Below are positions 1 through 64,000 of a DNA stretch of 64,000 bases, piece after piece (within the stretch, counting starts at the first letter, position 1; the number at the start of each line of letters is the position of its first letter). The stretch is from positions 1,354,673 through 1,418,672 of the forward strand of contig NZ_CP035282.1 in the NCBI RefSeq assembly GCF_004103715.1, in the 5' to 3' direction. Source of the stretch: Acidilutibacter cellobiosedens. GTDB taxonomy: Bacteria; Bacillota; Clostridia; Tissierellales; Acidilutibacteraceae. Both the position numbers and the translations under genes were made by a program. A model generated the notes under the pieces. The model was not told the origin of the DNA. It worked only from the letters and a program-made list of their open reading frames with translations, and searched no databases.

Positions 1-129
1 AGCGAGGAAGAAGCAAGAGCGATGATAGTAAGAGGATTCGTGGAGCCGATTTCAAAAGAACTTCCGCTGGAATATGCGGTTGAGATGAATAATCTGATTA
101 AGCTGGAATTAGAAGGAACAATAGGATAG
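1..129 (+). CDS. sufB: SufB C-terminus (partial, Fe-S assembly scaffold)
   Basis: Only the last 42 codons are in the window; the gene enters from the left edge. The visible tail ([18 protein letters not shown], then an acidic end) matches the conserved C-terminus of SufB, the scaffold subunit of the SufBCD iron-sulfur cluster assembly complex in the cytosol. It stops 12 bases before the sufD start, with an AGGAGG-like ribosome site between them, so it is co-transcribed with sufD, sufS and sufU. SufC is expected just upstream, outside the window. Confidence 0.88.
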
Positions 130-141
130 GAGGATGAACTC

Positions 142-1251
142 ATGGCTGAATATATAAATGCTGTAAATAGACTTCCGTCTATAACATGGAGATGGGTGAA
201 GGTCAATGAATTATATTTGGATAATTTAATCATTCCCGAAATAAAGGAATATGAATATCCTTATTTGAAATCAACTTCCCATGGAAATATAGAGATAAAA
301 ACCGAAATAAAGAATATGGAATCTTTCTGTCCTTTGAAAGATGAAGGAAAGGATTACGGAGTATCTGAGGATTTGGTTAATTTTGCAAAGAAACATTATA
401 ACAGTTCTCTTTTAATTCATGCGCCTAAAGGAGAAGTGCTGAAAGATCCTATTAAAATTTACCATATGATGGATAATAAAAATCCTAATTTGATTGATAA
501 TAATATAATAATCGGAGAAGAAGACAGTGAGATAACGGTAATCATGGAGTATAACACAGAAAAGAACGTTAGAGCTTTCCATAATGGTATCACAAGAATT
601 TATGCTAAGGATGGAGCTAAAATCAATATAATAAAGGTTCAAAATATGAATGAAGAGTCCAACCATTTTGATTCTAATATGTCGATCATAGGATATAACG
701 GAGAGGTAAATTATATTTCTGTGGAAATAGGAGGAAAAGCAAGTATTACTAATTATGTAAATAATTTAAACGGTACCGAATCCAAGTCCCAAATAAAATC
801 CATATATTTGGGGCGAGGTGATGAAATAAAAGATATAAATTATTTGATGAACCAGAGAGGAAGAAGAAGCCGAAGCAATATAGAAACAAGAGGAGTTTTA
901 AAGGACAGGGCCAAGAAAACATTTAAAGCTACAATAGATTTTAAAAAGGGAGCTTCGAAATCAAAGGGAGCGGAAGAGGAATATGCTATATTATTGGATC
1001 CGACAGTTAAAGCAGATGCTGCGCCTCTGTTACTGTGCCAAGAGGACGATGTCGACGGGGCTCATGCTGCCAGTGCGGGAAGAATAGATGAAAACAAATT
1101 GTTTTATATTATGAGTAGAGGATTTAATGAAAAGGATGCAAGAAAACTTATAATAGAGGCTTCTTTCAGACCTATAATTGATGAAATCGTAGAAGATGAT
1201 TTGAGAGAAAAGATTCTTGATGAAATTCAAAGGAGATTAACCAATGAATAG
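142..1251 (+). CDS. sufD: SufD, Fe-S cluster assembly protein
   Basis: This 369-aa protein is the SufD partner of SufB in the SufBCD scaffold that builds Fe-S clusters using sulfur delivered by SufS-SufU. The C-terminal half has the SufB/SufD beta-helix character. The block DDVDGAHAASAGRIDENKLF (residues about 302-321) is typical of the family and includes the conserved His near 308. No Cys-rich or membrane segment is present. The length is usual for clostridial SufD. It overlaps the start of sufS by 8 bases, indicating translational coupling. SufB and SufD are paralogs; the position directly after a SufB tail decides for SufD. Confidence 0.9.
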   Translation: MAEYINAVNRLPSITWRWVKVNELYLDNLIIPEIKEYEYPYLKSTSHGNIEIKTEIKNMESFCPLKDEGKDYGVSEDLVNFAKKHYNSSLLIHAPKGEVLKDPIKIYHMMDNKNPNLIDNNIIIGEEDSEITVIMEYNTEKNVRAFHNGITRIYAKDGAKINIIKVQNMNEESNHFDSNMSIIGYNGEVNYISVEIGGKASITNYVNNLNGTESKSQIKSIYLGRGDEIKDINYLMNQRGRRSRSNIETRGVLKDRAKKTFKATIDFKKGASKSKGAEEEYAILLDPTVKADAAPLLLCQEDDVDGAHAASAGRIDENKLFYIMSRGFNEKDARKLIIEASFRPIIDEIVEDDLREKILDEIQRRLTNE

Positions 1252-2494
1252 AATAGATGATGCACAGATAGAAAAAATTAGAAAGGATTTTAAAGTTTTT
1301 TCTCAAAAGATAAATGGGAAAAAGATTGTCTATTTGGATAATGCCGCTACCACTCAGAGGCCGGAGAGCGTTATAAAAGCAGTTGAAAATTATTATGATA
1401 CTTCTAATGCCAATCCTCACAGAGGTGCCCATGCTTTAAGTATAAGAGCGACAAAGGTATATGAAGACGGAAGAGAAAAAGTAAGAAAGTTCATTAATGC
1501 TAAAAGTACCAAGGAAATAATCTTTACTAAAAATTCTACTGAAGCCCTTAATTTAATTGCTAATTCCTACGGAATGAATTTTATTAATAAAGATGATGAA
1601 ATAGTGATACCCATATCGGAACATCACAGTAATTTAATACCATGGCAAAGAGTGGCAAAGACAAAGGGTGCTGTATTGAAGTATATGTATATAGATGACG
1701 AAGGCAGACTAACGGATGAGGAAATAAGATCAAAGATTACGGAAAAAACCAAGTTAGTATCTATAGCTCATGTTACAAATACTTTAGGAGTAGTATATCC
1801 AATAGAAAAAATCATTGATTATGCGCATAAAAAAGGTGCAATAGTAGTGGTAGATGCTGCTCAAAGTGTTCCTCATATGGCTGAAGATGTACAGAAACTT
1901 GATGCGGATTTCATGGTTTTTTCAGGTCATAAAATGTTATCTCCCATGGGCATAGGGGTGTTGTACGGAAAAGAAAATATTTTGGAAAAGATGCCCCCTT
2001 TCTTATTGGGAGGAGATATGATAGAATATGTATCGGAGCAAGATGCTACTTTTGCAGAACTTCCCTTTAAATTTGAAGCAGGTACTCAATATGTAGAGGG
2101 AGTCGCAGGGCTTTCTGCAGCAATAGATTATATAGAGAATTTAGGCTTTGATTTTATAAGGGAAGTTGAAAATCAGTTGACCGAATATGCCCTGGATGAA
2201 ATGGGGAAGATTCCATATGTAACTGTATATGGCCCTTTAAATATGAAGGATAGAGCAGGAGTAATCTCATTTAATATTAAGGATGTACATCCTCATGATG
2301 TGGCAACTATAGTAGACAGCAATTATGGAGTGGCTTTAAGGTCAGGACATCATTGTGCCCAGCCTTTAATGACCTATTTAAATCTTAATGCTACTTGCAG
2401 AATAAGCTTTTATTTCTATAATACAAAGGAAGATGTGGATATATTTATCAGGAGTATCAAAGACGTAAGGAGATGGCTTGGATATGAGTCTTAA
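1244..2494 (+). CDS. sufS: SufS, group II cysteine desulfurase
   Basis: This is a PLP-dependent cysteine desulfurase (416 aa) that takes sulfur from L-cysteine and passes it to SufU for Fe-S cluster assembly. Visible hallmarks are YLDNAATTQRP near the N-terminus, NPHRGAHALS, the PLP lysine K230 in FSGHKMLSPMG, and the persulfide-forming C371 in RSGHHCAQPLM. The RSGHHCAQP context separates group II (SufS) from IscS/NifS. It overlaps sufD by 8 bases and its 3' end overlaps the sufU start region, so all are translated from one message. Confidence 0.95.
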   Translation: MNRIDDAQIEKIRKDFKVFSQKINGKKIVYLDNAATTQRPESVIKAVENYYDTSNANPHRGAHALSIRATKVYEDGREKVRKFINAKSTKEIIFTKNSTEALNLIANSYGMNFINKDDEIVIPISEHHSNLIPWQRVAKTKGAVLKYMYIDDEGRLTDEEIRSKITEKTKLVSIAHVTNTLGVVYPIEKIIDYAHKKGAIVVVDAAQSVPHMAEDVQKLDADFMVFSGHKMLSPMGIGVLYGKENILEKMPPFLLGGDMIEYVSEQDATFAELPFKFEAGTQYVEGVAGLSAAIDYIENLGFDFIREVENQLTEYALDEMGKIPYVTVYGPLNMKDRAGVISFNIKDVHPHDVATIVDSNYGVALRSGHHCAQPLMTYLNLNATCRISFYFYNTKEDVDIFIRSIKDVRRWLGYES

Positions 2495-2906
2495 TGACAT
2501 ATATACGGAACTCATAATAGAGCACAACCAGCATAGTCCCAACAAAAAACATTTAGATCATCCTGACCACGTGGAATTAGGACATAATCCCAGTTGCGGA
2601 GATGAGATATCTTTGGAATTGAAGTTTAACGGAGACATAATAGAAGATGCTTCCTTTACAGGTCACGGATGTGCCATATCTCAAGCTTCAACATCTATAA
2701 TGATAGATACTATAAAGGGTAAAACCAAAGAAGAAGCATCAAAGTTAGCGGATATGTTTATAAAGATGATAAAAAAGGAAATAACAGATGAAAAAGAATT
2801 AGAAAAATTGGAAGATGCAATTGCATTTAAAAATATTTCAAATATGCCTGCAAGAGTTAAATGTGCTGTTCTTTCATGGCATACTTTGAAAGAGTCTATT
2901 AAATAA
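2484..2906 (+). CDS. sufU: SufU, zinc-dependent sulfurtransferase
   Basis: SufU (140 aa) accepts persulfide sulfur from SufS in Gram-positive bacteria. The zinc/sulfur ligands are visible: C38 and D40 in NPSCGDEI, C63 in GHGCAISQAS, and C127 near the C-terminus in VKCAVLSWHTL. The insertion between C63 and C127 is the type found in SufU rather than IscU. ATG at 2484 is preferred (AAGGAG 11 bases upstream); a TTG at 2478 is also in frame but very close to the ribosome site. The gene is the last in the suf operon and is followed directly by a strong hairpin. Confidence 0.93.
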   Translation: MSLNDIYTELIIEHNQHSPNKKHLDHPDHVELGHNPSCGDEISLELKFNGDIIEDASFTGHGCAISQASTSIMIDTIKGKTKEEASKLADMFIKMIKKEITDEKELEKLEDAIAFKNISNMPARVKCAVLSWHTLKESIK

Positions 2907-2942
2907 TCCTTGATACCTTCAAGATATCAAGGATTATTTAAT
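2902..2942 (+). terminator. Terminator of the suf operon
   Basis: A 14-bp inverted repeat (arms 2902-2915 and 2925-2938) overlaps the end of sufU and is followed by T-rich sequence. It is the expected end of the suf transcript. Confidence 0.75.
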
Positions 2943-3290
2943 TATTACGTTATTTTTAAGTATAATTATAGAATTAAAGTTATAATGTTATAATATGCTT
3001 GTTAAAAATACATAAATATTTATTTTGTATTGTCCATGATGTAAAATAATATCTTGTATATGATGATATAGTTTACCTAAGTACAGGGTTAATGATGTTT
3101 TTTATATGTTACTCATTTAACATAGGATGATATATAGGAGCTGAATTAATATACATAAATTATATGATTTGATGTATAATTTATGTTTTTGTAATTATTA
3201 TAGGGATGTTGTATTATAGAGTTAGGTAATAAAAATTTTTAGATGGAATTCCACTATTATTAAACAAAAGTTAATATTAAAATAATTTTT
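2943..3290. other. AT-rich intergenic region without a supported gene
   Basis: About 350 bases of very AT-rich sequence lie between the suf terminator and the next gene. All frames are broken by stops. Several TATAAT-like hexamers occur, but base composition alone would give these, so no promoter is called. I see no RNA gene or clear repeat. Confidence 0.5.
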
Positions 3291-3317
3291 GAGGAGGGAA
3301 GGGAGTATCCCGAGAAG

Positions 3318-3839
3318 ATGTTTAAAAATACAAGAAAGATTAAAAAATGGGAATCATGGGGAATCATATGGACTATTATTTTGGGTTTTCTCCTTTATTT
3401 TGCTTTTGAATTGTCGGGAAATTGTTGGATAGTCGGAATTATAAGCCCTATTAATAAAAGCCTTTGGGAATATTTAAAAATAAGTTATTGGAGCGTTGTA
3501 TTATTTTCATTAATTGAATACCACTGTATAAAAAAAGAAACTAATGGATTTTTTATTGGGAAATTTGCTGAGATACTCATATTGGATTTAATTTTCGGAT
3601 TAGGACATTATATTTTTATCACAGCATTCGGCAGTTCTCAATTATGGGCGGATATAATTTTCTATGGTACAGGGGTATTTCTTGGAGGAATAATTAGCTT
3701 AAGTATCATGAAAAAAGATGTATCCGGCAAATTAAATTTTGTGGGACTGTTGGCTATGATTATAATAGGGATACTTTTTATATATTTTACTTTTTATCCG
3801 TTACATATTCCTTTGTTTATGGATTCTGTTACATTTTGA
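3318..3839 (+). CDS. DUF6512-like integral membrane protein
   Basis: This 173-aa hydrophobic protein has about five predicted membrane segments (residues about 13-35, 57-75, 85-105, 112-130 and 143-165). The N-terminal motif combining FELSGN and SPINKSLWEYLKISYWS resembles the DUF6512 family of clostridial membrane proteins, whose function is unknown. The ATG at 3318 has a purine-rich leader (GAGGAGGGAAGGGAG) upstream, slightly distant. It stands alone after a terminator and converges on the vanG-type ligase gene. The family assignment is from remembered motif resemblance. Confidence 0.6.
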   Translation: MFKNTRKIKKWESWGIIWTIILGFLLYFAFELSGNCWIVGIISPINKSLWEYLKISYWSVVLFSLIEYHCIKKETNGFFIGKFAEILILDLIFGLGHYIFITAFGSSQLWADIIFYGTGVFLGGIISLSIMKKDVSGKLNFVGLLAMIIIGILFIYFTFYPLHIPLFMDSVTF

Positions 3840-3866
3840 TCAGATTATCAAAAGATTTCCGCCATT

Positions 3867-4922
3867 TTATACATTTATTGCAAGTTCTATCAGAGAATCT
3901 AAAATCTGTTCAAAAGTCATTCCGATGCCTTTCAGCATATTGGGATATCTGCTGCGGATAGTAAAGCCCGGAATGGTATTGACCTCATTGAAGATAATTT
4001 CCTTGTTTGGGGTCAGAAACATATCGACTCTTGCAAGGCCGGAACATCCGAGAGCGCGATAGATGGCAACGGCAGTTTGCTTAATAGCCATGGAGATATC
4101 TTTATCAATGGGGGCAGGCATATGAATTTTATATGTTTTACCGGCATATTTTTCGGTATAATCGAAAAAACCTTTGGTTTGTGACAGTTTTATTTCATCT
4201 ACTTCACCGACGGTCAGATTATTGGTGCCGAGAATAGCACAACCTACTTCAGAGCCTTCAATGGCTTCTTCGATAACTACTTTGTTATCATATTGAAAAG
4301 CAGCGGCAATTGCGTTGAGGAGCTCATCCTCACCGAGAATTTTGGTGATACCGAGAGAAGAACCGGCCTTTGCTGGCTTAACAAATAAAGGATAGTTTAG
4401 AAATTTTGTTTTGTCTATTATTTCCTCTTCTGATATTTCGTATTGTATTGCTACGGAAGAAGGGGTTTTTACTCCGGCCGATTCAACAATTTTGTGGGCC
4501 ATATCTTTATCCATGCATAGAGCAGAACTCAAAGTATTACATCCCACAAAAGGAATATAAGCCAGTTCAAGTAATCCCTGTACTGTCCCGTCTTCTCCGT
4601 TTTTCCCATGAAGTACCGGAAATACCACATCAATTTTAGTATTTTTTATAGTGTTTCCATGGAATTCAATTATTCCGTGAATATCACGGCTGGGTGAAAT
4701 AATGGCCGGAACGCAAGGACCGTTGTTTAGCCATGTATCATCTGCGATTTGTTCATAAGGACCATAGTATCTCATCCAATTTCCGTCTCGGGTGATTCCG
4801 ATCAGGATTATTTCATAATTTTTTGGATTTAAATTGGTGACAACAGAATAGGCGGATTGCAGAGAAATATCATATTCTGAAGAACATCCGCCAAATAAAA
4901 CTAAAACTTTTTTCTTTTTCAT
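3867..4922 (-). CDS. vanG: VanG-type D-alanine--D-serine (or D-Ala) ligase
   Basis: This 351-aa ATP-grasp ligase joins D-Ala to a D-amino acid for peptidoglycan precursors. The N-terminal FGGCSSEYDISLQSA, the central FPVLHGKNGEDGTVQGLLEL and LSSALCMDKDMAHKI, the ATP-grasp FVKPAKAGSSLGITK, and the C-terminal FNEVNTIPGFT with SRYPNMLKGIGM follow the VanG ligase (D-Ser-forming) much more closely than housekeeping Ddl, including the FFDYTEKY segment. It starts 6 bases after the vanW stop with an AAAGGAG site. No vanT (serine racemase), vanXY or vanRS genes are in the window, so resistance cannot be inferred. It may be an accessory ligase whose specificity needs an assay. Confidence 0.8.
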   Translation of the reverse strand: MKKKKVLVLFGGCSSEYDISLQSAYSVVTNLNPKNYEIILIGITRDGNWMRYYGPYEQIADDTWLNNGPCVPAIISPSRDIHGIIEFHGNTIKNTKIDVVFPVLHGKNGEDGTVQGLLELAYIPFVGCNTLSSALCMDKDMAHKIVESAGVKTPSSVAIQYEISEEEIIDKTKFLNYPLFVKPAKAGSSLGITKILGEDELLNAIAAAFQYDNKVVIEEAIEGSEVGCAILGTNNLTVGEVDEIKLSQTKGFFDYTEKYAGKTYKIHMPAPIDKDISMAIKQTAVAIYRALGCSGLARVDMFLTPNKEIIFNEVNTIPGFTIRSRYPNMLKGIGMTFEQILDSLIELAINV

Positions 4923-4928
4923 ATTATC

Positions 4929-5756
4929 TTATTCTCCTTTGTTAATAATTTCGATATCTTTCGGTAATGAATAACCTATTTCGCATAGGTTTGTATATAG
5001 CTTGGATTCCGCTATAATCTCATTCGTGTTTTTATCAATTTTTTGCTGATATATTGAAACCTGTTCATAAATCTTATCATGTTCTTTATAAAATATTTTG
5101 TCTCGATTGGTGATTTCATACTTATAGTCAGTATCCATGTCAGTCAAAATACGGCCGTAGATATATGAATCATCAAAGGATATTAAAATTTGAAATGTGA
5201 TATTGGTTTCATTTTTTACTTTTAAATCCAGCCAGCCTTCACTTACCGTAGCATCTATACCCTCTGGCTCATCAGGGTCCGGATATGGGAAGGTCATTAT
5301 TTTGTGAGGATGGCGTTCTATAATTGTGAGAGGGGTATGAAGAAATAGCCAAAACAGCATATTGCTAAGCTGACATAGTCCTCCCCCTGGGACTGTGACA
5401 AGATTGTCATTTATAACGCATAGACCGTCCTTATATTTTTCGTATTTTTCAGCGTATCTTACAAGCTGCCAAAATGAAAAAGTTTCTTCGGGCCTGATCA
5501 ATATTTTATTGACAGTCTCTGCGGCTAAATGAAGGTTGAATACCTTATTTTCCTGATATTTCATATCGAATCCCGTTTTTTCATTTAGAAGGGTGGACTT
5601 AGATTCATATATTGAAAAAGGAAGAGGTTCTTCATTTTTTGTTTTTACATAATGATTTTTGTCGAAAAACATTTTGATGTAAAAACAGAACCTTCGCTGT
5701 GCCCTTCGGAGGGGTAATAAAAACGGAAATATTTCCGTTATTCTTCTTCTTTTCAT
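4929..5756 (-). CDS. vanW: VanW family protein
   Basis: VanW-like proteins sit in vanG and vanB operons and elsewhere; their biochemical role is unknown. This one (275 aa) carries the conserved VanW core: NLHLAAETVNKILIRPEETFSFW, then VPGGGLCQLSNMLFWLFLHT and ERHPHKIMTFPYPDPDEPEG. The start is the ATG at 5756, preceded by AAAGGAG at the right distance; an ATG twelve codons further upstream lacks a ribosome site. The vanW-vanG order and tight spacing match the core of vanG operons. No signal peptide is seen. Confidence 0.85.
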   Translation of the reverse strand: MKRRRITEIFPFLLPLRRAQRRFCFYIKMFFDKNHYVKTKNEEPLPFSIYESKSTLLNEKTGFDMKYQENKVFNLHLAAETVNKILIRPEETFSFWQLVRYAEKYEKYKDGLCVINDNLVTVPGGGLCQLSNMLFWLFLHTPLTIIERHPHKIMTFPYPDPDEPEGIDATVSEGWLDLKVKNETNITFQILISFDDSYIYGRILTDMDTDYKYEITNRDKIFYKEHDKIYEQVSIYQQKIDKNTNEIIAESKLYTNLCEIGYSLPKDIEIINKGE

Positions 5757-5963
5757 CTTGCTGATCTCCTTTGTTAAAATGTTAAAGCTCATTTGTTTGG
5801 TATTTTTAATATAACAGAACTAAATAAGCGGTGTTTAAAGAAATACTTATTAATATCTTAAGTTTTTCTTAATTTTTTGTATTTTAATTTAAAAATTTTA
5901 CCAATTATAGTTTTCATATGTTATTATTTAAATATATTATTAAGTACATTGGAGGTATGGAAT

Positions 5964-6674
5964 ATGAATGAAGTTTTAAAACAGCTTAAAGAAAGAAAAT
6001 CCGTACGTATATTTGAGGAGAAGGATATTCCTGCTACGGTTAAGGATGAAGTGATTGGGGCGGCTTTTGAAGCTCCCACTGCCGGCAATATGATGTTTTA
6101 CACCATAATTGACGTGACGGATCCAAAGATTAAAGACAGATTATCAATACTTTGCGATAACCAGCCTTTTATCGCTAAAGCACCCCTTATGCTTGTTTTC
6201 TTGGCCGATTGTGAAAGATGGTACAGAACATATATTGCAGCTGATGCCTCTCCAAGAAAACCGTCGGCAGGAGATCTTTTCCTTGCCTGCGCAGACGCAT
6301 TGATTGCTGCTCAAAATACCGTTGTAGCTGCCCATTCGTTAGGTTTGGGTTCCTGCTATATAGGTGATATTCTTGAAAATTGCGAACAGATAAGAGAACT
6401 TATTAAATTACCGACTTATACGGTACCCATAGCCTTAGTTGTTTACGGCTATCCTACTGAACAACAGCTCAGCAGGAAAAAACCGCCTCGTTTTGATCGA
6501 AGCCACATTCTTCATGAAAATTGTTATAGAGAAATGAAATCGCAAGAACTTCTTGATATGTACAAGAAACAAGGAAGTAATGAAATTATTAAAGACCTCT
6601 GCAATCGTAAATATATGTCTGATTTTGCTTTGGAGATGAATCGGTCCGTGGCTGAATATCTGAAGAATTTTTAA
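5964..6674 (+). CDS. Nitroreductase family protein
   Basis: This is a flavin-dependent oxidoreductase of the nitroreductase fold (236 aa). The N-terminal LKERKSVRIFEEKDIP contains the Arg-Ser-x-Arg FMN phosphate-binding pattern. The central AADALIAAQNTVVAAHSLGL and the SCYIGDILEN region are typical of the family. A C-terminal extension of about 50 residues beyond the core carries scattered cysteines (HENCYREM, DLCNRKYM) without a CxxC pattern. The start is ATG 5964, with GGAGG 11 bases upstream. It is divergent from vanW. The physiological substrate cannot be read from sequence. Confidence 0.85.
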   Translation: MNEVLKQLKERKSVRIFEEKDIPATVKDEVIGAAFEAPTAGNMMFYTIIDVTDPKIKDRLSILCDNQPFIAKAPLMLVFLADCERWYRTYIAADASPRKPSAGDLFLACADALIAAQNTVVAAHSLGLGSCYIGDILENCEQIRELIKLPTYTVPIALVVYGYPTEQQLSRKKPPRFDRSHILHENCYREMKSQELLDMYKKQGSNEIIKDLCNRKYMSDFALEMNRSVAEYLKNF

Positions 6675-6692
6675 AAGACAGGGGTACGTTTC

Positions 6693-6868
6693 GAGACCAG
6701 TGATAAAGTTGTTATTTTTAAAAATTACTCCAGCAAAAATGCGGATTTGTAGATATAAAAAATTAAAAAATCAGACTTTTTCACTGGTCTCGGACGTTTC
6801 ATTTGTCTTGCCTGGAAAGATAGGGGGACGGTTCTTTTTGTTTGATTCAAACAAAAAGAACCGTCCCC
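6693..6868. repeat. REP-like palindromic element upstream of an ABC exporter
   Basis: Two nested inverted repeats are visible. The outer one is an 11-bp repeat, GAGACCAGTGA (6693-6703) and its complement (6781-6791). Next to it lies a near-perfect 21-bp stem with a 3-base loop (arms 6824-6844 and 6848-6868), containing GGGGACGGTTCTTTTTG. Sequences with this GGGGACGGTTC core recur as mobile palindromes in clostridial and related genomes, often linked to REP-associated (IS200-like) transposases. No transposase is next to it here, and copy number cannot be checked from one window. Confidence 0.6.
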
Positions 6869-6909
6869 TGAAAGGGTATATTAATAGAAAATTTACGGGA
6901 GGGAATAGC

Positions 6910-8601
6910 GTGAGAAAGTTAAACGGTATTATTCAGTTATATGATTATGTAAAGAGAAGAAAAGCGGTATTCTTTGGAATGCTTATATTATCATGTATTG
7001 TAGCGTTTTTCGAGTTGATACCTGTCCAGTTATTGGGTGCGCTCGTTGACGTAATAGGGAAAGTTAAGTTAACCTCTTATAAGCTGATTTATGTTAAAAT
7101 ATTCGGGACGTCTCCTGTAAATTTAATCATTGCATTTGGTATTGTGTATATGTTGGAAGGCGTGTTTTCGTTGTTATATGGATCTGCGGTAACTTTATTT
7201 AATAACAGAATTATTGAAGATGTCAGAAACGATGCTTTCCGGTGGGTTATGAGCGGTGACGATAATGAGAAAATCAGAGTGGGAGATATTATATCAAGAA
7301 TCACGGGAGACGTGGAAGCGGTTACCAGGGCTATAGCAGGGCCTCTTAACGGATTTCTGACAAGCATACTGTCTTTAATTTTCAGCTTGGTTATATTTGC
7401 CCTTTGGAATATAAAACTGGCGGCTATTTCAGCAGCTTTAGCTCCTGTAATATATCTTCTTTCCAAATGGGTTACAAAGAGGAGCCAGGAACTTGCCAGG
7501 ATGGAAAGAAAATCCTTTGGCAACATAAGCGATTTTTTATCGGACGTACTGTCCAATATTACATTGATAAAGTCATATAGAACCGAAAAAGAAGAAGGCA
7601 AAAGGTTTTGCAGATATAACGGTGATATAAGCGGGTACAGAAAATCAACTATGCACCTGTTTAATCGTTATTGGCCGTCGGTAAGGGGGGTTCAGGCCTT
7701 CGGGTTTGTGGCAACGCTTTTGATAACATATCACGGTATAAATGCCGGCAGGTTTAGTGTCGGGGATATCCTTGTTGTGTATACGTATTTAACTAAAATT
7801 TACGCACCTATGATTTTAATCAGCAGATACGGAAACGAACTGTCTCAGGCGGATGCAGCCTTGGAACGGGTTTTTGAGCTGAAGCCCAAGAGAAATTTCA
7901 TATCGGCTGATAAACAGGCATCCGATATGGACTACGCAGACAAACCCCTGGCAGTTGAATTTAAGGAAGTTTCCATAAAGAACGATGAAAATTTGGTAAT
8001 CCATGACTTATCCTTTAGTGCAAAACCGGGGCAGTTAATAGCGATAATAGGGGAAAGCGGCAGCGGGAAAAGTACGTTTATAAATTCTTTGGCTGGACTG
8101 ACAACCATTAATGAGGGAAAAATTGTGTTAAATAACACGGATGTTTCCAGGGATAAGGAAACTTTGAAAAATTCTTTTAGAATATGTTTTCAAAACCCAT
8201 ATATTTTAAAAAGAAGTATAATTGAAAATTTGAACTACGGAAATCAGGAGAAAAGTGAAAATTTAGATGAACTATGTGAAAAGCTCGGAATCGATGAAAT
8301 AATCAAAAATAGGGGATATGATTTTAAGCTGGATTCCATAAATAAGAATCTGTCCGGCGGTGAGCAGAGAAGATTTGCATTGTGCAGAACATTAAACAGA
8401 TATGCCCCTGCTTATGCCTTTGACGAACCGACGGCGGAACTTGACTTGGAAAACAGATTGAAGGTTGTATCGCTGCTCGGAGAAATAAAGGGCAAATCGA
8501 CTGTTTTTGTTGCAACCCATGATGAAGAATTGATAAAATTAGCCGACAAAGTAATTAAGATTGATAACGGAGTAGGAAAGGTTATTAAAGCAGTTAATTA
8601 G
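6910..8601 (+). CDS. ABC transporter, fused membrane and ATPase domains
   Basis: This is a half-size ABC exporter (563 aa). The N-terminal 300 residues contain about six membrane helices of the type I exporter fold. The C-terminal nucleotide-binding domain has Walker A GESGSGKST, the signature LSGGEQRR and Walker B YAFDEPTAELD. The start is GTG 6910, with GGGAGGG immediately upstream. A longer in-frame reading to 6700 would translate the palindromic repeat and is rejected. No peptidase C39 domain is present. The substrate is unknown. It functions as a homodimer or with a second half-transporter not seen nearby. Confidence 0.85.
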   Translation: MRKLNGIIQLYDYVKRRKAVFFGMLILSCIVAFFELIPVQLLGALVDVIGKVKLTSYKLIYVKIFGTSPVNLIIAFGIVYMLEGVFSLLYGSAVTLFNNRIIEDVRNDAFRWVMSGDDNEKIRVGDIISRITGDVEAVTRAIAGPLNGFLTSILSLIFSLVIFALWNIKLAAISAALAPVIYLLSKWVTKRSQELARMERKSFGNISDFLSDVLSNITLIKSYRTEKEEGKRFCRYNGDISGYRKSTMHLFNRYWPSVRGVQAFGFVATLLITYHGINAGRFSVGDILVVYTYLTKIYAPMILISRYGNELSQADAALERVFELKPKRNFISADKQASDMDYADKPLAVEFKEVSIKNDENLVIHDLSFSAKPGQLIAIIGESGSGKSTFINSLAGLTTINEGKIVLNNTDVSRDKETLKNSFRICFQNPYILKRSIIENLNYGNQEKSENLDELCEKLGIDEIIKNRGYDFKLDSINKNLSGGEQRRFALCRTLNRYAPAYAFDEPTAELDLENRLKVVSLLGEIKGKSTVFVATHDEELIKLADKVIKIDNGVGKVIKAVN

Positions 8602-8617
8602 ACTGATTTATACAATT

Positions 8618-8642
8618 TAAGAAAACATAGTATGTTTTCTTA
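8618..8642. terminator. Perfect inverted repeat after the ABC exporter gene
   Basis: A 12-bp perfect repeat with a single-base loop (arms 8618-8629 and 8631-8642) lies 17 bases after the stop codon. The T-run that follows is weak, so termination efficiency is uncertain. Confidence 0.45.
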
Positions 8643-8771
8643 GTAACTTTATTGGTAAATTTTATAACTAATAGTGAAGGATTAAGTTATTTCAATACAT
8701 ATTAGTATAGGATTTAACATTAATTTAGAGTTCTGCAGCTAACTGAAAATTTATTAGATAAGGAGGAATTT

Positions 8772-9731
8772 ATGACTTTAAAAAGACCAATACAAATGTG
8801 TGTCTTTGCTTTTCTTCAAATTATATTACCTATATATTTGATCTATAATAGTATTGCAAATAGTTATGATACAATATTTATTTTTATTGTAAACAATAGT
8901 TTACACATATTAAGTATGTATTTTATATTTTTATCAGTTTACTGGGAAAATTTTAATTATTATTTAAGGTATATATTTTTAATATCAGTAATTATATGTA
9001 CGGGAATAAGTTTATTTAGATTTGAAGCTAAAGCTGTTTTTTCTTACAAAGATGTAATAGAAGATATAGATGCAATAATTCTTTTACCTGTCTTTATTGT
9101 ATTAGTTATAAATATAATATTAAGTAAGCATCAAAAACATAAAAAAATTGATATAGATTTATCATTTCCATTTAAGGAGGGCAAATATTTAATTGCTGAA
9201 GGTGGGGATGGTAAAAAGTCTTTTTTTACTAATTATCATTATAAATTTAAAGACCATGCGAAGTGGAAGGAGTCTATGAGATATGCAGTAGATATAGTCA
9301 AAATTAATAGCATAGGTTTTACAATGGATGGAATTATACCATTGAATAATGAGAAGTATTATATATTTAAGCAAGAAGTGTATTGTCCTATTGATGGTAT
9401 TGTTTATGAGGTAATAAATAATGTAGAAAACAATATTCCATATAGCGGAAATTACTTGAGGGGTATTGGAAATCATGTAATAATAAAAAAAGATAATTAT
9501 TTTATAATTCTCGCGCATTTAGAAAAGAATACAGTAAATCTAATAAAAGGTCAATATATTAATAAAGGCGAATATATTGGTGAAATTGGTAATTCAGGAT
9601 ATTCAAACAGACCACACTTACATATGCAGGTTATTTATAATGATGGCAGTAATATATGGAAAGGAACTGGAGTTCAGTTTACCCTAAATGGTAAGATGCC
9701 AGTTAAAAATATGAGAATATGTATAGATTAA
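8772..9731 (+). CDS. Membrane protein with M23-like peptidase domain
   Basis: The N-terminal 120 residues of this 319-aa protein form about four membrane helices. The C-terminal part (about 150-310) is a LytM/M23-like domain: YAVDI with D174, LAHLE with H249, and RPHLHMQV with the H282-x-H284 pair. The first zinc ligand, usually a His four residues before the Asp, is Arg170 here, so catalysis is not assured. Such domains cut or bind peptidoglycan cross-links. The start ATG follows AAGGAGGAATTT. Codon use is more AT-rich than its neighbours, consistent with recent acquisition. No operon partner is present. Confidence 0.75.
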   Translation: MTLKRPIQMCVFAFLQIILPIYLIYNSIANSYDTIFIFIVNNSLHILSMYFIFLSVYWENFNYYLRYIFLISVIICTGISLFRFEAKAVFSYKDVIEDIDAIILLPVFIVLVINIILSKHQKHKKIDIDLSFPFKEGKYLIAEGGDGKKSFFTNYHYKFKDHAKWKESMRYAVDIVKINSIGFTMDGIIPLNNEKYYIFKQEVYCPIDGIVYEVINNVENNIPYSGNYLRGIGNHVIIKKDNYFIILAHLEKNTVNLIKGQYINKGEYIGEIGNSGYSNRPHLHMQVIYNDGSNIWKGTGVQFTLNGKMPVKNMRICID

Positions 9732-9749
9732 AATAATGTATAAAATAAA

Positions 9750-9853
9750 TCCAAAGATATATAACAAAATACAGGAAGTTTCCCCATATTTATAGGTACC
9801 GGACACAGATTAGACAATACATTCCAAAAATATTTTGATATCGATATTAAATA
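9750..9853 (+). pseudogene. Short gene remnant
   Basis: Two adjacent frames read PKIYNKIQEVSPYL and then IGTGHRLDNTFQKYFDIDIK before a stop, as expected of one coding 3' end broken by a one-base change. There is no start codon or ribosome site. A rho-independent hairpin follows at once. I do not recognise the family. Confidence 0.4.
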
Positions 9854-9864
9854 GATAAAGAATT

Positions 9865-9910
9865 AAAAACCTGCTAAAAAATACTTGATTTTTATTAGCA
9901 GGTTTTTATA
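9865..9910 (+). terminator. Rho-independent terminator
   Basis: A 12-bp stem (arms 9865-9876 and 9896-9907) is flanked by A-run and T-run sequence. It separates the M23-like gene and the remnant from the CXXX locus. Confidence 0.8.
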
Positions 9911-9975
9911 TTTGAATTCATTTGTTTTTATGACTGTGAATATATTACAGAAAATTAATATATTCGCTCCACAAT

Positions 9976-10062
9976 TTGACAAATCCTAACGTCGCCTTTA
10001 TGTTATATTATTTATAATTTCATAAATTAAATACTAACATAAAAACATACCTTGTTTTTATG
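9976..10062 (+). promoter_or_regulatory. Promoter and leader hairpin of the CXXX RiPP locus
   Basis: TTGACA (9976-9981), a 17-base spacer and TATGTT (9999-10004) form a good vegetative promoter. A leader of about 115 bases follows and contains a 9-bp hairpin (10038-10046 with 10054-10062) without a T-run. The hairpin could affect mRNA stability or translation; this is inference. Confidence 0.55.
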
Positions 10063-10126
10063 CTACAGAGTATATATTATCTATAAAGTTTTATTTGTAA
10101 ATATTTTGGTACAAGGAGTGGTCTGA

Positions 10127-12313
10127 TTGGAAAGAAAGGAATATACATTTGGAAAAACCATAGGAGGCTGGCGTTCTGATAAATCTCAAACTGTAACTTT
10201 TATAGTCACTGAAGATTGTAATCTCAGATGTAAATACTGTTATGTAACACATAAATCTTCTGATAAAAGAATGAACTTTGAAACCGCAAAAAGATTTGTG
10301 AATTATCTTTTGAATTCTGATGATTTAAGATATTCTGAAGCTCTCATTTTGGAATTTATTGGTGGGGAACCTTTTTTAGAAGTGGAACTTATCGACCAAA
10401 TATGTGATTACTTTAAGATTACTGCATTTAAACTAAACCATGATTGGTATTGGAATTACAGAATAAGTATTTGTACAAACGGGGTTAATTATTCGAATCC
10501 TGCCGTTCAAAATTTTATAAATAAAAATAGGAACAAAATTTCAGTTACAATTTCTTTGGATGGTACAAAGGAGAAACACGATTTAAATAGAGTTTTTCCT
10601 GACGGTTCCGGTTCTTATGATACAATTAACAAAAATTTGAATTTATGGTTAAGCCAATTTAGAGGAACGACAAAATCAACTTTTGCAAGTCAGGATTTAC
10701 CATTATTATATGAAAGTATAATTTCACTTTGGAACAAAGGAATAAATGAAGTTAGTGCAAATGTAGTATTTGAAGATGTTTGGAAAGAGGGAGACGACAA
10801 AATTTTAGAAGAGCAGCTTATAAAACTTGCGGATTATGTAATTGAAAATGAATTATATGATAAAGGATTTTACTGTTCATTTTTTGATGAATCAATAGGT
10901 TTTCCGTATACCGAAGAAGATATAAGCAGAACCTACTGTGGGGCAGGGAAAATGATATCTTTCAACCCGAGTGGTAATATCTATCCATGCTTAAGATATT
11001 ATGGACATTCGTTGAATAACCATAAAGAATGGGTACTTGGGAATTTGAAGGATGGGGTTGACATGGAAAAAGTCCGTCCTTTCGTTTTATCCACAAACAG
11101 AATTCAAAGCGATGAAGAATGTTTGAATTGTGAAATCGCCACGGGTTGTGCATTTTGCCAGGGGTTTAACTATGATGAAGCGCCTACTCCCACAAATTTT
11201 TATAGAGCAAAATATATCTGTAAAATGCACAAGGCAAGAGTTAGGGCAAATGACCATTATTTTTCAAAGCTTTATAATCTTTGTGATATAGAAAGAAGTA
11301 ACGGACAAGCTTTAAAAAAACAAATTTATTTCTTATTATCCGATGACTATGTGACTTATTGTTCATATAAAAACGAAAGTAAAACCGATAATATTATGGA
11401 AGAAGATGAAATCATAAGTGGCCTAAAATTTGCACGACAAAACTTTTTAAGACCCGTATTTGTGCATTCAAATAATAGTTTTGACTTTAAGAATATAAAG
11501 GAATATTTAAATTATGATATTCTGCACATAGTTCCAGCAAAGTTTTGTGAAACTGCAAAAGAAATTGGCCTAAAGAGGATTTTACCAGTTTATGATTTGG
11601 AGAGTGTAAAAAAATCGGATTCATTTCAAGAGAATATAATATTAAATATAAATTCAGATGAAATAGAGGAATTATCGGAATGTCTAAAAACATTGTTTAA
11701 AAATTGTAATCGTATAAACCTTAACATAATAGGACTTGATAAAAATTTTAACGAAGAAGTATATCGTTTCCAAATGAAAAAAATAAGCAAATTTTTAATT
11801 GAGGAATTGGGAAATAACGGAGTTTTAAAAGAACTTAATTTACTTACAGATACAATTTTTCTTGACAAACATGAAAATTGTATGGCTGGAGAAAACGATT
11901 TCATCGTGTCTTCGAAAGAAAAAATTTATACTTGTTGTGCGGAATATTCAAATAACCCTGATGAATTTATAGGCGATTTGGAAAGGGGAATTTTTAAAGA
12001 TTACTCAAAAAGATTATATGAAATAAAAAATAGCAACTTATGCAGAATTTGCGATGCATATCAATGTAAAAACTGTGTATATATCAACAAATTATATACA
12101 AATGAGGTCAATGTTTCACCATCTTTTCAATGCAGAAAAAGTCATATAGAAAGAGATATATCAATTGACATTTTAGAAAAACTAAAGATTTTATCGGAGA
12201 AAATTGAATTGCCTCCTATAAGAGAAATAAAGAAGAAAGACTATTTAGATCCCATTTACAAGTTCTCTGATAATATTGAGAATCTTATAGGATATTACAA
12301 ATATAATAGATAA
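10127..12313 (+). CDS. Radical SAM CXXX-repeat peptide maturase (fusion)
   Basis: This 728-aa protein modifies the Cys-rich precursor encoded at 14921. The N-terminal half is a radical SAM domain with CNLRCKYC (C31, C35, C38 bind the 4Fe-4S cluster) and the GGEPF SAM-binding motif. A SPASM-like Cys cluster follows (CGAGK near 271, YPC near 291, CLNCEIATGCAFC near 333-346, and C near 364). The C-terminal half (about 395-690) looks like the separate 'CXXX repeat peptide maturase' family and has its own Cys set (CCAEY, CRICDAYQCKNC, QCRK). In other genomes I recall these two halves as separate genes, so this appears to be a fusion. The start is TTG 10127 with AAGGAG 8 bases upstream. Confidence 0.8.
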   Translation: MERKEYTFGKTIGGWRSDKSQTVTFIVTEDCNLRCKYCYVTHKSSDKRMNFETAKRFVNYLLNSDDLRYSEALILEFIGGEPFLEVELIDQICDYFKITAFKLNHDWYWNYRISICTNGVNYSNPAVQNFINKNRNKISVTISLDGTKEKHDLNRVFPDGSGSYDTINKNLNLWLSQFRGTTKSTFASQDLPLLYESIISLWNKGINEVSANVVFEDVWKEGDDKILEEQLIKLADYVIENELYDKGFYCSFFDESIGFPYTEEDISRTYCGAGKMISFNPSGNIYPCLRYYGHSLNNHKEWVLGNLKDGVDMEKVRPFVLSTNRIQSDEECLNCEIATGCAFCQGFNYDEAPTPTNFYRAKYICKMHKARVRANDHYFSKLYNLCDIERSNGQALKKQIYFLLSDDYVTYCSYKNESKTDNIMEEDEIISGLKFARQNFLRPVFVHSNNSFDFKNIKEYLNYDILHIVPAKFCETAKEIGLKRILPVYDLESVKKSDSFQENIILNINSDEIEELSECLKTLFKNCNRINLNIIGLDKNFNEEVYRFQMKKISKFLIEELGNNGVLKELNLLTDTIFLDKHENCMAGENDFIVSSKEKIYTCCAEYSNNPDEFIGDLERGIFKDYSKRLYEIKNSNLCRICDAYQCKNCVYINKLYTNEVNVSPSFQCRKSHIERDISIDILEKLKILSEKIELPPIREIKKKDYLDPIYKFSDNIENLIGYYKYNR

Positions 12314-12325
12314 GGAGGAATTAAA

Positions 12326-12589
12326 ATGAAGGGTAAAGTTATTTGGAAACTTTCAAAGGAAGATTTCAATAATATTCAGGATTTATTTGAAAAAAAACTT
12401 GCTCTTGAAAATTTAACCAAAATTATTGATGTTAAGGATTCCGAATTATATGAAAAATTGGTTAAAGATTATGGAAGAACATTTCATGAATTTAATAATT
12501 GGTGGAGTGTAATGTCTAAAAAATATAAATGGGAAGGAAGTAACTGGTGGGTAAATTTTGATACTCAAGAAGTTATAAGTCAAGACTGA
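12326..12589 (+). CDS. CXXX repeat peptide modification system small protein
   Basis: This acidic, Trp-rich 87-aa protein contains VIWKLSKEDFNNIQDLFEKK and ends in NWWSVMSKKYKWEGSNWWVN. It has no signal peptide and no cysteine. Size, Trp pattern and position directly after the radical SAM gene (12 bases, AAGGAGG site) match the small accessory family of CXXX-repeat systems. Its role is not established. By analogy with other RiPP systems it may bind the leader or chaperone the maturase, which is inference. Confidence 0.7.
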   Translation: MKGKVIWKLSKEDFNNIQDLFEKKLALENLTKIIDVKDSELYEKLVKDYGRTFHEFNNWWSVMSKKYKWEGSNWWVNFDTQEVISQD

Positions 12590-12604
12590 TTTGGAGGCCT
12601 TATT

Positions 12605-14872
12605 ATGAAAATAAGCGAAAAGGGAAAACAAACAGTACTTATAATTGCAATAATAGCAGTAGTTGTTATAGGATTTGTTTTGTTAAATAAAACCGGGAAA
12701 GAGGATAATGAAAAGCAAGAAGTTTCTAAGAATGCAACAGATACTGAAGAGGGGGAGCTTCATTATAAGGAAGAATCAAGGGGAGAAGAAGTTTTTGAAG
12801 ATATAAAATACATTAAATTTCTGAAATTTAAAGATAAACCCGTAAGACTTTCAAAAAATCCCCAAAATAACAAGATGTCTCTTATGGATATGAAAACAGG
12901 AGATTTAATCTATGAATTTCCCAATGAAGAAATGTATAAGGGAGACGGAATTTGGATAGATGAGGAAGGTATATCTTGGACAATAAAGTATGATGATGAT
13001 TTAAAAAAAATTTTAGTGAAATCCTTTGATGAAACAGGAAAGGAAATAAATCAAGCTGTTGAAATTGAAAATTTTGAGGGAACTTTATTTGAAGATTCGG
13101 GCTTACATATTGAAAAGTTCAAATGCGATGAAAGATATTTATATATTCTTTCCTATTATAAGGATAAGGAGAGTAAAAAGACCTACAGATCACTTCAGAT
13201 ATATAGCAAAGATGGGAAACTTCATAATACTTATAATAATGATACCGTTTCAATATATGACTTTGACGTAGACGGTAAAGGAAGTGTATATATACAAACA
13301 GAAAAATCATCCCATGGGCCTTCAAGTATTAACAAGATAAATATAGAAGATGGACTTTTGGAATATCTCATGCCTTCGGAAGGAGAATTTATAAAATATA
13401 GCAGAGAAAAAAATCATGTTTATATTTCAAGTCCGTCAGGAGAGGCAATACGGGAATACGATATAAATAATAAAAAAGAATCGGGCGTTGTATTTACCTT
13501 CGGAAAGGATTCCACAGTTCTTGGGAAAAGTCCCGAAGGTACGATAACGGATTTTTTCGTAGGAAAAAATAATGATTTTTATATTGCTATTACACCTTAT
13601 GAAGAAGACGAACCATACAAATTCTTTGCATACAGAGAAAAGGAGAAAAAGAATAATGCCGATAGAGCCGTAACTTTGACGATTACAGCACCTTATAGGC
13701 AGGACTTTTTGGCATATGCAATAAAATGCTACGAGATTAAGTATCCGGAGGAAAAAATAGAATATGATTATATTTACAACAATCGTGAGGAATATTTGGA
13801 AAACAATGAGCAATATGGGAAACAATTGACAATGAAAATTCTTTCCGGAGAAACCGGGGATGTTGTTATGACAGGTGGGGCAGGACTTGTTTACAGGGAT
13901 TTGTTTAAAACCGATGCATTTGAAGATTTGACATCTTTCCTTGAAAAAGATCAGAAGTATAAAGATTTAAATAAGAGTGTTTTGAATGGAATAAAAATAA
14001 ATGATAGAATTCGTGGACTTCCCATAAGCTTTATAGGCTATTATTATCAAGTAGATGACCAGTTGGCTGAAAAGTTGGGTTTAAATTTGGATTATGATAA
14101 TTTGAAGTGGAGTGAAGTTTTAAAACTGACAAAGATAATAGAAGAAAAAGAACCCGATGCACATTTATTTACAACTATAGAAGAAAAAGAAGATATGTTG
14201 ATTACAATACTAATAGCAAATATGCCAGACTTAATTGATCTTGAAAAGAAAGAAGCAAATTTAAATCAGAAATGGTTTATAGAGTTGATAAAAGAATTGA
14301 AAGAGTGTCTTAAAAGTCCAAACTTTGCGAAGACAGTAGACGAATTAGGAGATGATTGTTTACAAGGTTCATTATTTTGCAGCTTAAACAATAACAAGGG
14401 GCCAGGTGCTGACCTGTATCTTTTTGAAAAGTACAACGAAAAAAACAGAAGTAGTATAATCCCCATATTTACGGGTGAGAAAAACAGTAATCGAGTTGCA
14501 TATACAAATAATATGTATTCAATAAACGGCCGTTCTCAAAGAAAGAAAAATGCATGGAAATTTCTAAGCTTTCTTTTAGAAGAAGAGATTCAGGCATATA
14601 CCTGGGTTCCTGGAAGCCCTATAAATACGTCTGGAGAAGACAAGTATATTAAGGTTGAGGAAAAAGAGATGATAAATATGAATAAAGAAATTTCGAGAAG
14701 ATTTTATAAAGAACGAAGAGAAGCTTATAAAAATATTGATTATCTTTATGATATGGATTACTTTAAAAAAGATATTTCAGATCCGATTATGGAATATTTA
14801 GATGATAAAATCACAATAGAGGAAGGGATAGAAAAGGCGCAGGGAAATGTGGATTTAAGGCTTAATGAGTAG
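12605..14872 (+). CDS. Membrane-anchored solute-binding protein with N-terminal propeller-like region
   Basis: This 755-aa protein starts with one membrane helix (residues about 10-27) and no lipobox Cys, so it is probably tethered outside by an uncleaved anchor. Residues about 60-340 contain repeated beta-strand-rich segments (for example LLEYLMPSEGEFIKYSREK) suggesting a beta-propeller. From about 355 (VTLTITAPYRQDFLAYAIKC) to 680 it resembles family 1 extracellular solute-binding proteins. It lies between the RiPP genes and pairs logically with the sugar-type permeases and ATPase further down. Domain calls are from pattern reading; the ligand is unknown and could be the modified peptide itself or a sugar. 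Confidence 0.7.
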   Translation: MKISEKGKQTVLIIAIIAVVVIGFVLLNKTGKEDNEKQEVSKNATDTEEGELHYKEESRGEEVFEDIKYIKFLKFKDKPVRLSKNPQNNKMSLMDMKTGDLIYEFPNEEMYKGDGIWIDEEGISWTIKYDDDLKKILVKSFDETGKEINQAVEIENFEGTLFEDSGLHIEKFKCDERYLYILSYYKDKESKKTYRSLQIYSKDGKLHNTYNNDTVSIYDFDVDGKGSVYIQTEKSSHGPSSINKINIEDGLLEYLMPSEGEFIKYSREKNHVYISSPSGEAIREYDINNKKESGVVFTFGKDSTVLGKSPEGTITDFFVGKNNDFYIAITPYEEDEPYKFFAYREKEKKNNADRAVTLTITAPYRQDFLAYAIKCYEIKYPEEKIEYDYIYNNREEYLENNEQYGKQLTMKILSGETGDVVMTGGAGLVYRDLFKTDAFEDLTSFLEKDQKYKDLNKSVLNGIKINDRIRGLPISFIGYYYQVDDQLAEKLGLNLDYDNLKWSEVLKLTKIIEEKEPDAHLFTTIEEKEDMLITILIANMPDLIDLEKKEANLNQKWFIELIKELKECLKSPNFAKTVDELGDDCLQGSLFCSLNNNKGPGADLYLFEKYNEKNRSSIIPIFTGEKNSNRVAYTNNMYSINGRSQRKKNAWKFLSFLLEEEIQAYTWVPGSPINTSGEDKYIKVEEKEMINMNKEISRRFYKERREAYKNIDYLYDMDYFKKDISDPIMEYLDDKITIEEGIEKAQGNVDLRLNE

Positions 14873-14920
14873 AGTTGTATACCCAAGAGGTATTCACAAT
14901 ATATTTAAAGGGGGGATATC

Positions 14921-15103
14921 ATGACTTACGAAAGCAAGCTAAAAAAAACAAAGGTTTCGATTTCGCCTATGGCGTGCACAGATTGCGGAAATATATGTTC
15001 AAGCGGTTGCGGAAATAAATGCCGAGATGGTTGTGCTACTTTTTGTGCAGATCTCTGTAAGATTGATGTAGGTATACAAGCTATGAATGATCTGGAGAAG
15101 TAA
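14921..15103 (+). CDS. CXXX-repeat RiPP precursor peptide
   Basis: The 60-aa product has a charged leader (residues 1-17), then cysteines at 19, 22, 26, 30, 34, 38, 42 and 46. The last seven are spaced exactly four residues apart (CGNIC, CSSGC, CGNKC, CRDGC, CATFC, CADLC). A short tail ends DLEK. The regular spacing and the radical SAM/SPASM maturase in the same locus make it a substrate for thioether-type modification (sactipeptide or ranthipeptide class). Which atoms are linked cannot be read from sequence. A very strong ribosome site (AAAGGGGGG) precedes the ATG. There is no GG-type cleavage site and no dedicated protease nearby. Confidence 0.85.
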   Translation: MTYESKLKKTKVSISPMACTDCGNICSSGCGNKCRDGCATFCADLCKIDVGIQAMNDLEK

Positions 15104-15108
15104 CGAAA

Positions 15109-15140
15109 CAGCCTTGCAATTATTGATGATTGCAAGGCTG
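15109..15140 (+). promoter_or_regulatory. Hairpin between precursor and exporter genes
   Basis: A 12-bp perfect stem with an 8-base loop (arms 15109-15120 and 15129-15140) begins 5 bases after the precursor stop. There is no T-run, so it is more likely a processing or 3'-stabilising hairpin, or a weak attenuator, that raises precursor mRNA over the downstream exporter, as in many RiPP operons. Confidence 0.6.
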
Positions 15141-15197
15141 CATACATATATGAAAATTGTGAATTTAAAATAAGAACAAGGAGAAATAAGAAACAAA

Positions 15198-16964
15198 ATG
15201 AAATCTAATAAAAATAAAGAAGATAATGAAAAGCTAAAGGTTTTTATTAAAAAATACATTTCTCCGAAAAAAAATAGATTGGTCTTTTTAGTCTTGATGA
15301 TATTCGGTGGAACTTTTATAAAAAACATAAATCCGTATTTATATGGTAAAATGCTTGACAGTATTTCCTCTTCAAATATGGAATATTTAATAAAGCTGAT
15401 TGTCATATATTTTGTTGTAACAATATTTACAACTTTATTAGGGATTTATGAAGACTATTTAGGCCAGACCTTGAGTTTTAAAGTGTCAAAAAGTGTTCAA
15501 AAGAATATGTTTGATAAAATAATAAGACTTAAAACAAAGGTCTATGATAAATATGATACAGGGGAATTTATGTATCGTTTAAACGGAGATTCCGATGAAA
15601 TAGTTTCATTTTGCATAAATGTCATTACAAGTTTTTTGCATATAATAGTTAATATCGCCATTTCATTGTATTTTGTTTTCAAAATTTCAACCCAATTAAC
15701 TTCGGTAGCGGTTTTTTATATTCCTGCTTCTTTTGCGGTGACATTTTTATCAAGAAAATATTTTAAAGAATTAGCAAAAAGAAGGAAAGAGTATAATGAT
15801 AAATATTATAGCTTTCAAAATGAAATATTTTCAAATAATACAGGGATTAAAAGTTATATGCTTGAGGATTCGATGAATGAAAAATTCAAAAATTTCATCT
15901 CAAGAGATTTTAAAATTTTAAAAAGATCAATTTTTTTAAATAATACAGTTGATCTTTTGAATAATTTAATAACTGTTATTTCTTCATTATATGTAATATA
16001 TTTATCTGCTATTTTAATAAGGTCAAATTTACTGACAATAGGAACAATGGTTTCATTTAACACATATATAAATAATCTTTTTTCTTCCATATCAGAAGTT
16101 TTGAAATTAAATATAAGTAAACAGAATGTCATTATATCTTTAAACAGAGTAAATGAAATTATGTCTAAGAGTAGTGAAAAAAGAGAAACTCCAGGAAATA
16201 ATTTTTCTTTAAAAAATATAAATTTTGAGGGAAATGAAATTTATTTTAGATATAGTGAAAAAGATAAACCGGTTTTGAATAATTTTTCATTTGAAATATC
16301 ATCCTTCGGATTTTATGGCTTTGTAGGAAAGAATGGTTGTGGGAAAAGCACAATTGCAAAATTGTTGGTAAAATTATACGATGTTGAATACGGGGAATTG
16401 AAGCTTAATGGAGAGAGCTATAAGGATATACCAAAAGAGAAACTAAGAAGAAATATAACCTATGTACAAAAAGAAGACTTTTTCTTTGATGATACTGTAT
16501 TAAATAATATAAAATTTGGGAATCCTGTTGCAAGGGATGAAGAGGTAATTGAAATGTGCAAAAAGGTTGATTTGGATGAATATATAAATACACTTCCCCA
16601 AAAATATGAAACTGTAATCGGAGAGGGAGCATCAATACTTTCAAGTGGGCAAAAACAAAAACTTAGCATTGCCCGTGCATTACTAAGGAATACAAAAATA
16701 TACATTTTTGATGAAGTGACTGCAAATTTAGACGGAAAATCTGAAAAACTTATAATATCTGTTTTAAAGGAATTAAGCAAAAATTCTGTAGTAATTTTTA
16801 TAAGTCATAAAGTATCTTCAATCATAGAAAGTGATGAGATATTTTTAATTGATGAAGGAATCGTAGCAGAAAGGGGAAGTCACAATTATTTAATTCAGAA
16901 TAGTAAGCTTTATTGCGAGCTGTTTAAAAATATAGATTTGAATATTAGAGAGAAGGTGACTTAA
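15198..16964 (+). CDS. ABC exporter of the CXXX RiPP locus
   Basis: This is a 588-aa half-transporter. The N-terminal 320 residues have about six membrane helices (for example NRLVFLVLMIFGGTFI near 32). The ATPase domain has Walker A GKNGCGKST (about 376), a signature LSSGQKQKLS (about 481, Ser in place of the first Gly) and Walker B YIFDEVTANLD. Its position directly after the precursor suggests export of the modified peptide. It lacks a C39 peptidase domain, so leader removal must be done elsewhere or does not occur. It abuts the next permease gene. Confidence 0.85.
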   Translation: MKSNKNKEDNEKLKVFIKKYISPKKNRLVFLVLMIFGGTFIKNINPYLYGKMLDSISSSNMEYLIKLIVIYFVVTIFTTLLGIYEDYLGQTLSFKVSKSVQKNMFDKIIRLKTKVYDKYDTGEFMYRLNGDSDEIVSFCINVITSFLHIIVNIAISLYFVFKISTQLTSVAVFYIPASFAVTFLSRKYFKELAKRRKEYNDKYYSFQNEIFSNNTGIKSYMLEDSMNEKFKNFISRDFKILKRSIFLNNTVDLLNNLITVISSLYVIYLSAILIRSNLLTIGTMVSFNTYINNLFSSISEVLKLNISKQNVIISLNRVNEIMSKSSEKRETPGNNFSLKNINFEGNEIYFRYSEKDKPVLNNFSFEISSFGFYGFVGKNGCGKSTIAKLLVKLYDVEYGELKLNGESYKDIPKEKLRRNITYVQKEDFFFDDTVLNNIKFGNPVARDEEVIEMCKKVDLDEYINTLPQKYETVIGEGASILSSGQKQKLSIARALLRNTKIYIFDEVTANLDGKSEKLIISVLKELSKNSVVIFISHKVSSIIESDEIFLIDEGIVAERGSHNYLIQNSKLYCELFKNIDLNIREKVT

Positions 16965-17762
16965 ATGAAAAAAAGTAAGATGAATGTATGGCTCTTTATT
17001 CTTCCCGGGTTTATAGGAGTTCTTTTGTTCTATATTATCCCGTTTTTTATGAGCCTTTATTATACTTTTACAAAAGGTGTAACAGATGTTCAATTTATCT
17101 GGTTTGAAAACTTTAAGGATTTAGTCGGGAATCCTACATTTGAGCTTGCAACAAAAAACACGTTGAAGTTTATTTTAATCGGTGTTCCATCGGTTACCTT
17201 ACTTTCGTTATTTTTAAGCCTACTGATGTCGGATAAGCTTTATGTCTTCCCAAGATGGGCAATGCTTTCACCTATAATCGTTCCTGTTGCATCAGCACTT
17301 ATGAGCTGGAAAACATTATTTGACAATGAAGGAATTATAAATAAAATAATACAATTATTTGGGTGGAACACAGTAGATTTCTTAGGAGGAAAGCATGCAA
17401 TGGGGTTTTTGATCTTCATTTTTATAATAAAAAATATGGGATATATGCTTGTAATATTCACAGGTGCAATCTCATCCCTTGAAAAGGAATACAAAGAAGC
17501 ATTTCTTTTGGATTCAAATTCAAAACTAAAGTATTCATTTAAAATAGTAGTACCTTTAATTACGCCAATAATATTTTTTGTCGTAATATTCAGTATAATA
17601 AATTCCTTCCAAATGTTCAGAGAAGCCTATGGGCTTTATGAAAATTATCCACCAAGTACAGCCTATCTGTTACAGCATTTTATGAACAACAATTTTTTAA
17701 AGCTTAATTATCAGAGATTAAGCACCGCCGCTTTTATATTGGTAATAGAATATCCATCCTAA
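16965..17762 (+). CDS. Sugar-type ABC permease (MalF-like), C-terminal frameshift
   Basis: This is a 265-aa inner-membrane permease of the carbohydrate/binding-protein-dependent class: LFILPGFIGVLLFYIIPFFM at the N-terminus, and EKEYKEAFLLDSNSKLKYSFKIVVPLITP, the EAA-type loop that docks on the ATPase (with S and K replacing parts of the usual EAA-G motif). After residue 259 the frame changes. The neighbouring frame reads RISILISVFLNFQKKFQKN to a stop at 17815, which is the natural family end, so one base has been gained or lost. The core is complete, but the partner permease downstream is broken. Confidence 0.75.
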   Translation: MKKSKMNVWLFILPGFIGVLLFYIIPFFMSLYYTFTKGVTDVQFIWFENFKDLVGNPTFELATKNTLKFILIGVPSVTLLSLFLSLLMSDKLYVFPRWAMLSPIIVPVASALMSWKTLFDNEGIINKIIQLFGWNTVDFLGGKHAMGFLIFIFIIKNMGYMLVIFTGAISSLEKEYKEAFLLDSNSKLKYSFKIVVPLITPIIFFVVIFSIINSFQMFREAYGLYENYPPSTAYLLQHFMNNNFLKLNYQRLSTAAFILVIEYPS

Positions 17763-17815
17763 TATCGGTATTCCTAAATTTTCAAAAAAAGTTTCAGAAG
17801 AATAGGGAGGGATAA

Positions 17816-18602
17816 AAAATAAAAAAATATTGAAAATATTTTAATATATTTTATATCAACAATATGTCTTCTTCCTATGATAATAATGATAATAAATTCC
17901 TTCACAGATTTAATGGGGGTTCAGCCTAATACAATACGGAAAAGTTCTATTCCAAACTGAAGACTTTTTCAGAGGATTTTGGAATTCAGCAATCTACATC
18001 TTTATAATCATCGAATAAATATTCCCCCTAAGCTTGCTTGGGGCATACGGATTCAGCAGATTCGAATTCAAGGAAAGAACTTCCTATATTGGCTATACAT
18101 AGTCTTAATGCTAATGCCTTTTCAAGCAACTATGGTGCCTCAATATTTAACCCTAAAAGCGCTAAACATAATAGACAGTCCCAGTGCAGTAATACTGCCT
18201 AATATATTCTCAACCTTCGGAACAGTTCTAATGGTACAGTATATGAAGAAGGATGGACAAAGAAATATATGATGCAGGAAGAATAGACGGGCTAAGCGAA
18301 TTCAAACTATTTCTAAAAATAGTATGCCTTTATGTCGTTCAATAATATCCGCACTTACAGTTCTATATTCGTACACTACTGTCAATGGTAGAACAACCTT
18401 AGTCCTTTATAAGTGACAAGTGACTATATGCCTTGTCAGTAACCTTAAATGCAACAGGAGAATTAGAGAGAAATATCCTTCGCACAGGAACAGTATTCAG
18501 TATAATGCCAGTATACTCCTATACCAATTTTCCTATGAGGATTTACACAGGGGAATAAGCTGGTCATCAGGGCTGGAAGGTTATATGAAAAAATTTATAT
18601 AA
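17816..18602 (+). pseudogene. Decayed sugar-type ABC permease (MalG-like)
   Basis: Pieces of one permease lie in alternating frames: FISTICLLPMIIMIINSFTD, then RTSYIGYTXXLMLMPFQATM-type sequence, DSPSAVILPNIFSTFGTVLM, EIYDAGRIDGLSEFKLFLKI (the EAA-type ATPase-docking loop), LSMVEQP, LSVTLNATGELERN, and a C-terminal EDLHRGISWSSGLEG. At least five frame changes and several in-frame stops are needed to read it. The parts appear in the normal family order, so this was a full-length second permease. It is not functional as encoded. Confidence 0.8.
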
Positions 18603-18611
18603 CGAAGTAAA

Positions 18612-19083
18612 GGAGAGAAGAACCCAAAACAAAAATTAGGAAGAGGAATCAATAATATTTATGGCAGCAATGCTATCGTTCACCTTAATCACACAAAAAA
18701 TTTCCTATATCATGGCACCTGAAGTAGAAGTAACAAAACAAAAAGAGGAGAAATAACAAAGATCCCTTTGATAAAAAAGTGAATCTTAGGAATCTACGAT
18801 ACTATAGTACCCAACAGTGCAATTCACACAGAAGGAGAAAATGTATCTATGTAATATCGAAGAAAAATCCATAAGAAAAAGAGACCAACTAGTGAGAATA
18901 AATGTGAAGATAGAAGCAACAAACGGATATGAAACAGCAATAACAGGAGTTCTTCCATATAATTCAGAAGTAGTAAAATGGACGACAAAACCTCTAAGAG
19001 AAGGAATGAACGTAAGAGTAGTAGAAGGAAGAGGTGAAAAAATGAAGAATAGAAAAGAAAAAAATAAAATCAAAATAACTTAA
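18612..19083 (+). pseudogene. Decayed secretion adaptor (HlyD/RND-like)
   Basis: Fragments in order read FMAAMLSFTLITQKISYIM (a membrane anchor), APEVEVTKQK, YDTIVPNSAIHTEGE (the typical adaptor VPxxAI motif), VYLCNIEEKSI, then an uninterrupted 88-codon piece (18817-19083) with RDQLVRINVKIEATNGYETA and KPLREGMNVRVVEGRGEK. Several frameshifts separate them. Such adaptors pair with MacB/FtsX-type ABC permeases, and the next remnant is one. The upstream part of the adaptor is short, suggesting an internal deletion. Confidence 0.65.
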
Positions 19084-20195
19084 TATAATATTGTCAGTTC
19101 TAACCCTTTTGCTATTCTTAATACAAAGAAATATAAAAAAAGAATCACAAAAACTTTCCTTCAAAGATTGAAATAATATTTGAAGAAAAAAACGAAATCT
19201 ATCAGAAAACTAATGGGCGGAAGGAAAATAATAGAAGAAAAATATATACTATCTGAAACCGAAGAAAAGGATATATCTTTTGAAGGAAAAAATATAGCAT
19301 AATAGGAATAGATGAAAACTACTCTCAAATAAATAATATAGAAATTGCCTCTGGGAAATGGATAACAGGAGAAAATCAAATACTCATAGTGAAAAATTTG
19401 TAAAAGAAACAAATGACTCTTTTTCTTTAGGAGAAACGATGGACATATTCGGAAAAAAGTATAAAATAGTCGGAATATATGAAAATGATAAATACTCAAA
19501 ATCAAAAATAGAAAATTTATATGTAAAAAAAGAAGATATCCCAGAAAATTTAGGAGAGGGAGAAAAACATTTTACAGTCTTGAAGTCAAACCTAAAGATG
19601 AAAACAGAAAAAACTTTGTAAAAGAAAAATTTTTGAAGACGTAAAAATAATTTCAACAGAAGAACAAGAAGAAATAAAAATCGCAGACTTTACAGAATCA
19701 AAGAGAAATCTATCAAAATACTATTATGGATTTATATTTATATTTGAAATTATAGTATTAATATTGCTTACAGTATACCTAATAAAGTCCATAAAATTAA
19801 ATATAAAAAAGTATCAATTTGGAACAAAAAGAAAATACGGAAAGGAACTTCTTTCGGGAAATATGACAATAGTGTTATTACAAATACTAAAAACATTATT
19901 ACTGATATTTCTTTGGATATTTCTATTAAGATTAATATTAGAGTTTAAACTATCAACCCCAAGCAGATTTTTACCGCCTACGGATATATTTGACTTCAAA
20001 TTTTACTCTCGAATTGAAAATATACTTAGAGAAGAATATGGAAAAACCGTTGCAGGATATGGAAAGATATATACAAATCTTATGAGAGTAACAAAGAAGT
20101 ATTTTATAGAATCGGTTATTTTACTAATAGCATTATTATCAGTTTCAATAAGCTATATGTGTGGGAAGTTTAAGACGGCAGAAAGAAAACTCTAA
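19042..20195 (+). pseudogene. Decayed FtsX/MacB-like ABC permease
   Basis: The start region (ATG 19042 after GAGGTG) reads MKNRKEKNKIKIT and then, in other frames, ILSVLTLLLFLIQRNIKKES, GIDENYSQINNIEIASGKWI, SEKFVKETNDSFSLGETMDI and DFTESKRNLSKYYYGFIFIF. The last 143 codons (19764-20195) are open, with three membrane helices typical of the C-terminus of FtsX-type permeases. About five frame changes break it. The GETMDIFGKKYKIVGIYEN segment resembles the MacB periplasmic core. Confidence 0.7.
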
Positions 20196-20226
20196 TAAAT
20201 TTTATAAATAGAAAGAGGAGAGTTTT

Positions 20227-21330
20227 ATGGGAAGGCTATCGTTTAGAAATATAAAAAAAACGTATAAAGGAAATATTCAGGCAGTAAAGGATTTTAACCT
20301 TGAGGTTGAAGATAAAGAATTTATAGTTTTGGTAGGTCCATCCGGTTGCGGAAAATCCACAATACTTCGTATGGTTGCAGGATTAGAGGAGATAACAGGA
20401 GGAGAATTATATATAGATGATGTATTGATGAATGAGATTTCTCCAAAGGACAGAGATATTGCAATGGTGTTTCAAAACTATGCTCTTTACCCCCATATGA
20501 CAGTCTACGAAAATATGTCCTTGGGTTTAGAGCTTAGAAAAGTACCTAAGGATGAAATTGCAAGAAAGATAGAAGAAGTTGCAAAAACATTGGATATAAA
20601 GGATTTATTAAACAGAAAGCCGAAAGCCTTATCAGGAGGGCAACAGCAAAGGGTAGCTCTAGGAAGGGCAATAGTAAGAAATCCAAAAGTATTTTTAATG
20701 GATGAACCTCTTTCAAACTTGGATGCAAAACTAAGAGTTCAAACGAGGATAGAAGTAATAAAATTGCATAATGAATTGGAAACAACCTTCATATATGTAA
20801 CCCATGATCAAATCGAAGCAATGACAATGGGAACGAGAATTATAGTAATGAAAGACGGATGTATCCAACAAGTAGCAACACCTAAAGAGCTTTATTATAA
20901 TCCTTCAAATATATTTGTTGCAGGTTTCATAGGAAGTCCGCAAATGAACTTTATAGATGTAAATGTAGAAAAAATTGAAGATATAGTTCATCTCAAAACA
21001 AAAGAAATAGAAATAGAATTAAACAAAAAGAAAAGTAAAAAAATTGAAGAAGGAGGATATATTGCTAATAAAATAGTAATAGGAATAAGACCGGAAAGTT
21101 TAAATCTTATAGAAGATTCTTCAATTACAGCAAATTATATAGAAGGAAAGGTAGACGTTATAGAAATGGTAGGTGCTGAAAGCTTTATACATTTAATAAT
21201 AGGAGACGAAAAGATAGTTGCAAAGATAAATTCAAAAGAAGAGCATAGAAAAGGAGATATTTTAAAGCTTAGTTTTGACTGTGAAGATATTTATTTATTT
21301 GATAAAGAAAGTGAAAATGCAATAGAATAA
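20227..21330 (+). CDS. MsmX/UgpC-type sugar ABC transporter ATPase
   Basis: This 367-aa ATPase energises binding-protein-dependent sugar importers. Walker [10 protein letters not shown] is at residues 36-44, followed by [16 protein letters not shown] (Q-loop), the signature [14 protein letters not shown], Walker [17 protein letters not shown], and the switch His in THDQ. A C-terminal TOBE/OB-like regulatory domain (about 235-360, with [10 protein letters not shown]) is complete. It follows the decayed permeases by about 30 bases with its own AGAGGAG site. MsmX-type ATPases can serve several importers, which may explain why it stays intact while its neighbours decay. Confidence 0.9.
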
Positions 21331-21382
21331 TTAATCAATATAATGAAGATAGAAAAGAAAAACACATTATTGAAAAAAAGCT

Positions 21383-21412
21383 AAAGGTCAGATTACTTAG
21401 TCTGACCTTTTT
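21383..21412. terminator. Bidirectional terminator between CXXX locus and SOD
   Basis: A 10-bp stem (21383-21392 with 21401-21410) has A-rich and T-rich flanks. It serves the rightward ATPase gene and the convergent SOD gene. Confidence 0.8.
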
Positions 21413-21418
21413 CATACT

Positions 21419-21904
21419 TTAACAGAGCTTACTTATCACTCCGCAGCCCAATCTTTTCCCTGAATTTCCCGTAGGCTGAGTCCTGTAATCGTCGGGATTT
21501 TGGTGTATTATTATGGTTTTTCCTATTATGTCGGCGGGCTTAAATTTATTTGTGAAGAAAATCATCTTTGCATAGCCGCTGTTGGAAAACAGTACGGGGA
21601 AGTCCCCAGCATGATTTCCGTGGGGCTGATTTGTGGGATTCCAGTGACTTCCTGCCGAGAGAAAGGGATCTGACGGATCTCCTATTTCGCATGTATTTCC
21701 GTCGTGTATATGAAATCCGTGAGGACCTATGGGCATGGTACTGTTATGAGCAGGAGTATATGGTGGAAGCCCCCATACTTCCACGTGTACTTCGGTCCCG
21801 CCACAAACATTTAAGAATTTTACTTCGCCGTATAAATTAGGTTGCAGCGGACCTCCGTATATATAAGCTATTGCATTATCGCTGCAGCAATAATTATAAT
21901 CCAT
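21419..21904 (-). CDS. Cu/Zn superoxide dismutase family protein
   Basis: This 161-aa protein keeps the metal-site pattern of Cu/Zn SOD: H65 and H67 in PHGFHIHD, bridging H87 in SHWNP, zinc-site H95, H98 and D101 in PHGNHAGDFP, copper His in KTIIIHQNPDD, and the active-site Arg with disulfide Cys in GKRLGCGVI. It would convert superoxide to hydrogen peroxide and oxygen. No signal peptide or lipobox is present, unlike most bacterial members, which are exported; an N-terminal CC pair and further cysteines are present. A GGAGG site precedes the ATG. It could be a cytosolic or spore-associated enzyme. Confidence 0.9.
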   Translation of the reverse strand: MDYNYCCSDNAIAYIYGGPLQPNLYGEVKFLNVCGGTEVHVEVWGLPPYTPAHNSTMPIGPHGFHIHDGNTCEIGDPSDPFLSAGSHWNPTNQPHGNHAGDFPVLFSNSGYAKMIFFTNKFKPADIIGKTIIIHQNPDDYRTQPTGNSGKRLGCGVISKLC

Positions 21905-22109
21905 ATTAAGACCTCCATTTATTTTTATATATTCATATTATGATGTAATAAATGTTAATGTGCCGATGTGAACAAGATGCCTTAACAGACTATAAAAATG
22001 ATTGTTTTATGGGACAACATATATTATAATAATTATGTGATTACAATATATGTATTTGTAAGGAGAAAGTCGGATGATAATTAAATAAGAGAGGTGAAGT
22101 GAATAAACT

Positions 22110-22577
22110 ATGTTTAAAGAAATGAGAAGAAAAGATAAAGAAATGGATAAAAATTCGGTTATCGATATTGTTAAAAATGGGAAATACGGAATAATGTCAA
22201 CAGTTGGGGATGACGGGTACCCTTATGGAATTCCGCTGAACTATGTGTATATTGATAATAATATTTATTTTCATTGTGCACCGGAAGGACATAAGATTAA
22301 TAATCTGAAATATAATGAAAAAGTATCTTTTTGTATAGTGGAATTAGCTGAGATTCTTTCTAAAAAATTTACTACAAAATACAGAAGTGCAGTAATATTT
22401 GGGAAAGCAAGGGAAGTATTAGAAGAAAAAGAGAAAAAGAAGGCTTTTATGGAGCTTATTCACAAGTATTCAAATGAATACATGGAAGCGGGAGAAAGGT
22501 ATATAGACAAAAGCATGGATGCTGCAAAGATTTTTAAGATTGAAATAGAGGATATTAAGGGGAAGAAGAATAACTAA
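22110..22577 (+). CDS. Pyridoxamine 5'-phosphate oxidase-like flavoprotein (NimA-like)
   Basis: This 155-aa protein has the split-barrel FMN-binding fold. The N-terminal MFKEMRRKDKEMD and KYGIMSTVGDDGYPYGIPLNYVYID, then YFHCAPEGHKINNLKYNEKVSF, follow the NimA/5-nitroimidazole-reductase-like branch. The strongest ribosome site is GAGAGGTG about 12 bases upstream of the ATG. Substrate and physiological role are unknown; nitroimidazole reduction cannot be inferred from sequence alone. Confidence 0.85.
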   Translation: MFKEMRRKDKEMDKNSVIDIVKNGKYGIMSTVGDDGYPYGIPLNYVYIDNNIYFHCAPEGHKINNLKYNEKVSFCIVELAEILSKKFTTKYRSAVIFGKAREVLEEKEKKKAFMELIHKYSNEYMEAGERYIDKSMDAAKIFKIEIEDIKGKKNN

Positions 22578-22592
22578 ATCTATATAAAAGGG

Positions 22593-23063
22593 ATGAAAAA
22601 AATGCACAGTCCTACTTATGGCAATATATCTTTTGAAGATATGATTTCGAAGATTAAAAATTTTATTTCCAAATCACCTAATAGTGAATACAATATATCG
22701 GTAGGAACGGACAGCCAGAACTTTGACTATACAAAGACCGTAATAGTCGTTTCGGTTTACAGAAGAGGTCATGGAGGAATATTTTTCTATGATATAAAGA
22801 ATGTAAAGAGAATAAACAATCTGATGCAGAAATTATTTTATGAAACGAGTACCAGTTTGGAGATAGCAATTAAACTGCTGAAAGCCTTTGAAGAGGAAAA
22901 AATAAATTTGGGTATAAGTATTCATGTGGATGCGGGAAATAACGGTTCAACTTCAAAATTCATAAGGGAAATAACCGGATGGGTAAATTCATACGGATTT
23001 GACTGTGAAACAAAACCTAATTCCTATGCTGCTTCCTCTATAGCGGATAAATTTTCAAAATAA
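22593..23063 (+). CDS. YkuK family ribonuclease H-like protein
   Basis: This 156-aa protein matches the YkuK (DUF458) family of Firmicutes: an N-terminal MHSPTYGNISFEDM, VGTDSQN, and IHVDAGNNGSTSKFIREITGWVNSYGFD. The conserved Asp residues (in GTDSQ and HVDAG) and the late ADKFSK motif fit an RNase H-like fold. Catalytic function has not been established. It is 15 bases from the previous gene and 33 from the next, so it is probably co-transcribed with them. Confidence 0.85.
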   Translation: MKKMHSPTYGNISFEDMISKIKNFISKSPNSEYNISVGTDSQNFDYTKTVIVVSVYRRGHGGIFFYDIKNVKRINNLMQKLFYETSTSLEIAIKLLKAFEEEKINLGISIHVDAGNNGSTSKFIREITGWVNSYGFDCETKPNSYAASSIADKFSK

Positions 23064-23096
23064 TTTTTCAAATACAGTTAAAAGAAAGGTGATAAA

Positions 23097-23975
23097 ATGA
23101 CAGTTCAAAATGTTGGATTGGTACTTGAAGGGGGAGGTATGAGAGGAGCTTATACTTCAGGAGTATTAACTGCCATGATGGACAAAAATATAAAATTTTC
23201 TTATATAATAGGAGTCTCGGCGGGAGCTAATAATGGAGCGAATTTTATTGCCGAACAAAGGGAAAGAAATAGAAAGGTTTTTGTAGATTATGTAAATCAT
23301 AAAGGATATTCGGGATTTAAATATTTTTTAGGAAGAAAGGGCTATTTTAATATGGATTTCTTGTTTGATAAACTTCCCAACGAATTGGTTCCATTTGATT
23401 ATGATACTTTTTTGAATTCTCCGGTAATATTTAAAGTTTGTGTTACAGATAGTAAAACGGGAAAACCGGTTTATTTTGAAAAAAAACAATTTCGGTCAAA
23501 AGATGATATTAATACGGTTCTTCAGGCTTCCAGCAGTTTGCCTATAATATCGAATCCTGTAAATATTAATGGAAAGCTATATTTTGACGGGGGGATATCC
23601 GATTCAATTCCCGTAGAAAAATCTATAAATGATGGGAATAAATATAATGTATTAGTCCTTACAAGGAATAAAGGGTATAGAAAAAAAGAAGAAAAATTAG
23701 GGACATTAGGTAAAATATTATTAAAAAATTATCCAGAAATAATTAATAATATAAAAAAAAGACATAAAATGTATAATAAAGCTTTAAACAAAATTGATGA
23801 ATTGGAAAGAAATGGACAAGTTTATGTGTTTAGGCCTATAGAAAAAATTGAAGTGAGTAGATTGGAAAAGGATGTAAATAAATTGCAAAAACTTTATGAA
23901 CAAGGTTATGAAGAAACCATTTCTCAAATTGATACATTTGAAAAATGGTTAGAGCATGTTCAAGATATTCATTAA
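23097..23975 (+). CDS. Patatin-like phospholipase
   Basis: This is a 292-aa cytosolic hydrolase of the patatin/RssA type with a Ser-Asp dyad: the oxyanion motif GGGMRGAYTSG at 12-22, the nucleophile S41 in GVSAGA, and D164 in FDGG. It probably cleaves acyl esters of lipids. No signal peptide or membrane segment is present, and the length is normal. It starts with ATG after AAAGAAAGGTG. Confidence 0.9.
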   Translation: MTVQNVGLVLEGGGMRGAYTSGVLTAMMDKNIKFSYIIGVSAGANNGANFIAEQRERNRKVFVDYVNHKGYSGFKYFLGRKGYFNMDFLFDKLPNELVPFDYDTFLNSPVIFKVCVTDSKTGKPVYFEKKQFRSKDDINTVLQASSSLPIISNPVNINGKLYFDGGISDSIPVEKSINDGNKYNVLVLTRNKGYRKKEEKLGTLGKILLKNYPEIINNIKKRHKMYNKALNKIDELERNGQVYVFRPIEKIEVSRLEKDVNKLQKLYEQGYEETISQIDTFEKWLEHVQDIH

Positions 23976-24056
23976 AATATTAAATTCTGACATACCCTAT
24001 TCCAAAATACAGTATATATAATTAATGGGAAAAGAAATGGAATGGGGGATAAATTA

Positions 24057-25001
24057 ATGATCTTTGAGAGTCGGGGGGCCGAATTTTTAATCAGTCTTTA
24101 TAAAAATAATTATTTTGATGAAAAAAAATATAAAGAATGGATAAATACTCATGAAATGAAAGAATTTTTAAGACACGAAAGGGCATTGAACAGAAATACA
24201 AGTAAAAGTATTTTAAAGAGAGAAATAATTAAGGTATTAAAAGATAGCAGTTATGAGGATATGTATGGGTATTTTAAAATAAAAAGGAATATTGAACAGA
24301 TAGAGAAGGATTATAACTATATTAACGATAATTGGGAAATTATTGTTAATAATGCGTTGAAAAGATTGTATAATATTATTCCTGAGTGGGTGGAGATAAA
24401 TCCTCAAATATTCTTATTAGCCGGAGGAGTTGACGGAGGATTTTGTATTTTTGGTAAAAGGATATATATTAATCTGATAAAATATATAGGGAAAATAGAA
24501 GAATTTGAAAAAGTTATTTCTCATGAAATGTATCATATAAGGAAGAATCCTTTTAGAAGAAAAAAGTCTTGGATAAAGAATATGTATTTTTATCCTGAGA
24601 AGTACTTATATGAATTATTCGGAAGAATATTAGAAGAGGGAATAGCATGTTTAATTCAACATGAGGCGAACTTTATTGCAGACGATCCTGCCGGTACTCT
24701 CACGAAAGAAAACATGAATTTTGCAGAGGCAGAGTTTAAAAAATTAAACGAGATGTTGATATTTGTTAAGAAAGGAAAGCCCCAGTATTTTTCATTTCAA
24801 AGATTAAATACCTATGTAATAGGATATAAGATAGCAAAATTTCTTTATGAAAAGGACGGATTATTTATTCTGAATAAATGGACATTGGATTATAATTATA
24901 AGGAACCGATAAAAAAATATATTGAAGTATGCAGAGAAAGTAATGTAAATTCAGGATTTACGAGAAATATAGAAGAATGGATTTTATATAATATCGTATG
25001 A
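24057..25001 (+). CDS. DUF5700-like putative zinc-dependent protease
   Basis: This 314-aa protein has HEMYH in the middle, followed about 45-50 residues later by EEGIACLIQHE, the spacing of a gluzincin-like metalloprotease (HExxH plus a distal Glu). The family is seen in Firmicutes as DUF5700/putative Zn protease; its substrates are unknown. No signal peptide is present, so it probably acts in the cytosol. ATG 24057 is chosen because GGGGG lies 8 bases upstream; an ATG 15 bases earlier lacks a ribosome site. Its stop overlaps the leader of the next gene. Confidence 0.65.
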   Translation: MIFESRGAEFLISLYKNNYFDEKKYKEWINTHEMKEFLRHERALNRNTSKSILKREIIKVLKDSSYEDMYGYFKIKRNIEQIEKDYNYINDNWEIIVNNALKRLYNIIPEWVEINPQIFLLAGGVDGGFCIFGKRIYINLIKYIGKIEEFEKVISHEMYHIRKNPFRRKKSWIKNMYFYPEKYLYELFGRILEEGIACLIQHEANFIADDPAGTLTKENMNFAEAEFKKLNEMLIFVKKGKPQYFSFQRLNTYVIGYKIAKFLYEKDGLFILNKWTLDYNYKEPIKKYIEVCRESNVNSGFTRNIEEWILYNIV

Positions 25002-25018
25002 AAGGAGGACGAAAAAAT

Positions 25019-25507
25019 ATGTTTAAAATGTTTTTAAAGGAAAAGTGGATTGATATATTTTCACCTGTTAATGGAGAAATCATTTCTCTTGAAAAATTGG
25101 AAGGTGACAATTCTGCATTTAATGATATGGGAAAGGGTATAGGAATAATCCCTTCGGACGGGAAAATAGTAGCACCCTTTGATGGAGAAATTGCCAGTAT
25201 ATATAAAAGAAACCATTGTATAATAGTGAGAAATGAAGACGATATAGAGTTAATAATACATATCGGACTTGATACCAATAAATTAAACGGAGAGGGATTT
25301 GTAAGACATGTAGAACTTATGGATAAGGTAAAAAAAGGTGACCTTCTTATAGAGGCTGATATTGACAAAATAAAGGAAAAAGGCTTTTCTATTGTTACTC
25401 CGGTAATTGTTTCCCATTCAAATAGAATTGAAGAAATAGAAATGTCCGATGGATTTTTAAAAAGAGGGGAAGATGTTATAATGAAGGTAAAAATGAAGAA
25501 AAAATAA
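25019..25507 (+). CDS. PTS EIIA, glucose type, stand-alone
   Basis: This 162-aa single-domain EIIA-Glc protein receives phosphate from HPr and normally passes it to an EIIB. Phosphorylated H81 sits in LIIHIGLDT and the supporting H66 in KRNHCIIV. The FSPVNGEI and VAPFDGEI repeats are typical. The start is ATG 25019, after AAAGGAGG. No EIIB, EIIC, HPr or EI is in the window, so it may serve a remote permease or act as a regulator. Confidence 0.9.
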   Translation: MFKMFLKEKWIDIFSPVNGEIISLEKLEGDNSAFNDMGKGIGIIPSDGKIVAPFDGEIASIYKRNHCIIVRNEDDIELIIHIGLDTNKLNGEGFVRHVELMDKVKKGDLLIEADIDKIKEKGFSIVTPVIVSHSNRIEEIEMSDGFLKRGEDVIMKVKMKKK

Positions 25508-25605
25508 GGTCGATATAATTATATTTGAAATTAAAATTCAAGTTTTAAAAATATTAAAGAATTGGTGTTGAACAAAATATGATATCAATTGATTTTTTAA
25601 TTGCT

Positions 25606-25653
25606 AAGCATTTTTTTAGCTTTATCTAAAATAAAACTAAAAAAATGCTTTTA
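25606..25653. terminator. Hairpin terminator after EIIA gene
   Basis: A 14-bp perfect stem (25606-25619 with 25637-25650) is followed by TTATTG. It lies about 100 bases after the EIIA stop and before the next operon. Confidence 0.65.
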
Positions 25654-25762
25654 TTGTTAATTTCAAAGCGAAAAAATGAATAAGAAATTGATAATAGGGG
25701 GTTTTTAAGAGAAAGTTATAATGTTATACTTTATATTAGAACAGCAGTTTGGAGGTATATAT

Positions 25763-26863
25763 ATGATTAAGATAATCCATACCGGAGATTTACATATAGG
25801 AGTCCAATTTAAAAATACGAGCTTTGACGGAATACAATCTAAAAAACGAAGGATTGAACTTTGGGAAACCTTTGAAAGGATTCTGAAAAGGGCTGATGAG
25901 AATAAGCCGGATTTTCTTATTATCTCCGGGGACCTATTTGAAGAAGATTATTTTACTATGGGAGATATAAAGAGGATAAGAGACGGCTTTAACAGTATCA
26001 AAGGAGTAAATGTAGTTATATCTGCAGGAAACCACGATCCCTTAGATGAAAAATCTTTATATAATCTTATACAATGGCCCGAGAATGTATATATTTTTCA
26101 TAATGAAAAATTGGAGAAAAAGGAATTTAATAGTCTTAATACTGTTATTTGGGGTTATAGTTGGAAGGAGAAGGAAGAAAAAAAGAGATTATTTGATGAT
26201 TTGGACAACATAGATAAAGATAAAATCAATGTTCTTGTTCTTCACGGGGATATTTTAAATAAGGATTCCCCGTATATGCCCTTGGATATGGGGGAAATAG
26301 AAAGCTTAGGGTTTGACTATGTTGCATTGGGACATATACATAAACCACAGTTTCTGAAAGATAGGATTTCCTACTGCGGAAGCCCCGAGCCTTTAGACTT
26401 TGGAGAAACGGGAATTCACGGCATAGTTGAGGGAGAAATTGAAAAGGGAAGAGTATCATTGAAACTGATTCCTTTCAGTAAAAGGATATTTGTAAACAAG
26501 GAGATAGACGTCTCCCATATTGCCGGATTTTCAGATGTTATACAAGCTATTAAAAATATAGACGATGAAAATTCGAGGCGAAAAAATTTCTACAGATTAA
26601 CTTTAAAGGGTATAATGGATAGAGACATCAATTTGGATTTGGAAGAAATAAAGGAAATACTTAAAGATGAGTTTTATCATATAGAAATAATAAATTGTAC
26701 AACTCCGGATTATGATTTGGACAAACTTTTGAAGGAAAACAATAATAATATTATCGGGATTTTTATAAAAGAGATGATGAAAAAAGGCCTTGAAGATCCT
26801 ATTGTAAAAGACGGACTTTACTTAGGGCTTAAAATACTTCTTAAAGAGAAGATGGGTGAATAA
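25763..26863 (+). CDS. YhaO-type DNA repair exonuclease (SbcD-like)
   Basis: This is a 366-aa metallophosphoesterase of the Mre11/SbcD group. Visible metal motifs are HTGDLHIG, SGDLFEE, AGNHD, VLHGD and GHIHKPQ. It would be the nuclease partner of the downstream SMC-like ATPase (2 bases apart), as in the yhaO-yhaN pair of Bacillus. The start is ATG 25763 with GGAGG at proper spacing. The C-terminal 100 residues form the cap region. Confidence 0.85.
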   Translation: MIKIIHTGDLHIGVQFKNTSFDGIQSKKRRIELWETFERILKRADENKPDFLIISGDLFEEDYFTMGDIKRIRDGFNSIKGVNVVISAGNHDPLDEKSLYNLIQWPENVYIFHNEKLEKKEFNSLNTVIWGYSWKEKEEKKRLFDDLDNIDKDKINVLVLHGDILNKDSPYMPLDMGEIESLGFDYVALGHIHKPQFLKDRISYCGSPEPLDFGETGIHGIVEGEIEKGRVSLKLIPFSKRIFVNKEIDVSHIAGFSDVIQAIKNIDDENSRRKNFYRLTLKGIMDRDINLDLEEIKEILKDEFYHIEIINCTTPDYDLDKLLKENNNNIIGIFIKEMMKKGLEDPIVKDGLYLGLKILLKEKMGE

Positions 26864-26865
26864 AG

Positions 26866-29601
26866 ATGGTAATAAGAGAATTAAAGATAAATTCCTTCGG
26901 AAAATTCAAGAATAAGGAAATTGAATTCAAAGATGGTTTCAATCTTGTATATGGAGAAAATGAATCGGGAAAGACTACTGTACATAAATTTATTGAGGGA
27001 ATGTTATTTGGATTTTTTAAGCCTTATTCCAAAAAGAAAATATATACTGCAGACCAGAAAAAGTATATCCCCTGGACGAAAGAAGGCTATAACGGAATTA
27101 TTAAATATTCCTATAATAACAATATGTATAGAGTTGAACGTAACTTTTTAAAGAAACAGGATGAAGTGAAAATATTTGACGATATTACAGGAGAGGATAT
27201 CACTGATTTTTTTGAATATGATCCTGTATTGAGGCAACATATTCCCATACTTCCTGAGATGAATATTAACAGTATCATATATAAAAATACGGTAAGCATA
27301 AGTCAGATGAACAGTAAGATAGAATGCTCCCTGTCGAAGGAAGTAAAGAATAGTTTGATTAATGTAGGAAAAAGTTTAAGTGAAGATATCTCCATTAAAA
27401 AAGTAACGGATTTTTTTAATAATGAAATCGACAATATAGGGACTAAAGAAAGAAAGAAAACTTCTCCTTACGGAAAAGCTGTTGAAGAACTGGATGCCTT
27501 GTATAAGGAAAAAGATAAGACCGTTAAGGAATTGGAAATCGTCAATGATTTTTTGTGGAGGCTTCAGGGAACGGAAGAAGAAATAAAGAGATTAAAAACT
27601 GATAAGGAAAATGCTGAAATAGAGGTAGAAAAGATAAAAAAATTGCAGCTAATAAAAAAGTATAAGGATGCTTCTCTATTAAAGAATAGTATTGAAAATA
27701 TGGAAACACAAATTGAAAAATTGAAGAAATATGAAGATTTAAATTTCGATGAATATGGTGAAATAGTATCTCTGACAGGAGAAGTTTATAACTTTAAAGA
27801 GAAAGTTGATAATTTAAAAAATGAGATAGAAGAAAAAAACATACAGATCAGAGAGGTTGAAAGGAAAATATTAAAATTAAAAGAATTTGAAGATATGGAT
27901 GAAAATAAAATAAAAAACATTGTTTCTTCTCTTCAGGATTTTTATATTAATAATAAAAAACTTAAGGAATTGAATGAAAAAATAAAGGGAAAGGCAGAAC
28001 AGAATATATATAATACAGGTGAATACGAAAATATTTTCGAGGATTTGTATAAATATGAAGAATTGGAAGAAAAAAAGAATAAAATTCTTTATGACCAAGA
28101 TTATTCAAAATCTTTATTTTTAAAAGTCAGGCTGGAGGAAAAGGAAAAACTGATTAAAAAAAGTAATTTATTTTTTATATTACTAATGGTAGCTCTTTTT
28201 TCATTTATCGGAATGGGATTTATAAATAAATTCTTATTTATAGGAATTATACCTATTTTTTTATTTATTATATATATTATATCCCGAAAAAAGGAAATTG
28301 AAGATTATGTTGTCAACTTGAAGGGACAAATAAATGAGATTAATAATAAAGAAGAAAATAAAGAAGGAGAGATCGGGAAAATAGAAAACGAACTGAAGAA
28401 CATATTGAGTAAATATGATCTCAAATCTAAAATTGAACTGAAAAAATTATTAAATTCAAATTATGAAAGAGATTTAAATTTAAAGAGCGAGGAAAAAAGT
28501 TTAAAGGATATTAAAGATGAAATAATTGAATTAAATAATGTTGTAAAAAAGTTACGGGAAGATTGTAATGATTATTTTATTAAATTCAGTTTGGATGAAA
28601 ACTGTTCTTTAAATGATATTAAAAATATTGAAATAAATTATGCGGATTATAGAAATTTACTGGATAAGCATAGAAACTATATGGAAGAAAATAACAAATT
28701 AAAGGGAAAATATAATTTTTCTATAGAAGAAACAGAAAGGGTATCCAAGAACATAAGAAAATTGCTTAACAAGAATAAATGCAGCTCTCTTGAAGAATTT
28801 AAGGAAGGGTTGAATAAGAAAAACGAATATAAAAGTTTAAAAGATAAATTAGAAAATGATAATATACTTTTAAATAATATTTTGAATGAAAATAATTTTG
28901 AGCGGTTAAAAGATCAGGTCGGTTCTTTCAAAGAAGATGTAGACTATTTTCATAATGAAGAAAATAAGGATGACCTTATGGACCGTATTAAGAAATTGGA
29001 TACAAGGATTTCCAAATTATATATTGATAAGACAGTATTTGAATCTAATATAAAGAATGCTTATTCGGGTATAAGACCTTTGGTAGAGATAATTGAGGAC
29101 ATAGAGAGAAAGAAAAATGTTATTGATTATTATGAGAACAAAATTAAGTCTTTAGTCTTAGCAAGGGACACTATAGATAATATTTCAAAGAATATTCATA
29201 AGGAATTTGCTCCTCTTTTAAATGAAAGGATAAGTAGCTTAATCAGGATGATTACTGATGAGAGATATAAAGAAGTTAAGATTAGCGAAAATATGGATGT
29301 TTCTGTAGAAGATCCGGAAACCGGAATGTTAGTAAATATAGAACAATTAAGTGGAGGAACTATGGATCAGCTTTACTTTGCAACTCGATTTGAGATTATG
29401 GATACTATGGAAGAAGAAAAGATACCGTTAATATTAGACGATTCTTTTGTTCAATATGATTATAACAGATTGAAGAATATTTTAAAATTTTTGTCAAAAG
29501 ATGTTTCCGGCAGACAAATAATTCTTTTTACATGTCATATAAGAGAAAGGGAAATATTAGATGAATTAGGTGTTAAATATAATTATATAAACCTTAGTTA
29601 A
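26866..29601 (+). CDS. YhaN-type SMC-like ATPase
   Basis: This 911-aa coiled-coil ATPase has Walker A GENESGKTT at 30-38. Long charged heptad-like stretches (about 185-430 and 490-790) flank two membrane helices near 434-475 (LFFILLMVALFSFIGMG and IGIIPIFLFIIYII). The C-terminal lobe has the signature LSGGTMDQLYF near 827 and Walker B LILDDSFVQYD. Membrane helices within the coiled coil distinguish YhaN from SbcC. The pair is probably involved in DNA end processing near the membrane; that function is inferred from homologs. Confidence 0.85.
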   Translation: MVIRELKINSFGKFKNKEIEFKDGFNLVYGENESGKTTVHKFIEGMLFGFFKPYSKKKIYTADQKKYIPWTKEGYNGIIKYSYNNNMYRVERNFLKKQDEVKIFDDITGEDITDFFEYDPVLRQHIPILPEMNINSIIYKNTVSISQMNSKIECSLSKEVKNSLINVGKSLSEDISIKKVTDFFNNEIDNIGTKERKKTSPYGKAVEELDALYKEKDKTVKELEIVNDFLWRLQGTEEEIKRLKTDKENAEIEVEKIKKLQLIKKYKDASLLKNSIENMETQIEKLKKYEDLNFDEYGEIVSLTGEVYNFKEKVDNLKNEIEEKNIQIREVERKILKLKEFEDMDENKIKNIVSSLQDFYINNKKLKELNEKIKGKAEQNIYNTGEYENIFEDLYKYEELEEKKNKILYDQDYSKSLFLKVRLEEKEKLIKKSNLFFILLMVALFSFIGMGFINKFLFIGIIPIFLFIIYIISRKKEIEDYVVNLKGQINEINNKEENKEGEIGKIENELKNILSKYDLKSKIELKKLLNSNYERDLNLKSEEKSLKDIKDEIIELNNVVKKLREDCNDYFIKFSLDENCSLNDIKNIEINYADYRNLLDKHRNYMEENNKLKGKYNFSIEETERVSKNIRKLLNKNKCSSLEEFKEGLNKKNEYKSLKDKLENDNILLNNILNENNFERLKDQVGSFKEDVDYFHNEENKDDLMDRIKKLDTRISKLYIDKTVFESNIKNAYSGIRPLVEIIEDIERKKNVIDYYENKIKSLVLARDTIDNISKNIHKEFAPLLNERISSLIRMITDERYKEVKISENMDVSVEDPETGMLVNIEQLSGGTMDQLYFATRFEIMDTMEEEKIPLILDDSFVQYDYNRLKNILKFLSKDVSGRQIILFTCHIREREILDELGVKYNYINLS

Positions 29602-29687
29602 AGTAATACTTTAACTAAAACAAAACTGTATATTAAGCCATATTATACTTAAAGTTAATCTTTAACTTTAAACCGAGAGGTGATGTA

Positions 29688-30371
29688 ATGATTTATGGGA
29701 TAGGTGATTTACATTTAGACAATACAAAGACAAAACCCATGGATATATTCGGAAGTTTATGGATAAATCATGAAGAAAAAATATTCTCAAATTGGAAAAA
29801 AGTAGTAAGCAATGAGGATGTAGTTTTAATTCCCGGGGATATTTCTTGGGCAATGAACATAGAAGAGGCTTATTTTGATTTAAAAAAGATAGATTTACTT
29901 CCGGGCAAAAAGGTAATAACTAAAGGGAATCATGATTATTGGTGGGAAAGTAAAAGAAAATTGAAATCCTTGGAATTGAAAAGCATCTTTTTCCTTCAAA
30001 ACGAAAGTTTTGATTTTAACAAAGTTTCCATATCCGGAACAAGAGGATGGATTTCAAAGGATTCGGAAGGGTTCGATTCCCATGATGAAAAAATTTTTTC
30101 CAGGGAATTAAATAGGTTAAATCTTTCTCTTTCTCAGAAAAAAGAAAATATTGACAAGAGAATTGTAATGCTTCATTATCCTCCTTTCAATATGGATTTA
30201 ACTCCTAACGAATTTGTCAGTCTCATGAAAGAAAAAAAAGTGGATTTATGCATATATGGCCATCTTCACGGAGAAGGACACAGATATGTTGTTGAAGGAT
30301 TAATTGAGGGTATAGAGTTTCTATGTGTTTCAAGTGATTATTTGAATTTTTGTCCCAAGAAATTAATGTAA
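29688..30371 (+). CDS. Metallophosphoesterase
   Basis: This 227-aa calcineurin-like phosphoesterase has all the metal motifs visible: IGDLHLD, PGDISWAMN, KGNHDYWW, MLHYPPF and GHLHGEGH. No signal peptide is present. Substrates of this bacterial group (predicted phosphohydrolases) are undefined. GAGAGGTG precedes the ATG, and the next gene starts 20 bases after its stop. Confidence 0.9.
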   Translation: MIYGIGDLHLDNTKTKPMDIFGSLWINHEEKIFSNWKKVVSNEDVVLIPGDISWAMNIEEAYFDLKKIDLLPGKKVITKGNHDYWWESKRKLKSLELKSIFFLQNESFDFNKVSISGTRGWISKDSEGFDSHDEKIFSRELNRLNLSLSQKKENIDKRIVMLHYPPFNMDLTPNEFVSLMKEKKVDLCIYGHLHGEGHRYVVEGLIEGIEFLCVSSDYLNFCPKKLM

Positions 30372-30390
30372 TTAAATAGGAGGAACATTT

Positions 30391-30939
30391 ATGAGTAAGG
30401 AATTAGAAGTAAAAATATTAGATATAGATTCAAAGAAAATGGAGGAAAAACTCAAAAATATTGGAGCAAAATTGATAAAAAAAGAATACCAGATTAATAT
30501 AATAATTGATGGAAAAGACAATTATATTCAACAAAAATTAAACAGTTATTTAAGAATCAGAGAAACTCAAGATTTAATGTCCAATAAGGTAAAAGATACC
30601 TTTACTTTAAAACAAAATATTTCTAAAGATGGGATAAGAGAAAATATTGAAACCGATGTAGACATCGATAATAAGGAAAAACTTATATATATACTAAAAA
30701 CTTTAGGGCTTAATGTAATACATGAAGGAAAGAAAAAAAGAATTTCTTATATGTATGGGAAAGTCAGATTCGATATAGATACGTGGGATAAAGACACATA
30801 TCCTTATCCTTATATGGAAATAGAAGTTGAGAAGAAAGAAGATTTGAAAAAAATATTAGAACTATTGGGAATAGATAGAAATAAGATAAGCACAAAATCG
30901 ATTGCTGAATTAAGGGAGGATTTAAGGATTAATTTGTAA
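30391..30939 (+). CDS. CYTH domain protein (class IV adenylate cyclase / triphosphatase)
   Basis: This 182-aa CYTH tunnel-fold protein starts with the hallmark E4-x-E6-x-K8 (KELEVKI). It contains SYLRIRET, FTLKQN, KKRISY and FDIDTW, and MEIEVE near the C-terminus; these alternating acidic and basic residues line the triphosphate tunnel. Family members make cAMP or hydrolyse thiamine triphosphate or inorganic triphosphate. In clostridia the triphosphatase activity is more likely, but sequence does not decide. AGGAGG lies upstream. Confidence 0.85.
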   Translation: MSKELEVKILDIDSKKMEEKLKNIGAKLIKKEYQINIIIDGKDNYIQQKLNSYLRIRETQDLMSNKVKDTFTLKQNISKDGIRENIETDVDIDNKEKLIYILKTLGLNVIHEGKKKRISYMYGKVRFDIDTWDKDTYPYPYMEIEVEKKEDLKKILELLGIDRNKISTKSIAELREDLRINL

Positions 30940-31000
30940 CCAAAATTTTTTTTAGGCATAGAATAAGTATTATAGGTTTATACATAAAGGGGGGATTGTG

Positions 31001-31213
31001 ATGTTTAGCGATCTGTTTAAAGGAGGAAACAACAATTTTATATTGCTCTTTCTGTTTATAATACTTATTTTTGGATTTTCTGGTTCATTCGGTTTGAATA
31101 CGGATTCTGAAGGAGGAGGAATATTAGGAAATATATTAGGAAATATATTAGGCGGAATTGATGAGACATGGATATTTTTAATCTTCTTAATAATTCTTTT
31201 CTGTAATTTTTAG
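31001..31213 (+). CDS. Small hydrophobic protein with ILGN repeats
   Basis: This 70-aa protein has two membrane segments (about 13-30 and 54-69). The loop contains a short tandem repeat (ILGNILGNILGG), visible in DNA as repeated GGAAATATATTA. A very strong AAAGGGGGG site lies 5-11 bases before the ATG (a GTG one codon earlier is also possible). It resembles small hydrophobic spore- or membrane-associated peptides of Firmicutes, but I do not recognise a family. Confidence 0.6.
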   Translation: MFSDLFKGGNNNFILLFLFIILIFGFSGSFGLNTDSEGGGILGNILGNILGGIDETWIFLIFLIILFCNF

Positions 31214-31222
31214 CAATTTGTC

Positions 31223-31279
31223 TTTACAAAAGAGACATATTATAGTATGATAATTATGGTGATAATGATAATCAATATT
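31223..31279 (+). promoter_or_regulatory. Promoter with Fur box upstream of flavodoxin
   Basis: TTTACA (31223-31228), a 17-base spacer and TATGAT (31246-31251) are followed directly by GATAATGATAATCAATATT (31261-31279). This matches the Fur box consensus of three GATAAT-type hexamers at 15-16 of 19 positions, with a further GATAAT at 31249. The operator covers the expected start of transcription, so iron-replete repression of flavodoxin is predicted. Confidence 0.65.
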
Positions 31280-31305
31280 ATAATATGAAAGGAAGCGATT
31301 TATAA

Positions 31306-31734
31306 ATGAAAAAATTAAGTATAATATATTGGAGCGGTACGGGGAATACAGAAGAGATGGCAAATATTATATATGAGAGTGCGAAAGAACAAGGAGCCGA
31401 AGTTATACTTAAGTTTGTAAATGAGGCAGCTTTAGAAGATATATCAGAATCCGATGTAACGGCTTTAGGGTGTCCTGCCATGGGAGATGAAGTATTGGAA
31501 GAAAGCGAAATGGAACCATTTATAGAATCCATTGAAGATAAAATCAGCGGTAAGAAATTAGCTTTATTTGGTTCTTATGGATGGGGAGACGGAAAATGGA
31601 TGATAGATTGGGAAGAAAGAATGAGTTCCAAGGGAGCTAATATAATACATGATGCCTTAATAATTAATGGAAAACCGGAATCTGATGAAGATACAAATCT
31701 TTGCAGAGAATTTGGAAAATCATTAGTTAAGTAA
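31306..31734 (+). CDS. Short-chain flavodoxin
   Basis: This 142-aa electron carrier binds FMN through the P-loop YWSGTGNTEEMA near the N-terminus. The 50s loop (GCPAMGDEVLEE) and GSYGWGDGKWM are typical of clostridial flavodoxins. It replaces ferredoxin under iron limitation, which fits the Fur box directly upstream. The AAAGGAAG ribosome site is at normal spacing, and the length is normal. Confidence 0.93.
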   Translation: MKKLSIIYWSGTGNTEEMANIIYESAKEQGAEVILKFVNEAALEDISESDVTALGCPAMGDEVLEESEMEPFIESIEDKISGKKLALFGSYGWGDGKWMIDWEERMSSKGANIIHDALIINGKPESDEDTNLCREFGKSLVK

Positions 31735-31775
31735 AGCCATTTTTATTAATGATAATTTTAATAAACCCCTTATAC

Positions 31776-31811
31776 CAACATCAGAATTTTAATTATTCTG
31801 ATGTTGTTTTA
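31776..31811. terminator. Bidirectional terminator
   Basis: An 11-bp stem (arms about 31776-31786 and 31796-31806) with A- and T-rich flanks lies between flavodoxin and the convergent DUF378 gene. Confidence 0.8.
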
Positions 31812-31817
31812 TTTGTA

Positions 31818-32015
31818 TTATTTAATTTTTTCTCTGTTTCTCAATAGAAATTTTATACAGTACAGCCCTGATAAACCTATTAATCCATATATTAATCGGC
31901 TCAATATATTGGAAGAACCTCCAAATATGGTAGCTATAAAGTCAAACCTGAATATTGCTATGATACCCCAATTTATAGCACCAATTATTACTAATATTAG
32001 AGCAAATGCATCCAT
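31818..32015 (-). CDS. DUF378 family small membrane protein
   Basis: This 65-aa protein has two membrane helices. IGAINWGIIAIFRFDFIATIFG, LSRLIYGLIGLSGLY and a basic tail follow the DUF378 (YuzA-like) pattern. Its function is unknown. The ATG has AAAGGGAGG upstream on the minus strand, confirming that it is a real gene. Confidence 0.88.
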   Translation of the reverse strand: MDAFALILVIIGAINWGIIAIFRFDFIATIFGGSSNILSRLIYGLIGLSGLYCIKFLLRNREKIK

Positions 32016-32197
32016 AAAATACCTCCCTTTAAAGTTTATTGTTTATATTATTGCAATATATTAAGATTAGTATTCTTAGTAACAGACAAAAATATTTATT
32101 ATAATTTTTGTTCTTAATAAATAAGGATTTTTTACATATTTTATTGGAATAATAATAATAACTATCTATCAATAAATAAAAGAGGAAGGTGACAATA

Positions 32198-33544
32198 TTG
32201 AAATATAATCAGAGATGGTCTTTGATTTTTATTTTTTTAATGATTCTTACCGGATGCAATTCAAATATTTCGGAAAAACCCAATACGGATAAAGGAACAG
32301 AAAAAGAAAATCCCGAAGAGGGTTATTATAATTTTGTTGAGAGAGATATAAATTCGATTAGCATTAATGAAGAAAATAAAATTACCGATAAAATGAGTAA
32401 GAGCAATAGAAAAATTTTATCTATGGCGGATTCCAAGAACTTAAATACAAACAATAATTTTGTTCTTTTAAGAACTTTTAATACTCAACTGCCCCAAGGA
32501 TTAGCGTTGAATTTAAGTTATAAAAAACACTTAATGCCCTATGATTATTTTTTAACTACCAAAGATAATGTGAAAGTATATAATATGCCTTCTGTTGATG
32601 GAAATGTAGTGGGAGAATTTAATAGTTTGGAAAAAATAAATCTGTTAAGTGAGGTTAAGGGCGAATATATAGAGAGCACAAAATCTCAAAAATGGTATGC
32701 AGTGACATGGGAAGATAATGATTTGGGTATTTTGTACGGTTTTGTTCCTAATGGTTCGGGAGAGATAAGGAGTTTTAAATTTGATACCATGTTTTCAAAT
32801 TTAAAAAAATTAGAGGATGAATTAAATAAAGGAAAATATGGATATATTTCTAATTATCGCGATGCTAACGGTTCGCCTCCCCTTATAAATAACAAAGGAA
32901 TCGACAAATATGGAGTTCAGGCTTATCAAAGTGCTCCCGCATATTCTGATTTAAACAATAAAAAAGAATTCAGATATTTTCCCGATGGAATGATAGTATT
33001 TGTTCAAGGAGATGTTAAAGGGTACTACAAGGTTAAGGCTTTAGGATATGAAGGGACGTATTGGATTCCCAAAGAGTATGTATCCTTTGATAACAATATT
33101 GATAAACTTACCAAAGCGGTGGTTGTTGATGTAACCAATCAAAACCAAGCAGTATTTGAAAAAATATCGGGAAGCTGGAATATGGTTTCTTATAATTTGG
33201 CAACTACGGGAGTAAGAAGTGAAAAGATGTTTGAAACTCCTATAGGAAATTTTAAAGTCCAAGAAAAGAAGGACAAATTTGAGTATTTAAATGATGCCAC
33301 CGGAGAAATAGCGGGATATGCTCCTTATGCCATAAGATTCAGTCAAGGGGGATATATTCATGGAATTCCTGTAGAATATGTAAAAAAAGACGGAGAAAAA
33401 ATCGATCCGGGTATGAAGGAGGAATTAGCTACCTTGGGAACATTTCCGAGATCCCATAAATGTGTGAGGAATTATACAAGCCACGCTAAATTTTTATATA
33501 ACTGGGTAAGTCCAAATGATACGTCAGTAATAGTATTTAAATAA
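32198..33544 (+). CDS. Lipoprotein with L,D-transpeptidase (YkuD) domain
   Basis: This 448-aa protein has a signal peptide ending in a lipobox (ILTGC, lipidated C20). A central region (about 110-300) looks like two SH3-like wall-binding modules. The C-terminal YkuD domain has HGIP and the catalytic block SHKCVRN with C422; the usual Gly before the Cys is Lys. It would form 3-3 peptidoglycan cross-links outside the membrane. The start is TTG 32198, 8 bases after AGGAAGG; a GTG at 32189 lies inside that ribosome site and is rejected. Confidence 0.85.
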
Positions 33545-33615
33545 ATATTTTGAGAATAAAATACAGTTGTGATATTATAAAAATAAGGAAAAAAGAGAGA
33601 ATAGGGGGTAATATT

Positions 33616-35223
33616 TTGAAAAATAGTAAAATTTTATTGCTGGAAATTGTGAAAATAGCAACTGTAATAGGTTTTATGGTTTTATTCGGGAAAGAGGGCA
33701 ACTGGATATATGTTGCAGGAGCAATTATAATTATTGTATTTGATTTAATAATTAAAAGATTATTTAAGAGTTCAAAACAGGTTGATGAATTAAAAACCGG
33801 TATTAAAGAAGTAGCTGAAGGAAATTTATCTAAAAAGTTCAGTGCTAAAGATGTGGAATTCAAGGAAATAGCGGATAACCTAAATAAAATTATGCAGGAT
33901 TATCGATCAGCTTTGGCACAAATACTTTATAATTCGGAACAGACTTCTAATGTAACAAAAAAATTAGCTTCTGCAACGGAAGATACCAATAAGGCTTTGG
34001 AAGACATCGCGAAATCCGTAGAACACATGGTGGGAGGGGCTTCCCAACAAGAAAATATGATCGAGTCTGTAATTAAAGAGACAAAAAATTTAGAAGAGAT
34101 TTCAAATGATACATCTAATGAAAATGTCAAAATTCATGAGCAGTGGGAAAAGACCAATAAGGATTTTGATGAAAGCAAACATAATTTGGAGGATTTAGCT
34201 GACGGAATGGTCAGCAGGACTTCCAATAATAGAAATGTATTGGACAAAGCAAAAGAAATGTCCCAAAATATTAAAGAAATAAATAACATAGTAGGGTTGG
34301 TAAGAGGAATTTCAGAACAAACAAATATGCTTGCATTAAATGCGGCTATTGAAGCTGCCAGAGCAGGTGAATATGGGAAAGGTTTTTCAGTGGTAGCAGA
34401 TGAAGTCAGAAAATTAGCAGAGGAAACAAAGAAGGCCACAGATAATATAGACAACATGATAATGAAGTTTGGAAATGAAATAAGCTTTTTTCTAAATAAT
34501 TTGGAAGAAAGCATTAATAAAGAATTATTGGATACGGAAAAAGTCCAAAGTACTAAGTCCTCTTTTGAAAAAATGACTAAATCTTTGTCAGAGGTTGATA
34601 TTGTTATAAATAATACCAAAAATAAGATGGAGACTCAGAAAGATGTTCTTAAAAAAGTATTGGATAGCTTAACGGAAGTATTTCAGATATCTCAGGAAAC
34701 GGCAGCCGGTACTGAGGAAATTTCCGCTTCTGTTGAAGAACAAAGTGCCATAATGGCGGAGATTTCTCGTGATGCAAGTGCCTTGGATTCAAGAAATGAA
34801 GAATCGAAGAATATATTGCAATCCAGTTCGAAAATCAAGATTGAAAAAAATAAATTAGATAACATTATAAATAATAACAAAAAAATAATAACTGAGTTGG
34901 CCGGCAGAGATGAAATAAGGCAGGTTAAAGATAATTGCAAAGGTGTGTTTAAAGAATTTTTAAAGAAATATCCCGGCATCGATGCCATATACTTTTATGA
35001 TATAAATGGAAAATTGCTTGCAGACAGTGAGGAAGGAATGGATTATATAGATCCTTCAGACAGGCCTTGGTTTCAAGAAGCCATTAAAGGAGAAGTTTAT
35101 GTTTCCGATCTTTACCTGGGCATAGATTGTAAGAAGGTAATAGTTACAGCTTCATCTCCTGTTTATAATCTACAGAACGAAATTGTAGGAATAATAGGTC
35201 TTGACTCCATAATAGAAAGTTAA
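33616..35223 (+). CDS. Methyl-accepting chemotaxis protein with C-terminal Cache-like domain
   Basis: This 535-aa protein has two N-terminal membrane helices (about 5-23 and 29-48) with almost no outside loop, then a HAMP-like stretch ([15 protein letters not shown]). The MCP signalling hairpin has the conserved tip [21 protein letters not shown], with flanking methylation helices. From about 430 ([20 protein letters not shown]) to the end is a PDC/Cache-like sensor ([44 protein letters not shown]). A Cache domain on the cytoplasmic C-terminal side is unusual. The start is TTG 33616, after AGGGGG. Confidence 0.85.
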
Positions 35224-35260
35224 AACAGACTAATATAAAATATATAAATTTAAAGTTGAT

Positions 35261-35305
35261 AAAAAGTCTTCTGTTTAATATCTGAATAGAGGACTTTTTG
35301 TTTTT
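35261..35305 (+). terminator. Terminator after the MCP gene
   Basis: A 12-bp stem with one wobble pair (35261-35272 with 35288-35299) is followed by TTTTTTGTTTTTT-like sequence. Confidence 0.8.
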
Positions 35306-35410
35306 TAAAAAGTTTTTAAAAATTATTAAAAAAGTTTTTAAATAGTATGGCATATTTATATAAATGTGCTATAATATATATTATAAATGCTAAGGGAGGT
35401 ATTAAGATCC

Positions 35411-37780
35411 ATGACATACAAATATATAAAATGGTTTGACGAAATCAGTAAAGAAGATATACCTATAGTAGGGGGAAAGGGAGCAAATTTAGGAGAACTG
35501 ACACAAAAGGGAGTAAGCGTACCGCCCGGGTTTTGTATTACTGCAAAAGCATATAGTGATTTTATATCGAAGGAAGAATTGGGAGATAAAATTAGAAGAA
35601 AGATAGAAGGATTAGATATAGAGGATTCAGCGAAGCTACAGATGAGAAGTTTGGAAATAAGGGATATTATTAATAATTCTCCTATGCCAAATGAAATAAA
35701 AGAGGAAATAGAAAGAGCATATAAAGAATTTAGTATAAAAACGAGAATTGAAAATCCATTTGTTGCTGTCAGAAGTTCTGCAACGGCCGAAGATTTACCT
35801 GAAGCTTCTTTTGCAGGTCAACAGGATACATACCTGCATATCAGCCGTATAGATGAAGTATTAAGGTACACCAGAAAATGCTGGGCATCTCTTTGGACAG
35901 CAAGAGCAATTTATTATAGAGAGAAACAAAATTTTGATCATTTTCAGGTTTCATTAAGTGTAGTCATTCAGAAGATGATTAACAGCGAAAAATCTGGGGT
36001 AATGTTTACGGCTAATCCCATAACAAATGATGTTAATCAGTTAATGATAAATGCCAGTTGGGGTTTGGGGGAAGCTGTTGTGTCGGGAACTGTTAGTCCG
36101 GATGAATATATTCTTGATAAATGCAATAAAAAAGTAGTCGAGAAGCATATTTCCGAAAAGGTTGTAATGGTAGTTAAAAACGAGGAAGATATCGGAACGG
36201 TGGAAGTAAGGGTATCGGACTTTTTAGGATATGATTTTATCAATAAGCAGTGTCTGACAGAAGAAGAAATAGATGAATTGGCCGAATATGGCATAAAAAT
36301 TGAAAATATCTATGAAAATTATGAAGATATCGAGTGGGGATTCGATAAGGATACAAAGAAATTATATATATTGCAGGCGAGACCTATTACTACATTAAAA
36401 AATAGAGTAAAGAAAGAGGTGAATTCTATGGGAGAAAAGAAAGAATTAAATGTACTTACTAAAGGATTATCGGCTTCGCCGGGAATTGCATGCGGAAATG
36501 TAAAGAATATTTCAAATATCAGCGAGATTTCAAGAATAGAAGATGGGGATGTTATTGTAACGGTGATGACTAATCCGGATATGGTCCCAGCCATGAGAAG
36601 AGCCCGTGCAGTAGTTACCGACGAGGGAGGAAGAACGTGCCATGCGGCAATTGTTTCAAGGGAATTGGGAATTCCATGTATAGTGGGAACTAAAACCGCT
36701 ACCGAAACTCTTAAGGAAGGAATGAGTATAACGGTAGATGCAACAAGGGGAGTAGTATATGAAGGAAAGGTATTTAAGAAGGAAAAAGAAGACACAGGGA
36801 AATCAGATATATCTTCCCAAAATCCCGCGGCATTAGACAATTTAGTATATCAATTGTCTCCTATTACGGCAACTAAAATATATATGAATTTGGGAGAACC
36901 TTCAATTATAAATAGATATAAAGAATTACCTTTCGATGGGATTGGACTTATGAGAACCGAATTTATATTTACTAATATGATAGGAGCCCATCCTATGTAT
37001 TTGGTTAAGACAAATCAAGGTAAAGTACTTATAGATAAGATGTCGGAAGGAATAACTACGGTTGCTCAAGCAATATATCCGAAGCCTATTGTTGTGAGAC
37101 TTAGTGATTTCAGGACTAACGAGTTCAGGGGTTTAAAAGGCGGAGATGAAGTAGAACCCGTTGAAAATAACCCCATGATAGGATGGAGAGGCGTATCACG
37201 ATATATATCTCCTGAATACGAGGAAGGTTTTAGACTTGAATGTAGGGCACTTAAGAAGGTAAGGGAGGAATACGGACTTACTAATGTTTGGGCGATGCTT
37301 CCATTTGTAAGGACTACTTGGGAACTGGTAAAGGTTAAGGAAATAATGGCATCGGAAGGACTGGTACAAGGAAATAATTTTAAATTGTGGATAATGGCAG
37401 AAGTTCCTTCCGTAGTATTTGAAGCAGAAGAGTTTGCTCAATTGGTTGATGGTTTCAGTATAGGAAGTAACGACCTTACTCAATTGATAATGGGAGCAGA
37501 CAGGGATTCCGGGATATTAAATAATATGGGTTATTTTGATGAAAGAAATGAAGCAGTAAAGAAAGCAATATCCATATTAATTAAAGCTACACATAAATAC
37601 GGAAAGACTATTTCCATATGCGGCCAAGGGCCGTCCCAATATCCTGAATTCGCAGAATTCTTAGTTCAAGAGGGAATTGACAGTATGAGCGTCAATCCTG
37701 ATACGGTCAATTATACCAGAAGGTTGGTTGCCTCTGTTGAACAGAGAATTATACTTAAGCAAGCAAGAAAATTAAAATAG
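35411..37780 (+). CDS. ppsA: Phosphoenolpyruvate synthase
   Basis: This 789-aa enzyme makes PEP from pyruvate and ATP (releasing AMP and Pi), feeding gluconeogenesis. The N-terminal ATP-grasp domain has GGKGANLGELT and VRSSATAEDLPEASFAGQQ. The swivelling phospho-His domain has H411 in GGRTCHAAIVSRE. The C-terminal TIM barrel has GIGLMRTEF, GSNDLTQL and CGQGPS. A clear GGGAGG lies upstream of ATG 35411. The order of domains and length match PpsA rather than pyruvate phosphate dikinase. Confidence 0.93.
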   Translation: MTYKYIKWFDEISKEDIPIVGGKGANLGELTQKGVSVPPGFCITAKAYSDFISKEELGDKIRRKIEGLDIEDSAKLQMRSLEIRDIINNSPMPNEIKEEIERAYKEFSIKTRIENPFVAVRSSATAEDLPEASFAGQQDTYLHISRIDEVLRYTRKCWASLWTARAIYYREKQNFDHFQVSLSVVIQKMINSEKSGVMFTANPITNDVNQLMINASWGLGEAVVSGTVSPDEYILDKCNKKVVEKHISEKVVMVVKNEEDIGTVEVRVSDFLGYDFINKQCLTEEEIDELAEYGIKIENIYENYEDIEWGFDKDTKKLYILQARPITTLKNRVKKEVNSMGEKKELNVLTKGLSASPGIACGNVKNISNISEISRIEDGDVIVTVMTNPDMVPAMRRARAVVTDEGGRTCHAAIVSRELGIPCIVGTKTATETLKEGMSITVDATRGVVYEGKVFKKEKEDTGKSDISSQNPAALDNLVYQLSPITATKIYMNLGEPSIINRYKELPFDGIGLMRTEFIFTNMIGAHPMYLVKTNQGKVLIDKMSEGITTVAQAIYPKPIVVRLSDFRTNEFRGLKGGDEVEPVENNPMIGWRGVSRYISPEYEEGFRLECRALKKVREEYGLTNVWAMLPFVRTTWELVKVKEIMASEGLVQGNNFKLWIMAEVPSVVFEAEEFAQLVDGFSIGSNDLTQLIMGADRDSGILNNMGYFDERNEAVKKAISILIKATHKYGKTISICGQGPSQYPEFAEFLVQEGIDSMSVNPDTVNYTRRLVASVEQRIILKQARKLK

Positions 37781-37798
37781 ACAGATAGACCCTATTAT

Positions 37799-37835
37799 AG
37801 GCTGATATTTTGGTAGAATATCAGCCTACTTTTTA
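37799..37835. terminator. Hairpin between ppsA and a small minus-strand gene
   Basis: A near-perfect 12-bp stem (TAGGCTGATATT and complement) with T-run on the plus strand ends ppsA. Its right arm overlaps the stop of the minus-strand gene, so it acts in both directions. Confidence 0.75.
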
Positions 37836-37993
37836 TTTTCTTCCACCCATTTTTTGGCTTCTATAACTCCTCTGAGACTTGGTATGGATACTTTAGATTC
37901 AGGTTTTAATTTTTCCGTATCGTCATAAGCATTCATACTTTGAGGTTCAATGGGCATATCGGGTTTTTTAACCTTTGTTTTTTTCTTTTTCAT
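37826..37993 (-). CDS. Small DUF3787-like spore-type protein
   Basis: This is a 55-aa hydrophilic protein. It begins MKKKKTKVKKPDMP and ends LRGVIEAKKWVEENKK; the core contains SKVSIPSLRGVIEAKKWV. The ribosome site GAGGTG at 7 bases from the ATG supports it. The PSxxxVxxAKxWVxxN end resembles DUF3787, a clostridial family with a spore-surface member. The family call is from memory of the motif. Confidence 0.65.
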   Translation of the reverse strand: MKKKKTKVKKPDMPIEPQSMNAYDDTEKLKPESKVSIPSLRGVIEAKKWVEENKK

Positions 37994-38120
37994 ATTTTCA
38001 CCTCTTCCATTACTTATTATTTACATATCAGAAAATAAAATTCCGGGATAAACTTATTTTTTAAAAGAATCATTTATGGTAGACTAATAGGTGAATTCGA
38101 ATTATAAGGGGGATGAAGAT

Positions 38121-38714
38121 ATGGACTTCAAGGAATTAGATAGGGAAATTGAATTTATTGTAGAACTGGACAAGATGAAGAGCATATTCAGACAGACGAG
38201 TCTTATAAACGGTACAAGGAGAGAAAATGATGCGGAACACTCTTGGCATTTAGCATTGATGACTATGATATTATCGGAATATGCCGATAACAAGATTGAT
38301 GAATTTAAGGTAATAAAGATGGTGGTGATCCATGATTTGGTCGAAATATACGCAGGAGATACATTTTGTTATGATGAGAAAGGAAATATGGATAAAAAAG
38401 AAAGAGAACTTAAAGCAGCGGAGAAAATATTCGGAATGATTCCGGGGAAGAAAGGAGAAGAATTGAGGTCCCTTTGGGAGGAATTTGAGGCAATGAAAAC
38501 GGATGAAGCCTTATTTGCAGCTTCCATGGACAGACTTCAACCCTTTATAATGAATTATAATTCTTCGGGAGGAACATGGAAAAAATTTAATATTTCAAAA
38601 AAACAGATACTTAATAGAATTGCCCCGTTGAAAAGAAGTTCAAAAGTGCTTAATGATTATGCGGAGAGACTAATTGAAGATTCTTTCAAGAAAGGATATA
38701 TAACTAAAGAATAA
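38121..38714 (+). CDS. HD domain hydrolase (YfbR-like 5'-nucleotidase family)
   Basis: This 197-aa protein of the HD superfamily has metal ligands visible in RRENDAEHSWHLA, VIHDLVEIYAGDT and MDRLQPFI. Members remove phosphate from deoxynucleotides or act on other small phosphates. ATG 38121 is chosen because GGGGG lies about 10 bases upstream; the reading ten codons earlier has no site. It stands alone. Confidence 0.85.
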   Translation: MDFKELDREIEFIVELDKMKSIFRQTSLINGTRRENDAEHSWHLALMTMILSEYADNKIDEFKVIKMVVIHDLVEIYAGDTFCYDEKGNMDKKERELKAAEKIFGMIPGKKGEELRSLWEEFEAMKTDEALFAASMDRLQPFIMNYNSSGGTWKKFNISKKQILNRIAPLKRSSKVLNDYAERLIEDSFKKGYITKE

Positions 38715-38894
38715 GAACTATATTTTATTTGTCAAATTCAAATTTGTATGATATTTCTGCTTGCGATTAAGAAAGTAAGGTATGTTGGTGTAATCTGAAA
38801 GCTAATAGTATTATACAGCAGTGATTATCAATAGAAATAAGTAATAACGCTTTGTTTTCAAAAGCTGCTATAAATAAGAAAAGGAGACATTAGT

Positions 38895-39497
38895 ATGAAA
38901 ACAATTAGACTGGTTCAGGAAACAGATGCCGCAGAAATTCTGGCAATATATGAGTTCTACATTAAAGAAACAGCTATTACTTTTGAATGTGAGACTCCTT
39001 CCTTAGATGAATTTAGAAATCGCATAAAGGAAATATCATCCGAATATCCTTATATAGTCTGCTTGTCGGATAAAAAAATTATTGGATACGCATATGCGCA
39101 CAGACAAATGGAGCGGGCTGCGTATCAATGGAATGCAGAGTTGTCTGTGTACATTGATAAAAACTGTTTGCGCTGCGGAGTGGGCAAAGCACTTTACAAT
39201 ACCTTGATTGAGATATTGCAGATGCAAAATGTGCGCAACGTATATGGGGGCATTACATCTCCTAACGAAAATAGCAAAAAATTGCATGAACACCTCGGAT
39301 TTAAAAAATTAGGTGTATACCACAACACAGGATATAAGTGCGGCGCATGGCATGATGTTGCATGGTTTGAAAAGACTATTGGAAATTACGATCTTGACCC
39401 TAAACCATTCTTATCAATTCGAGAAATTGACAAGAAAACAATTATGGAAATATTGAATCGTCATAATGAATTGCTTAATTCCATGTTAGCAGAATAA
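38895..39497 (+). CDS. GNAT N-acetyltransferase (phosphinothricin acetyltransferase-like)
   Basis: This is a 200-aa cytosolic acetyltransferase of the GNAT fold. RLVQETDAAEILAIYEFYI, ITFECETPSL, GYAYAHRQMERAAYQWNAELSVYID and the acetyl-CoA loop RCGVGKALYNTL match the Pat/YwnH-like branch, which acetylates amino groups such as that of phosphinothricin or methionine sulfoximine. The extra 30-residue C-terminus is not part of the core. GC content is slightly higher than in neighbouring genes, suggesting possible transfer. AAGGAGAC precedes the ATG. Confidence 0.85.
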   Translation: MKTIRLVQETDAAEILAIYEFYIKETAITFECETPSLDEFRNRIKEISSEYPYIVCLSDKKIIGYAYAHRQMERAAYQWNAELSVYIDKNCLRCGVGKALYNTLIEILQMQNVRNVYGGITSPNENSKKLHEHLGFKKLGVYHNTGYKCGAWHDVAWFEKTIGNYDLDPKPFLSIREIDKKTIMEILNRHNELLNSMLAE

Positions 39498-39541
39498 CAT
39501 GGGGCAATGTTGACAATCTCAGATAATTCAGTATAGCCTGC

Positions 39542-39571
39542 AAAAAAATGCGCCTTAGCGCATTTTTTTGT
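39542..39571. terminator. Bidirectional terminator
   Basis: A perfect 12-bp stem (39542-39553 with 39558-39569) flanked by A7 and T7 lies between the acetyltransferase and the convergent metQ. Confidence 0.88.
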
Positions 39572-39616
39572 TATGGAACTATATATGCAATTGGTAATTG
39601 TGTATTTTTCAAAGTT

Positions 39617-40414
39617 CTAAAATGCAGGGATTACTCCGCCATTATATTTTTCTTCAATGAATTTTTTTACCTTTTCGCTTTGGAGAGCTTTTATTAATTT
39701 CTGGAATTTTTCTTGGTTTTCTTCTCCGCCTCTTACAGCAACTATATTAGCATAAGGGGAGCTTTTATCTTCAAGTATTAAAGCATTTTTCGTAGGAACA
39801 AGATTAGCTTCAAGGGCATAATTTCCGTTGATTACAGCACCATCTACATCTCCGAGTACTCTTGGCAATTGAGCGGCTTCCAATGCCTCAAATTTTAAGT
39901 TCTTTGGATTTTCTGCGATATCATTTTCTGTAGACAAAATATTATCCGGATCTTTTAATTTTATTATTCCGTTTTCCTGAAGAAGCAGAAGTGCTCTTCC
40001 TCCGTTTGTAGGATCATTTGGAATCGCAATGGTACTTCCGTTGGGAATTTCATCTATGGATTTGTATTTTTTGGAATATAATCCCATGGGTTCAATATGA
40101 ACAGCACCTATAGATACGATATTTATATTTTGCTTTTCTTTAAATTCGTTCATATAAGGGAGATGTTGAAAGAAATTAGCATCGATTTCTTTGTCGGCTA
40201 AGGCCGTATTTGGCTTTACATAGTCGGTAAATTCAATTACTTCGAGTTTAATTCCCTCTTTTTCTAAATCATCTTTAATCAAATCTACAATTGCTTTGTG
40301 AGGTTCGGGAGAAACTCCGATTTTTATTACATTTTCTGCACTTTCTTTTTTCCCGCACCCGGTGAGCAAAGTAAAAATTAAAATGGCAATTAATATTAAA
40401 CTGAATTTTTTCAT
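39617..40414 (-). CDS. metQ: MetQ, methionine-binding lipoprotein
   Basis: This 265-aa NlpA/MetQ family lipoprotein has a signal peptide with lipobox LLTGC (C20). It would capture D/L-methionine outside the membrane for MetNI. Family motifs include IGVSPEPHKAIVD, FTDYVKPNTALADKEIDANFFQH, IPNDPTNGGRALLLL and a C-terminal NGGVIPAF. It is the last gene of the metNIQ operon under a SAM-I riboswitch. Confidence 0.95.
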   Translation of the reverse strand: MKKFSLILIAILIFTLLTGCGKKESAENVIKIGVSPEPHKAIVDLIKDDLEKEGIKLEVIEFTDYVKPNTALADKEIDANFFQHLPYMNEFKEKQNINIVSIGAVHIEPMGLYSKKYKSIDEIPNGSTIAIPNDPTNGGRALLLLQENGIIKLKDPDNILSTENDIAENPKNLKFEALEAAQLPRVLGDVDGAVINGNYALEANLVPTKNALILEDKSSPYANIVAVRGGEENQEKFQKLIKALQSEKVKKFIEEKYNGGVIPAF

Positions 40415-40426
40415 TATAATTCCTCC

Positions 40427-41068
40427 TTATTTTTTATTTAATTTGTGAGCCAATTTATTGCCAAATAGCTGTATTCCCTGAACCAGAATAATAATTATTA
40501 TTACGGAAACTACCATTATGTCGGTTTGAAATCCATAGAGCCCATATCTTATGGCCAGATTTCCCAAACCACCTCCTCCGATAGCTCCTGCCATAGCAGA
40601 ATAGCCGATTAAATTGATAACAGTTAGGGTAATTCCTGACACTAAGGAAGGCATAGCTTCGGGAATCAATACTTTAAATATGATTTGTCTGACTGTAGCT
40701 CCCATGGCTAAACTTGCTTCCACGACTCCTTTATCTACCTTTTTTAATGCCTCTTCTATTACTCTTGCAACGAATGGAGCGGCAGAAATGGAAAGAGGGA
40801 CAATTGTAGCAGTCGTTCCGATGGTCGTTCCCACAATAATTCTGGATACGGGAAAAACGAGGATCATGAGTATGATAAAAGGAAAGGATCTTAGAATATT
40901 GATTATTCCTTCCAGAATCTGATTTAACATAAGCTTCTCCCATATTCCGCCTCTTTCGGTAATTGTTAATAATACACCTAAAGGGAATCCTAAAAGGAGA
41001 GAAAATATAGTAGAGAAAAATACCATATATATAGTTTCTAAAGTTGCTTCATATACCAGTTGCCCCAT
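40427..41068 (-). CDS. metI: MetI, methionine ABC permease
   Basis: This 213-aa permease has five membrane helices. The EAA-type docking loop VEASLAMGATVRQIIFKVLIPEAMP contacts MetN, and IGYSAMAGAIGGGGLGNLAIRYG is a MetI hallmark. It starts directly after the metN stop codon, so translation is coupled. Confidence 0.95.
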   Translation of the reverse strand: MGQLVYEATLETIYMVFFSTIFSLLLGFPLGVLLTITERGGIWEKLMLNQILEGIINILRSFPFIILMILVFPVSRIIVGTTIGTTATIVPLSISAAPFVARVIEEALKKVDKGVVEASLAMGATVRQIIFKVLIPEAMPSLVSGITLTVINLIGYSAMAGAIGGGGLGNLAIRYGLYGFQTDIMVVSVIIIIILVQGIQLFGNKLAHKLNKK

Positions 41069-42073
41069 TTAAATCACCTCGAAATTGATACCTTGATTAT
41101 TAAGCCAAGATAGGGACTTTTCTATTTCTTCATTTTCTCCGTCTACTTGAACAATCAAATATCCAACGCTCGTTTTATTTAGATCGTAAATATTTCCGGA
41201 AAGTATGTTTACAGAAATATTAAATTTTTTTATCATATCGGATACAACCGGTTTTCTTGCGTTTTCTTTACTAAAGCTTAGTCTTATTAATTTTCCGTGA
41301 TCAATTTTAGGCAGTGGAACGAATTCATCGGTGTTTATATTCAGGCTGTTTATAAAAGAACGACTAATTTTTGTCTTAGGATGTCTGAATAATTCTTCGA
41401 CAGTATTTGATTCTATTATTTTACCGTTTTCTATGATAGCGACTCTGTCACAAATATCCTTAACCACTTCCATTTGATGAGTAATCATGATTATGGTGAC
41501 ATTGAATTCATCTCTTATTTTTTTTAGCAATGCCAAAATCGATTTGGTGGTTATCGGATCCAATGCGGAAGTACCTTCATCACTGAGGAGTACTTTAGGG
41601 TTATTTGCTAATGCTCTTCCTACTGCTACTCTTTGTTTTTGACCCCCGCTTAACTGGGCTGGATAGGAATTTATTTTATCTTCTAATTCAACATATTTCA
41701 CGAGTTCTTTTGTTCTTTTATCTATGTCTTTTTTATCCATTTTTTCCAATCGCAATGGAAAGGCTATATTATCGTATACATTTTTTGAGGAAAGAAGGTT
41801 AAAGCTCTGAAATATCATTCCTATTCCCTTTCTTTCTTCTCTCAGTTCATTTTTATTCAAATTTGTGATATTCACATTATCAATTATTATTTTTCCGCTG
41901 TCAGGTTCTTCAAGACGATTTATACATCTGATAAGAGTTGATTTACCTGCACCGCTCAACCCTATTATTCCAAATATCTCACCTTTTTCTATGTTTAAAT
42001 TTATATTTTTTAAAGCAATAATTTTTTTATTATCTTGTATATAAGTTTTTGATAAGTTTTCAATGGTAATCAA
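41069..42073 (-). CDS. metN: MetN, methionine ABC transporter ATPase
   Basis: This is a 334-aa ATPase. Walker A is GLSGAGKST, Q-loop FQSFNLLSSKNV, signature LSGGQKQRVAVGRA, Walker B VLLSDEGTSALD, and switch His in THQ. A C-terminal ACT-like domain (about 260-334) senses methionine and closes the transporter. TTG 42073 is preferred (AAAGGGG 8 bases upstream, product MITIENLSKTY); GTG 42082 overlaps the ribosome site. Confidence 0.93.
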   Translation of the reverse strand: MITIENLSKTYIQDNKKIIALKNINLNIEKGEIFGIIGLSGAGKSTLIRCINRLEEPDSGKIIIDNVNITNLNKNELREERKGIGMIFQSFNLLSSKNVYDNIAFPLRLEKMDKKDIDKRTKELVKYVELEDKINSYPAQLSGGQKQRVAVGRALANNPKVLLSDEGTSALDPITTKSILALLKKIRDEFNVTIIMITHQMEVVKDICDRVAIIENGKIIESNTVEELFRHPKTKISRSFINSLNINTDEFVPLPKIDHGKLIRLSFSKENARKPVVSDMIKKFNISVNILSGNIYDLNKTSVGYLIVQVDGENEEIEKSLSWLNNQGINFEVI

Positions 42074-42156
42074 CAAATTCACCCCTTTAAAGAATTACTC
42101 TGTGAAGTAATAAAGACAATAAAATACCTCTCTCAATGATTTAAGGTTTTTTAAAT

Positions 42157-42295
42157 AAAAAAACCTCTTTTCGGAAGAAAGAGGACTATATCCCCTCTCA
42201 TCTCTCGGCAAGTATTACCGTAGGAATTGGCACCTTGTATTTACACAGGTTGCCGGGTTTCATCGGGCCAGTCCCTCCACCTCTCTAGATAAGAG
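42157..42295 (-). promoter_or_regulatory. SAM-I riboswitch with terminator, upstream of metNIQ
   Basis: On the minus strand the aptamer (42295 down to about 42195) has P1 CTCTTAT/ATGAGAG, AGAGAGGTGGAGGGA, GGCCC, GATGAAACCCGGCAACC, and AAGGTGCCAATTCC, all SAM-I (S-box) hallmarks. It is followed by a terminator hairpin (about 42185-42157: GTCCTCTTTC, loop, GAAAAGAGG, then seven T). S-adenosylmethionine binding should stop transcription of metN-metI-metQ. Confidence 0.96.
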
Positions 42296-42531
42296 TTTAA
42301 ACTTACTATTAATTTGTATAATAAATATTCTAATAGTAATTTAAGTTTTTGTCAATATTTTTTAAAAATTAAAAACTATGTTTCCATTAAAAATTTTTTT
42401 ATAATATTTTATTATAGTTAAAGTATTTTTCTATGAATAAAAAACTATTCTAAAATCTTAAATGAATAATAGACAAACTAAAGACACAAAATATTTAAGG
42501 AACAAAATATTTTGTGGAAAGGAGAAATTTT

Positions 42532-42738
42532 ATGGCGCTTAAAAATACTGTTAATTTAGGAAATATTAATCAAAGTGAACTTCAAAGCATAAGGGAAATT
42601 GCAAGTTGTCATCAAACGATGGCTGCCAAATTTGATCTATACTCTAATCAATGTCACGATGCTCAGCTTAAACAGATGTTTAAGCAGTCCGGGCAAGATG
42701 CTCAAACTACCGCATCTAATTTAACAAATTCACTATAA
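42532..42738 (+). CDS. Small Gln-rich coat-type protein
   Basis: This 68-aa protein contains INQSELQSIREIASCHQTMAAKF and SNQCHDAQLKQMFKQSGQDA, an alpha-helical hairpin resembling the CotF/ferritin-like helices of small spore coat proteins. Two Cys-His pairs (SCHQ, QCHD) stand out and could bind metal. AAAGGAG precedes ATG 42532. The next gene, a CotF-like protein, is 18 bases away, supporting a coat role. Confidence 0.7.
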   Translation: MALKNTVNLGNINQSELQSIREIASCHQTMAAKFDLYSNQCHDAQLKQMFKQSGQDAQTTASNLTNSL

Positions 42739-42756
42739 AAATTAAGGAGGGATAAT

Positions 42757-43035
42757 ATGCAAGAAAAAGATATGGTAAGTGATGTTTTGACAGGAACGAA
42801 AGCCAGTATAGAATCTTATACCAAAGCTATAACGGAATGTTCCAATCAGCAATTGAGGAGCACATTGCAGCAACTTAGAAATGAAGCGGAACAATTTCAA
42901 TATCAGTTATTCCAAATAGCAGAAAAAAAAGGATACTATAATCCGGCTCCTCCTGCTGATCAAAAATCTATTCAGACTGTTAAAACCGGCCTTTCATCTG
43001 GAATGTCCGGGACTTCAGGAATGAATATGCATTAA
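42757..43035 (+). CDS. CotF-like spore coat protein
   Basis: This 92-aa protein contains MVSDVLTGTKASIESYTKAITE and LRNEAEQFQYQLFQIAEKKGYYNPAPPA, the Coat_F family pattern including the KGYYxPAxPA end. A Gly-Ser-Met tail follows. It is expected in the spore coat. It has an AAGGAGG site and probably forms an operon with the preceding small gene. Confidence 0.85.
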   Translation: MQEKDMVSDVLTGTKASIESYTKAITECSNQQLRSTLQQLRNEAEQFQYQLFQIAEKKGYYNPAPPADQKSIQTVKTGLSSGMSGTSGMNMH

Positions 43036-43062
43036 ATCCAAATAGGAGAATATACTTTTTTG

Positions 43063-43107
43063 AAATCCCTTGAAATGAGATAATATTTCATTTCAAGGGA
43101 TTTTTAG
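43063..43107 (+). terminator. Terminator of the coat gene pair
   Basis: A 16-bp near-perfect stem (43063-43078 with 43088-43103) ends in a T-run. Confidence 0.85.
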
Positions 43108-43233
43108 AATGGAAACAATTGATTAGATATTTCTAATGTATTGAATATAAAATACACTTGAGTTAAAATATATTAGGATGTCTTCAACATTTGAAGCATG
43201 AGACTTAAATAAATTTGCAGGAGGGTCAAGGCA

Positions 43234-43890
43234 ATGGATTTATTGTTAACTATTTTTGACATGGACGGATTGATGTTTGATACAGAAAGAATATCATACG
43301 AAGCTTGGAAGGTAGCAGCTGAAAAGTATAAATTTGAGATAAGTTCAGAAACATATGAAGGGCTTATATGTAAAACAGAAGAAGATCTATTAAAAGAACT
43401 GAGATACATATATGGGGAAGCTGCTCCTATAAATGAATGGAGAAATTATATGAAGAAGGTAAGAGGAGAGATTATAGATAAGAATAAGACCGTCCGTAAA
43501 AAGAAAGGGCTGGATTCTCTGATAAATTTTTTAAGGAATAAAGATATTAAAATTGCTGTGGCATCTTCAAGTTATCGGAAAACTGTAGAAAAATATTTAA
43601 AACTTGAAAATTTGACGGACCATATAGATATAATTGTTTCCGGAGACGAGGTTTTAAACGGTAAACCGAATCCCGAAATATTACTAAAGGCTTGTAGCAA
43701 AGCCAATGTGGATACTTCAAAAGCGTTAGTTTTGGAAGATTCTTTACCGGGGATAAAAGCTGCAAAAAATGCAGGGATTAATGTTTTTCTTGTTCCCGAT
43801 ATGGTAAGAAACAAAGAAATTGAATCTTCAGCAGACAAGGTATTTAATAGTTTGGAAGAAGTTCGAATATATTTATCTTCTGTATTATAA
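43234..43890 (+). CDS. HAD superfamily hydrolase (beta-phosphoglucomutase-like)
   Basis: This is a 218-aa HAD phosphatase: nucleophile motif FDMDGLMFDTE, motif II VASSSYR, the Lys in GKPNPEI and the acidic pair in LVLEDSLPGIKAA. A four-helix cap (about 17-85) fits the beta-PGM/phosphatase subfamily. The substrate is unknown. The AGGAGGG site is close, and the gene stands alone. Confidence 0.9.
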   Translation: MDLLLTIFDMDGLMFDTERISYEAWKVAAEKYKFEISSETYEGLICKTEEDLLKELRYIYGEAAPINEWRNYMKKVRGEIIDKNKTVRKKKGLDSLINFLRNKDIKIAVASSSYRKTVEKYLKLENLTDHIDIIVSGDEVLNGKPNPEILLKACSKANVDTSKALVLEDSLPGIKAAKNAGINVFLVPDMVRNKEIESSADKVFNSLEEVRIYLSSVL

Positions 43891-43930
43891 AAATTAGAAA
43901 AATGGATATATAAAACAAAAAATATTTTTC

Positions 43931-43959
43931 TTGAAAGATTAATTATTCTATGTTAGAAT
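43931..43959 (+). promoter_or_regulatory. Promoter of tRNA-Leu (and probably the pyr operon)
   Basis: TTGAAA (43931-43936), a 17-base spacer and TAGAAT (43954-43959) lie 10 bases before the tRNA 5' end. No terminator separates the tRNA from the pyr leader (17 bases on), so both may share this promoter. Confidence 0.7.
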
Positions 43960-43969
43960 ATATGTAATT

Positions 43970-44046
43970 GCACGAGTGACGGAATTGGCATACGTATACG
44001 ATTCAGGTTCGTAGTTTTGAGGGTTCGAGTCCCTCCTTGTGCACCA
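43970..44046 (+). tRNA. tRNA-Leu (CAG), with short variable loop
   Basis: A 77-base cloverleaf: acceptor GCACGAG/CTTGTGC (one G-T pair), D stem ACG/CGT with Leu-type loop GAATTGGCATA, anticodon stem TACGA/TCGTA with loop TTCAGGT (anticodon CAG), T arm GAGGG-TTCGAGT-CCCTC, discriminator A and encoded CCA. The variable region is only five bases (GTTTT), whereas bacterial tRNA-Leu normally has a long variable arm. Confidence 0.85.
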
Positions 44047-44061
44047 TAAAAATACCTTTAA

Positions 44062-44180
44062 ATTGATCCTGAGAGATCAAAAAGGAAAGTATAGGCAAGC
44101 TAAGCTGTGCCTTCCTTTTGAGGAAGGTTTTTTTATGTCCTTTTCATTTAAAATAGTCCAGTGAGGCTAAAAAGGAGGGA
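44062..44180 (+). promoter_or_regulatory. PyrR attenuator leader of the pyr operon
   Basis: Two PyrR-type binding loops are visible: GATCCTGAGAGATCAAAAAG (44065-44084) and AGTCCAGTGAGGCTAAAAAG (44155-44174), the second overlapping the pyrB ribosome site. Between them lies a terminator (44110-44127 stem CCTTCCT/AGGAAGG, then seven T) whose left arm can instead pair with AAAAGGAAAG upstream as an antiterminator. Uridine nucleotides bound to PyrR should favour termination. pyrR itself is not in the window. Confidence 0.75.
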
Positions 44181-44187
44181 ATATAAA

Positions 44188-45111
44188 ATGCTTAAAGGAA
44201 GACATTTGATTGATCCATTGGATTTTTCGGTAGAAGAATTGGATGAAATTTTTTCTTTTGCCGAAGAAATAATTGCTGAGCCGAAAAGATACAGCAGTTT
44301 ATGTAATGGAAAAATATTGGCTACATTATTTTATGAGCCCAGTACAAGAACAAGATTTAGTTTTGAAGCGGCTATGCTTCGACTTGGAGGAAATGTTATA
44401 GGCTTTTCCGAACCTAATTCAAGTTCCGTTTCCAAAGGGGAAAGTATCCCAGATACTATCAGAACAGTAGGTTCTTATGCGGATATTATAGCCATGAGAC
44501 ATCCGAAAGAAGGAGCACAAAAATATGTTTCCCATTACTCGCCTGTTCCTATCATTAATGCAGGTGATGGAGGGCATCAACATCCTACCCAAACTTTAAC
44601 AGATCTTTTAACAATCCGAAAAGAAAAAGGTTCATTCGATAATTTAATTATTGGAATATGCGGTGATTTAAAATTTGGCAGAACAACTCATTCTCTTATA
44701 AAAGCCATGTCAAGATATAAAAATGTATCTTTTGTTCTCATTTCTCCTCAAGAATTAAAAATTCCCGATTATATTAAAACTGAAATATTGGATAGTAAAT
44801 GTATAAAATATTTAGAGGTTGAAAAATTAGAAGATGTTATAGGAGATTTGGACATATTGTATATGACCAGAGTACAAAGAGAAAGATTTTTTAATGAAGC
44901 TGATTATATAAGACTTAAAGATAGTTATATATTAGATAAGAAAAAGTTGGACCTGTCGAAAAAGGATCTGAAAGTACTTCATCCTTTACCGAGAGTCAAT
45001 GAGATAAGTATTGAAGTAGATGATGATCCTAAAGCGTGCTATTTCAGACAGGTGAAAAATGGGATGTTTGTTCGTATGGCTCTTATGGCCAAATTATTGG
45101 GGGTGGTATAA
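44188..45111 (+). CDS. pyrB: Aspartate carbamoyltransferase catalytic subunit
   Basis: This 307-aa enzyme makes carbamoyl aspartate, the first committed step of UMP synthesis. Carbamoyl phosphate loop [29 protein letters not shown] and HPLPRVNE are all present. ATG 44188 follows AAAGGAGGG, which is itself part of the second PyrR-type loop. The regulatory subunit pyrI follows 2 bases on. Confidence 0.96.
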
Positions 45112-45113
45112 TA

Positions 45114-45542
45114 ATGCTTTATATTGATAGTATCACTAAAGGTATAGTTATTGATCATATAAAGGTAGGATGTGGATTTAAAATATTCAATTATCTCGGT
45201 TTGGATAAAATCCATTCCACAGTAGCCCTTATAATGAATGCTCCAAGTAAGAAATATGGTAGGAAAGATATAATTAAAATTGAAAATGATATAGATATAG
45301 ATTTAAACTTATTGGGTTTTATTGATCCCAATATTACCATAAATATTATAGAAAATGAGAAAATAAAAGAAAAGACCAGGCTCTCTCTTCCTTCCAAGAT
45401 AGAAAATGTGATTAAGTGTAAAAATCCAAGGTGTGTTACTTCAACGGAAAGAGATATTAAACATGTCTTTGTCCTGGTGGATAAAGAAAAGGGAATATAT
45501 AAATGTCAATACTGCGATCAGATATATACAGGAGACATTTAA
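45114..45542 (+). CDS. pyrI: Aspartate carbamoyltransferase regulatory subunit
   Basis: This is a 142-aa PyrI. The N-terminal allosteric domain has GIVIDHIK and [10 protein letters not shown]. The C-terminal zinc domain has four cysteines (CKNPRC and CQYC). It binds nucleotide effectors and holds PyrB trimers together. ATG 45114 is chosen, after GGGGGTGG; longer readings run inside pyrB. It directly abuts pyrC. Confidence 0.95.
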
Positions 45543-46742
45543 ATGGATATTTTAGTCAAAAACGGAAGAGTGGTAGACGGCTTTAAAGAATTTACAGGAG
45601 ATGTGTATATTAAAGGTGGGAAAATAGAGGATTTCGGCACGAACTTAAATTATAATTGTAAAAAAATTGATGCCGGTGATTTATGTGTGATGCCTTCTTT
45701 TGTGGATATGCATGATCATTTCAGGGATCCCGGATTTACTTTCAAAGAAGATATTTATACCGGAAGTAAAGCAGCCCTAAGAGGAGGATATACCTTTGTA
45801 AATTTAATGGGAAATACCAACCCTGTGTGCAGTAATATGGAAATAGTTGATTATGTATTGAATAAATCAAAGAAGTTTGACTTAGTTGACGTTCATCAGG
45901 TGGTTTCCATTACAAAAAATTTTGACGGCGAAACTTTAGAACATCTTGATACCTTGGACAAAAGAGTCAAATTTATTTCCGATGATGGGAAAGGAGTAGT
46001 AAGAAATGACATTATGTATAAGGCTTTTCTAAAGGCAAAGGAAAAAGGACTTGTAATAATATCCCATGCAGAAGATGAGAATTTAACTCCTATGGATAAC
46101 AGACTTTCAGAAAACCTTATGACCATAAGGGATATTTCTCTTGCAAAATTTTCAGGAGGAAGGCTTCATCTTGCCCATGTGAGTACTAAAGAAGCGTTGG
46201 AAGAGATAATAAAAGCCAAAAAGGAAGGTGTCGGAGTTACCTGTGAGGTGACTCCTCACCACTTGGCTCTTTATGACAATGATTATAAAGTTAATCCTCC
46301 TATCAGGGAAAAAGAGGATGCAGATAACCTTATATGTGGACTAAAGAACGGCGGGATAGATGCAATAGCTACAGATCATGCTCCTCATAGTAAGGAAGAT
46401 AAGATAAATGGGGCCTGCGGAATTTCCGGATTGGAATCCGCCTTTTCCGTATGCTATACTGTCTTGGTTAAAAGAGGTTATATAAAATTAAGTCAATTAT
46501 CTCGGTTGATGTCTTTCAGACCCGGAGAATTGATGGGAATTAGAAAAGGAAAGATAGAAGTTGGATATGACGGGGATTTAGTGCTGGTTGATTTAAACAA
46601 AAAAAGGAGGATTGACGGAAGTAAATTCTTGTCCAAAGGAAAGAATACTCCTTTTGATGGAATGGAGTTTTACGGAGATGTAATAGGAACTGTTAAAAAT
46701 GGAGAAATAAAATATGATGGGGGTTTGACCATTGATTATTGA
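45543..46742 (+). CDS. pyrC: Dihydroorotase
   Basis: This is a 399-aa amidohydrolase closing carbamoyl aspartate to dihydroorotate. Metal motifs are DMHDHFRDPGF, ISHAEDENL, HLAHVSTKEAL, TCEVTPHHL and ATDHAPHSKEDK. It starts at the base after the pyrI stop and overlaps pyrF by 11 bases. Confidence 0.95.
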   Translation: MDILVKNGRVVDGFKEFTGDVYIKGGKIEDFGTNLNYNCKKIDAGDLCVMPSFVDMHDHFRDPGFTFKEDIYTGSKAALRGGYTFVNLMGNTNPVCSNMEIVDYVLNKSKKFDLVDVHQVVSITKNFDGETLEHLDTLDKRVKFISDDGKGVVRNDIMYKAFLKAKEKGLVIISHAEDENLTPMDNRLSENLMTIRDISLAKFSGGRLHLAHVSTKEALEEIIKAKKEGVGVTCEVTPHHLALYDNDYKVNPPIREKEDADNLICGLKNGGIDAIATDHAPHSKEDKINGACGISGLESAFSVCYTVLVKRGYIKLSQLSRLMSFRPGELMGIRKGKIEVGYDGDLVLVDLNKKRRIDGSKFLSKGKNTPFDGMEFYGDVIGTVKNGEIKYDGGLTIDY

Positions 46743-47586
46743 CAGACTTTATGAGGAAGTTAATAAGAAAGGAAGCATATGCCTTGGCCTTGATACGGAT
46801 ATTTCTTATATACCTGATAAATTAAAGAAAAAATATGATTCTGTTTCCGAATTGTTATTTCAATTTAACAGAACAGTAATAGACGAAACTTTGGATCTGG
46901 TCCCAATATATAAAGTGCAGATAGCTTTTTATGAGGCCTACGGGATAGAAGGAATGAAGGCTTATAGGGATACCTTAAGATATATAAGAAATAATAAATC
47001 CATGGTAATCGGAGATGTAAAAAGAGGAGATATATCTTCTACGGGGAAGATGTATGCTAAAGCTCATTTCAGCGGAGATTTTGAATGCGATTTTATCACT
47101 GTCAATCCTTATATGGGAATGGATAGCATAGAACCTTACTTGGAATATGTACAAGAGGCAAACAAGGGATTATTCGTTCTCTTAAGAACTTCGAATAAAG
47201 GAGCCGAAGATATTCAATATCTCAATGTGAAAGGATATAAGGTATATAACTGGGTGGGAGACAAAATAAAAGAAATTGCCGGAAATTATATGGGAAGATG
47301 CGGATATAGTTCAGTGGGAGTTGTAGTAGGTGCAACTCATACAGATGAAGGAGCAAATTTAAGAAAGAGATATGAAAATATGTTCTTCCTTATTCCCGGA
47401 TACGGAGCCCAGGGAGGAAAGGGAAGAGAAGCAGCCTTGTATCTGAAAAACGGAAATGGCGGGATAGTGAATTCTTCAAGAGGAATAATTGCCGATTACA
47501 AGAATTATGAAGATGGGGAAGAAAGATTCGAATATTATGTCAGACAGGCGGTCCTTTTAATGAAGGAGGATATCCGAAATGGCTAA
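46732..47586 (+). CDS. pyrF: Orotidine 5'-phosphate decarboxylase (type 2)
   Basis: This 284-aa enzyme converts OMP to UMP. GLDTDISYIP, VIGDVKRGDISSTG (catalytic Lys-Asp set), VNPYMGMDSIEPYLE, FVLLRTSNKGAEDIQ and IPGYGAQGG mark the longer type 2 family. It starts with TTG 46732 inside pyrC, after GGGGG. It overlaps pyrK by 8 bases. Confidence 0.93.
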   Translation: MIIDRLYEEVNKKGSICLGLDTDISYIPDKLKKKYDSVSELLFQFNRTVIDETLDLVPIYKVQIAFYEAYGIEGMKAYRDTLRYIRNNKSMVIGDVKRGDISSTGKMYAKAHFSGDFECDFITVNPYMGMDSIEPYLEYVQEANKGLFVLLRTSNKGAEDIQYLNVKGYKVYNWVGDKIKEIAGNYMGRCGYSSVGVVVGATHTDEGANLRKRYENMFFLIPGYGAQGGKGREAALYLKNGNGGIVNSSRGIIADYKNYEDGEERFEYYVRQAVLLMKEDIRNG

Positions 47587-48313
47587 GGAATATGTAATAG
47601 GGAAAATAGAGGAGAACATAAGAATAGAGGATGGAGTATATGAACTTTCCGTTGGAGGTAATTTCTCGGGAAATCCCGGACAGTTTTATATGTTGAGAGG
47701 ATGGAGGGAAGGACCGTTTTTAAATAGACCTATAAGCATATCCAATATTTATAAAGATAAAATAATATTTTTATATGAATTAAAGGGAAAGGGAACTAAA
47801 ATATTTTCACAACTGAAAGAAAACGACGAAATAAAATTAATAGGGCCTCTTGGCAGAGGCTTTTCTTTTGAAAAAGATGAAAAAGCTGCTCTTGTCTCCG
47901 GAGGAATAGGAGTAGCGCCTTTCGTATATCTTTCAAGAAAAATAATGGGAGATATAGATTTATATGCCGGTTTTAGAAAAAACCCTTACATTATAAAGGA
48001 TTTAAAAGAGAATATAAATCAAATTTATATTTCTACGGAGGATGGAAGCGTCGGATATAAGGGGCTTGTAACTGGGGTATTTAATCCCGAAAGATATACA
48101 AAAGTATATACTTGCGGTCCAATTCCCATGATGAAAGCTGTGGTGGAAATATGCATTGAAAAAAATATTCCGGTAGAAGTGTCCATGGAATCAAGAATGG
48201 CCTGCGGTATAGGAGCGTGCTTAGGATGTACCATTGAAACTATCTCAGGAATGAAAATGGTATGCAAGGAAGGCCCTGTTTTTAACGGAAGGGAGGTAGT
48301 TTTTGATGCTTAA
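47579..48313 (+). CDS. pyrK: Dihydroorotate dehydrogenase electron transfer subunit
   Basis: This is a 244-aa FAD and 2Fe-2S protein that passes electrons from dihydroorotate (via PyrD) to NAD. FAD site LNRPISISN, NAD site VSGGIGVAPFVYL and YTCGPIPMMKAV, and the cluster cysteines in ACGIGACLGCTIE and VCKEGPVF are visible. It overlaps pyrD by 8 bases. Confidence 0.95.
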   Translation: MAKEYVIGKIEENIRIEDGVYELSVGGNFSGNPGQFYMLRGWREGPFLNRPISISNIYKDKIIFLYELKGKGTKIFSQLKENDEIKLIGPLGRGFSFEKDEKAALVSGGIGVAPFVYLSRKIMGDIDLYAGFRKNPYIIKDLKENINQIYISTEDGSVGYKGLVTGVFNPERYTKVYTCGPIPMMKAVVEICIEKNIPVEVSMESRMACGIGACLGCTIETISGMKMVCKEGPVFNGREVVFDA

Positions 48314-49202
48314 GACAAAATTATGGGGCATAGAATTTAAGAACCCGGTAATTGCAGCATCAGGAACATTCGGATTCGGAAAGGAATATGAAGATTTTTT
48401 TTCTCCGTCGGAATTAGGAGGGATATGTACCAAGGGATTAACATTGAACAGGAGAGAAGGAAATAAAGGCATAAGAATATATGAAACTACCGGAGGACTT
48501 TTAAACAGTATCGGAATGCAAAATCCGGGTGTCCATGATTTTATAAAAGAGGATCTTCCGCTAATGGAGAAGTATGGAACGGTGCTGATTGCCAATATTG
48601 GCGGAAGTACCATTGACGAATATATAAAATCAGTTCAGATAATAAGTGGTACTTCCATTCCCATAATAGAATTGAATATTTCCTGTCCCAATGTAAAGGA
48701 AGGAGGAATGGCTTTTGGACTGAAAGCCGAAATAGCTTATAAAGTAGTTAAGGAAGTAAGGAATGCTACAAATAAGCCATTGATAGTTAAATTATCACCT
48801 AACGGAGAAAATATTGTTGATATTGCAGAAAACTGTGTAAAGGCTGGAGCAGACGGTTTGTCCTTGGTAAATACGTTTTCAGGGATGGCGGTAGATATTT
48901 ATAAGAGAAAACCGGTATTTGATAATATTATAGCAGGTCTTTCAGGACCGTGTATTAAGCCTATATCGTTGAGAATGGTTTATGAAGTTTCTAAAGCAGT
49001 AGACGTGCCCATAATAGGAATAGGAGGAATAATGGATTATAAGGACGGCTTAGAATATATAATGGCAGGAGCCTCTCTTATTCAAGTGGGAAGCGGGAAT
49101 TTTATAAAGCCGAATATTTCTGTTGATATTATTCAGAGGATGGAGATGTTTATGAATGAAAACGGAATAAAAAGTATAGACGAAATAGTAGGAATAATAT
49201 AA
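48306..49202 (+). CDS. pyrD: Dihydroorotate dehydrogenase, class 1B
   Basis: This 298-aa FMN enzyme oxidises dihydroorotate to orotate together with Pyr[39 protein letters not shown] (active-site Cys) and [23 protein letters not shown] are typical of class 1B. ATG 48306 lies 8 bases after GGGAGGT; the TTG one codon earlier is less likely. Confidence 0.95.
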
Positions 49203-49212
49203 GGAGGATATT

Positions 49213-49773
49213 ATGATAATAGATTTGTTGAAAGAAACAGGTGCTTTACTGGAAGGGCATTTTCTATTGTCTTCAGGAAAACACAGCGGGAAATATATTC
49301 AGTGCGCTAAATTACTCATGTATCCGGATAAAGCAGAAATAGCGATAAAAGATATTGTAGAAAAGCTTAAAGAATTAGATTTTGATATGGTTGTAGGACC
49401 TGCCATGGGAGGAATAATAGTAAGCTATGAGTTGGGAAGGCAGACGGGTAAACCTGCCATATTTGTAGAAAGAGAAGACGGAAAGATGACATTAAGAAGA
49501 GGGTTCTCCATAGAGAAGGGCCAGAAAATACTTATAGCAGAAGATGTGGTGACTACCGGAAAATCATCCTATGAGGCTGCGGAAGTTGTGGAAAGCATGG
49601 GAGGAGAAGTAGTCGCAATAGCCTGCTTAGTAGATAGATCCAATGGGAATATAAAATATCCACTATATAGTGGAACAAAAATAAATGTCCAAATTTTTGA
49701 TCAGGAAGAATGTCCCCTATGTAAAAAAGGGATTCCTTTTGTTAAACCTGGGAGCAGAAAGATAGTAAAATAA
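49213..49773 (+). CDS. pyrE: Orotate phosphoribosyltransferase
   Basis: This is a 186-aa PRTase making OMP from orotate and PRPP. The PRPP loop [19 protein letters not shown], the [17 protein letters not shown] block and the C-terminal CPLCKKGIP (a Cys pair found in many Firmicute PyrE proteins) are visible. It is the last gene of the operon; AAGGAGG precedes the ATG. Confidence 0.94.
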
Positions 49774-49784
49774 AATATCAATGA

Positions 49785-49834
49785 GCCAAAAAGCTGTTGC
49801 AAATTTATTTTGCAACAGCTTTTTGGCTTTTTTC
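49785..49834. terminator. Strong terminator of pyr operon (bidirectional)
   Basis: A 19-bp perfect stem (49785-49803 with 49809-49827 region) followed by T6 ends just before the convergent SNF transporter stop. Confidence 0.92.
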
Positions 49835-51226
49835 TTAGAATGTAATTATTTGTAGAGAATTTAAAAATACTAAAAGTACTAATATAGGAGTTATATATCT
49901 GATAACAAATTGATATAGTTTAAATGAAACGGCTATATTTAAAGTTCCGTTATTAGAAAGTGTTTGATATAAAGTATTTTTATTAACTACATATCCCACG
50001 AATAATGCTATTAAAAACCCTCCTAAAGGCATTAATATATTTGACGTAAGAAAATCATAAAAATCAAAAAGATTCCTTGAACCTATCATTGCGTTTCCGA
50101 AAAGACTGCCGGGGTGTACCGTTAATATACCCACTATTAATACTATAGAAGAAATAATTATAACTGATTTCGTTCTATTAATTTTTAATTCTTCTGACAG
50201 AAAGGCAACAGGTACTTCCAAAAGAGAGATTAATGCGGTAGTAGCTGCAATGGCGGTAAGAAAGAAAAAAGCAATTAATAACAGATTTCCAAAGGGAAGT
50301 TTCATGAATATCAATGGAACTGTAGTAAATAAAAGGCCCATTCCGGACCCTTCCGGTTTCATGCCGAAAGAAAATACTACAGGAAATATTGCAATTCCGG
50401 CTAATAAAGATACCATTATATCTGAAAGTGCCACTTTAATTGGCGTTCTCATTAAATTGTTATCATTTGTAAAATAGCTGGCATAAGTAATCATAGTGCC
50501 CATGCCCAATGAGAGTTTAAAGAATGCAAGACCCATAGCGGTCATTATACTACTGCCGTTTAATTTTGAAAAATCAGGATTAAATAAGAAATTGAGCCCT
50601 TCTTTAGATCCCTGAAGAGTTAAGGCACGGATATCACAAATGATCACAAGTATAAACAGGATTGGAAGTAAAGTTTTGGTCACCTTTTCTATCCCTTTTT
50701 TTACTCCCGCTATAATAATTAAAGAAACTACAACTAATACAATTAATTGCCAAATCATAGGATTGATTGCACTGTTTCCGGCTCCAGTGGTATTTAAAAA
50801 AATAGATTGAGTTGTATTAGCCGCTTTTGTACTCTCTAAAGAAGATAATATATTGAAATCTCCCTTGATTCCCCTGAAAACATAGGAATATACCCACCCT
50901 GCTACATCTGTATAAAAAAACATAATAAATAATGATGACAGTATTCCCATATATCCGATACATTTCCAAAAAGGATTTGCCTTGAGTTCTGTGAAAGCTC
51001 CTATAGCATTTTTTCTTGTATGTCTTCCTATGAAAAATTCAGAAATCATAACGGGAATTCCCAATAAAAAAACACATATCAAATAAACAAATAAAAAAGC
51101 CCCTCCTCCGTTATTTCCGACAAGATAAGGGAATTTCCACATGTTTCCTAAACCTAAAGCTGATCCTAATGTTGCGAAAAATACTGCTATTCCTGACGAA
51201 AAATTTTCTCTTTTTGGTTTTTCCAC
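49835..51226 (-). CDS. Sodium-dependent SNF family amino-acid transporter
   Basis: This 463-aa membrane protein has about 11-12 helices of the LeuT/SNF fold. The hallmark ALGLGNMWKFPYLVGNNGGGAF is in the first helix, with the RKNAIGAF loop and a late LEVPVAFLSEEL. It takes up a neurotransmitter-like substrate or amino acid with sodium. The start is GTG 51226, with GGAAGG 9 bases upstream. It is an isolated gene. Confidence 0.9.
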   Translation of the reverse strand: MEKPKRENFSSGIAVFFATLGSALGLGNMWKFPYLVGNNGGGAFLFVYLICVFLLGIPVMISEFFIGRHTRKNAIGAFTELKANPFWKCIGYMGILSSLFIMFFYTDVAGWVYSYVFRGIKGDFNILSSLESTKAANTTQSIFLNTTGAGNSAINPMIWQLIVLVVVSLIIIAGVKKGIEKVTKTLLPILFILVIICDIRALTLQGSKEGLNFLFNPDFSKLNGSSIMTAMGLAFFKLSLGMGTMITYASYFTNDNNLMRTPIKVALSDIMVSLLAGIAIFPVVFSFGMKPEGSGMGLLFTTVPLIFMKLPFGNLLLIAFFFLTAIAATTALISLLEVPVAFLSEELKINRTKSVIIISSIVLIVGILTVHPGSLFGNAMIGSRNLFDFYDFLTSNILMPLGGFLIALFVGYVVNKNTLYQTLSNNGTLNIAVSFKLYQFVIRYITPILVLLVFLNSLQIITF

Positions 51227-51392
51227 AATATCATTCCTTCCATTTTTTAATTCCGCTGTTATGCTATAAAGAGATAAATTATTAATACTTTATCACAAAA
51301 TTATTAATAATTCAACGGAAAATTTTATATTTATTAGCTGAATTACTAATACTATTACTGTGTGTGAATATTAAGAATTAGAAGGTGGTTTT

Positions 51393-52829
51393 GTGATAAG
51401 TAAAAAAATTGATGAAAACAAAAAAATATTGGAAGAAGAATTTAACGGAAGCAGTGATTTTTCCATTTATGAATTTAAAAGTAAAAGTGGAAAAGAATTT
51501 CTTGTGTCATACATAAATAATTTAGTTGATCCCAGTAGTATAAGCCAATACATCATAAATAATCTTTTAAATTATGAGAATAAATTTGATATTACAGGTG
51601 TTGTAGCTGCTTCACGTATAACAGAAATAAGCGATATGAATCAAATTATAGATAAAATATTAAATGGAAATATTGCAATATTTATTGAAGAAAGTACAAT
51701 TGCTTATACGGTAGAGTTAAAGCAATACGAGCATAGGGCTATAGATGAGCCCAATGCTGAAACCGTAATCAGAGGACCTAAAGAAGGCTTTGTGGAGGAT
51801 TTAAATATTAATAAATCTATGATTAGAAGAAAAATAAAAAATAAAAATTTAGTATTTGAAGATTTCACATTGGGTGAACAGACAAAGACAAGAATATCCG
51901 TTGTTTATATAAAAGGTATTGTAAATATAGGAGTACTTGAAGAAGTAAAAAGAAGGCTGTTTAAAATTAATACTGATAGTATATTGGAATCAGGCATGAT
52001 AGAAGAATATATAATCGATAATCCTAAAACAATTTATAGTACAATAAGTAATACTCAGAAACCTGATGTTTTGGCAGGAAAGATATTGGAAGGAAGGGTA
52101 GCCGTCCTGTGTGACGGAACACCTCATGCTCTTACTATACCTAAGTTGTTTATTGAAAGTATCCAGACATCTGAAGATTATTATCAGAGGCCTTATATAG
52201 CGTCTCTTTTAAGAATGGTGCGTTTTTTTTCTCTGTTAGTAAGCATATTGCTTCCGGGAATATATATAGCTTTGCAAACTTTTCATCAGGAGATGATTCC
52301 CACCGTATTTTTAATAACTATGTCGGAAAACAGGGAAGGAGTTCCCCTTCCTGCAGTAATAGAGGCTACGATGATGATTTTGATGTTGGAGTTTTTAAAA
52401 GAGTCGGGAACAAGACTTCCAAGAGCCGTAGGAAGTGCCGTAAGTATAGTAGGAGCATTGGTATTGGGGCAGGCATCTGTTCAGGCCGGAATAGTAAGTG
52501 CTCCAATGGTTATAATAGTTGCAGTAGCGGCCATTGCAGAATTCACTATACCTTCTCAGCGGGAAATAATTATATATTACAGATTATTTATACTTTTTTT
52601 GGGAGGATTTATAGGATTATATGGAATTACATGTGGCTTGATAATTTTAGTAGTTCAGGCAGTAACCCAAAAGTCTTTTGGAGTAGATTATGGTTATCCT
52701 TTGACCCCTACAAATAAATCCGGTCTTAAAGATTTTTTGGTGAGATTTCCTATGAAATTTTTTAAAGTCAGACCTGAAGCTATTTCTAAACAAAATGTTA
52801 CGAGAGACAAGTCCAGAGGGAAGAAGTGA
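51393..52829 (+). CDS. GerA-type germinant receptor A subunit
   Basis: This 478-aa protein has an N-terminal hydrophilic domain (about 1-250, with FIEESTIAYTVELKQYE and EPNAETVIRGPKEGFVEDLNINKSMIRRK split over the region) and about five membrane helices (from 285). TVFLITMSENREGVPLP and ALVLGQASVQAGIVSAPMVI are typical of GerAA/SpoVAF-type proteins. It acts in the spore inner membrane. The GTG start follows AGAAGGTGG. It overlaps nothing and is first in the gerABC-type operon, here in order A-C-B. Confidence 0.93.
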   Translation: MISKKIDENKKILEEEFNGSSDFSIYEFKSKSGKEFLVSYINNLVDPSSISQYIINNLLNYENKFDITGVVAASRITEISDMNQIIDKILNGNIAIFIEESTIAYTVELKQYEHRAIDEPNAETVIRGPKEGFVEDLNINKSMIRRKIKNKNLVFEDFTLGEQTKTRISVVYIKGIVNIGVLEEVKRRLFKINTDSILESGMIEEYIIDNPKTIYSTISNTQKPDVLAGKILEGRVAVLCDGTPHALTIPKLFIESIQTSEDYYQRPYIASLLRMVRFFSLLVSILLPGIYIALQTFHQEMIPTVFLITMSENREGVPLPAVIEATMMILMLEFLKESGTRLPRAVGSAVSIVGALVLGQASVQAGIVSAPMVIIVAVAAIAEFTIPSQREIIIYYRLFILFLGGFIGLYGITCGLIILVVQAVTQKSFGVDYGYPLTPTNKSGLKDFLVRFPMKFFKVRPEAISKQNVTRDKSRGKK

Positions 52830-52833
52830 TCTT

Positions 52834-54084
52834 ATGAAAAGGAGAATACTTCTTGTAATTTTTATATTACCGGTGATAATATTTACCGGTTGCTGGGATC
52901 AGAGAGAATTGAATAAAATAGGCATAGTTACAGCTATGGGGATAGATAAGGAAGGAGACGAATTTATTGTAACCGTAGAAGTAATAAAGCCGGAACCCGT
53001 AAGGGCAGGGTCAAGTGTTTCAGAGAGTAATGATAGAGTCACTTATACTCAAGGAAGAGGGAAGAGTGTCTTTGATGCTGTCAGGAATATAACACTGAAA
53101 TTTGATAGAAAAGCTTTTCTTTCTCACAACAGTATTATTATATTTGGAGAAGATTTTGCTAAAGATGGTATAATAAAATATTTAGATCTTATAAATAGGG
53201 ACCAGGAAACAAGAGAAACTTCATATTTACTGGTTGCCGAGAAGGCTAAATCTTATGAGGTTATGGGAATCAATGCCGGAATAGAAGAAATACCGGGGAG
53301 ATATATTCAACAGTTAGTTGAAAATGAAGTATATAATGTATCTTCTCTTAAAATGGATTTAGTGGGATACTTAAGGGATTATTATAATGTTGGAAAGCAA
53401 CCTATTATTGGGAAAATCAGTATATTAAAGAAAGAAAATTTAAATGATAATGGGTCGAAATACGAACTTTCTGTAGAAGGAGCATCTATATTTAATGGAG
53501 GGCGCCTTTCCGGATATTTGAATGCAGATGAAACGGAATGTGTTAATTTTATAAAAGGGAATATAGGAAATTCAATAATAACTTTTAATAATCCCGAAAA
53601 GGTACCTTCAGATGGCTTAAGTACATCTACTCCCAGGGTTGGAGGAATGCCTAAATCCGTAGGGAAAGATATTAAACAACAGTCGGTATTTGAGATTGAA
53701 GAATCAAAAGTAAAGAGAGACGTGGAAATAGTAGATGGGAAGATATTAATGAAAGTAAATATCAAAATAAGAGGGAATCTTGCAGAAGAAAGTGGAGACA
53801 TTGACATTTCCAAAAGAGAAGTAATTGAAGCCGTTGAAGAAGCTTGTTCCAAACAACTTCAGGAAGATCTAAAGAAAAATTTTGAAACAATACAGAGAAA
53901 ATATAAATTAGATGTATTTGGGTTTGGCCAACTGTTTCATATAAGGTATCCTGACGAATGGAAGAATGTGAAAGACAACTGGGCTCAAGTATTTTCGGAA
54001 TCAGACTGTAAAATTGAAGTAGAAACGCATATACATACAACAAACCTTACTAATACCCCTACGGGAAAGGAGAAAGGAAAATAG
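52834..54084 (+). CDS. GerC-type germinant receptor lipoprotein
   Basis: This 416-aa Ger(x)C lipoprotein has a signal peptide ending in IFTGC, followed by WDQRELNKIGIVTAMGID, a family hallmark. Later blocks are RKAFLSHNSIIIFGEDFAKDG and DPDVFGFG-like VFGFGQLFHIRYPDEWK. It sits on the outer face of the spore inner membrane with the A and B subunits. ATG 52834 is preferred over the in-frame ATG 13 codons upstream, which lies in the A-subunit gene. Confidence 0.92.
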   Translation: MKRRILLVIFILPVIIFTGCWDQRELNKIGIVTAMGIDKEGDEFIVTVEVIKPEPVRAGSSVSESNDRVTYTQGRGKSVFDAVRNITLKFDRKAFLSHNSIIIFGEDFAKDGIIKYLDLINRDQETRETSYLLVAEKAKSYEVMGINAGIEEIPGRYIQQLVENEVYNVSSLKMDLVGYLRDYYNVGKQPIIGKISILKKENLNDNGSKYELSVEGASIFNGGRLSGYLNADETECVNFIKGNIGNSIITFNNPEKVPSDGLSTSTPRVGGMPKSVGKDIKQQSVFEIEESKVKRDVEIVDGKILMKVNIKIRGNLAEESGDIDISKREVIEAVEEACSKQLQEDLKKNFETIQRKYKLDVFGFGQLFHIRYPDEWKNVKDNWAQVFSESDCKIEVETHIHTTNLTNTPTGKEKGK

Positions 54085-54085
54085 A

Positions 54086-55189
54086 ATGAAAGAGGAACAG
54101 TTAATTTCAAGTTATCAGGCTATTTTACTGATTACTGTATTTAGAATAGTAATTGCTTTTTCATACCTTCCCGCAGTCAATACTCCTCCGGGCAACCAGG
54201 ACATATGGATAAGTATAATTCTTTCTATACCATGGACAATTGCAATAAGTTTTCCGATTTTATATTTAAGCAATAAATTCAGCAATTTAACTTTGATTGA
54301 ATATACTGAAAAGATATTGGGAAAGGCTATAGGAAAAATAGTGGGAATAGCTTATGCTGTATTTTTATTGTTTTATGTTATAACGTTTGTTGCAATACTT
54401 TCCGAGGTATTGACTTCCACAATATTTCCTCAAACACCTAGTTGGATACTTATACTCATTCTTCTTATTACTTCTTCCTATATATCATTTAAGGGATTAG
54501 AGGGGTTAGGAAGAGGAGCAGAAATTTTTGTACCTATTATTTTTTTAGTAATTCTGACTTTTCTTATATTTGGATTTAACCTTTTCGACTTCAATGAACT
54601 TCTTCCTATACTTAAGGATTCCACTTTCAGCCAAATAAATATTGGAGCAAGAGATATTGCATTTAAATTTACAGATATAATAATATTGGCAATGTTTGTT
54701 CCAAATCTTGAGAATAGGAAAGAATTAAATAAAATATTTATCAGATCCTTGCTTATTTCCATGCTTGTACTGATTATAGTGGTTTTGTGTACCCAGTTGT
54801 CTTTAGGTATTGAGCAGACAAAACATGCGGATTTTCCGTTTTTTACCTTCTCACGGCTTATTAATTTATTTGATTTTATTCAGAGAATAGAATCCATATA
54901 TGTTATGGCCTGGACAGTTGCAAACGTATGGAAGGTTTCAGGATATCTCTATTCTTTGACTATTAATTTAAAACAAACTTTAAATTCTAAAAGTAATGAA
55001 GTATATATAATTCCTATGTCAATATTAATATTTATATTATCCACAATATTAAAGAATAATTATTCTGTGGTAGGAGTCAGTCAACCTCTTCAGTTTTTAT
55101 TATATTTTTCATCAATAGCATTTATGTTTGCAATACCTTGCATTACTTTGATTGTATATTTCTTTAGAAGAAAAAAATTAAGAGAATAA
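54086..55189 (+). CDS. GerB-type germinant receptor permease subunit
   Basis: This is a 367-aa membrane protein of about ten helices, in the endospore germination permease family (amino-acid permease fold). LPAVNTPPGNQDIWISIILS near the N-terminus and RGAEIFVPIIFLVILTFL mid-protein are typical. It starts 2 bases after the GerC stop. The germinant cannot be predicted. Confidence 0.92.
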   Translation: MKEEQLISSYQAILLITVFRIVIAFSYLPAVNTPPGNQDIWISIILSIPWTIAISFPILYLSNKFSNLTLIEYTEKILGKAIGKIVGIAYAVFLLFYVITFVAILSEVLTSTIFPQTPSWILILILLITSSYISFKGLEGLGRGAEIFVPIIFLVILTFLIFGFNLFDFNELLPILKDSTFSQINIGARDIAFKFTDIIILAMFVPNLENRKELNKIFIRSLLISMLVLIIVVLCTQLSLGIEQTKHADFPFFTFSRLINLFDFIQRIESIYVMAWTVANVWKVSGYLYSLTINLKQTLNSKSNEVYIIPMSILIFILSTILKNNYSVVGVSQPLQFLLYFSSIAFMFAIPCITLIVYFFRRKKLRE

Positions 55190-55285
55190 AATTTTTATTG
55201 TTGCATAAAAAACGATGATTTCGGAGATTTTTATAGATGAGATGTTTTAAAAAATTAAAGAATAAAATTTTGGAGGTATTTACAC

Positions 55286-55489
55286 ATGGTTAACGGTACA
55301 GTAAAATGGTTTAATTCAGAGAAAGGATTTGGCTTTATTACAGGTGATGATGGAAATGATGTCTTTGTTCATTTTTCTCAAATAAACAAAGACGGATTTA
55401 AAACATTGGAAGAAGGAGAAAGAGTTTCATTTGAAGTTAGTAAAGGAGAAAAAGGTCCTCAAGCCTCAAATGTAACTTCTATCAGATAA
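55286..55489 (+). CDS. Cold shock protein (Csp)
   Basis: This is a 67-aa single OB-fold RNA chaperone. RNP1 KGFGFI and RNP2 VFVHF are present, with the N-terminal GTVKWFN. A long leader (about 95 bases) precedes it, with TGGAGG at the ribosome site; such leaders are often thermosensitive. Confidence 0.96.
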
Positions 55490-55511
55490 CTATAAAACCA
55501 AATATAAAAGA

Positions 55512-55541
55512 GGTCCGAAGATTTAATCTTCAGACCCTTTT
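55512..55541. terminator. Terminator after csp
   Basis: An 11-bp stem with one mismatch (55512-55522 with 55526-55536) followed by T4 ends csp and lies just before the stop of the convergent GIY-YIG gene. Confidence 0.75.
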
Positions 55542-55555
55542 AAATTTATTCGAAT

Positions 55556-55825
55556 CTAAGATATACTGCTGAAATTTTCATTTTTAGATTGGCAGACAAG
55601 TTTGTATTTTTCTTTTTTTGTCATTTTTTTTATTTCATATTCTCTTCTTTGAGCAGATATTTTATCTTCAAATTTTTCAAAATAAACAAGCTCTACCGGA
55701 AGTCTGCCCCTTGTATATTTTGCGCCTTTGCCTTTTTTATGAGTTTCTAATCTTTTTTTTAAACAGTTGGTCCAACCTGTATAAAAAGTATTATCGCAGC
55801 ATTTAAGAATGTATACATAACACAT
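55556..55825 (-). CDS. GIY-YIG domain protein (UPF0213 / YhbQ-like)
   Basis: This 89-aa small nuclease-fold protein contains YVYILKCCDNTFYTGWTNCLKKRLETH (the GIY-YIG pattern appears as YVYIL and FYTGWT), AKYTRGRLPVELVYFE and REYEIKKMTKKEK. The family is widespread; its function is unknown (DNA repair has been suggested). It is divergent from the T-box/trpS unit. Confidence 0.9.
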   Translation of the reverse strand: MCYVYILKCCDNTFYTGWTNCLKKRLETHKKGKGAKYTRGRLPVELVYFEKFEDKISAQRREYEIKKMTKKEKYKLVCQSKNENFSSIS

Positions 55826-55916
55826 AATATCACCAAAATAATTATATCATTTTTTAAAATAATTGTTTTATATTTTTAAATATTTGTGTATAATAAATAT
55901 AACAAGTAAATATAAA

Positions 55917-56142
55917 AGCTGAGATCAAGAATAGTAAATATGAAAAAGGTCTTTAGAGAGTCGGGGATAGTGAAAACTTGACGATACTTTCATATTGAAT
56001 GGGCTTGAGAGTTAAAATCCGAAAATCGAGTAGGATTTTACGGTTTATCGCCGTTAAAGATTTAAGTGGGTTTTTAACCAAATTGAGTGGTACCGCGAAG
56101 TTGCCTTTCGTCTCTTTATATGAAGAGATGAAGGGCTTTTTT
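55917..56142 (+). promoter_or_regulatory. T-box leader (Trp) upstream of trpS
   Basis: Stem I has AGAGAGTCGGGG and the specifier region TTGAATGGGCTTGAGAG, with TGG (56000-56002) as the Trp codon. The conserved T-box sequence AATTGAGTGGTACCGCG (56081-56096) pairs with uncharged tRNA CCA. A terminator (56103-56141: GCCTTTCGTCTCTT, loop, GAAGAGATGAAGGGC, T6) follows. A TATAAT at 55889-55894 is the likely -10. Low charged tRNA-Trp should allow readthrough into trpS. Confidence 0.93.
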
Positions 56143-56167
56143 AATTATTACCATTGGAGGTTATATA

Positions 56168-57172
56168 ATGGATGAGAAAAAAATTGTTTTCAGTGGCGTT
56201 CAGCCTTCGGGAAAATTAACAATTGCAAATTATTTAGGTGCTATTAAGAATTGGATTCCTCTTCAGGAAGAATATAATAGTATTTTTTGCATAGTTGATC
56301 TTCACGCTATTACTGTTCCCCAGGAACCTCAAAATTTAAGAAAGAATACATTGGATGTATTAGCCTTATATTTGGCATGTGGGTTAGATCCGAAAAAAAG
56401 TATCATATTTATTCAATCCCATGTAAGTGCCCATTGTGAATTGACATGGATTTTAGATTCCATATCCTATATGGGACAGCTAAATAGAATGACTCAATTC
56501 AAGGAGAAATCCCAAAAGCCGGGAGCCGACGTAAATGCAGCCTTATTTAATTATCCTGTTCTCATGGCAGCCGATATACTTCTTTATCAGACGGATTTAG
56601 TTCCGGTGGGAGAGGATCAAAAACAACATTTAGAATTGGCAAGGGATTTAGCTATAAGATTTAATAATCGATACAGTGATACTTTTAAGATACCGGAAGT
56701 TTTTATCCCGAAGATAGGCTCGAGAATTATGAGTCTGCAGAATCCGGAGGTTAAAATGTCCAAATCTGACAAAGATGAAAATGCATACATTGAATTATTA
56801 GATGATCCGAATTCGGTGAGAAGAAAAATAAAAAGGGCGGTTACGGATTCTTATGGGGAAGTAGTATATAGAGATGAACAACTTGGGATTAAGAATTTGA
56901 TTGATATTTATTCCGTATTTTCGGGAGAAAGTATAAAAGACATTGAGAACCGATATATTGGAAAAGGATACGGGAAATTTAAGGATGATTTGGCTGAAGC
57001 AATAGTAGAAGTTTTAAGACCAATTCAGGAAAGGTATGAAGAATACCGGAAGAATAAGGATTTTCTCGAAGGCATATATTCAGAAGGAGCCGAAAAAGCA
57101 GAAAGATTAGCAAACAGGACATTGAAAAAGGTTTATAAAAAGGTTGGTTTTATACCAAGGGTGAATAAATAA
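56168..57172 (+). CDS. trpS: Tryptophanyl-tRNA synthetase
   Basis: This is a 334-aa class I synthetase. The HIGH-equivalent is PSGKLTIANYLGA, and KMSKSDKDEN is the KMSKS loop. DLHAITVPQ, YMGQLNRMTQFKEK, and PVLMAADILLYQTDLVPVGEDQ-type sequence line the Trp and ATP pocket. It charges tRNA-Trp. TGGAGG precedes the ATG, and regulation is by the T-box directly upstream. Confidence 0.97.
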   Translation: MDEKKIVFSGVQPSGKLTIANYLGAIKNWIPLQEEYNSIFCIVDLHAITVPQEPQNLRKNTLDVLALYLACGLDPKKSIIFIQSHVSAHCELTWILDSISYMGQLNRMTQFKEKSQKPGADVNAALFNYPVLMAADILLYQTDLVPVGEDQKQHLELARDLAIRFNNRYSDTFKIPEVFIPKIGSRIMSLQNPEVKMSKSDKDENAYIELLDDPNSVRRKIKRAVTDSYGEVVYRDEQLGIKNLIDIYSVFSGESIKDIENRYIGKGYGKFKDDLAEAIVEVLRPIQERYEEYRKNKDFLEGIYSEGAEKAERLANRTLKKVYKKVGFIPRVNK

Positions 57173-57208
57173 AAAATTAGAGAGATAATTTTATCTCTCC
57201 AATTTTTT
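57171..57208. terminator. Bidirectional terminator between trpS and eda
   Basis: A perfect stem of about 16 bp (57171-57187 with 57192-57208) with A6 and T6 flanks overlaps the stop of the convergent aldolase gene. Confidence 0.88.
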
Positions 57209-57839
57209 ATTTATTATTTCTTGCTTCTTTTACTTTTTTAACAAATTCTTTAGCAGTTCTGGTTATGTCTTCCTTTGAACCTTTAGTAAGATTTCCGCCT
57301 ACTCCTACTGCTATGCAACCATTTTTGATCCATTCTCCTACATTATCTAAATTAACTCCGCCTGTCGGCATCAATAATGCTTGAGGAAGGGGTCCCTTAA
57401 TTGCCGATATGAAAGAAGGTCCTACTGCACTGCCGGGGAAGACTTTTATTATATCGGCTCCCGATTCCATTGCCTTTATCATTTCAACAACGGTCATGCA
57501 GCCTGCTATATAAGGTATCTGATATCTGTTGCAGAGTTTAGCTGTTCCTTCATCAAAGGCTGGGCTGACTATATATTTTGCCCCGACCAATATGGCTATT
57601 CTTGCAGTTTCACCATCTAAAACTGTACCGGCTCCCACTAACAATTTATCTCCGAATTCTTCCGTTAATGATTCGATAACCTTATATGCCCCCGGAACTG
57701 TAAATGTAATTTCTATTGAATTTATTCCGCCATCCATACATGCTAAAGCAATTTTTTTGGCTTCTTCGCTATTTTTGGCCCTTACAACAGCTGTAATGCC
57801 TACTTCTTCAATTTTACTTAAAATTTCATACTTTTTCAT
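57207..57839 (-). CDS. eda: KDPG/KHG aldolase
   Basis: This is a 210-aa class I aldolase cutting 2-keto-3-deoxy-6-phosphogluconate to pyruvate and glyceraldehyde 3-phosphate. IEITFTVPGA (Glu base), GAGTVLDGETAR, AKYIVSPAF (Schiff-base Lys) and VFPGSAVGPSFI with LMPTGGV (phosphate loop) are visible. It probably belongs with the RpiR regulator and dehydrogenases at 61556-64000, now separated by two IS110-type insertions. AGAGGAGGG precedes the ATG. Confidence 0.93.
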   Translation of the reverse strand: MKKYEILSKIEEVGITAVVRAKNSEEAKKIALACMDGGINSIEITFTVPGAYKVIESLTEEFGDKLLVGAGTVLDGETARIAILVGAKYIVSPAFDEGTAKLCNRYQIPYIAGCMTVVEMIKAMESGADIIKVFPGSAVGPSFISAIKGPLPQALLMPTGGVNLDNVGEWIKNGCIAVGVGGNLTKGSKEDITRTAKEFVKKVKEARNNK

Positions 57840-58010
57840 ATTGTACCCTCCTCTTTAAATCAAGTAGTATTTTCCAATACTTCTGATTAATTTTATATTA
57901 TTTTAATGGATCATTTGCAACGAAATAATTACATTTTACATGAAATGTCCATTTTAATCCTCACTTAATAAAAGTAGCACTTATATATTTTTATGAACAG
58001 TGGCTTTTGC

Positions 58011-58160
58011 TCACTTTATATAGTAGTAGAACCTCTTTCTAGCAGGATCTATCTCCCAAACTTCCTTCGTCCAACTTAATCTATATGTGAGTCCCGTCAT
58101 GCTCGTATGCAGGATTATATCCTAATGGAGGAATTACAGGATCGCCACTTTTGTTGTTTT
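58011..58160 (-). pseudogene. Gene remnant next to IS110 element
   Basis: On the minus strand, KSGDPVIPPLGYNPAYEHD is followed, after a one-base insertion at the HI/HY junction, by RLSWTKEVWEIDPARKRFYY and a stop. This reads as the 3' end of a real gene, with no start in sight; the rest is replaced by IS110 sequence to the right. I do not recognise the family. The 170 bases to its left, towards eda, are AT-rich with no gene. Confidence 0.5.
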
Positions 58161-58267
58161 TAATTATTCTAGTTTGTAAATTTAAATTCTATTTTAGCTA
58201 CCATATTTAAATAGAATCTTTTAAAACTATTAATTCATACGTAATTTAATCTCTGAAATAGATAGAA

Positions 58268-59557
58268 TTAAGCAACTGAATTTAAAAACTCATCTGGATA
58301 TTTTATTTGTGACATCATTTTACTTTCATCATAATCGACATCTTTCAAAATTATTGTATGGATTATTCTTAATAGTTTTCTGCATAATGCTATTATAGCT
58401 TGTTTCCCAGTAAGCTGATTTTTTCGCCTTGTAGTATAATAAATGTACATTTCTTTAAATGCAGTATTTGTCCGTATCATCCCAAGTATTACCTGGTACA
58501 ATAATCGGCGGAGATCTTTACGTCCTCTTCTGCTTATAGATGTTGCACCTTTTACCTTACCAGAACTATTTTCTGTTAAAGAAAGCCCTGCCATTTTTAT
58601 CATTTGTTTCGGAGTCTTGTACTTTCTTATATCTCCTAATTCAGCAACTATGCCACTTGCCGTTACGAGCCCAACACCCTTAATTTGCATTATCTTCTTT
58701 GTTTCATCTAGTTGATTGCAAATCTTGGTTACATAATCATCTATTTCTTCAATTTGCTCTAAAAAGCTTTCATATTTGTCTAAAAGAAATTTTATTTCTA
58801 ATTTTGCAAATGAAAGTCCTTCTTTTATCCCTATGCTATTTTTACTAGCTGTTACAAGTCTTTCTATCTTCCCAAGGCCTACACCTCTTCTCATCTTTGG
58901 AGGTAGCATCTCATAGATTTCATTTGGTGGTATTCTTTCAATTACAGACGGAAAGATATACTTTTTAATTATCTTTATAAATGATTTCGATTCCCAGCTG
59001 GCATATGCTTCTTTGTATTCTGGAAAGTATCTGTCTAACCAATTGTGAATCTGATTTTTAGTACGATTTAAATCCTTTATTACAACTTGCCTTAAGTTCT
59101 TAGCATTCCTTAGCTCTTCATACTCACCTTCAAGCAAATTCGGGGTAGAATATCTTGCATCTTTTACTAGCTGTGCAATAATCTTTGCATCTTTTTTATC
59201 TGTTTTTGTTTGAAGGTTATCATCTAACTCTTTTATCTTTTTTACATGCATTGGATTTACTGTAACCACTGTATAGTCATTAGCTTTAAGATATCTTGCT
59301 ATATTTAACCAGTAATGTCCTGTTGGTTCCATACCTATAATTACTTGTTCCTTCTCCTCAACCACTTTAATTTCATTAATCCAATTCTCAAACTCTAAAT
59401 ATCCTGAAAGGGAATTATTGAATTTAATTGATTTTCCAAACTCTATGCCTCTAATATCTTGTGCTCTTGCTACATGAAATTCTTTTGCTATGTCAACTCC
59501 AACAATTAGTGTTTCATATGTCAATTGATTTAATCTATCATTTTGTTTATAATTCAT
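58268..59557 (-). CDS. IS110-family transposase (copy 1)
   Basis: This 429-aa DEDD recombinase carries the RuvC-like acidic set: D in VGVDIAKEF, E in GMEPTGHYW, and two D in DKKDAKIIAQL. The C-terminal transposase_20 domain has IKGVGLVTASGIVAELGDI and the serine motif GATSISRRGRKDLRRLL. The length is usual and it looks intact, with AAAGGAGG upstream. IS110 elements insert using a bridge RNA from the non-coding end. It is only distantly similar to the second copy at 60007. Confidence 0.95.
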   Translation of the reverse strand: MNYKQNDRLNQLTYETLIVGVDIAKEFHVARAQDIRGIEFGKSIKFNNSLSGYLEFENWINEIKVVEEKEQVIIGMEPTGHYWLNIARYLKANDYTVVTVNPMHVKKIKELDDNLQTKTDKKDAKIIAQLVKDARYSTPNLLEGEYEELRNAKNLRQVVIKDLNRTKNQIHNWLDRYFPEYKEAYASWESKSFIKIIKKYIFPSVIERIPPNEIYEMLPPKMRRGVGLGKIERLVTASKNSIGIKEGLSFAKLEIKFLLDKYESFLEQIEEIDDYVTKICNQLDETKKIMQIKGVGLVTASGIVAELGDIRKYKTPKQMIKMAGLSLTENSSGKVKGATSISRRGRKDLRRLLYQVILGMIRTNTAFKEMYIYYTTRRKNQLTGKQAIIALCRKLLRIIHTIILKDVDYDESKMMSQIKYPDEFLNSVA

Positions 59558-59760
59558 AGTGAATCCTCCTTTAAATTAAGAAATTGTTTTCTCTCAATTA
59601 CAATTATACCTTAATTTATTTGTGAGGATTTTCTATTTTTATCGTACCACAGGAAGCTCGTATAATATGTTTAGAAGCACTTTTTATAGGTCTTCTAAGC
59701 ATATTTTAATATTTTTAATACAATTTTTATTAGAGATATCCTAATGCTATAATTAAATAA
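59558..59760. other. Non-coding end of IS110 copy 1, with hairpin
   Basis: This AT-rich region contains a 14-bp stem with one wobble (59664-59677 with 59692-59705) and CGTACCACAGGAAGC. No gene is supported. It is the upstream non-coding end of copy 1 and a candidate site for its bridge RNA; element boundaries cannot be fixed because IS110 elements lack terminal inverted repeats. Confidence 0.45.
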
Positions 59761-59770
59761 AGAATAGTTA

Positions 59771-59990
59771 GCAAAGGATAATTCTTTGCTCTCCAGCAAA
59801 ACCATTGGGTTATTGCCCTTAAAGCGTGCTTCCTAACTTAGCTGTCATATCCTGCTTACTTCAGATGCCGCATCTCTTTGATTAGACCAACAGCAAGGTA
59901 ATTTTCAAAGATGAATGCTAATAATGCGAGGTTGCCGTAAGCAGCTAAGATTAGGATATCTCTTTTACTAATTGTTCTCCATCCTATTAT
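59771..59990 (+). ncRNA. Candidate bridge RNA of IS110 copy 2
   Basis: The 220 bases before the second IS110 transposase have no convincing plus-strand gene but fold strongly. CCTAACTTAGCTG (59832-59844) pairs with CAGCTAAGATTAGG (59942-59955), closing about 97 bases with internal short repeats (GCAAGG, GGTTGCCG). Length, position and folding match IS110 bridge RNAs, which lie in the left end upstream of the recombinase. Target- and donor-binding loops are not assigned. Confidence 0.6.
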
Positions 59991-60006
59991 GAAAGGTGGT
60001 GATCTT

Positions 60007-61284
60007 ATGAAGAACAATATTCTATCAACTTTATACGTAGGTATTGATGTAAGTTCTAAGACTAATGTCTTATGCGCTCTAGATTTTGAAGGCAATAAAC
60101 TTCTTAACCTTAAGGCTTTGAATAACCAACCTGGTGCCGAATCTATCTTAGATAGTATTATTAGGTGTTTAGATTCTAATAGCCTAAAATATGTTGTTAT
60201 TGCCCTGGAATCTACTTCTTTCTACAGTACCCACATTGCAAACTTTCTTGCTTCTAATGAGATTCTATTAGCCTACAAACCTCTTGTATACTGTCTTAAT
60301 CCTAAAACTGTTGCAAATTACAGAAAGACTTTTGTAGACATGGATAAAACAGATCCTCTAGATGCATATGTCATTGCTGATTTTGCTCGTTGTGGCAAAA
60401 TTACTTCTAAGCCTTGGCGTGGATCGCAGTTTCTTGCACTCCAGCGATTAACTAGACATCGTCTTCATTTAATTGAAGGTATTACTAGAGAAAAAGCTTA
60501 TATGGTGTCCAACATTTATCTTAAGTTTAGTGAATTAACAGTATTAGATAAAGAAGAACGCCCATTTTCTAACACTTACGGTGTCACCTCTTCAGCCATA
60601 TTAACTGAATATTTGTCCTTAGATGATATTACCTATTCATCTGTTGAGGACTTAGTTGCTTTCATTAGAGATAAAGGTAAAAATCGCTTTAATGATCCTA
60701 ACAGGACTGCTCAGGTGCTCCAGAAGGCTGCTAGAGATTCCTATCGTCTTGATAAAATCCTTTATGAACCTTTAAATGTTGCAATCGCTTCATCTTTCAA
60801 TGTAGTCAAAGCATTAGAAGATGAAGTTAAAACCATTGATAAGGCTATTGAAAGGAATATCAAAGGGATTAATCCTACTGAATATCAATCCCTAATCTCT
60901 ATTCCAGGAGTTGGGCCAGTACTTGCTAGTGGAATTCTTTCTGAGATAGGAACCATCACTTCCTTTGATTCTCACAATTCTCTAGCTAAATATGCAGGCC
61001 TAACTTGGAGAGTTAATCAATCAGGTAATTATTCTTCAGATGAGACCAGAATGACTAAGACTGGCAATAAATACCTTAGATACTATTTAATCGAGGCTGC
61101 CAATAGTGTTAAAAATCATGTACCAGAATACAAAGAGTACTATTACAAGAAGTACGGTGAAGTAACAACTCACCAACATAAAAGAGCCCTCGCACTTACA
61201 TCTCGTAAATTTGTTCGTCTGGTTTTTGGATTGCTGACTAAAAACCAAATCTACTCCAATGATAAAGTTGGAGAGATAAATTAA
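60007..61284 (+). CDS. IS110-family transposase (copy 2)
   Basis: This is a 425-aa DEDD recombinase. D in VGIDVSSKTN, E in ALESTSFYS and the D residues in DKTDPLDAYVIADF form the RuvC-like site. ISIPGVGPVLASGILSEIG and TRMTKTGNKYLRYYLIEAAN form the C-terminal domain; the usual Ser before Lys-x-Gly is Thr here. ATG 60007 is chosen after AAAGGTGGTG. GC content is higher than in surrounding genes, as expected for a mobile gene. It faces away from copy 1. Confidence 0.95.
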   Translation: MKNNILSTLYVGIDVSSKTNVLCALDFEGNKLLNLKALNNQPGAESILDSIIRCLDSNSLKYVVIALESTSFYSTHIANFLASNEILLAYKPLVYCLNPKTVANYRKTFVDMDKTDPLDAYVIADFARCGKITSKPWRGSQFLALQRLTRHRLHLIEGITREKAYMVSNIYLKFSELTVLDKEERPFSNTYGVTSSAILTEYLSLDDITYSSVEDLVAFIRDKGKNRFNDPNRTAQVLQKAARDSYRLDKILYEPLNVAIASSFNVVKALEDEVKTIDKAIERNIKGINPTEYQSLISIPGVGPVLASGILSEIGTITSFDSHNSLAKYAGLTWRVNQSGNYSSDETRMTKTGNKYLRYYLIEAANSVKNHVPEYKEYYYKKYGEVTTHQHKRALALTSRKFVRLVFGLLTKNQIYSNDKVGEIN

Positions 61285-61515
61285 AATATTTCTAATCTCT
61301 AAACCTATTTTTTCACTGAAATACATAGGTTCTATTAAGGTTGTCTTTTTTTAATTGTTCCTTATGTTTTTATTAAAATTTATCTCTTGACATATCACCA
61401 GATTGCTTATTATTTCAATATTTAAAAATAAATTTTTATATAACTCCTATTCTTATAACGAATAGGAAAGTTCTTACTTATAAATATTGATAAAAAACTT
61501 TTCGTAAATGAATTC
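61285..61515. other. Downstream flank of IS110 copy 2
   Basis: About 230 AT-rich bases contain no supported gene. A short palindrome (CCTATTC...GAATAGG near 61448-61469) may lie near the element end or be unrelated. Confidence 0.4.
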
Positions 61516-61557
61516 AAGAAAAGCTACCTTAATAATGCTTCGATAGAAGCTTTTCTT
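61516..61557 (-). terminator. Hairpin at the end of the RpiR regulator gene
   Basis: A 10-bp perfect repeat (61516-61525 with 61548-61557) overlaps the regulator stop codon. On the minus strand it ends GCTTTTCTTG, a modest T-run. Confidence 0.55.
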
Positions 61558-62410
61558 ATATCTTTGTATAAGAAATCGCATTCCTCATCTTTTGAAGAGC
61601 AATATTGGAAAGTTCTTTTCTTTTTAATATTAAATTAATATATAAAACGTTTATTATAGTAAGATGGGCAACCATGGAAGCAAAAGCTTCAAATTGATAT
61701 TCCGTTTCATGGGAAACGACATTAAGAGGAACATCTACTTTCTTACTAATAGGTGATTTTGAAAATGAAGTTATTCCGATGGTTTTTGTACCGTTTTTCT
61801 TAGCCACATCTAACGCATTCATTATGTTTATATTAGAGCCGGAATGGGAAATTGCTATAACCGCATCATTTTCCGTAAGCTGAGCAGCAGACATAAGCTG
61901 CATATGATAATCGGTATAAGATGAAACGTTCATTCCGATTCGTAAAAGCTTATGATGAGCATCCATCGCTGCAACACCTGAGCCTCCATTACCATAGCAT
62001 ACAATCTGATTTGCATTTAAGAGAATATTTACTGCCTGTTCTATGAGTTTCGGGTCAATAGACTGTAATGAATCATTTAGGACCGATATAGTGGCTTCAA
62101 ATACTTTATTGATAATAATAGCTTCATCATCGTTATCGAGAATTTGTGTAGTACCGTAATTTTTTGTTTCCTTAACCACGTCTGTAGCTAATGATATTTT
62201 AAGATCATGAAATCCCTTAAAATCAATTTTTTTACAAAAACGAAATATGGTCGAATCCGCTAATTTGAGTTTATCTCCTATTTGGCTTATAGTTGAGTAA
62301 ATCAACTCTTGAGGATTATTAAGAATATAATCTGCAATTTTTTTCTCTGTAGGATTAAAATTACTATATTGCGATTTAATTTGAAGAAATGCCTTTGGCG
62401 TAGAATTCAT
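61556..62410 (-). CDS. MurR/RpiR family transcriptional regulator
   Basis: This 284-aa regulator has an N-terminal HTH_6 domain (about 1-77; FNPTEKKIADYILNNPQELIY, ADSTIFRFCKKIDFKGFHDLK) and a C-terminal SIS sugar-phosphate domain (about 120-260; VCYGNGGSGVAAMDAHHKLLR, AVIAISHSGSNINIMNALDV, TIGITSF). It probably senses a phosphosugar and controls the divergent dehydrogenase operon. A 28-bp palindrome in the shared intergenic region is the likely operator. Confidence 0.93.
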   Translation of the reverse strand: MNSTPKAFLQIKSQYSNFNPTEKKIADYILNNPQELIYSTISQIGDKLKLADSTIFRFCKKIDFKGFHDLKISLATDVVKETKNYGTTQILDNDDEAIIINKVFEATISVLNDSLQSIDPKLIEQAVNILLNANQIVCYGNGGSGVAAMDAHHKLLRIGMNVSSYTDYHMQLMSAAQLTENDAVIAISHSGSNINIMNALDVAKKNGTKTIGITSFSKSPISKKVDVPLNVVSHETEYQFEAFASMVAHLTIINVLYINLILKRKELSNIALQKMRNAISYTKI

Positions 62411-62526
62411 AATATCACCTTTTTCGATTAATATTTAACAATTTAATGTTTAATAATATTATATAACAATAGAATTGCCATATCAAAAAGCCTCTAGAAA
62501 TCAAAAAAATTTAAATAAAAAAAGTG

Positions 62527-62564
62527 TTGAAAAAAATTTTTCTATATTATATAATATAGAAAAA
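62527..62564 (+). promoter_or_regulatory. Promoter with overlapping 28-bp palindrome
   Basis: TTGAAA (62527-62532), a 17-base spacer and TATAAT (62550-62555) form a near-consensus promoter. A perfect 28-bp palindrome (62537-62564, centred between 62550 and 62551) covers the spacer and -10. It lies between the rpiR-type regulator and the dehydrogenase gene, so it is a candidate repressor site. Confidence 0.65.
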
Positions 62565-62678
62565 GAAATTCTTTTTATAAAAATATTATCATATGAAAGT
62601 TTTTTTTGCAAGGGTTTATACAATTATTTTTAATAAATAGAATCAAAAAAATAGATCAAAGAGAAAGGAGATATAAAG

Positions 62679-63668
62679 ATGGCTGTAAAAATTGCAATCG
62701 TTAACTCAAGCAGCTTTGGGAGGATTTTTCCGGAGCATATGGAAAGATTAAAAAAATTAGGAGAGGTAGACAGATTTGATCTTTCCAAAGATATGGGAGG
62801 AAAGGAATTAGCTCAGAAACTTATGGGTTATTCAATTATAATAGCAAGTGTTACGCCTTTATATAATAAAGAATTCTTTGATTATAAGGATAAAACTCTT
62901 TTGATTGCCCGTCACGGTATTGGATATAACAACATAGATATAGAAGCCGCCACTAAAAAAGGTACATTTGTTACAAAAGTGGATGCTGTTGTGGAAAGAG
63001 AATCGGTAGCAGAGAACGCTGTTGCTTTATTGATGACCGTTATAAGGCAGACAGCCCTTGCTTCAGAAAAGGCAAAAGAGGGGAAATGGGCTGAAAGAGC
63101 AAAATTTATGGGTTATGAAATAAAAGATAAAACAGTTGGAGTTATAGGTTTCGGAAATATCGGAAGCAGAGTAGGAGAAATATTAAAGAACGGGTTTAAC
63201 GCAAAATTAATAGCTTATGATCCATATCTTACTCGGGAGGAAATAGAAAAAAGAGGGGCTCAATCGGTATCCTTAGAAGAACTTCTTAAGAACTCAGACA
63301 TAATTTCCTTAAATGCTCTTTTAAATGAAAATAGTTACCATATGATGTCCGAAAAGAGTTTTGCTTTGATGAAAAAAGGCGTATTTATCGTAAATGCAGC
63401 AAGAGGAGGACTTATAGACGAAAAGAGCTTGATAAAAGCATTAGATGAAGGAATAATAGGCGGCTTAGGGTTAGACGTAGTTGAAGGAGAACCTATAGAT
63501 GAAACTCATCCGTTATTTGCTTATAAAAATGTGGTGATAACTCCTCATACATCAGCTTATACTTATGAATGTTTAAAAGGCATGGGGGATAAGGTTGTAG
63601 ATGATGCAGAGAAAATTGCAAAGAACGAGAATCCTAATAACGTTGTTAATAAAGAATTATTAAAATAG
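62679..63668 (+). CDS. D-isomer specific 2-hydroxyacid dehydrogenase
   Basis: This is a 329-aa NAD-dependent dehydrogenase. The Rossmann motif GFGNIGSRVG is near 155, the catalytic Arg is probably in NAARGGLIDE (about 240), and the Glu and His are in GLDVVEGEPIDE and TPHTSAYT. ARHGIGYNNID and VAENAVALLM are typical of phosphoglycerate dehydrogenase-like enzymes; no ACT domain is present. Next to a 6-phosphogluconate dehydrogenase it probably acts on a keto sugar acid (for example a 2-ketogluconate reductase), which is inference. AAAGGAG precedes the ATG. Confidence 0.88.
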   Translation: MAVKIAIVNSSSFGRIFPEHMERLKKLGEVDRFDLSKDMGGKELAQKLMGYSIIIASVTPLYNKEFFDYKDKTLLIARHGIGYNNIDIEAATKKGTFVTKVDAVVERESVAENAVALLMTVIRQTALASEKAKEGKWAERAKFMGYEIKDKTVGVIGFGNIGSRVGEILKNGFNAKLIAYDPYLTREEIEKRGAQSVSLEELLKNSDIISLNALLNENSYHMMSEKSFALMKKGVFIVNAARGGLIDEKSLIKALDEGIIGGLGLDVVEGEPIDETHPLFAYKNVVITPHTSAYTYECLKGMGDKVVDDAEKIAKNENPNNVVNKELLK

Positions 63669-63699
63669 TGTAGGAATTTAACGGTAGGGGGAGAAATGA

Positions 63700-64000
63700 A
63701 TGAAAGATATTGGGTTAATTGGATTAGGAGTAATGGGACGAAATCTTTCTTTAAATATTGGAAACAAGGGTTTTAGTGTAGCGGTATTCAATATGACTTC
63801 TCAGAAAACAAAGGATTTTATAGAAAATGAAGTAGGGAAACAGGATATTACGGGTTATTACGATATTAAATCTTTTGTTGAATCTTTGAAAAAACCAAGA
63901 AAAATCTTGCTAATGGTTAAAGCAGGAAAACCAGTGGACAGTGTGATTGAAAAACTTATTCCTTATCTTGATGAGGGAGATCTTATTATGGATGGAGGAA
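63700..64000 (+). CDS. gnd: 6-phosphogluconate dehydrogenase (partial, N-terminus)
   Basis: The first 100 codons are visible before the window edge. IGLIGLGVMGRNLSLNIGNKG is the NADP-binding N-terminus of decarboxylating 6-phosphogluconate dehydrogenase, followed by VAVFNMTSQKT and SLKKPRKILLMVKAGKPVDSVI. It starts 31 bases after the hydroxyacid dehydrogenase, with GGGGG upstream. It would oxidise 6-phosphogluconate to ribulose 5-phosphate. Beta-hydroxyacid dehydrogenases share the fold, but this N-terminus follows Gnd. Confidence 0.9.
   Translation, partial: MKDIGLIGLGVMGRNLSLNIGNKGFSVAVFNMTSQKTKDFIENEVGKQDITGYYDIKSFVESLKKPRKILLMVKAGKPVDSVIEKLIPYLDEGDLIMDGG

Follow-up and report, generated by a model that had tools for sequence, protein, structure and literature searches.

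The maturase locus and its neighbours

In the window, a stretch of 64,000 nucleotides from Acidilutibacter cellobiosedens, a gene for a peptide of 60 amino acids (14921-15103) is located in one gene run with a radical-SAM maturase, a TIGR04116 protein and an ABC exporter, all transcribed from the plus strand. The maturase (10127-12313, 728 aa) consists of a radical-SAM domain, a SPASM domain and a C-terminal CXXX_matur domain (TIGR04115 and TIGR04119), and is followed by a CXXX repeat peptide modification system protein (TIGR04116; 12326-12589, 87 aa), a two-domain solute-binding protein (12605-14872, 755 aa; PF01547, 31.3 bits, cut-off 26), the peptide gene with a hairpin behind it (15109-15140), and the exporter (15198-16964, 588 aa), which carries membrane and ATPase domains (PF00664 and PF00005) and no recognised peptidase domain. 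Further downstream on the same strand are a truncated MalF-type permease (16965-17762; 265 aa against 283-289 in relatives, with 70% identity to residues 4-264 of the 283-residue MalF of the relative G061), a broken MalG-type permease (17796-19038), a remnant of an accessory membrane protein that matches only part of the sequence of its relatives (19653-20195), and an intact MalK-type ATPase (20227-21330, 367 aa; PRK11650, 485.9 bits, cut-off 432). A protein encoded on the other strand just downstream of the cluster (21419-21904, minus) is presumably a Cu/Zn superoxide dismutase, as judged by motif. Elsewhere in the window, a SAM riboswitch (42195-42295, minus) lies upstream of genes that by eye resemble an ABC transporter, and a T-box leader (55912-56118, plus) upstream of a gene that by eye resembles tryptophanyl-tRNA synthetase.

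The maturase scored 487.6 bits against TIGR04115 (cut-off 350) and 227.9 bits against TIGR04119, the model of the C-terminal maturase domain (cut-off 150), and the 87-aa protein scored 62.9 bits against TIGR04116 (cut-off 50). Because both proteins exceed these cut-offs, the window holds a CXXX-repeat radical-SAM peptide locus by the NCBIfam enzyme definition (TIGR04114-TIGR04119), and the proposal of the first-pass annotation that the small gene encodes the precursor in a radical-SAM peptide system is upheld by the presence of maturase and exporter in its gene run. Three groups of maturase cysteines were invariant in 17 of 17 aligned sequences: 31/35/38 of the SAM cluster, eight in and after the SPASM region (271/288/332/335/341/344/365/412), and seven near the C-terminus (585/603/639/642/647/650/669). 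Since the spacing of these last seven (585/603, 639/642, 647/650 and 669) mirrors that of SPASM (271/288, 332/335, 341/344 and 365), the TIGR04119 domain looks, from its sequence, like a second SPASM domain. TIGR04119 was matched at E 0.001 by 95 of 100 relatives and above cut-off by six of the 100, a difference which may be due to the SPASM-like nature of the domain. For the TIGR04116 protein, a strand-helix-helix-strand-strand fold was predicted with a mean pLDDT of 91.9; Foldseek gave no clear match to this model (best E 0.39), and the best VIA-align match had a Z of 8.0 over 68 residues at 3.7 A, a value that helical models reach without kinship.

The solved structure closest to the maturase by sequence was 5wgg (E 4.8e-27), which we take to be the SCIFF maturase CteB. 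The enzyme, with its two SPASM-like cluster domains, is expected to cross-link core cysteines of the peptide to nearby residues as thioethers. The formation of alpha-carbon thioethers, as in sactipeptides, instead of beta or gamma ones is considered unlikely, because the enzyme, although it belongs to the same superfamily and is matched by the RumMC profile (70.7 bits, far under the cut-off of 720), scores higher against the PapB profile NF047865 (199.9 bits, cut-off 340) and the SCIFF profile TIGR03974 (128.1 bits, cut-off 425), neither of which is reached.

A second, complete locus was identified in the same genome (G000:C1, maturase match at 1582624; L017 and L048), in which the genes are arranged in the order of maturase, TIGR04116-like protein (L017, 10773-11036), precursor, binding protein, precursor, binding protein, precursor, exporter, MalF, MalG, a 377-aa MacB_PCD protein and MalK. 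The three precursors of this locus share the leader of the window precursor. All four components of a MalFGK-type system (binding protein, both permeases and ATPase) are full-length in the second locus and in G061. The window copy lacks such a complete set: MalF is truncated, and MalG, which has 37% identity to the G061 protein, carries 6 stops within the match in frame 3 and 23 within that in frame 1. The broken permeases imply that the whole window copy may be decaying and that any transporter step would have to rely on the second locus, which is complete. The maturase, TIGR04116 protein, binding protein, exporter and MalK of the window all align to their G061 relatives without stops.

The precursor and its repeat units

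The precursor gene is preceded by a G-rich ribosome-binding site (14907-14915, AAAGGGGGG), and a G-rich stretch was found upstream of all eight precursors compared within the sub-type, that is, the loci in which the precursor is accompanied by a binding-protein transporter. The translation, MTYESKLKKTKVSISPMACTDCGNICSSGCGNKCRDGCATFCADLCKIDVGIQAMNDLEK, can be divided into a leader (residues 1-18), a Cys repeat as the presumed core (residues 19-46, 14975-15058) and a tail (residues 47-60). Cysteines are located at positions 19, 22, 26, 30, 34, 38, 42 and 46, as the first-pass annotation had described with its CxxC pair at 19 and 22 and its steps of four residues from 22 to 46; the seven cysteines it counted are those in register, and eight are present when Cys19 is included. 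A run of seven cysteines in steps of four was obtained in none of 200,000 shuffles of the peptide, the longest run being six, in five shuffles. Within its own family this layout is not the unusual one that had been supposed, since 160 of 184 Cys-to-Cys gaps in the precursors of 17 relatives are also four. The accompanying idea that the sulfurs line one face of an alpha-helix fails on geometry: each step of four turns 40 degrees, so that the seven cysteines sweep 240 degrees, with a mean resultant length of 0.27.

The leader motif M[STA]Y.[SN]K is conserved across all eight sub-type precursors, and the tail motif VGI.AMN is present also in one precursor of G025 (G025_p2), with looser versions in G061 and the other G025 precursor (G025_p1). 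Eight cysteines in the window precursor compare with 10-16 in its relatives. In the profile search the window precursor stayed under every curated precursor cut-off, scoring 20.4 bits against TIGR04118 (the AC3_0185 family precursor, cut-off 35) and 20.0 bits against TIGR04117 (the Syntroph_Cxxx precursor, cut-off 50), and the other seven precursors of the sub-type were likewise under these cut-offs; a precursor from another CXXX cluster (L073) gave 49.5 bits with TIGR04118. With respect to the NCBIfam CXXX-repeat system, the window agrees in the maturase, its C-terminal domain and the TIGR04116 protein, all over their cut-offs, and in a nearby peptide whose cysteines are spaced four residues apart, seven in register, but differs in that none of eight sub-type precursors exceeds a precursor cut-off and in that a binding-protein transporter and 3' hairpins are added.

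A regular Cys-rich sequence and an uptake-type transporter in the sub-type would also suit a metallothionein-like metal chelator with free thiols, the maturase serving something else or only trimming. This is very unlikely, given that such precursors occur near a full-length CXXX maturase in four loci (the window, the second locus, L009 and G061) and in G025 near a damaged one, and that conservation extends beyond the Cys part to the leader. Taken as a whole, the reading frame at 14921-15103 is best explained, with high probability, as the precursor of a CXXX-repeat radical-SAM RiPP, the modified product of which would be secreted by the exporter. Counting against it are the precursor scores under every curated cut-off and the departure of the window precursor from its relatives in the number of cysteines and in the polar residues of its units. 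Most likely, the window system is a member of the CXXX radical-SAM family and represents a sub-type marked by a hairpin behind the precursor gene and by an accompanying transporter.

The distribution of polar residues within the repeat units bears on the position of the cross-links. Asn, Asp, Ser or Thr stands directly before the next cysteine in 97 of 160 units from the precursors of 17 relatives (52 of 80 within the sub-type) and in none of the six units of the window precursor; instead, one of these residues stands two positions after the cysteine in all six window units, as does D21 of the initial CTDC, compared with 61 of 160 units in the relatives and 28 of 80 in the sub-type. In the precursors of the second locus, polar residues are found at the last position of the unit more often than in the window. 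The contrast in repeat units between window and relatives gave Fisher p values of 0.003-0.005, to be read as those of a post hoc choice with non-independent units. According to a review, Asn, Thr and Asp serve as acceptors in SCIFFs and NxxcA, and CteA is linked from Cys32 to Thr34, where earlier work had assigned Thr37 (PMC8326336). The same two-residue spacing is where the first seven cysteines of the window peptide have Asn, Asp, Ser or Thr. On the basis of these polar residues and of the Cys32-Thr34 link of CteA, it may be suggested, if weakly, that the window peptide is linked from Cys(i) to residue i+2, which would give the seven links C19-D21, C22-N24, C26-S28, C30-N32, C34-D36, C38-T40 and C42-D44 and leave C46 free. 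SCIFF systems, in which the closest solved maturase structure is found, differ from the present one in the Cys pattern and in the TIGR03974 score of 128.1 of 425 bits. The ranthipeptides PapA/PapB and freyrasin have in common with it multiple cysteines, a regular four-residue motif and a radical-SAM maturase (PMC9413430, PMC8326336), but the motif is Cys-X3-Asp/Glu there and Cys-X3-Cys here, where the PapB profile gives 199.9 of 340 bits and the chemistry is a predicted one. A helix was at first suspected from the CX3D spacing by the authors on PapB as well, who then found a broad tolerance (PMC9413430).

The smaller number of cysteines and the shift of polar residues within the units, together with the breakage of MalG and the accessory gene, the truncation of MalF and the completeness of the second locus, could also indicate that the window copy is a relic, its precursor and permeases decaying together while the second locus does the work. 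This alternative is a possibility of some weight, albeit the less probable one, as the maturase, TIGR04116 protein, binding protein, exporter and MalK are free of stops against G061, and the precursor has retained its hairpin, ribosome site and leader.

The hairpin behind the precursor genes

The hairpin at 15109-15140 (plus strand) was identified by folding; it begins 5 nt past the stop codon of the precursor, and consists of 14 pairs and a loop of 4 nt, the stem being formed, from its base, by 12 Watson-Crick pairs and then one G-U and one A-U pair beside the loop. The 63-nt stretch that holds it has a folding energy of -21.7 kcal/mol (z -5.8), which was equalled in none of 200 shuffles. The 12 nt on its 3' side, CATACATATATG, contain no T-run. 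The first-pass annotation was thus correct in placing a hairpin without T-run directly after the stop, and fell short in the stem, given as 12 pairs instead of 14.

With the criterion that the best 50-nt frame within 100 nt past the stop reaches -20 kcal/mol or better, a hairpin was found at all eight sub-type precursors (-21.1 to -27.1 kcal/mol). Of 34 ends of other genes in these operons, one reached this level, that of the G061 binding-protein gene (-20.2). Many of the 34 are directly followed by the next gene, a position at which hairpins may be disfavoured on other grounds, and the set excludes the ends of the TIGR04116 genes of the second locus and L009 and those of the broken window genes. 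As a partly independent control, three of 52 gene ends in the window reached -20, two of them being the two sides of one stem. Because the binding-protein genes of G061 and, by eye, of G027 are followed by a stem, the element does not occur exclusively behind precursors. As a general feature of CXXX precursors it was rejected, since two of 12 precursors from other CXXX clusters (G974_p1 and L015) have one by the same criterion. The hairpin sequences vary between loci. In the three paralogous hairpins of the own genome, three of 18 pairs are changed on both sides, a modest count that comes from three rows only and was reached in 36 of 500 shuffles, and 96% of cells pair, as compared with at most 61% when slid. 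The stem of one paralog, own2_p3, contains mismatches, its longest unbroken stem being seven pairs.

Such a strong stem directly past the precursor stop codon could be taken for a transcription terminator or attenuator that parts the precursor from the exporter mRNA. A role of this kind is decidedly unlikely, as no T run longer than three is present in the 12 nt past the listed stem of any of the eight sub-type hairpins, and the window hairpin is absent from the seven terminator-like sites detected by the terminator scan of the window; the terminator reading was thus not favoured. It had also been proposed that the hairpin raises precursor over exporter mRNA. Its constant company with the precursor, in eight of eight cases, fits a raised or protected message; the comparison with the exporter is too narrow, because the hairpin follows the precursors whichever gene comes next, this being the exporter in four cases, the binding protein in three and the TIGR04116 gene in one. 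The simplest reading of these sequences is that the hairpin would act at the RNA level as a 3' protective or processing element, keeping the level of the precursor message high within the operon. The structural genes of bacteriocins often carry such stems. A literature search on hairpins behind bacteriocin structural genes returned nothing on point.

Relatives and the companion transporter

The distribution of the system was examined in genomes of the order, the class and the phylum. The maturase domain was detected over cut-off in 13 genomes of the order, in six of 391 genomes of the class sample (including the present genome, G000, and G034 of the same order) and in one of 398 genomes of the phylum sample, which is G000 itself; it is thus rare outside the order. 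In a tree of 17 loci, with one full-length maturase each, the four full-length maturases that are accompanied by the transporter formed a single clade (support 100/98). Left out of this tree were G025, G132 and G974, with damaged or cut maturases, and L011-L016, in which the radical-SAM and C-terminal parts are separate genes.

The binding protein was matched in five of 249 genomes of the order, the match spanning its length in G000, G025, G027 and G061 and only part of the SBP half in G978; a MalG homologue was found in the same four genomes (E 1e-60). No match to the binding protein was found among plasmids. The whole gene set, with a single precursor, is found in G061; in L009, a Clostridiaceae MAG, it is present over the part retrieved, which does not include the MalK end. 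In G025 two precursors and an intact transporter are present, and the maturase lacks about residues 119-441, with a frame change. G027 has full-length frames for binding protein, MalF, MalG, accessory protein and MalK, preceded close to the end of the contig by no more than scraps of a maturase; neither exporter nor precursor was seen in the 12.2 kb read.

In the sub-type binding proteins (743-759 aa), a hydrophobic helix at the N-terminus is followed by a middle part and then by an SBP_bac_1 part. PF01547 matched all seven members, for the N-terminal halves of which Pfam named no propeller family. The window protein, with 39-41% identity to six relatives, likewise shows an N-terminal hydrophobic helix, a strand-rich part and a C-terminal SBP_bac_1 part, its helix and strands (the latter at about 80-345) being taken from a poor model with a mean pLDDT of 41.6, built on a two-row alignment. 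In profile searches, MalG of the second locus scored 30.8 bits (cut-off 26.4) and its MalF 26.2 bits, just under the same cut-off. Among the accessory proteins of three relatives scanned, a MacB_PCD domain was recognised in L048 and L077 and not in L052. The sub-type MalG has a C-terminal extension, absent in MalG of G152 and G325, that by eye resembles the end of HlyD-type proteins. Because of these MacB- and HlyD-like parts, the direction of transport is not to be taken for granted.

In the class sample, the binding protein was matched in seven of 341 genomes, G000 included. The neighbourhoods in G152 and G325 were read and those in G178 and G379 left out, and the matches in G206 and G111, on contigs of 5.6 and 3.1 kb, say little. 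G152 encodes a binding protein of 703 aa, MalF, MalG, an HlyD-like protein of 431 aa, a MacB_PCD protein of 462 aa and MalK. A distance of about 14 kb separates this set from a CcpM maturase (TIGR04068, 631.9 bits, cut-off 500), beside which are a TIGR04066 protein (395, cut-off 200), a two-domain binding protein of 723 aa and an exporter; further binding proteins, intact or in pieces, occur in the region. The likeness to the CcpM system (TIGR04068/TIGR04066) consists in the two-domain binding protein beside the maturase and the transporter set at that distance, but the maturase belongs to another family and the precursor of G152 is a candidate only: a Cys-rich reading frame of 84 aa (L109, 16822-17076, minus) that could be a precursor and matches no family. 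An AgrB protein is also present in the region of the CcpM maturase (G152:C33; L106, L108 and L109). In G325 (L107, 7103-17176), two proteins of 863-866 aa, with SBP_bac_1 in the one scanned, are followed by MalF-, MalG-, HlyD-like and MacB_PCD proteins, the set being without MalK; no recognisable peptide maturase was found in the 19 kb read, three proteins of which were scanned. The occurrence of like sets in G152 and G325 indicates that the transporter is not confined to CXXX systems, and this transporter type is found to accompany two different radical-SAM Cys-peptide systems. A literature search on binding-protein transporters in radical-SAM peptide clusters found none.

Several features were observed in CXXX loci other than those of the sub-type. 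CXXX precursors on MAG contigs labelled Bacteroidales (L013, 4876-5124), Chlorobiota (L014, 849-1088), Prevotella (L015, 7657-7902) and Bacteroidaceae (L016, 7663-8022) carry near their start RR[EA]F[FL]K and a hydrophobic stretch, like a Tat signal, L015 matching the TAT_signal profile under its cut-off. In the other CXXX clade a subtilase-like protein, which could be a leader peptidase, adjoins the maturase (L073, 12131-12826, by PF00082; L049, 3265-4002, and L074, 11923-12585, by eye); none was noticed in the window cluster. Seven closely related maturase loci (family f4: L051, L078, L079, L080, L081, L082 and L084) yielded no long Cys-repeat precursor with the Cys-repeat filters.

The co-encoded binding-protein transporter might act on the secreted peptide or on its cargo, a step proposed here with more reserve than those of cross-linking and export. 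One tentative model, improbable rather than probable as it stands, is a siderophore-like cycle of secretion and retrieval, in which the cross-linked CXXX peptide would be secreted and bind a ligand outside, such as a metal, a glycan or another, and the peptide or its cargo would be taken back by the two-domain binding protein and the MalFGK-type transporter extended by MacB/HlyD-like parts. G025 and G027 have kept the transporter and lost the maturase, and the window has lost the permeases with a complete copy elsewhere in its genome; these losses, seen in few genomes, resemble the pattern to be expected if the secreted product were a shared good.

Profiles exist for CXXX-repeat peptides, which have been little studied: a literature search under the name and the model numbers of the system yielded nothing relevant among the matches listed, and the papers drawn on here deal with other radical-SAM peptides (PMC8326336, PMC9413430, PMC10352776, PMC9484694). 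The peptide of the window offers a testable map of cross-links, and the hairpin behind each sub-type precursor gene examined is a plain, testable RNA feature. The sub-type hints at a role other than killing, its transporter being found with two maturase families and outliving the maturase in two genomes. If retrieval of the secreted peptide or its cargo does take place, the peptide would be a shared good.
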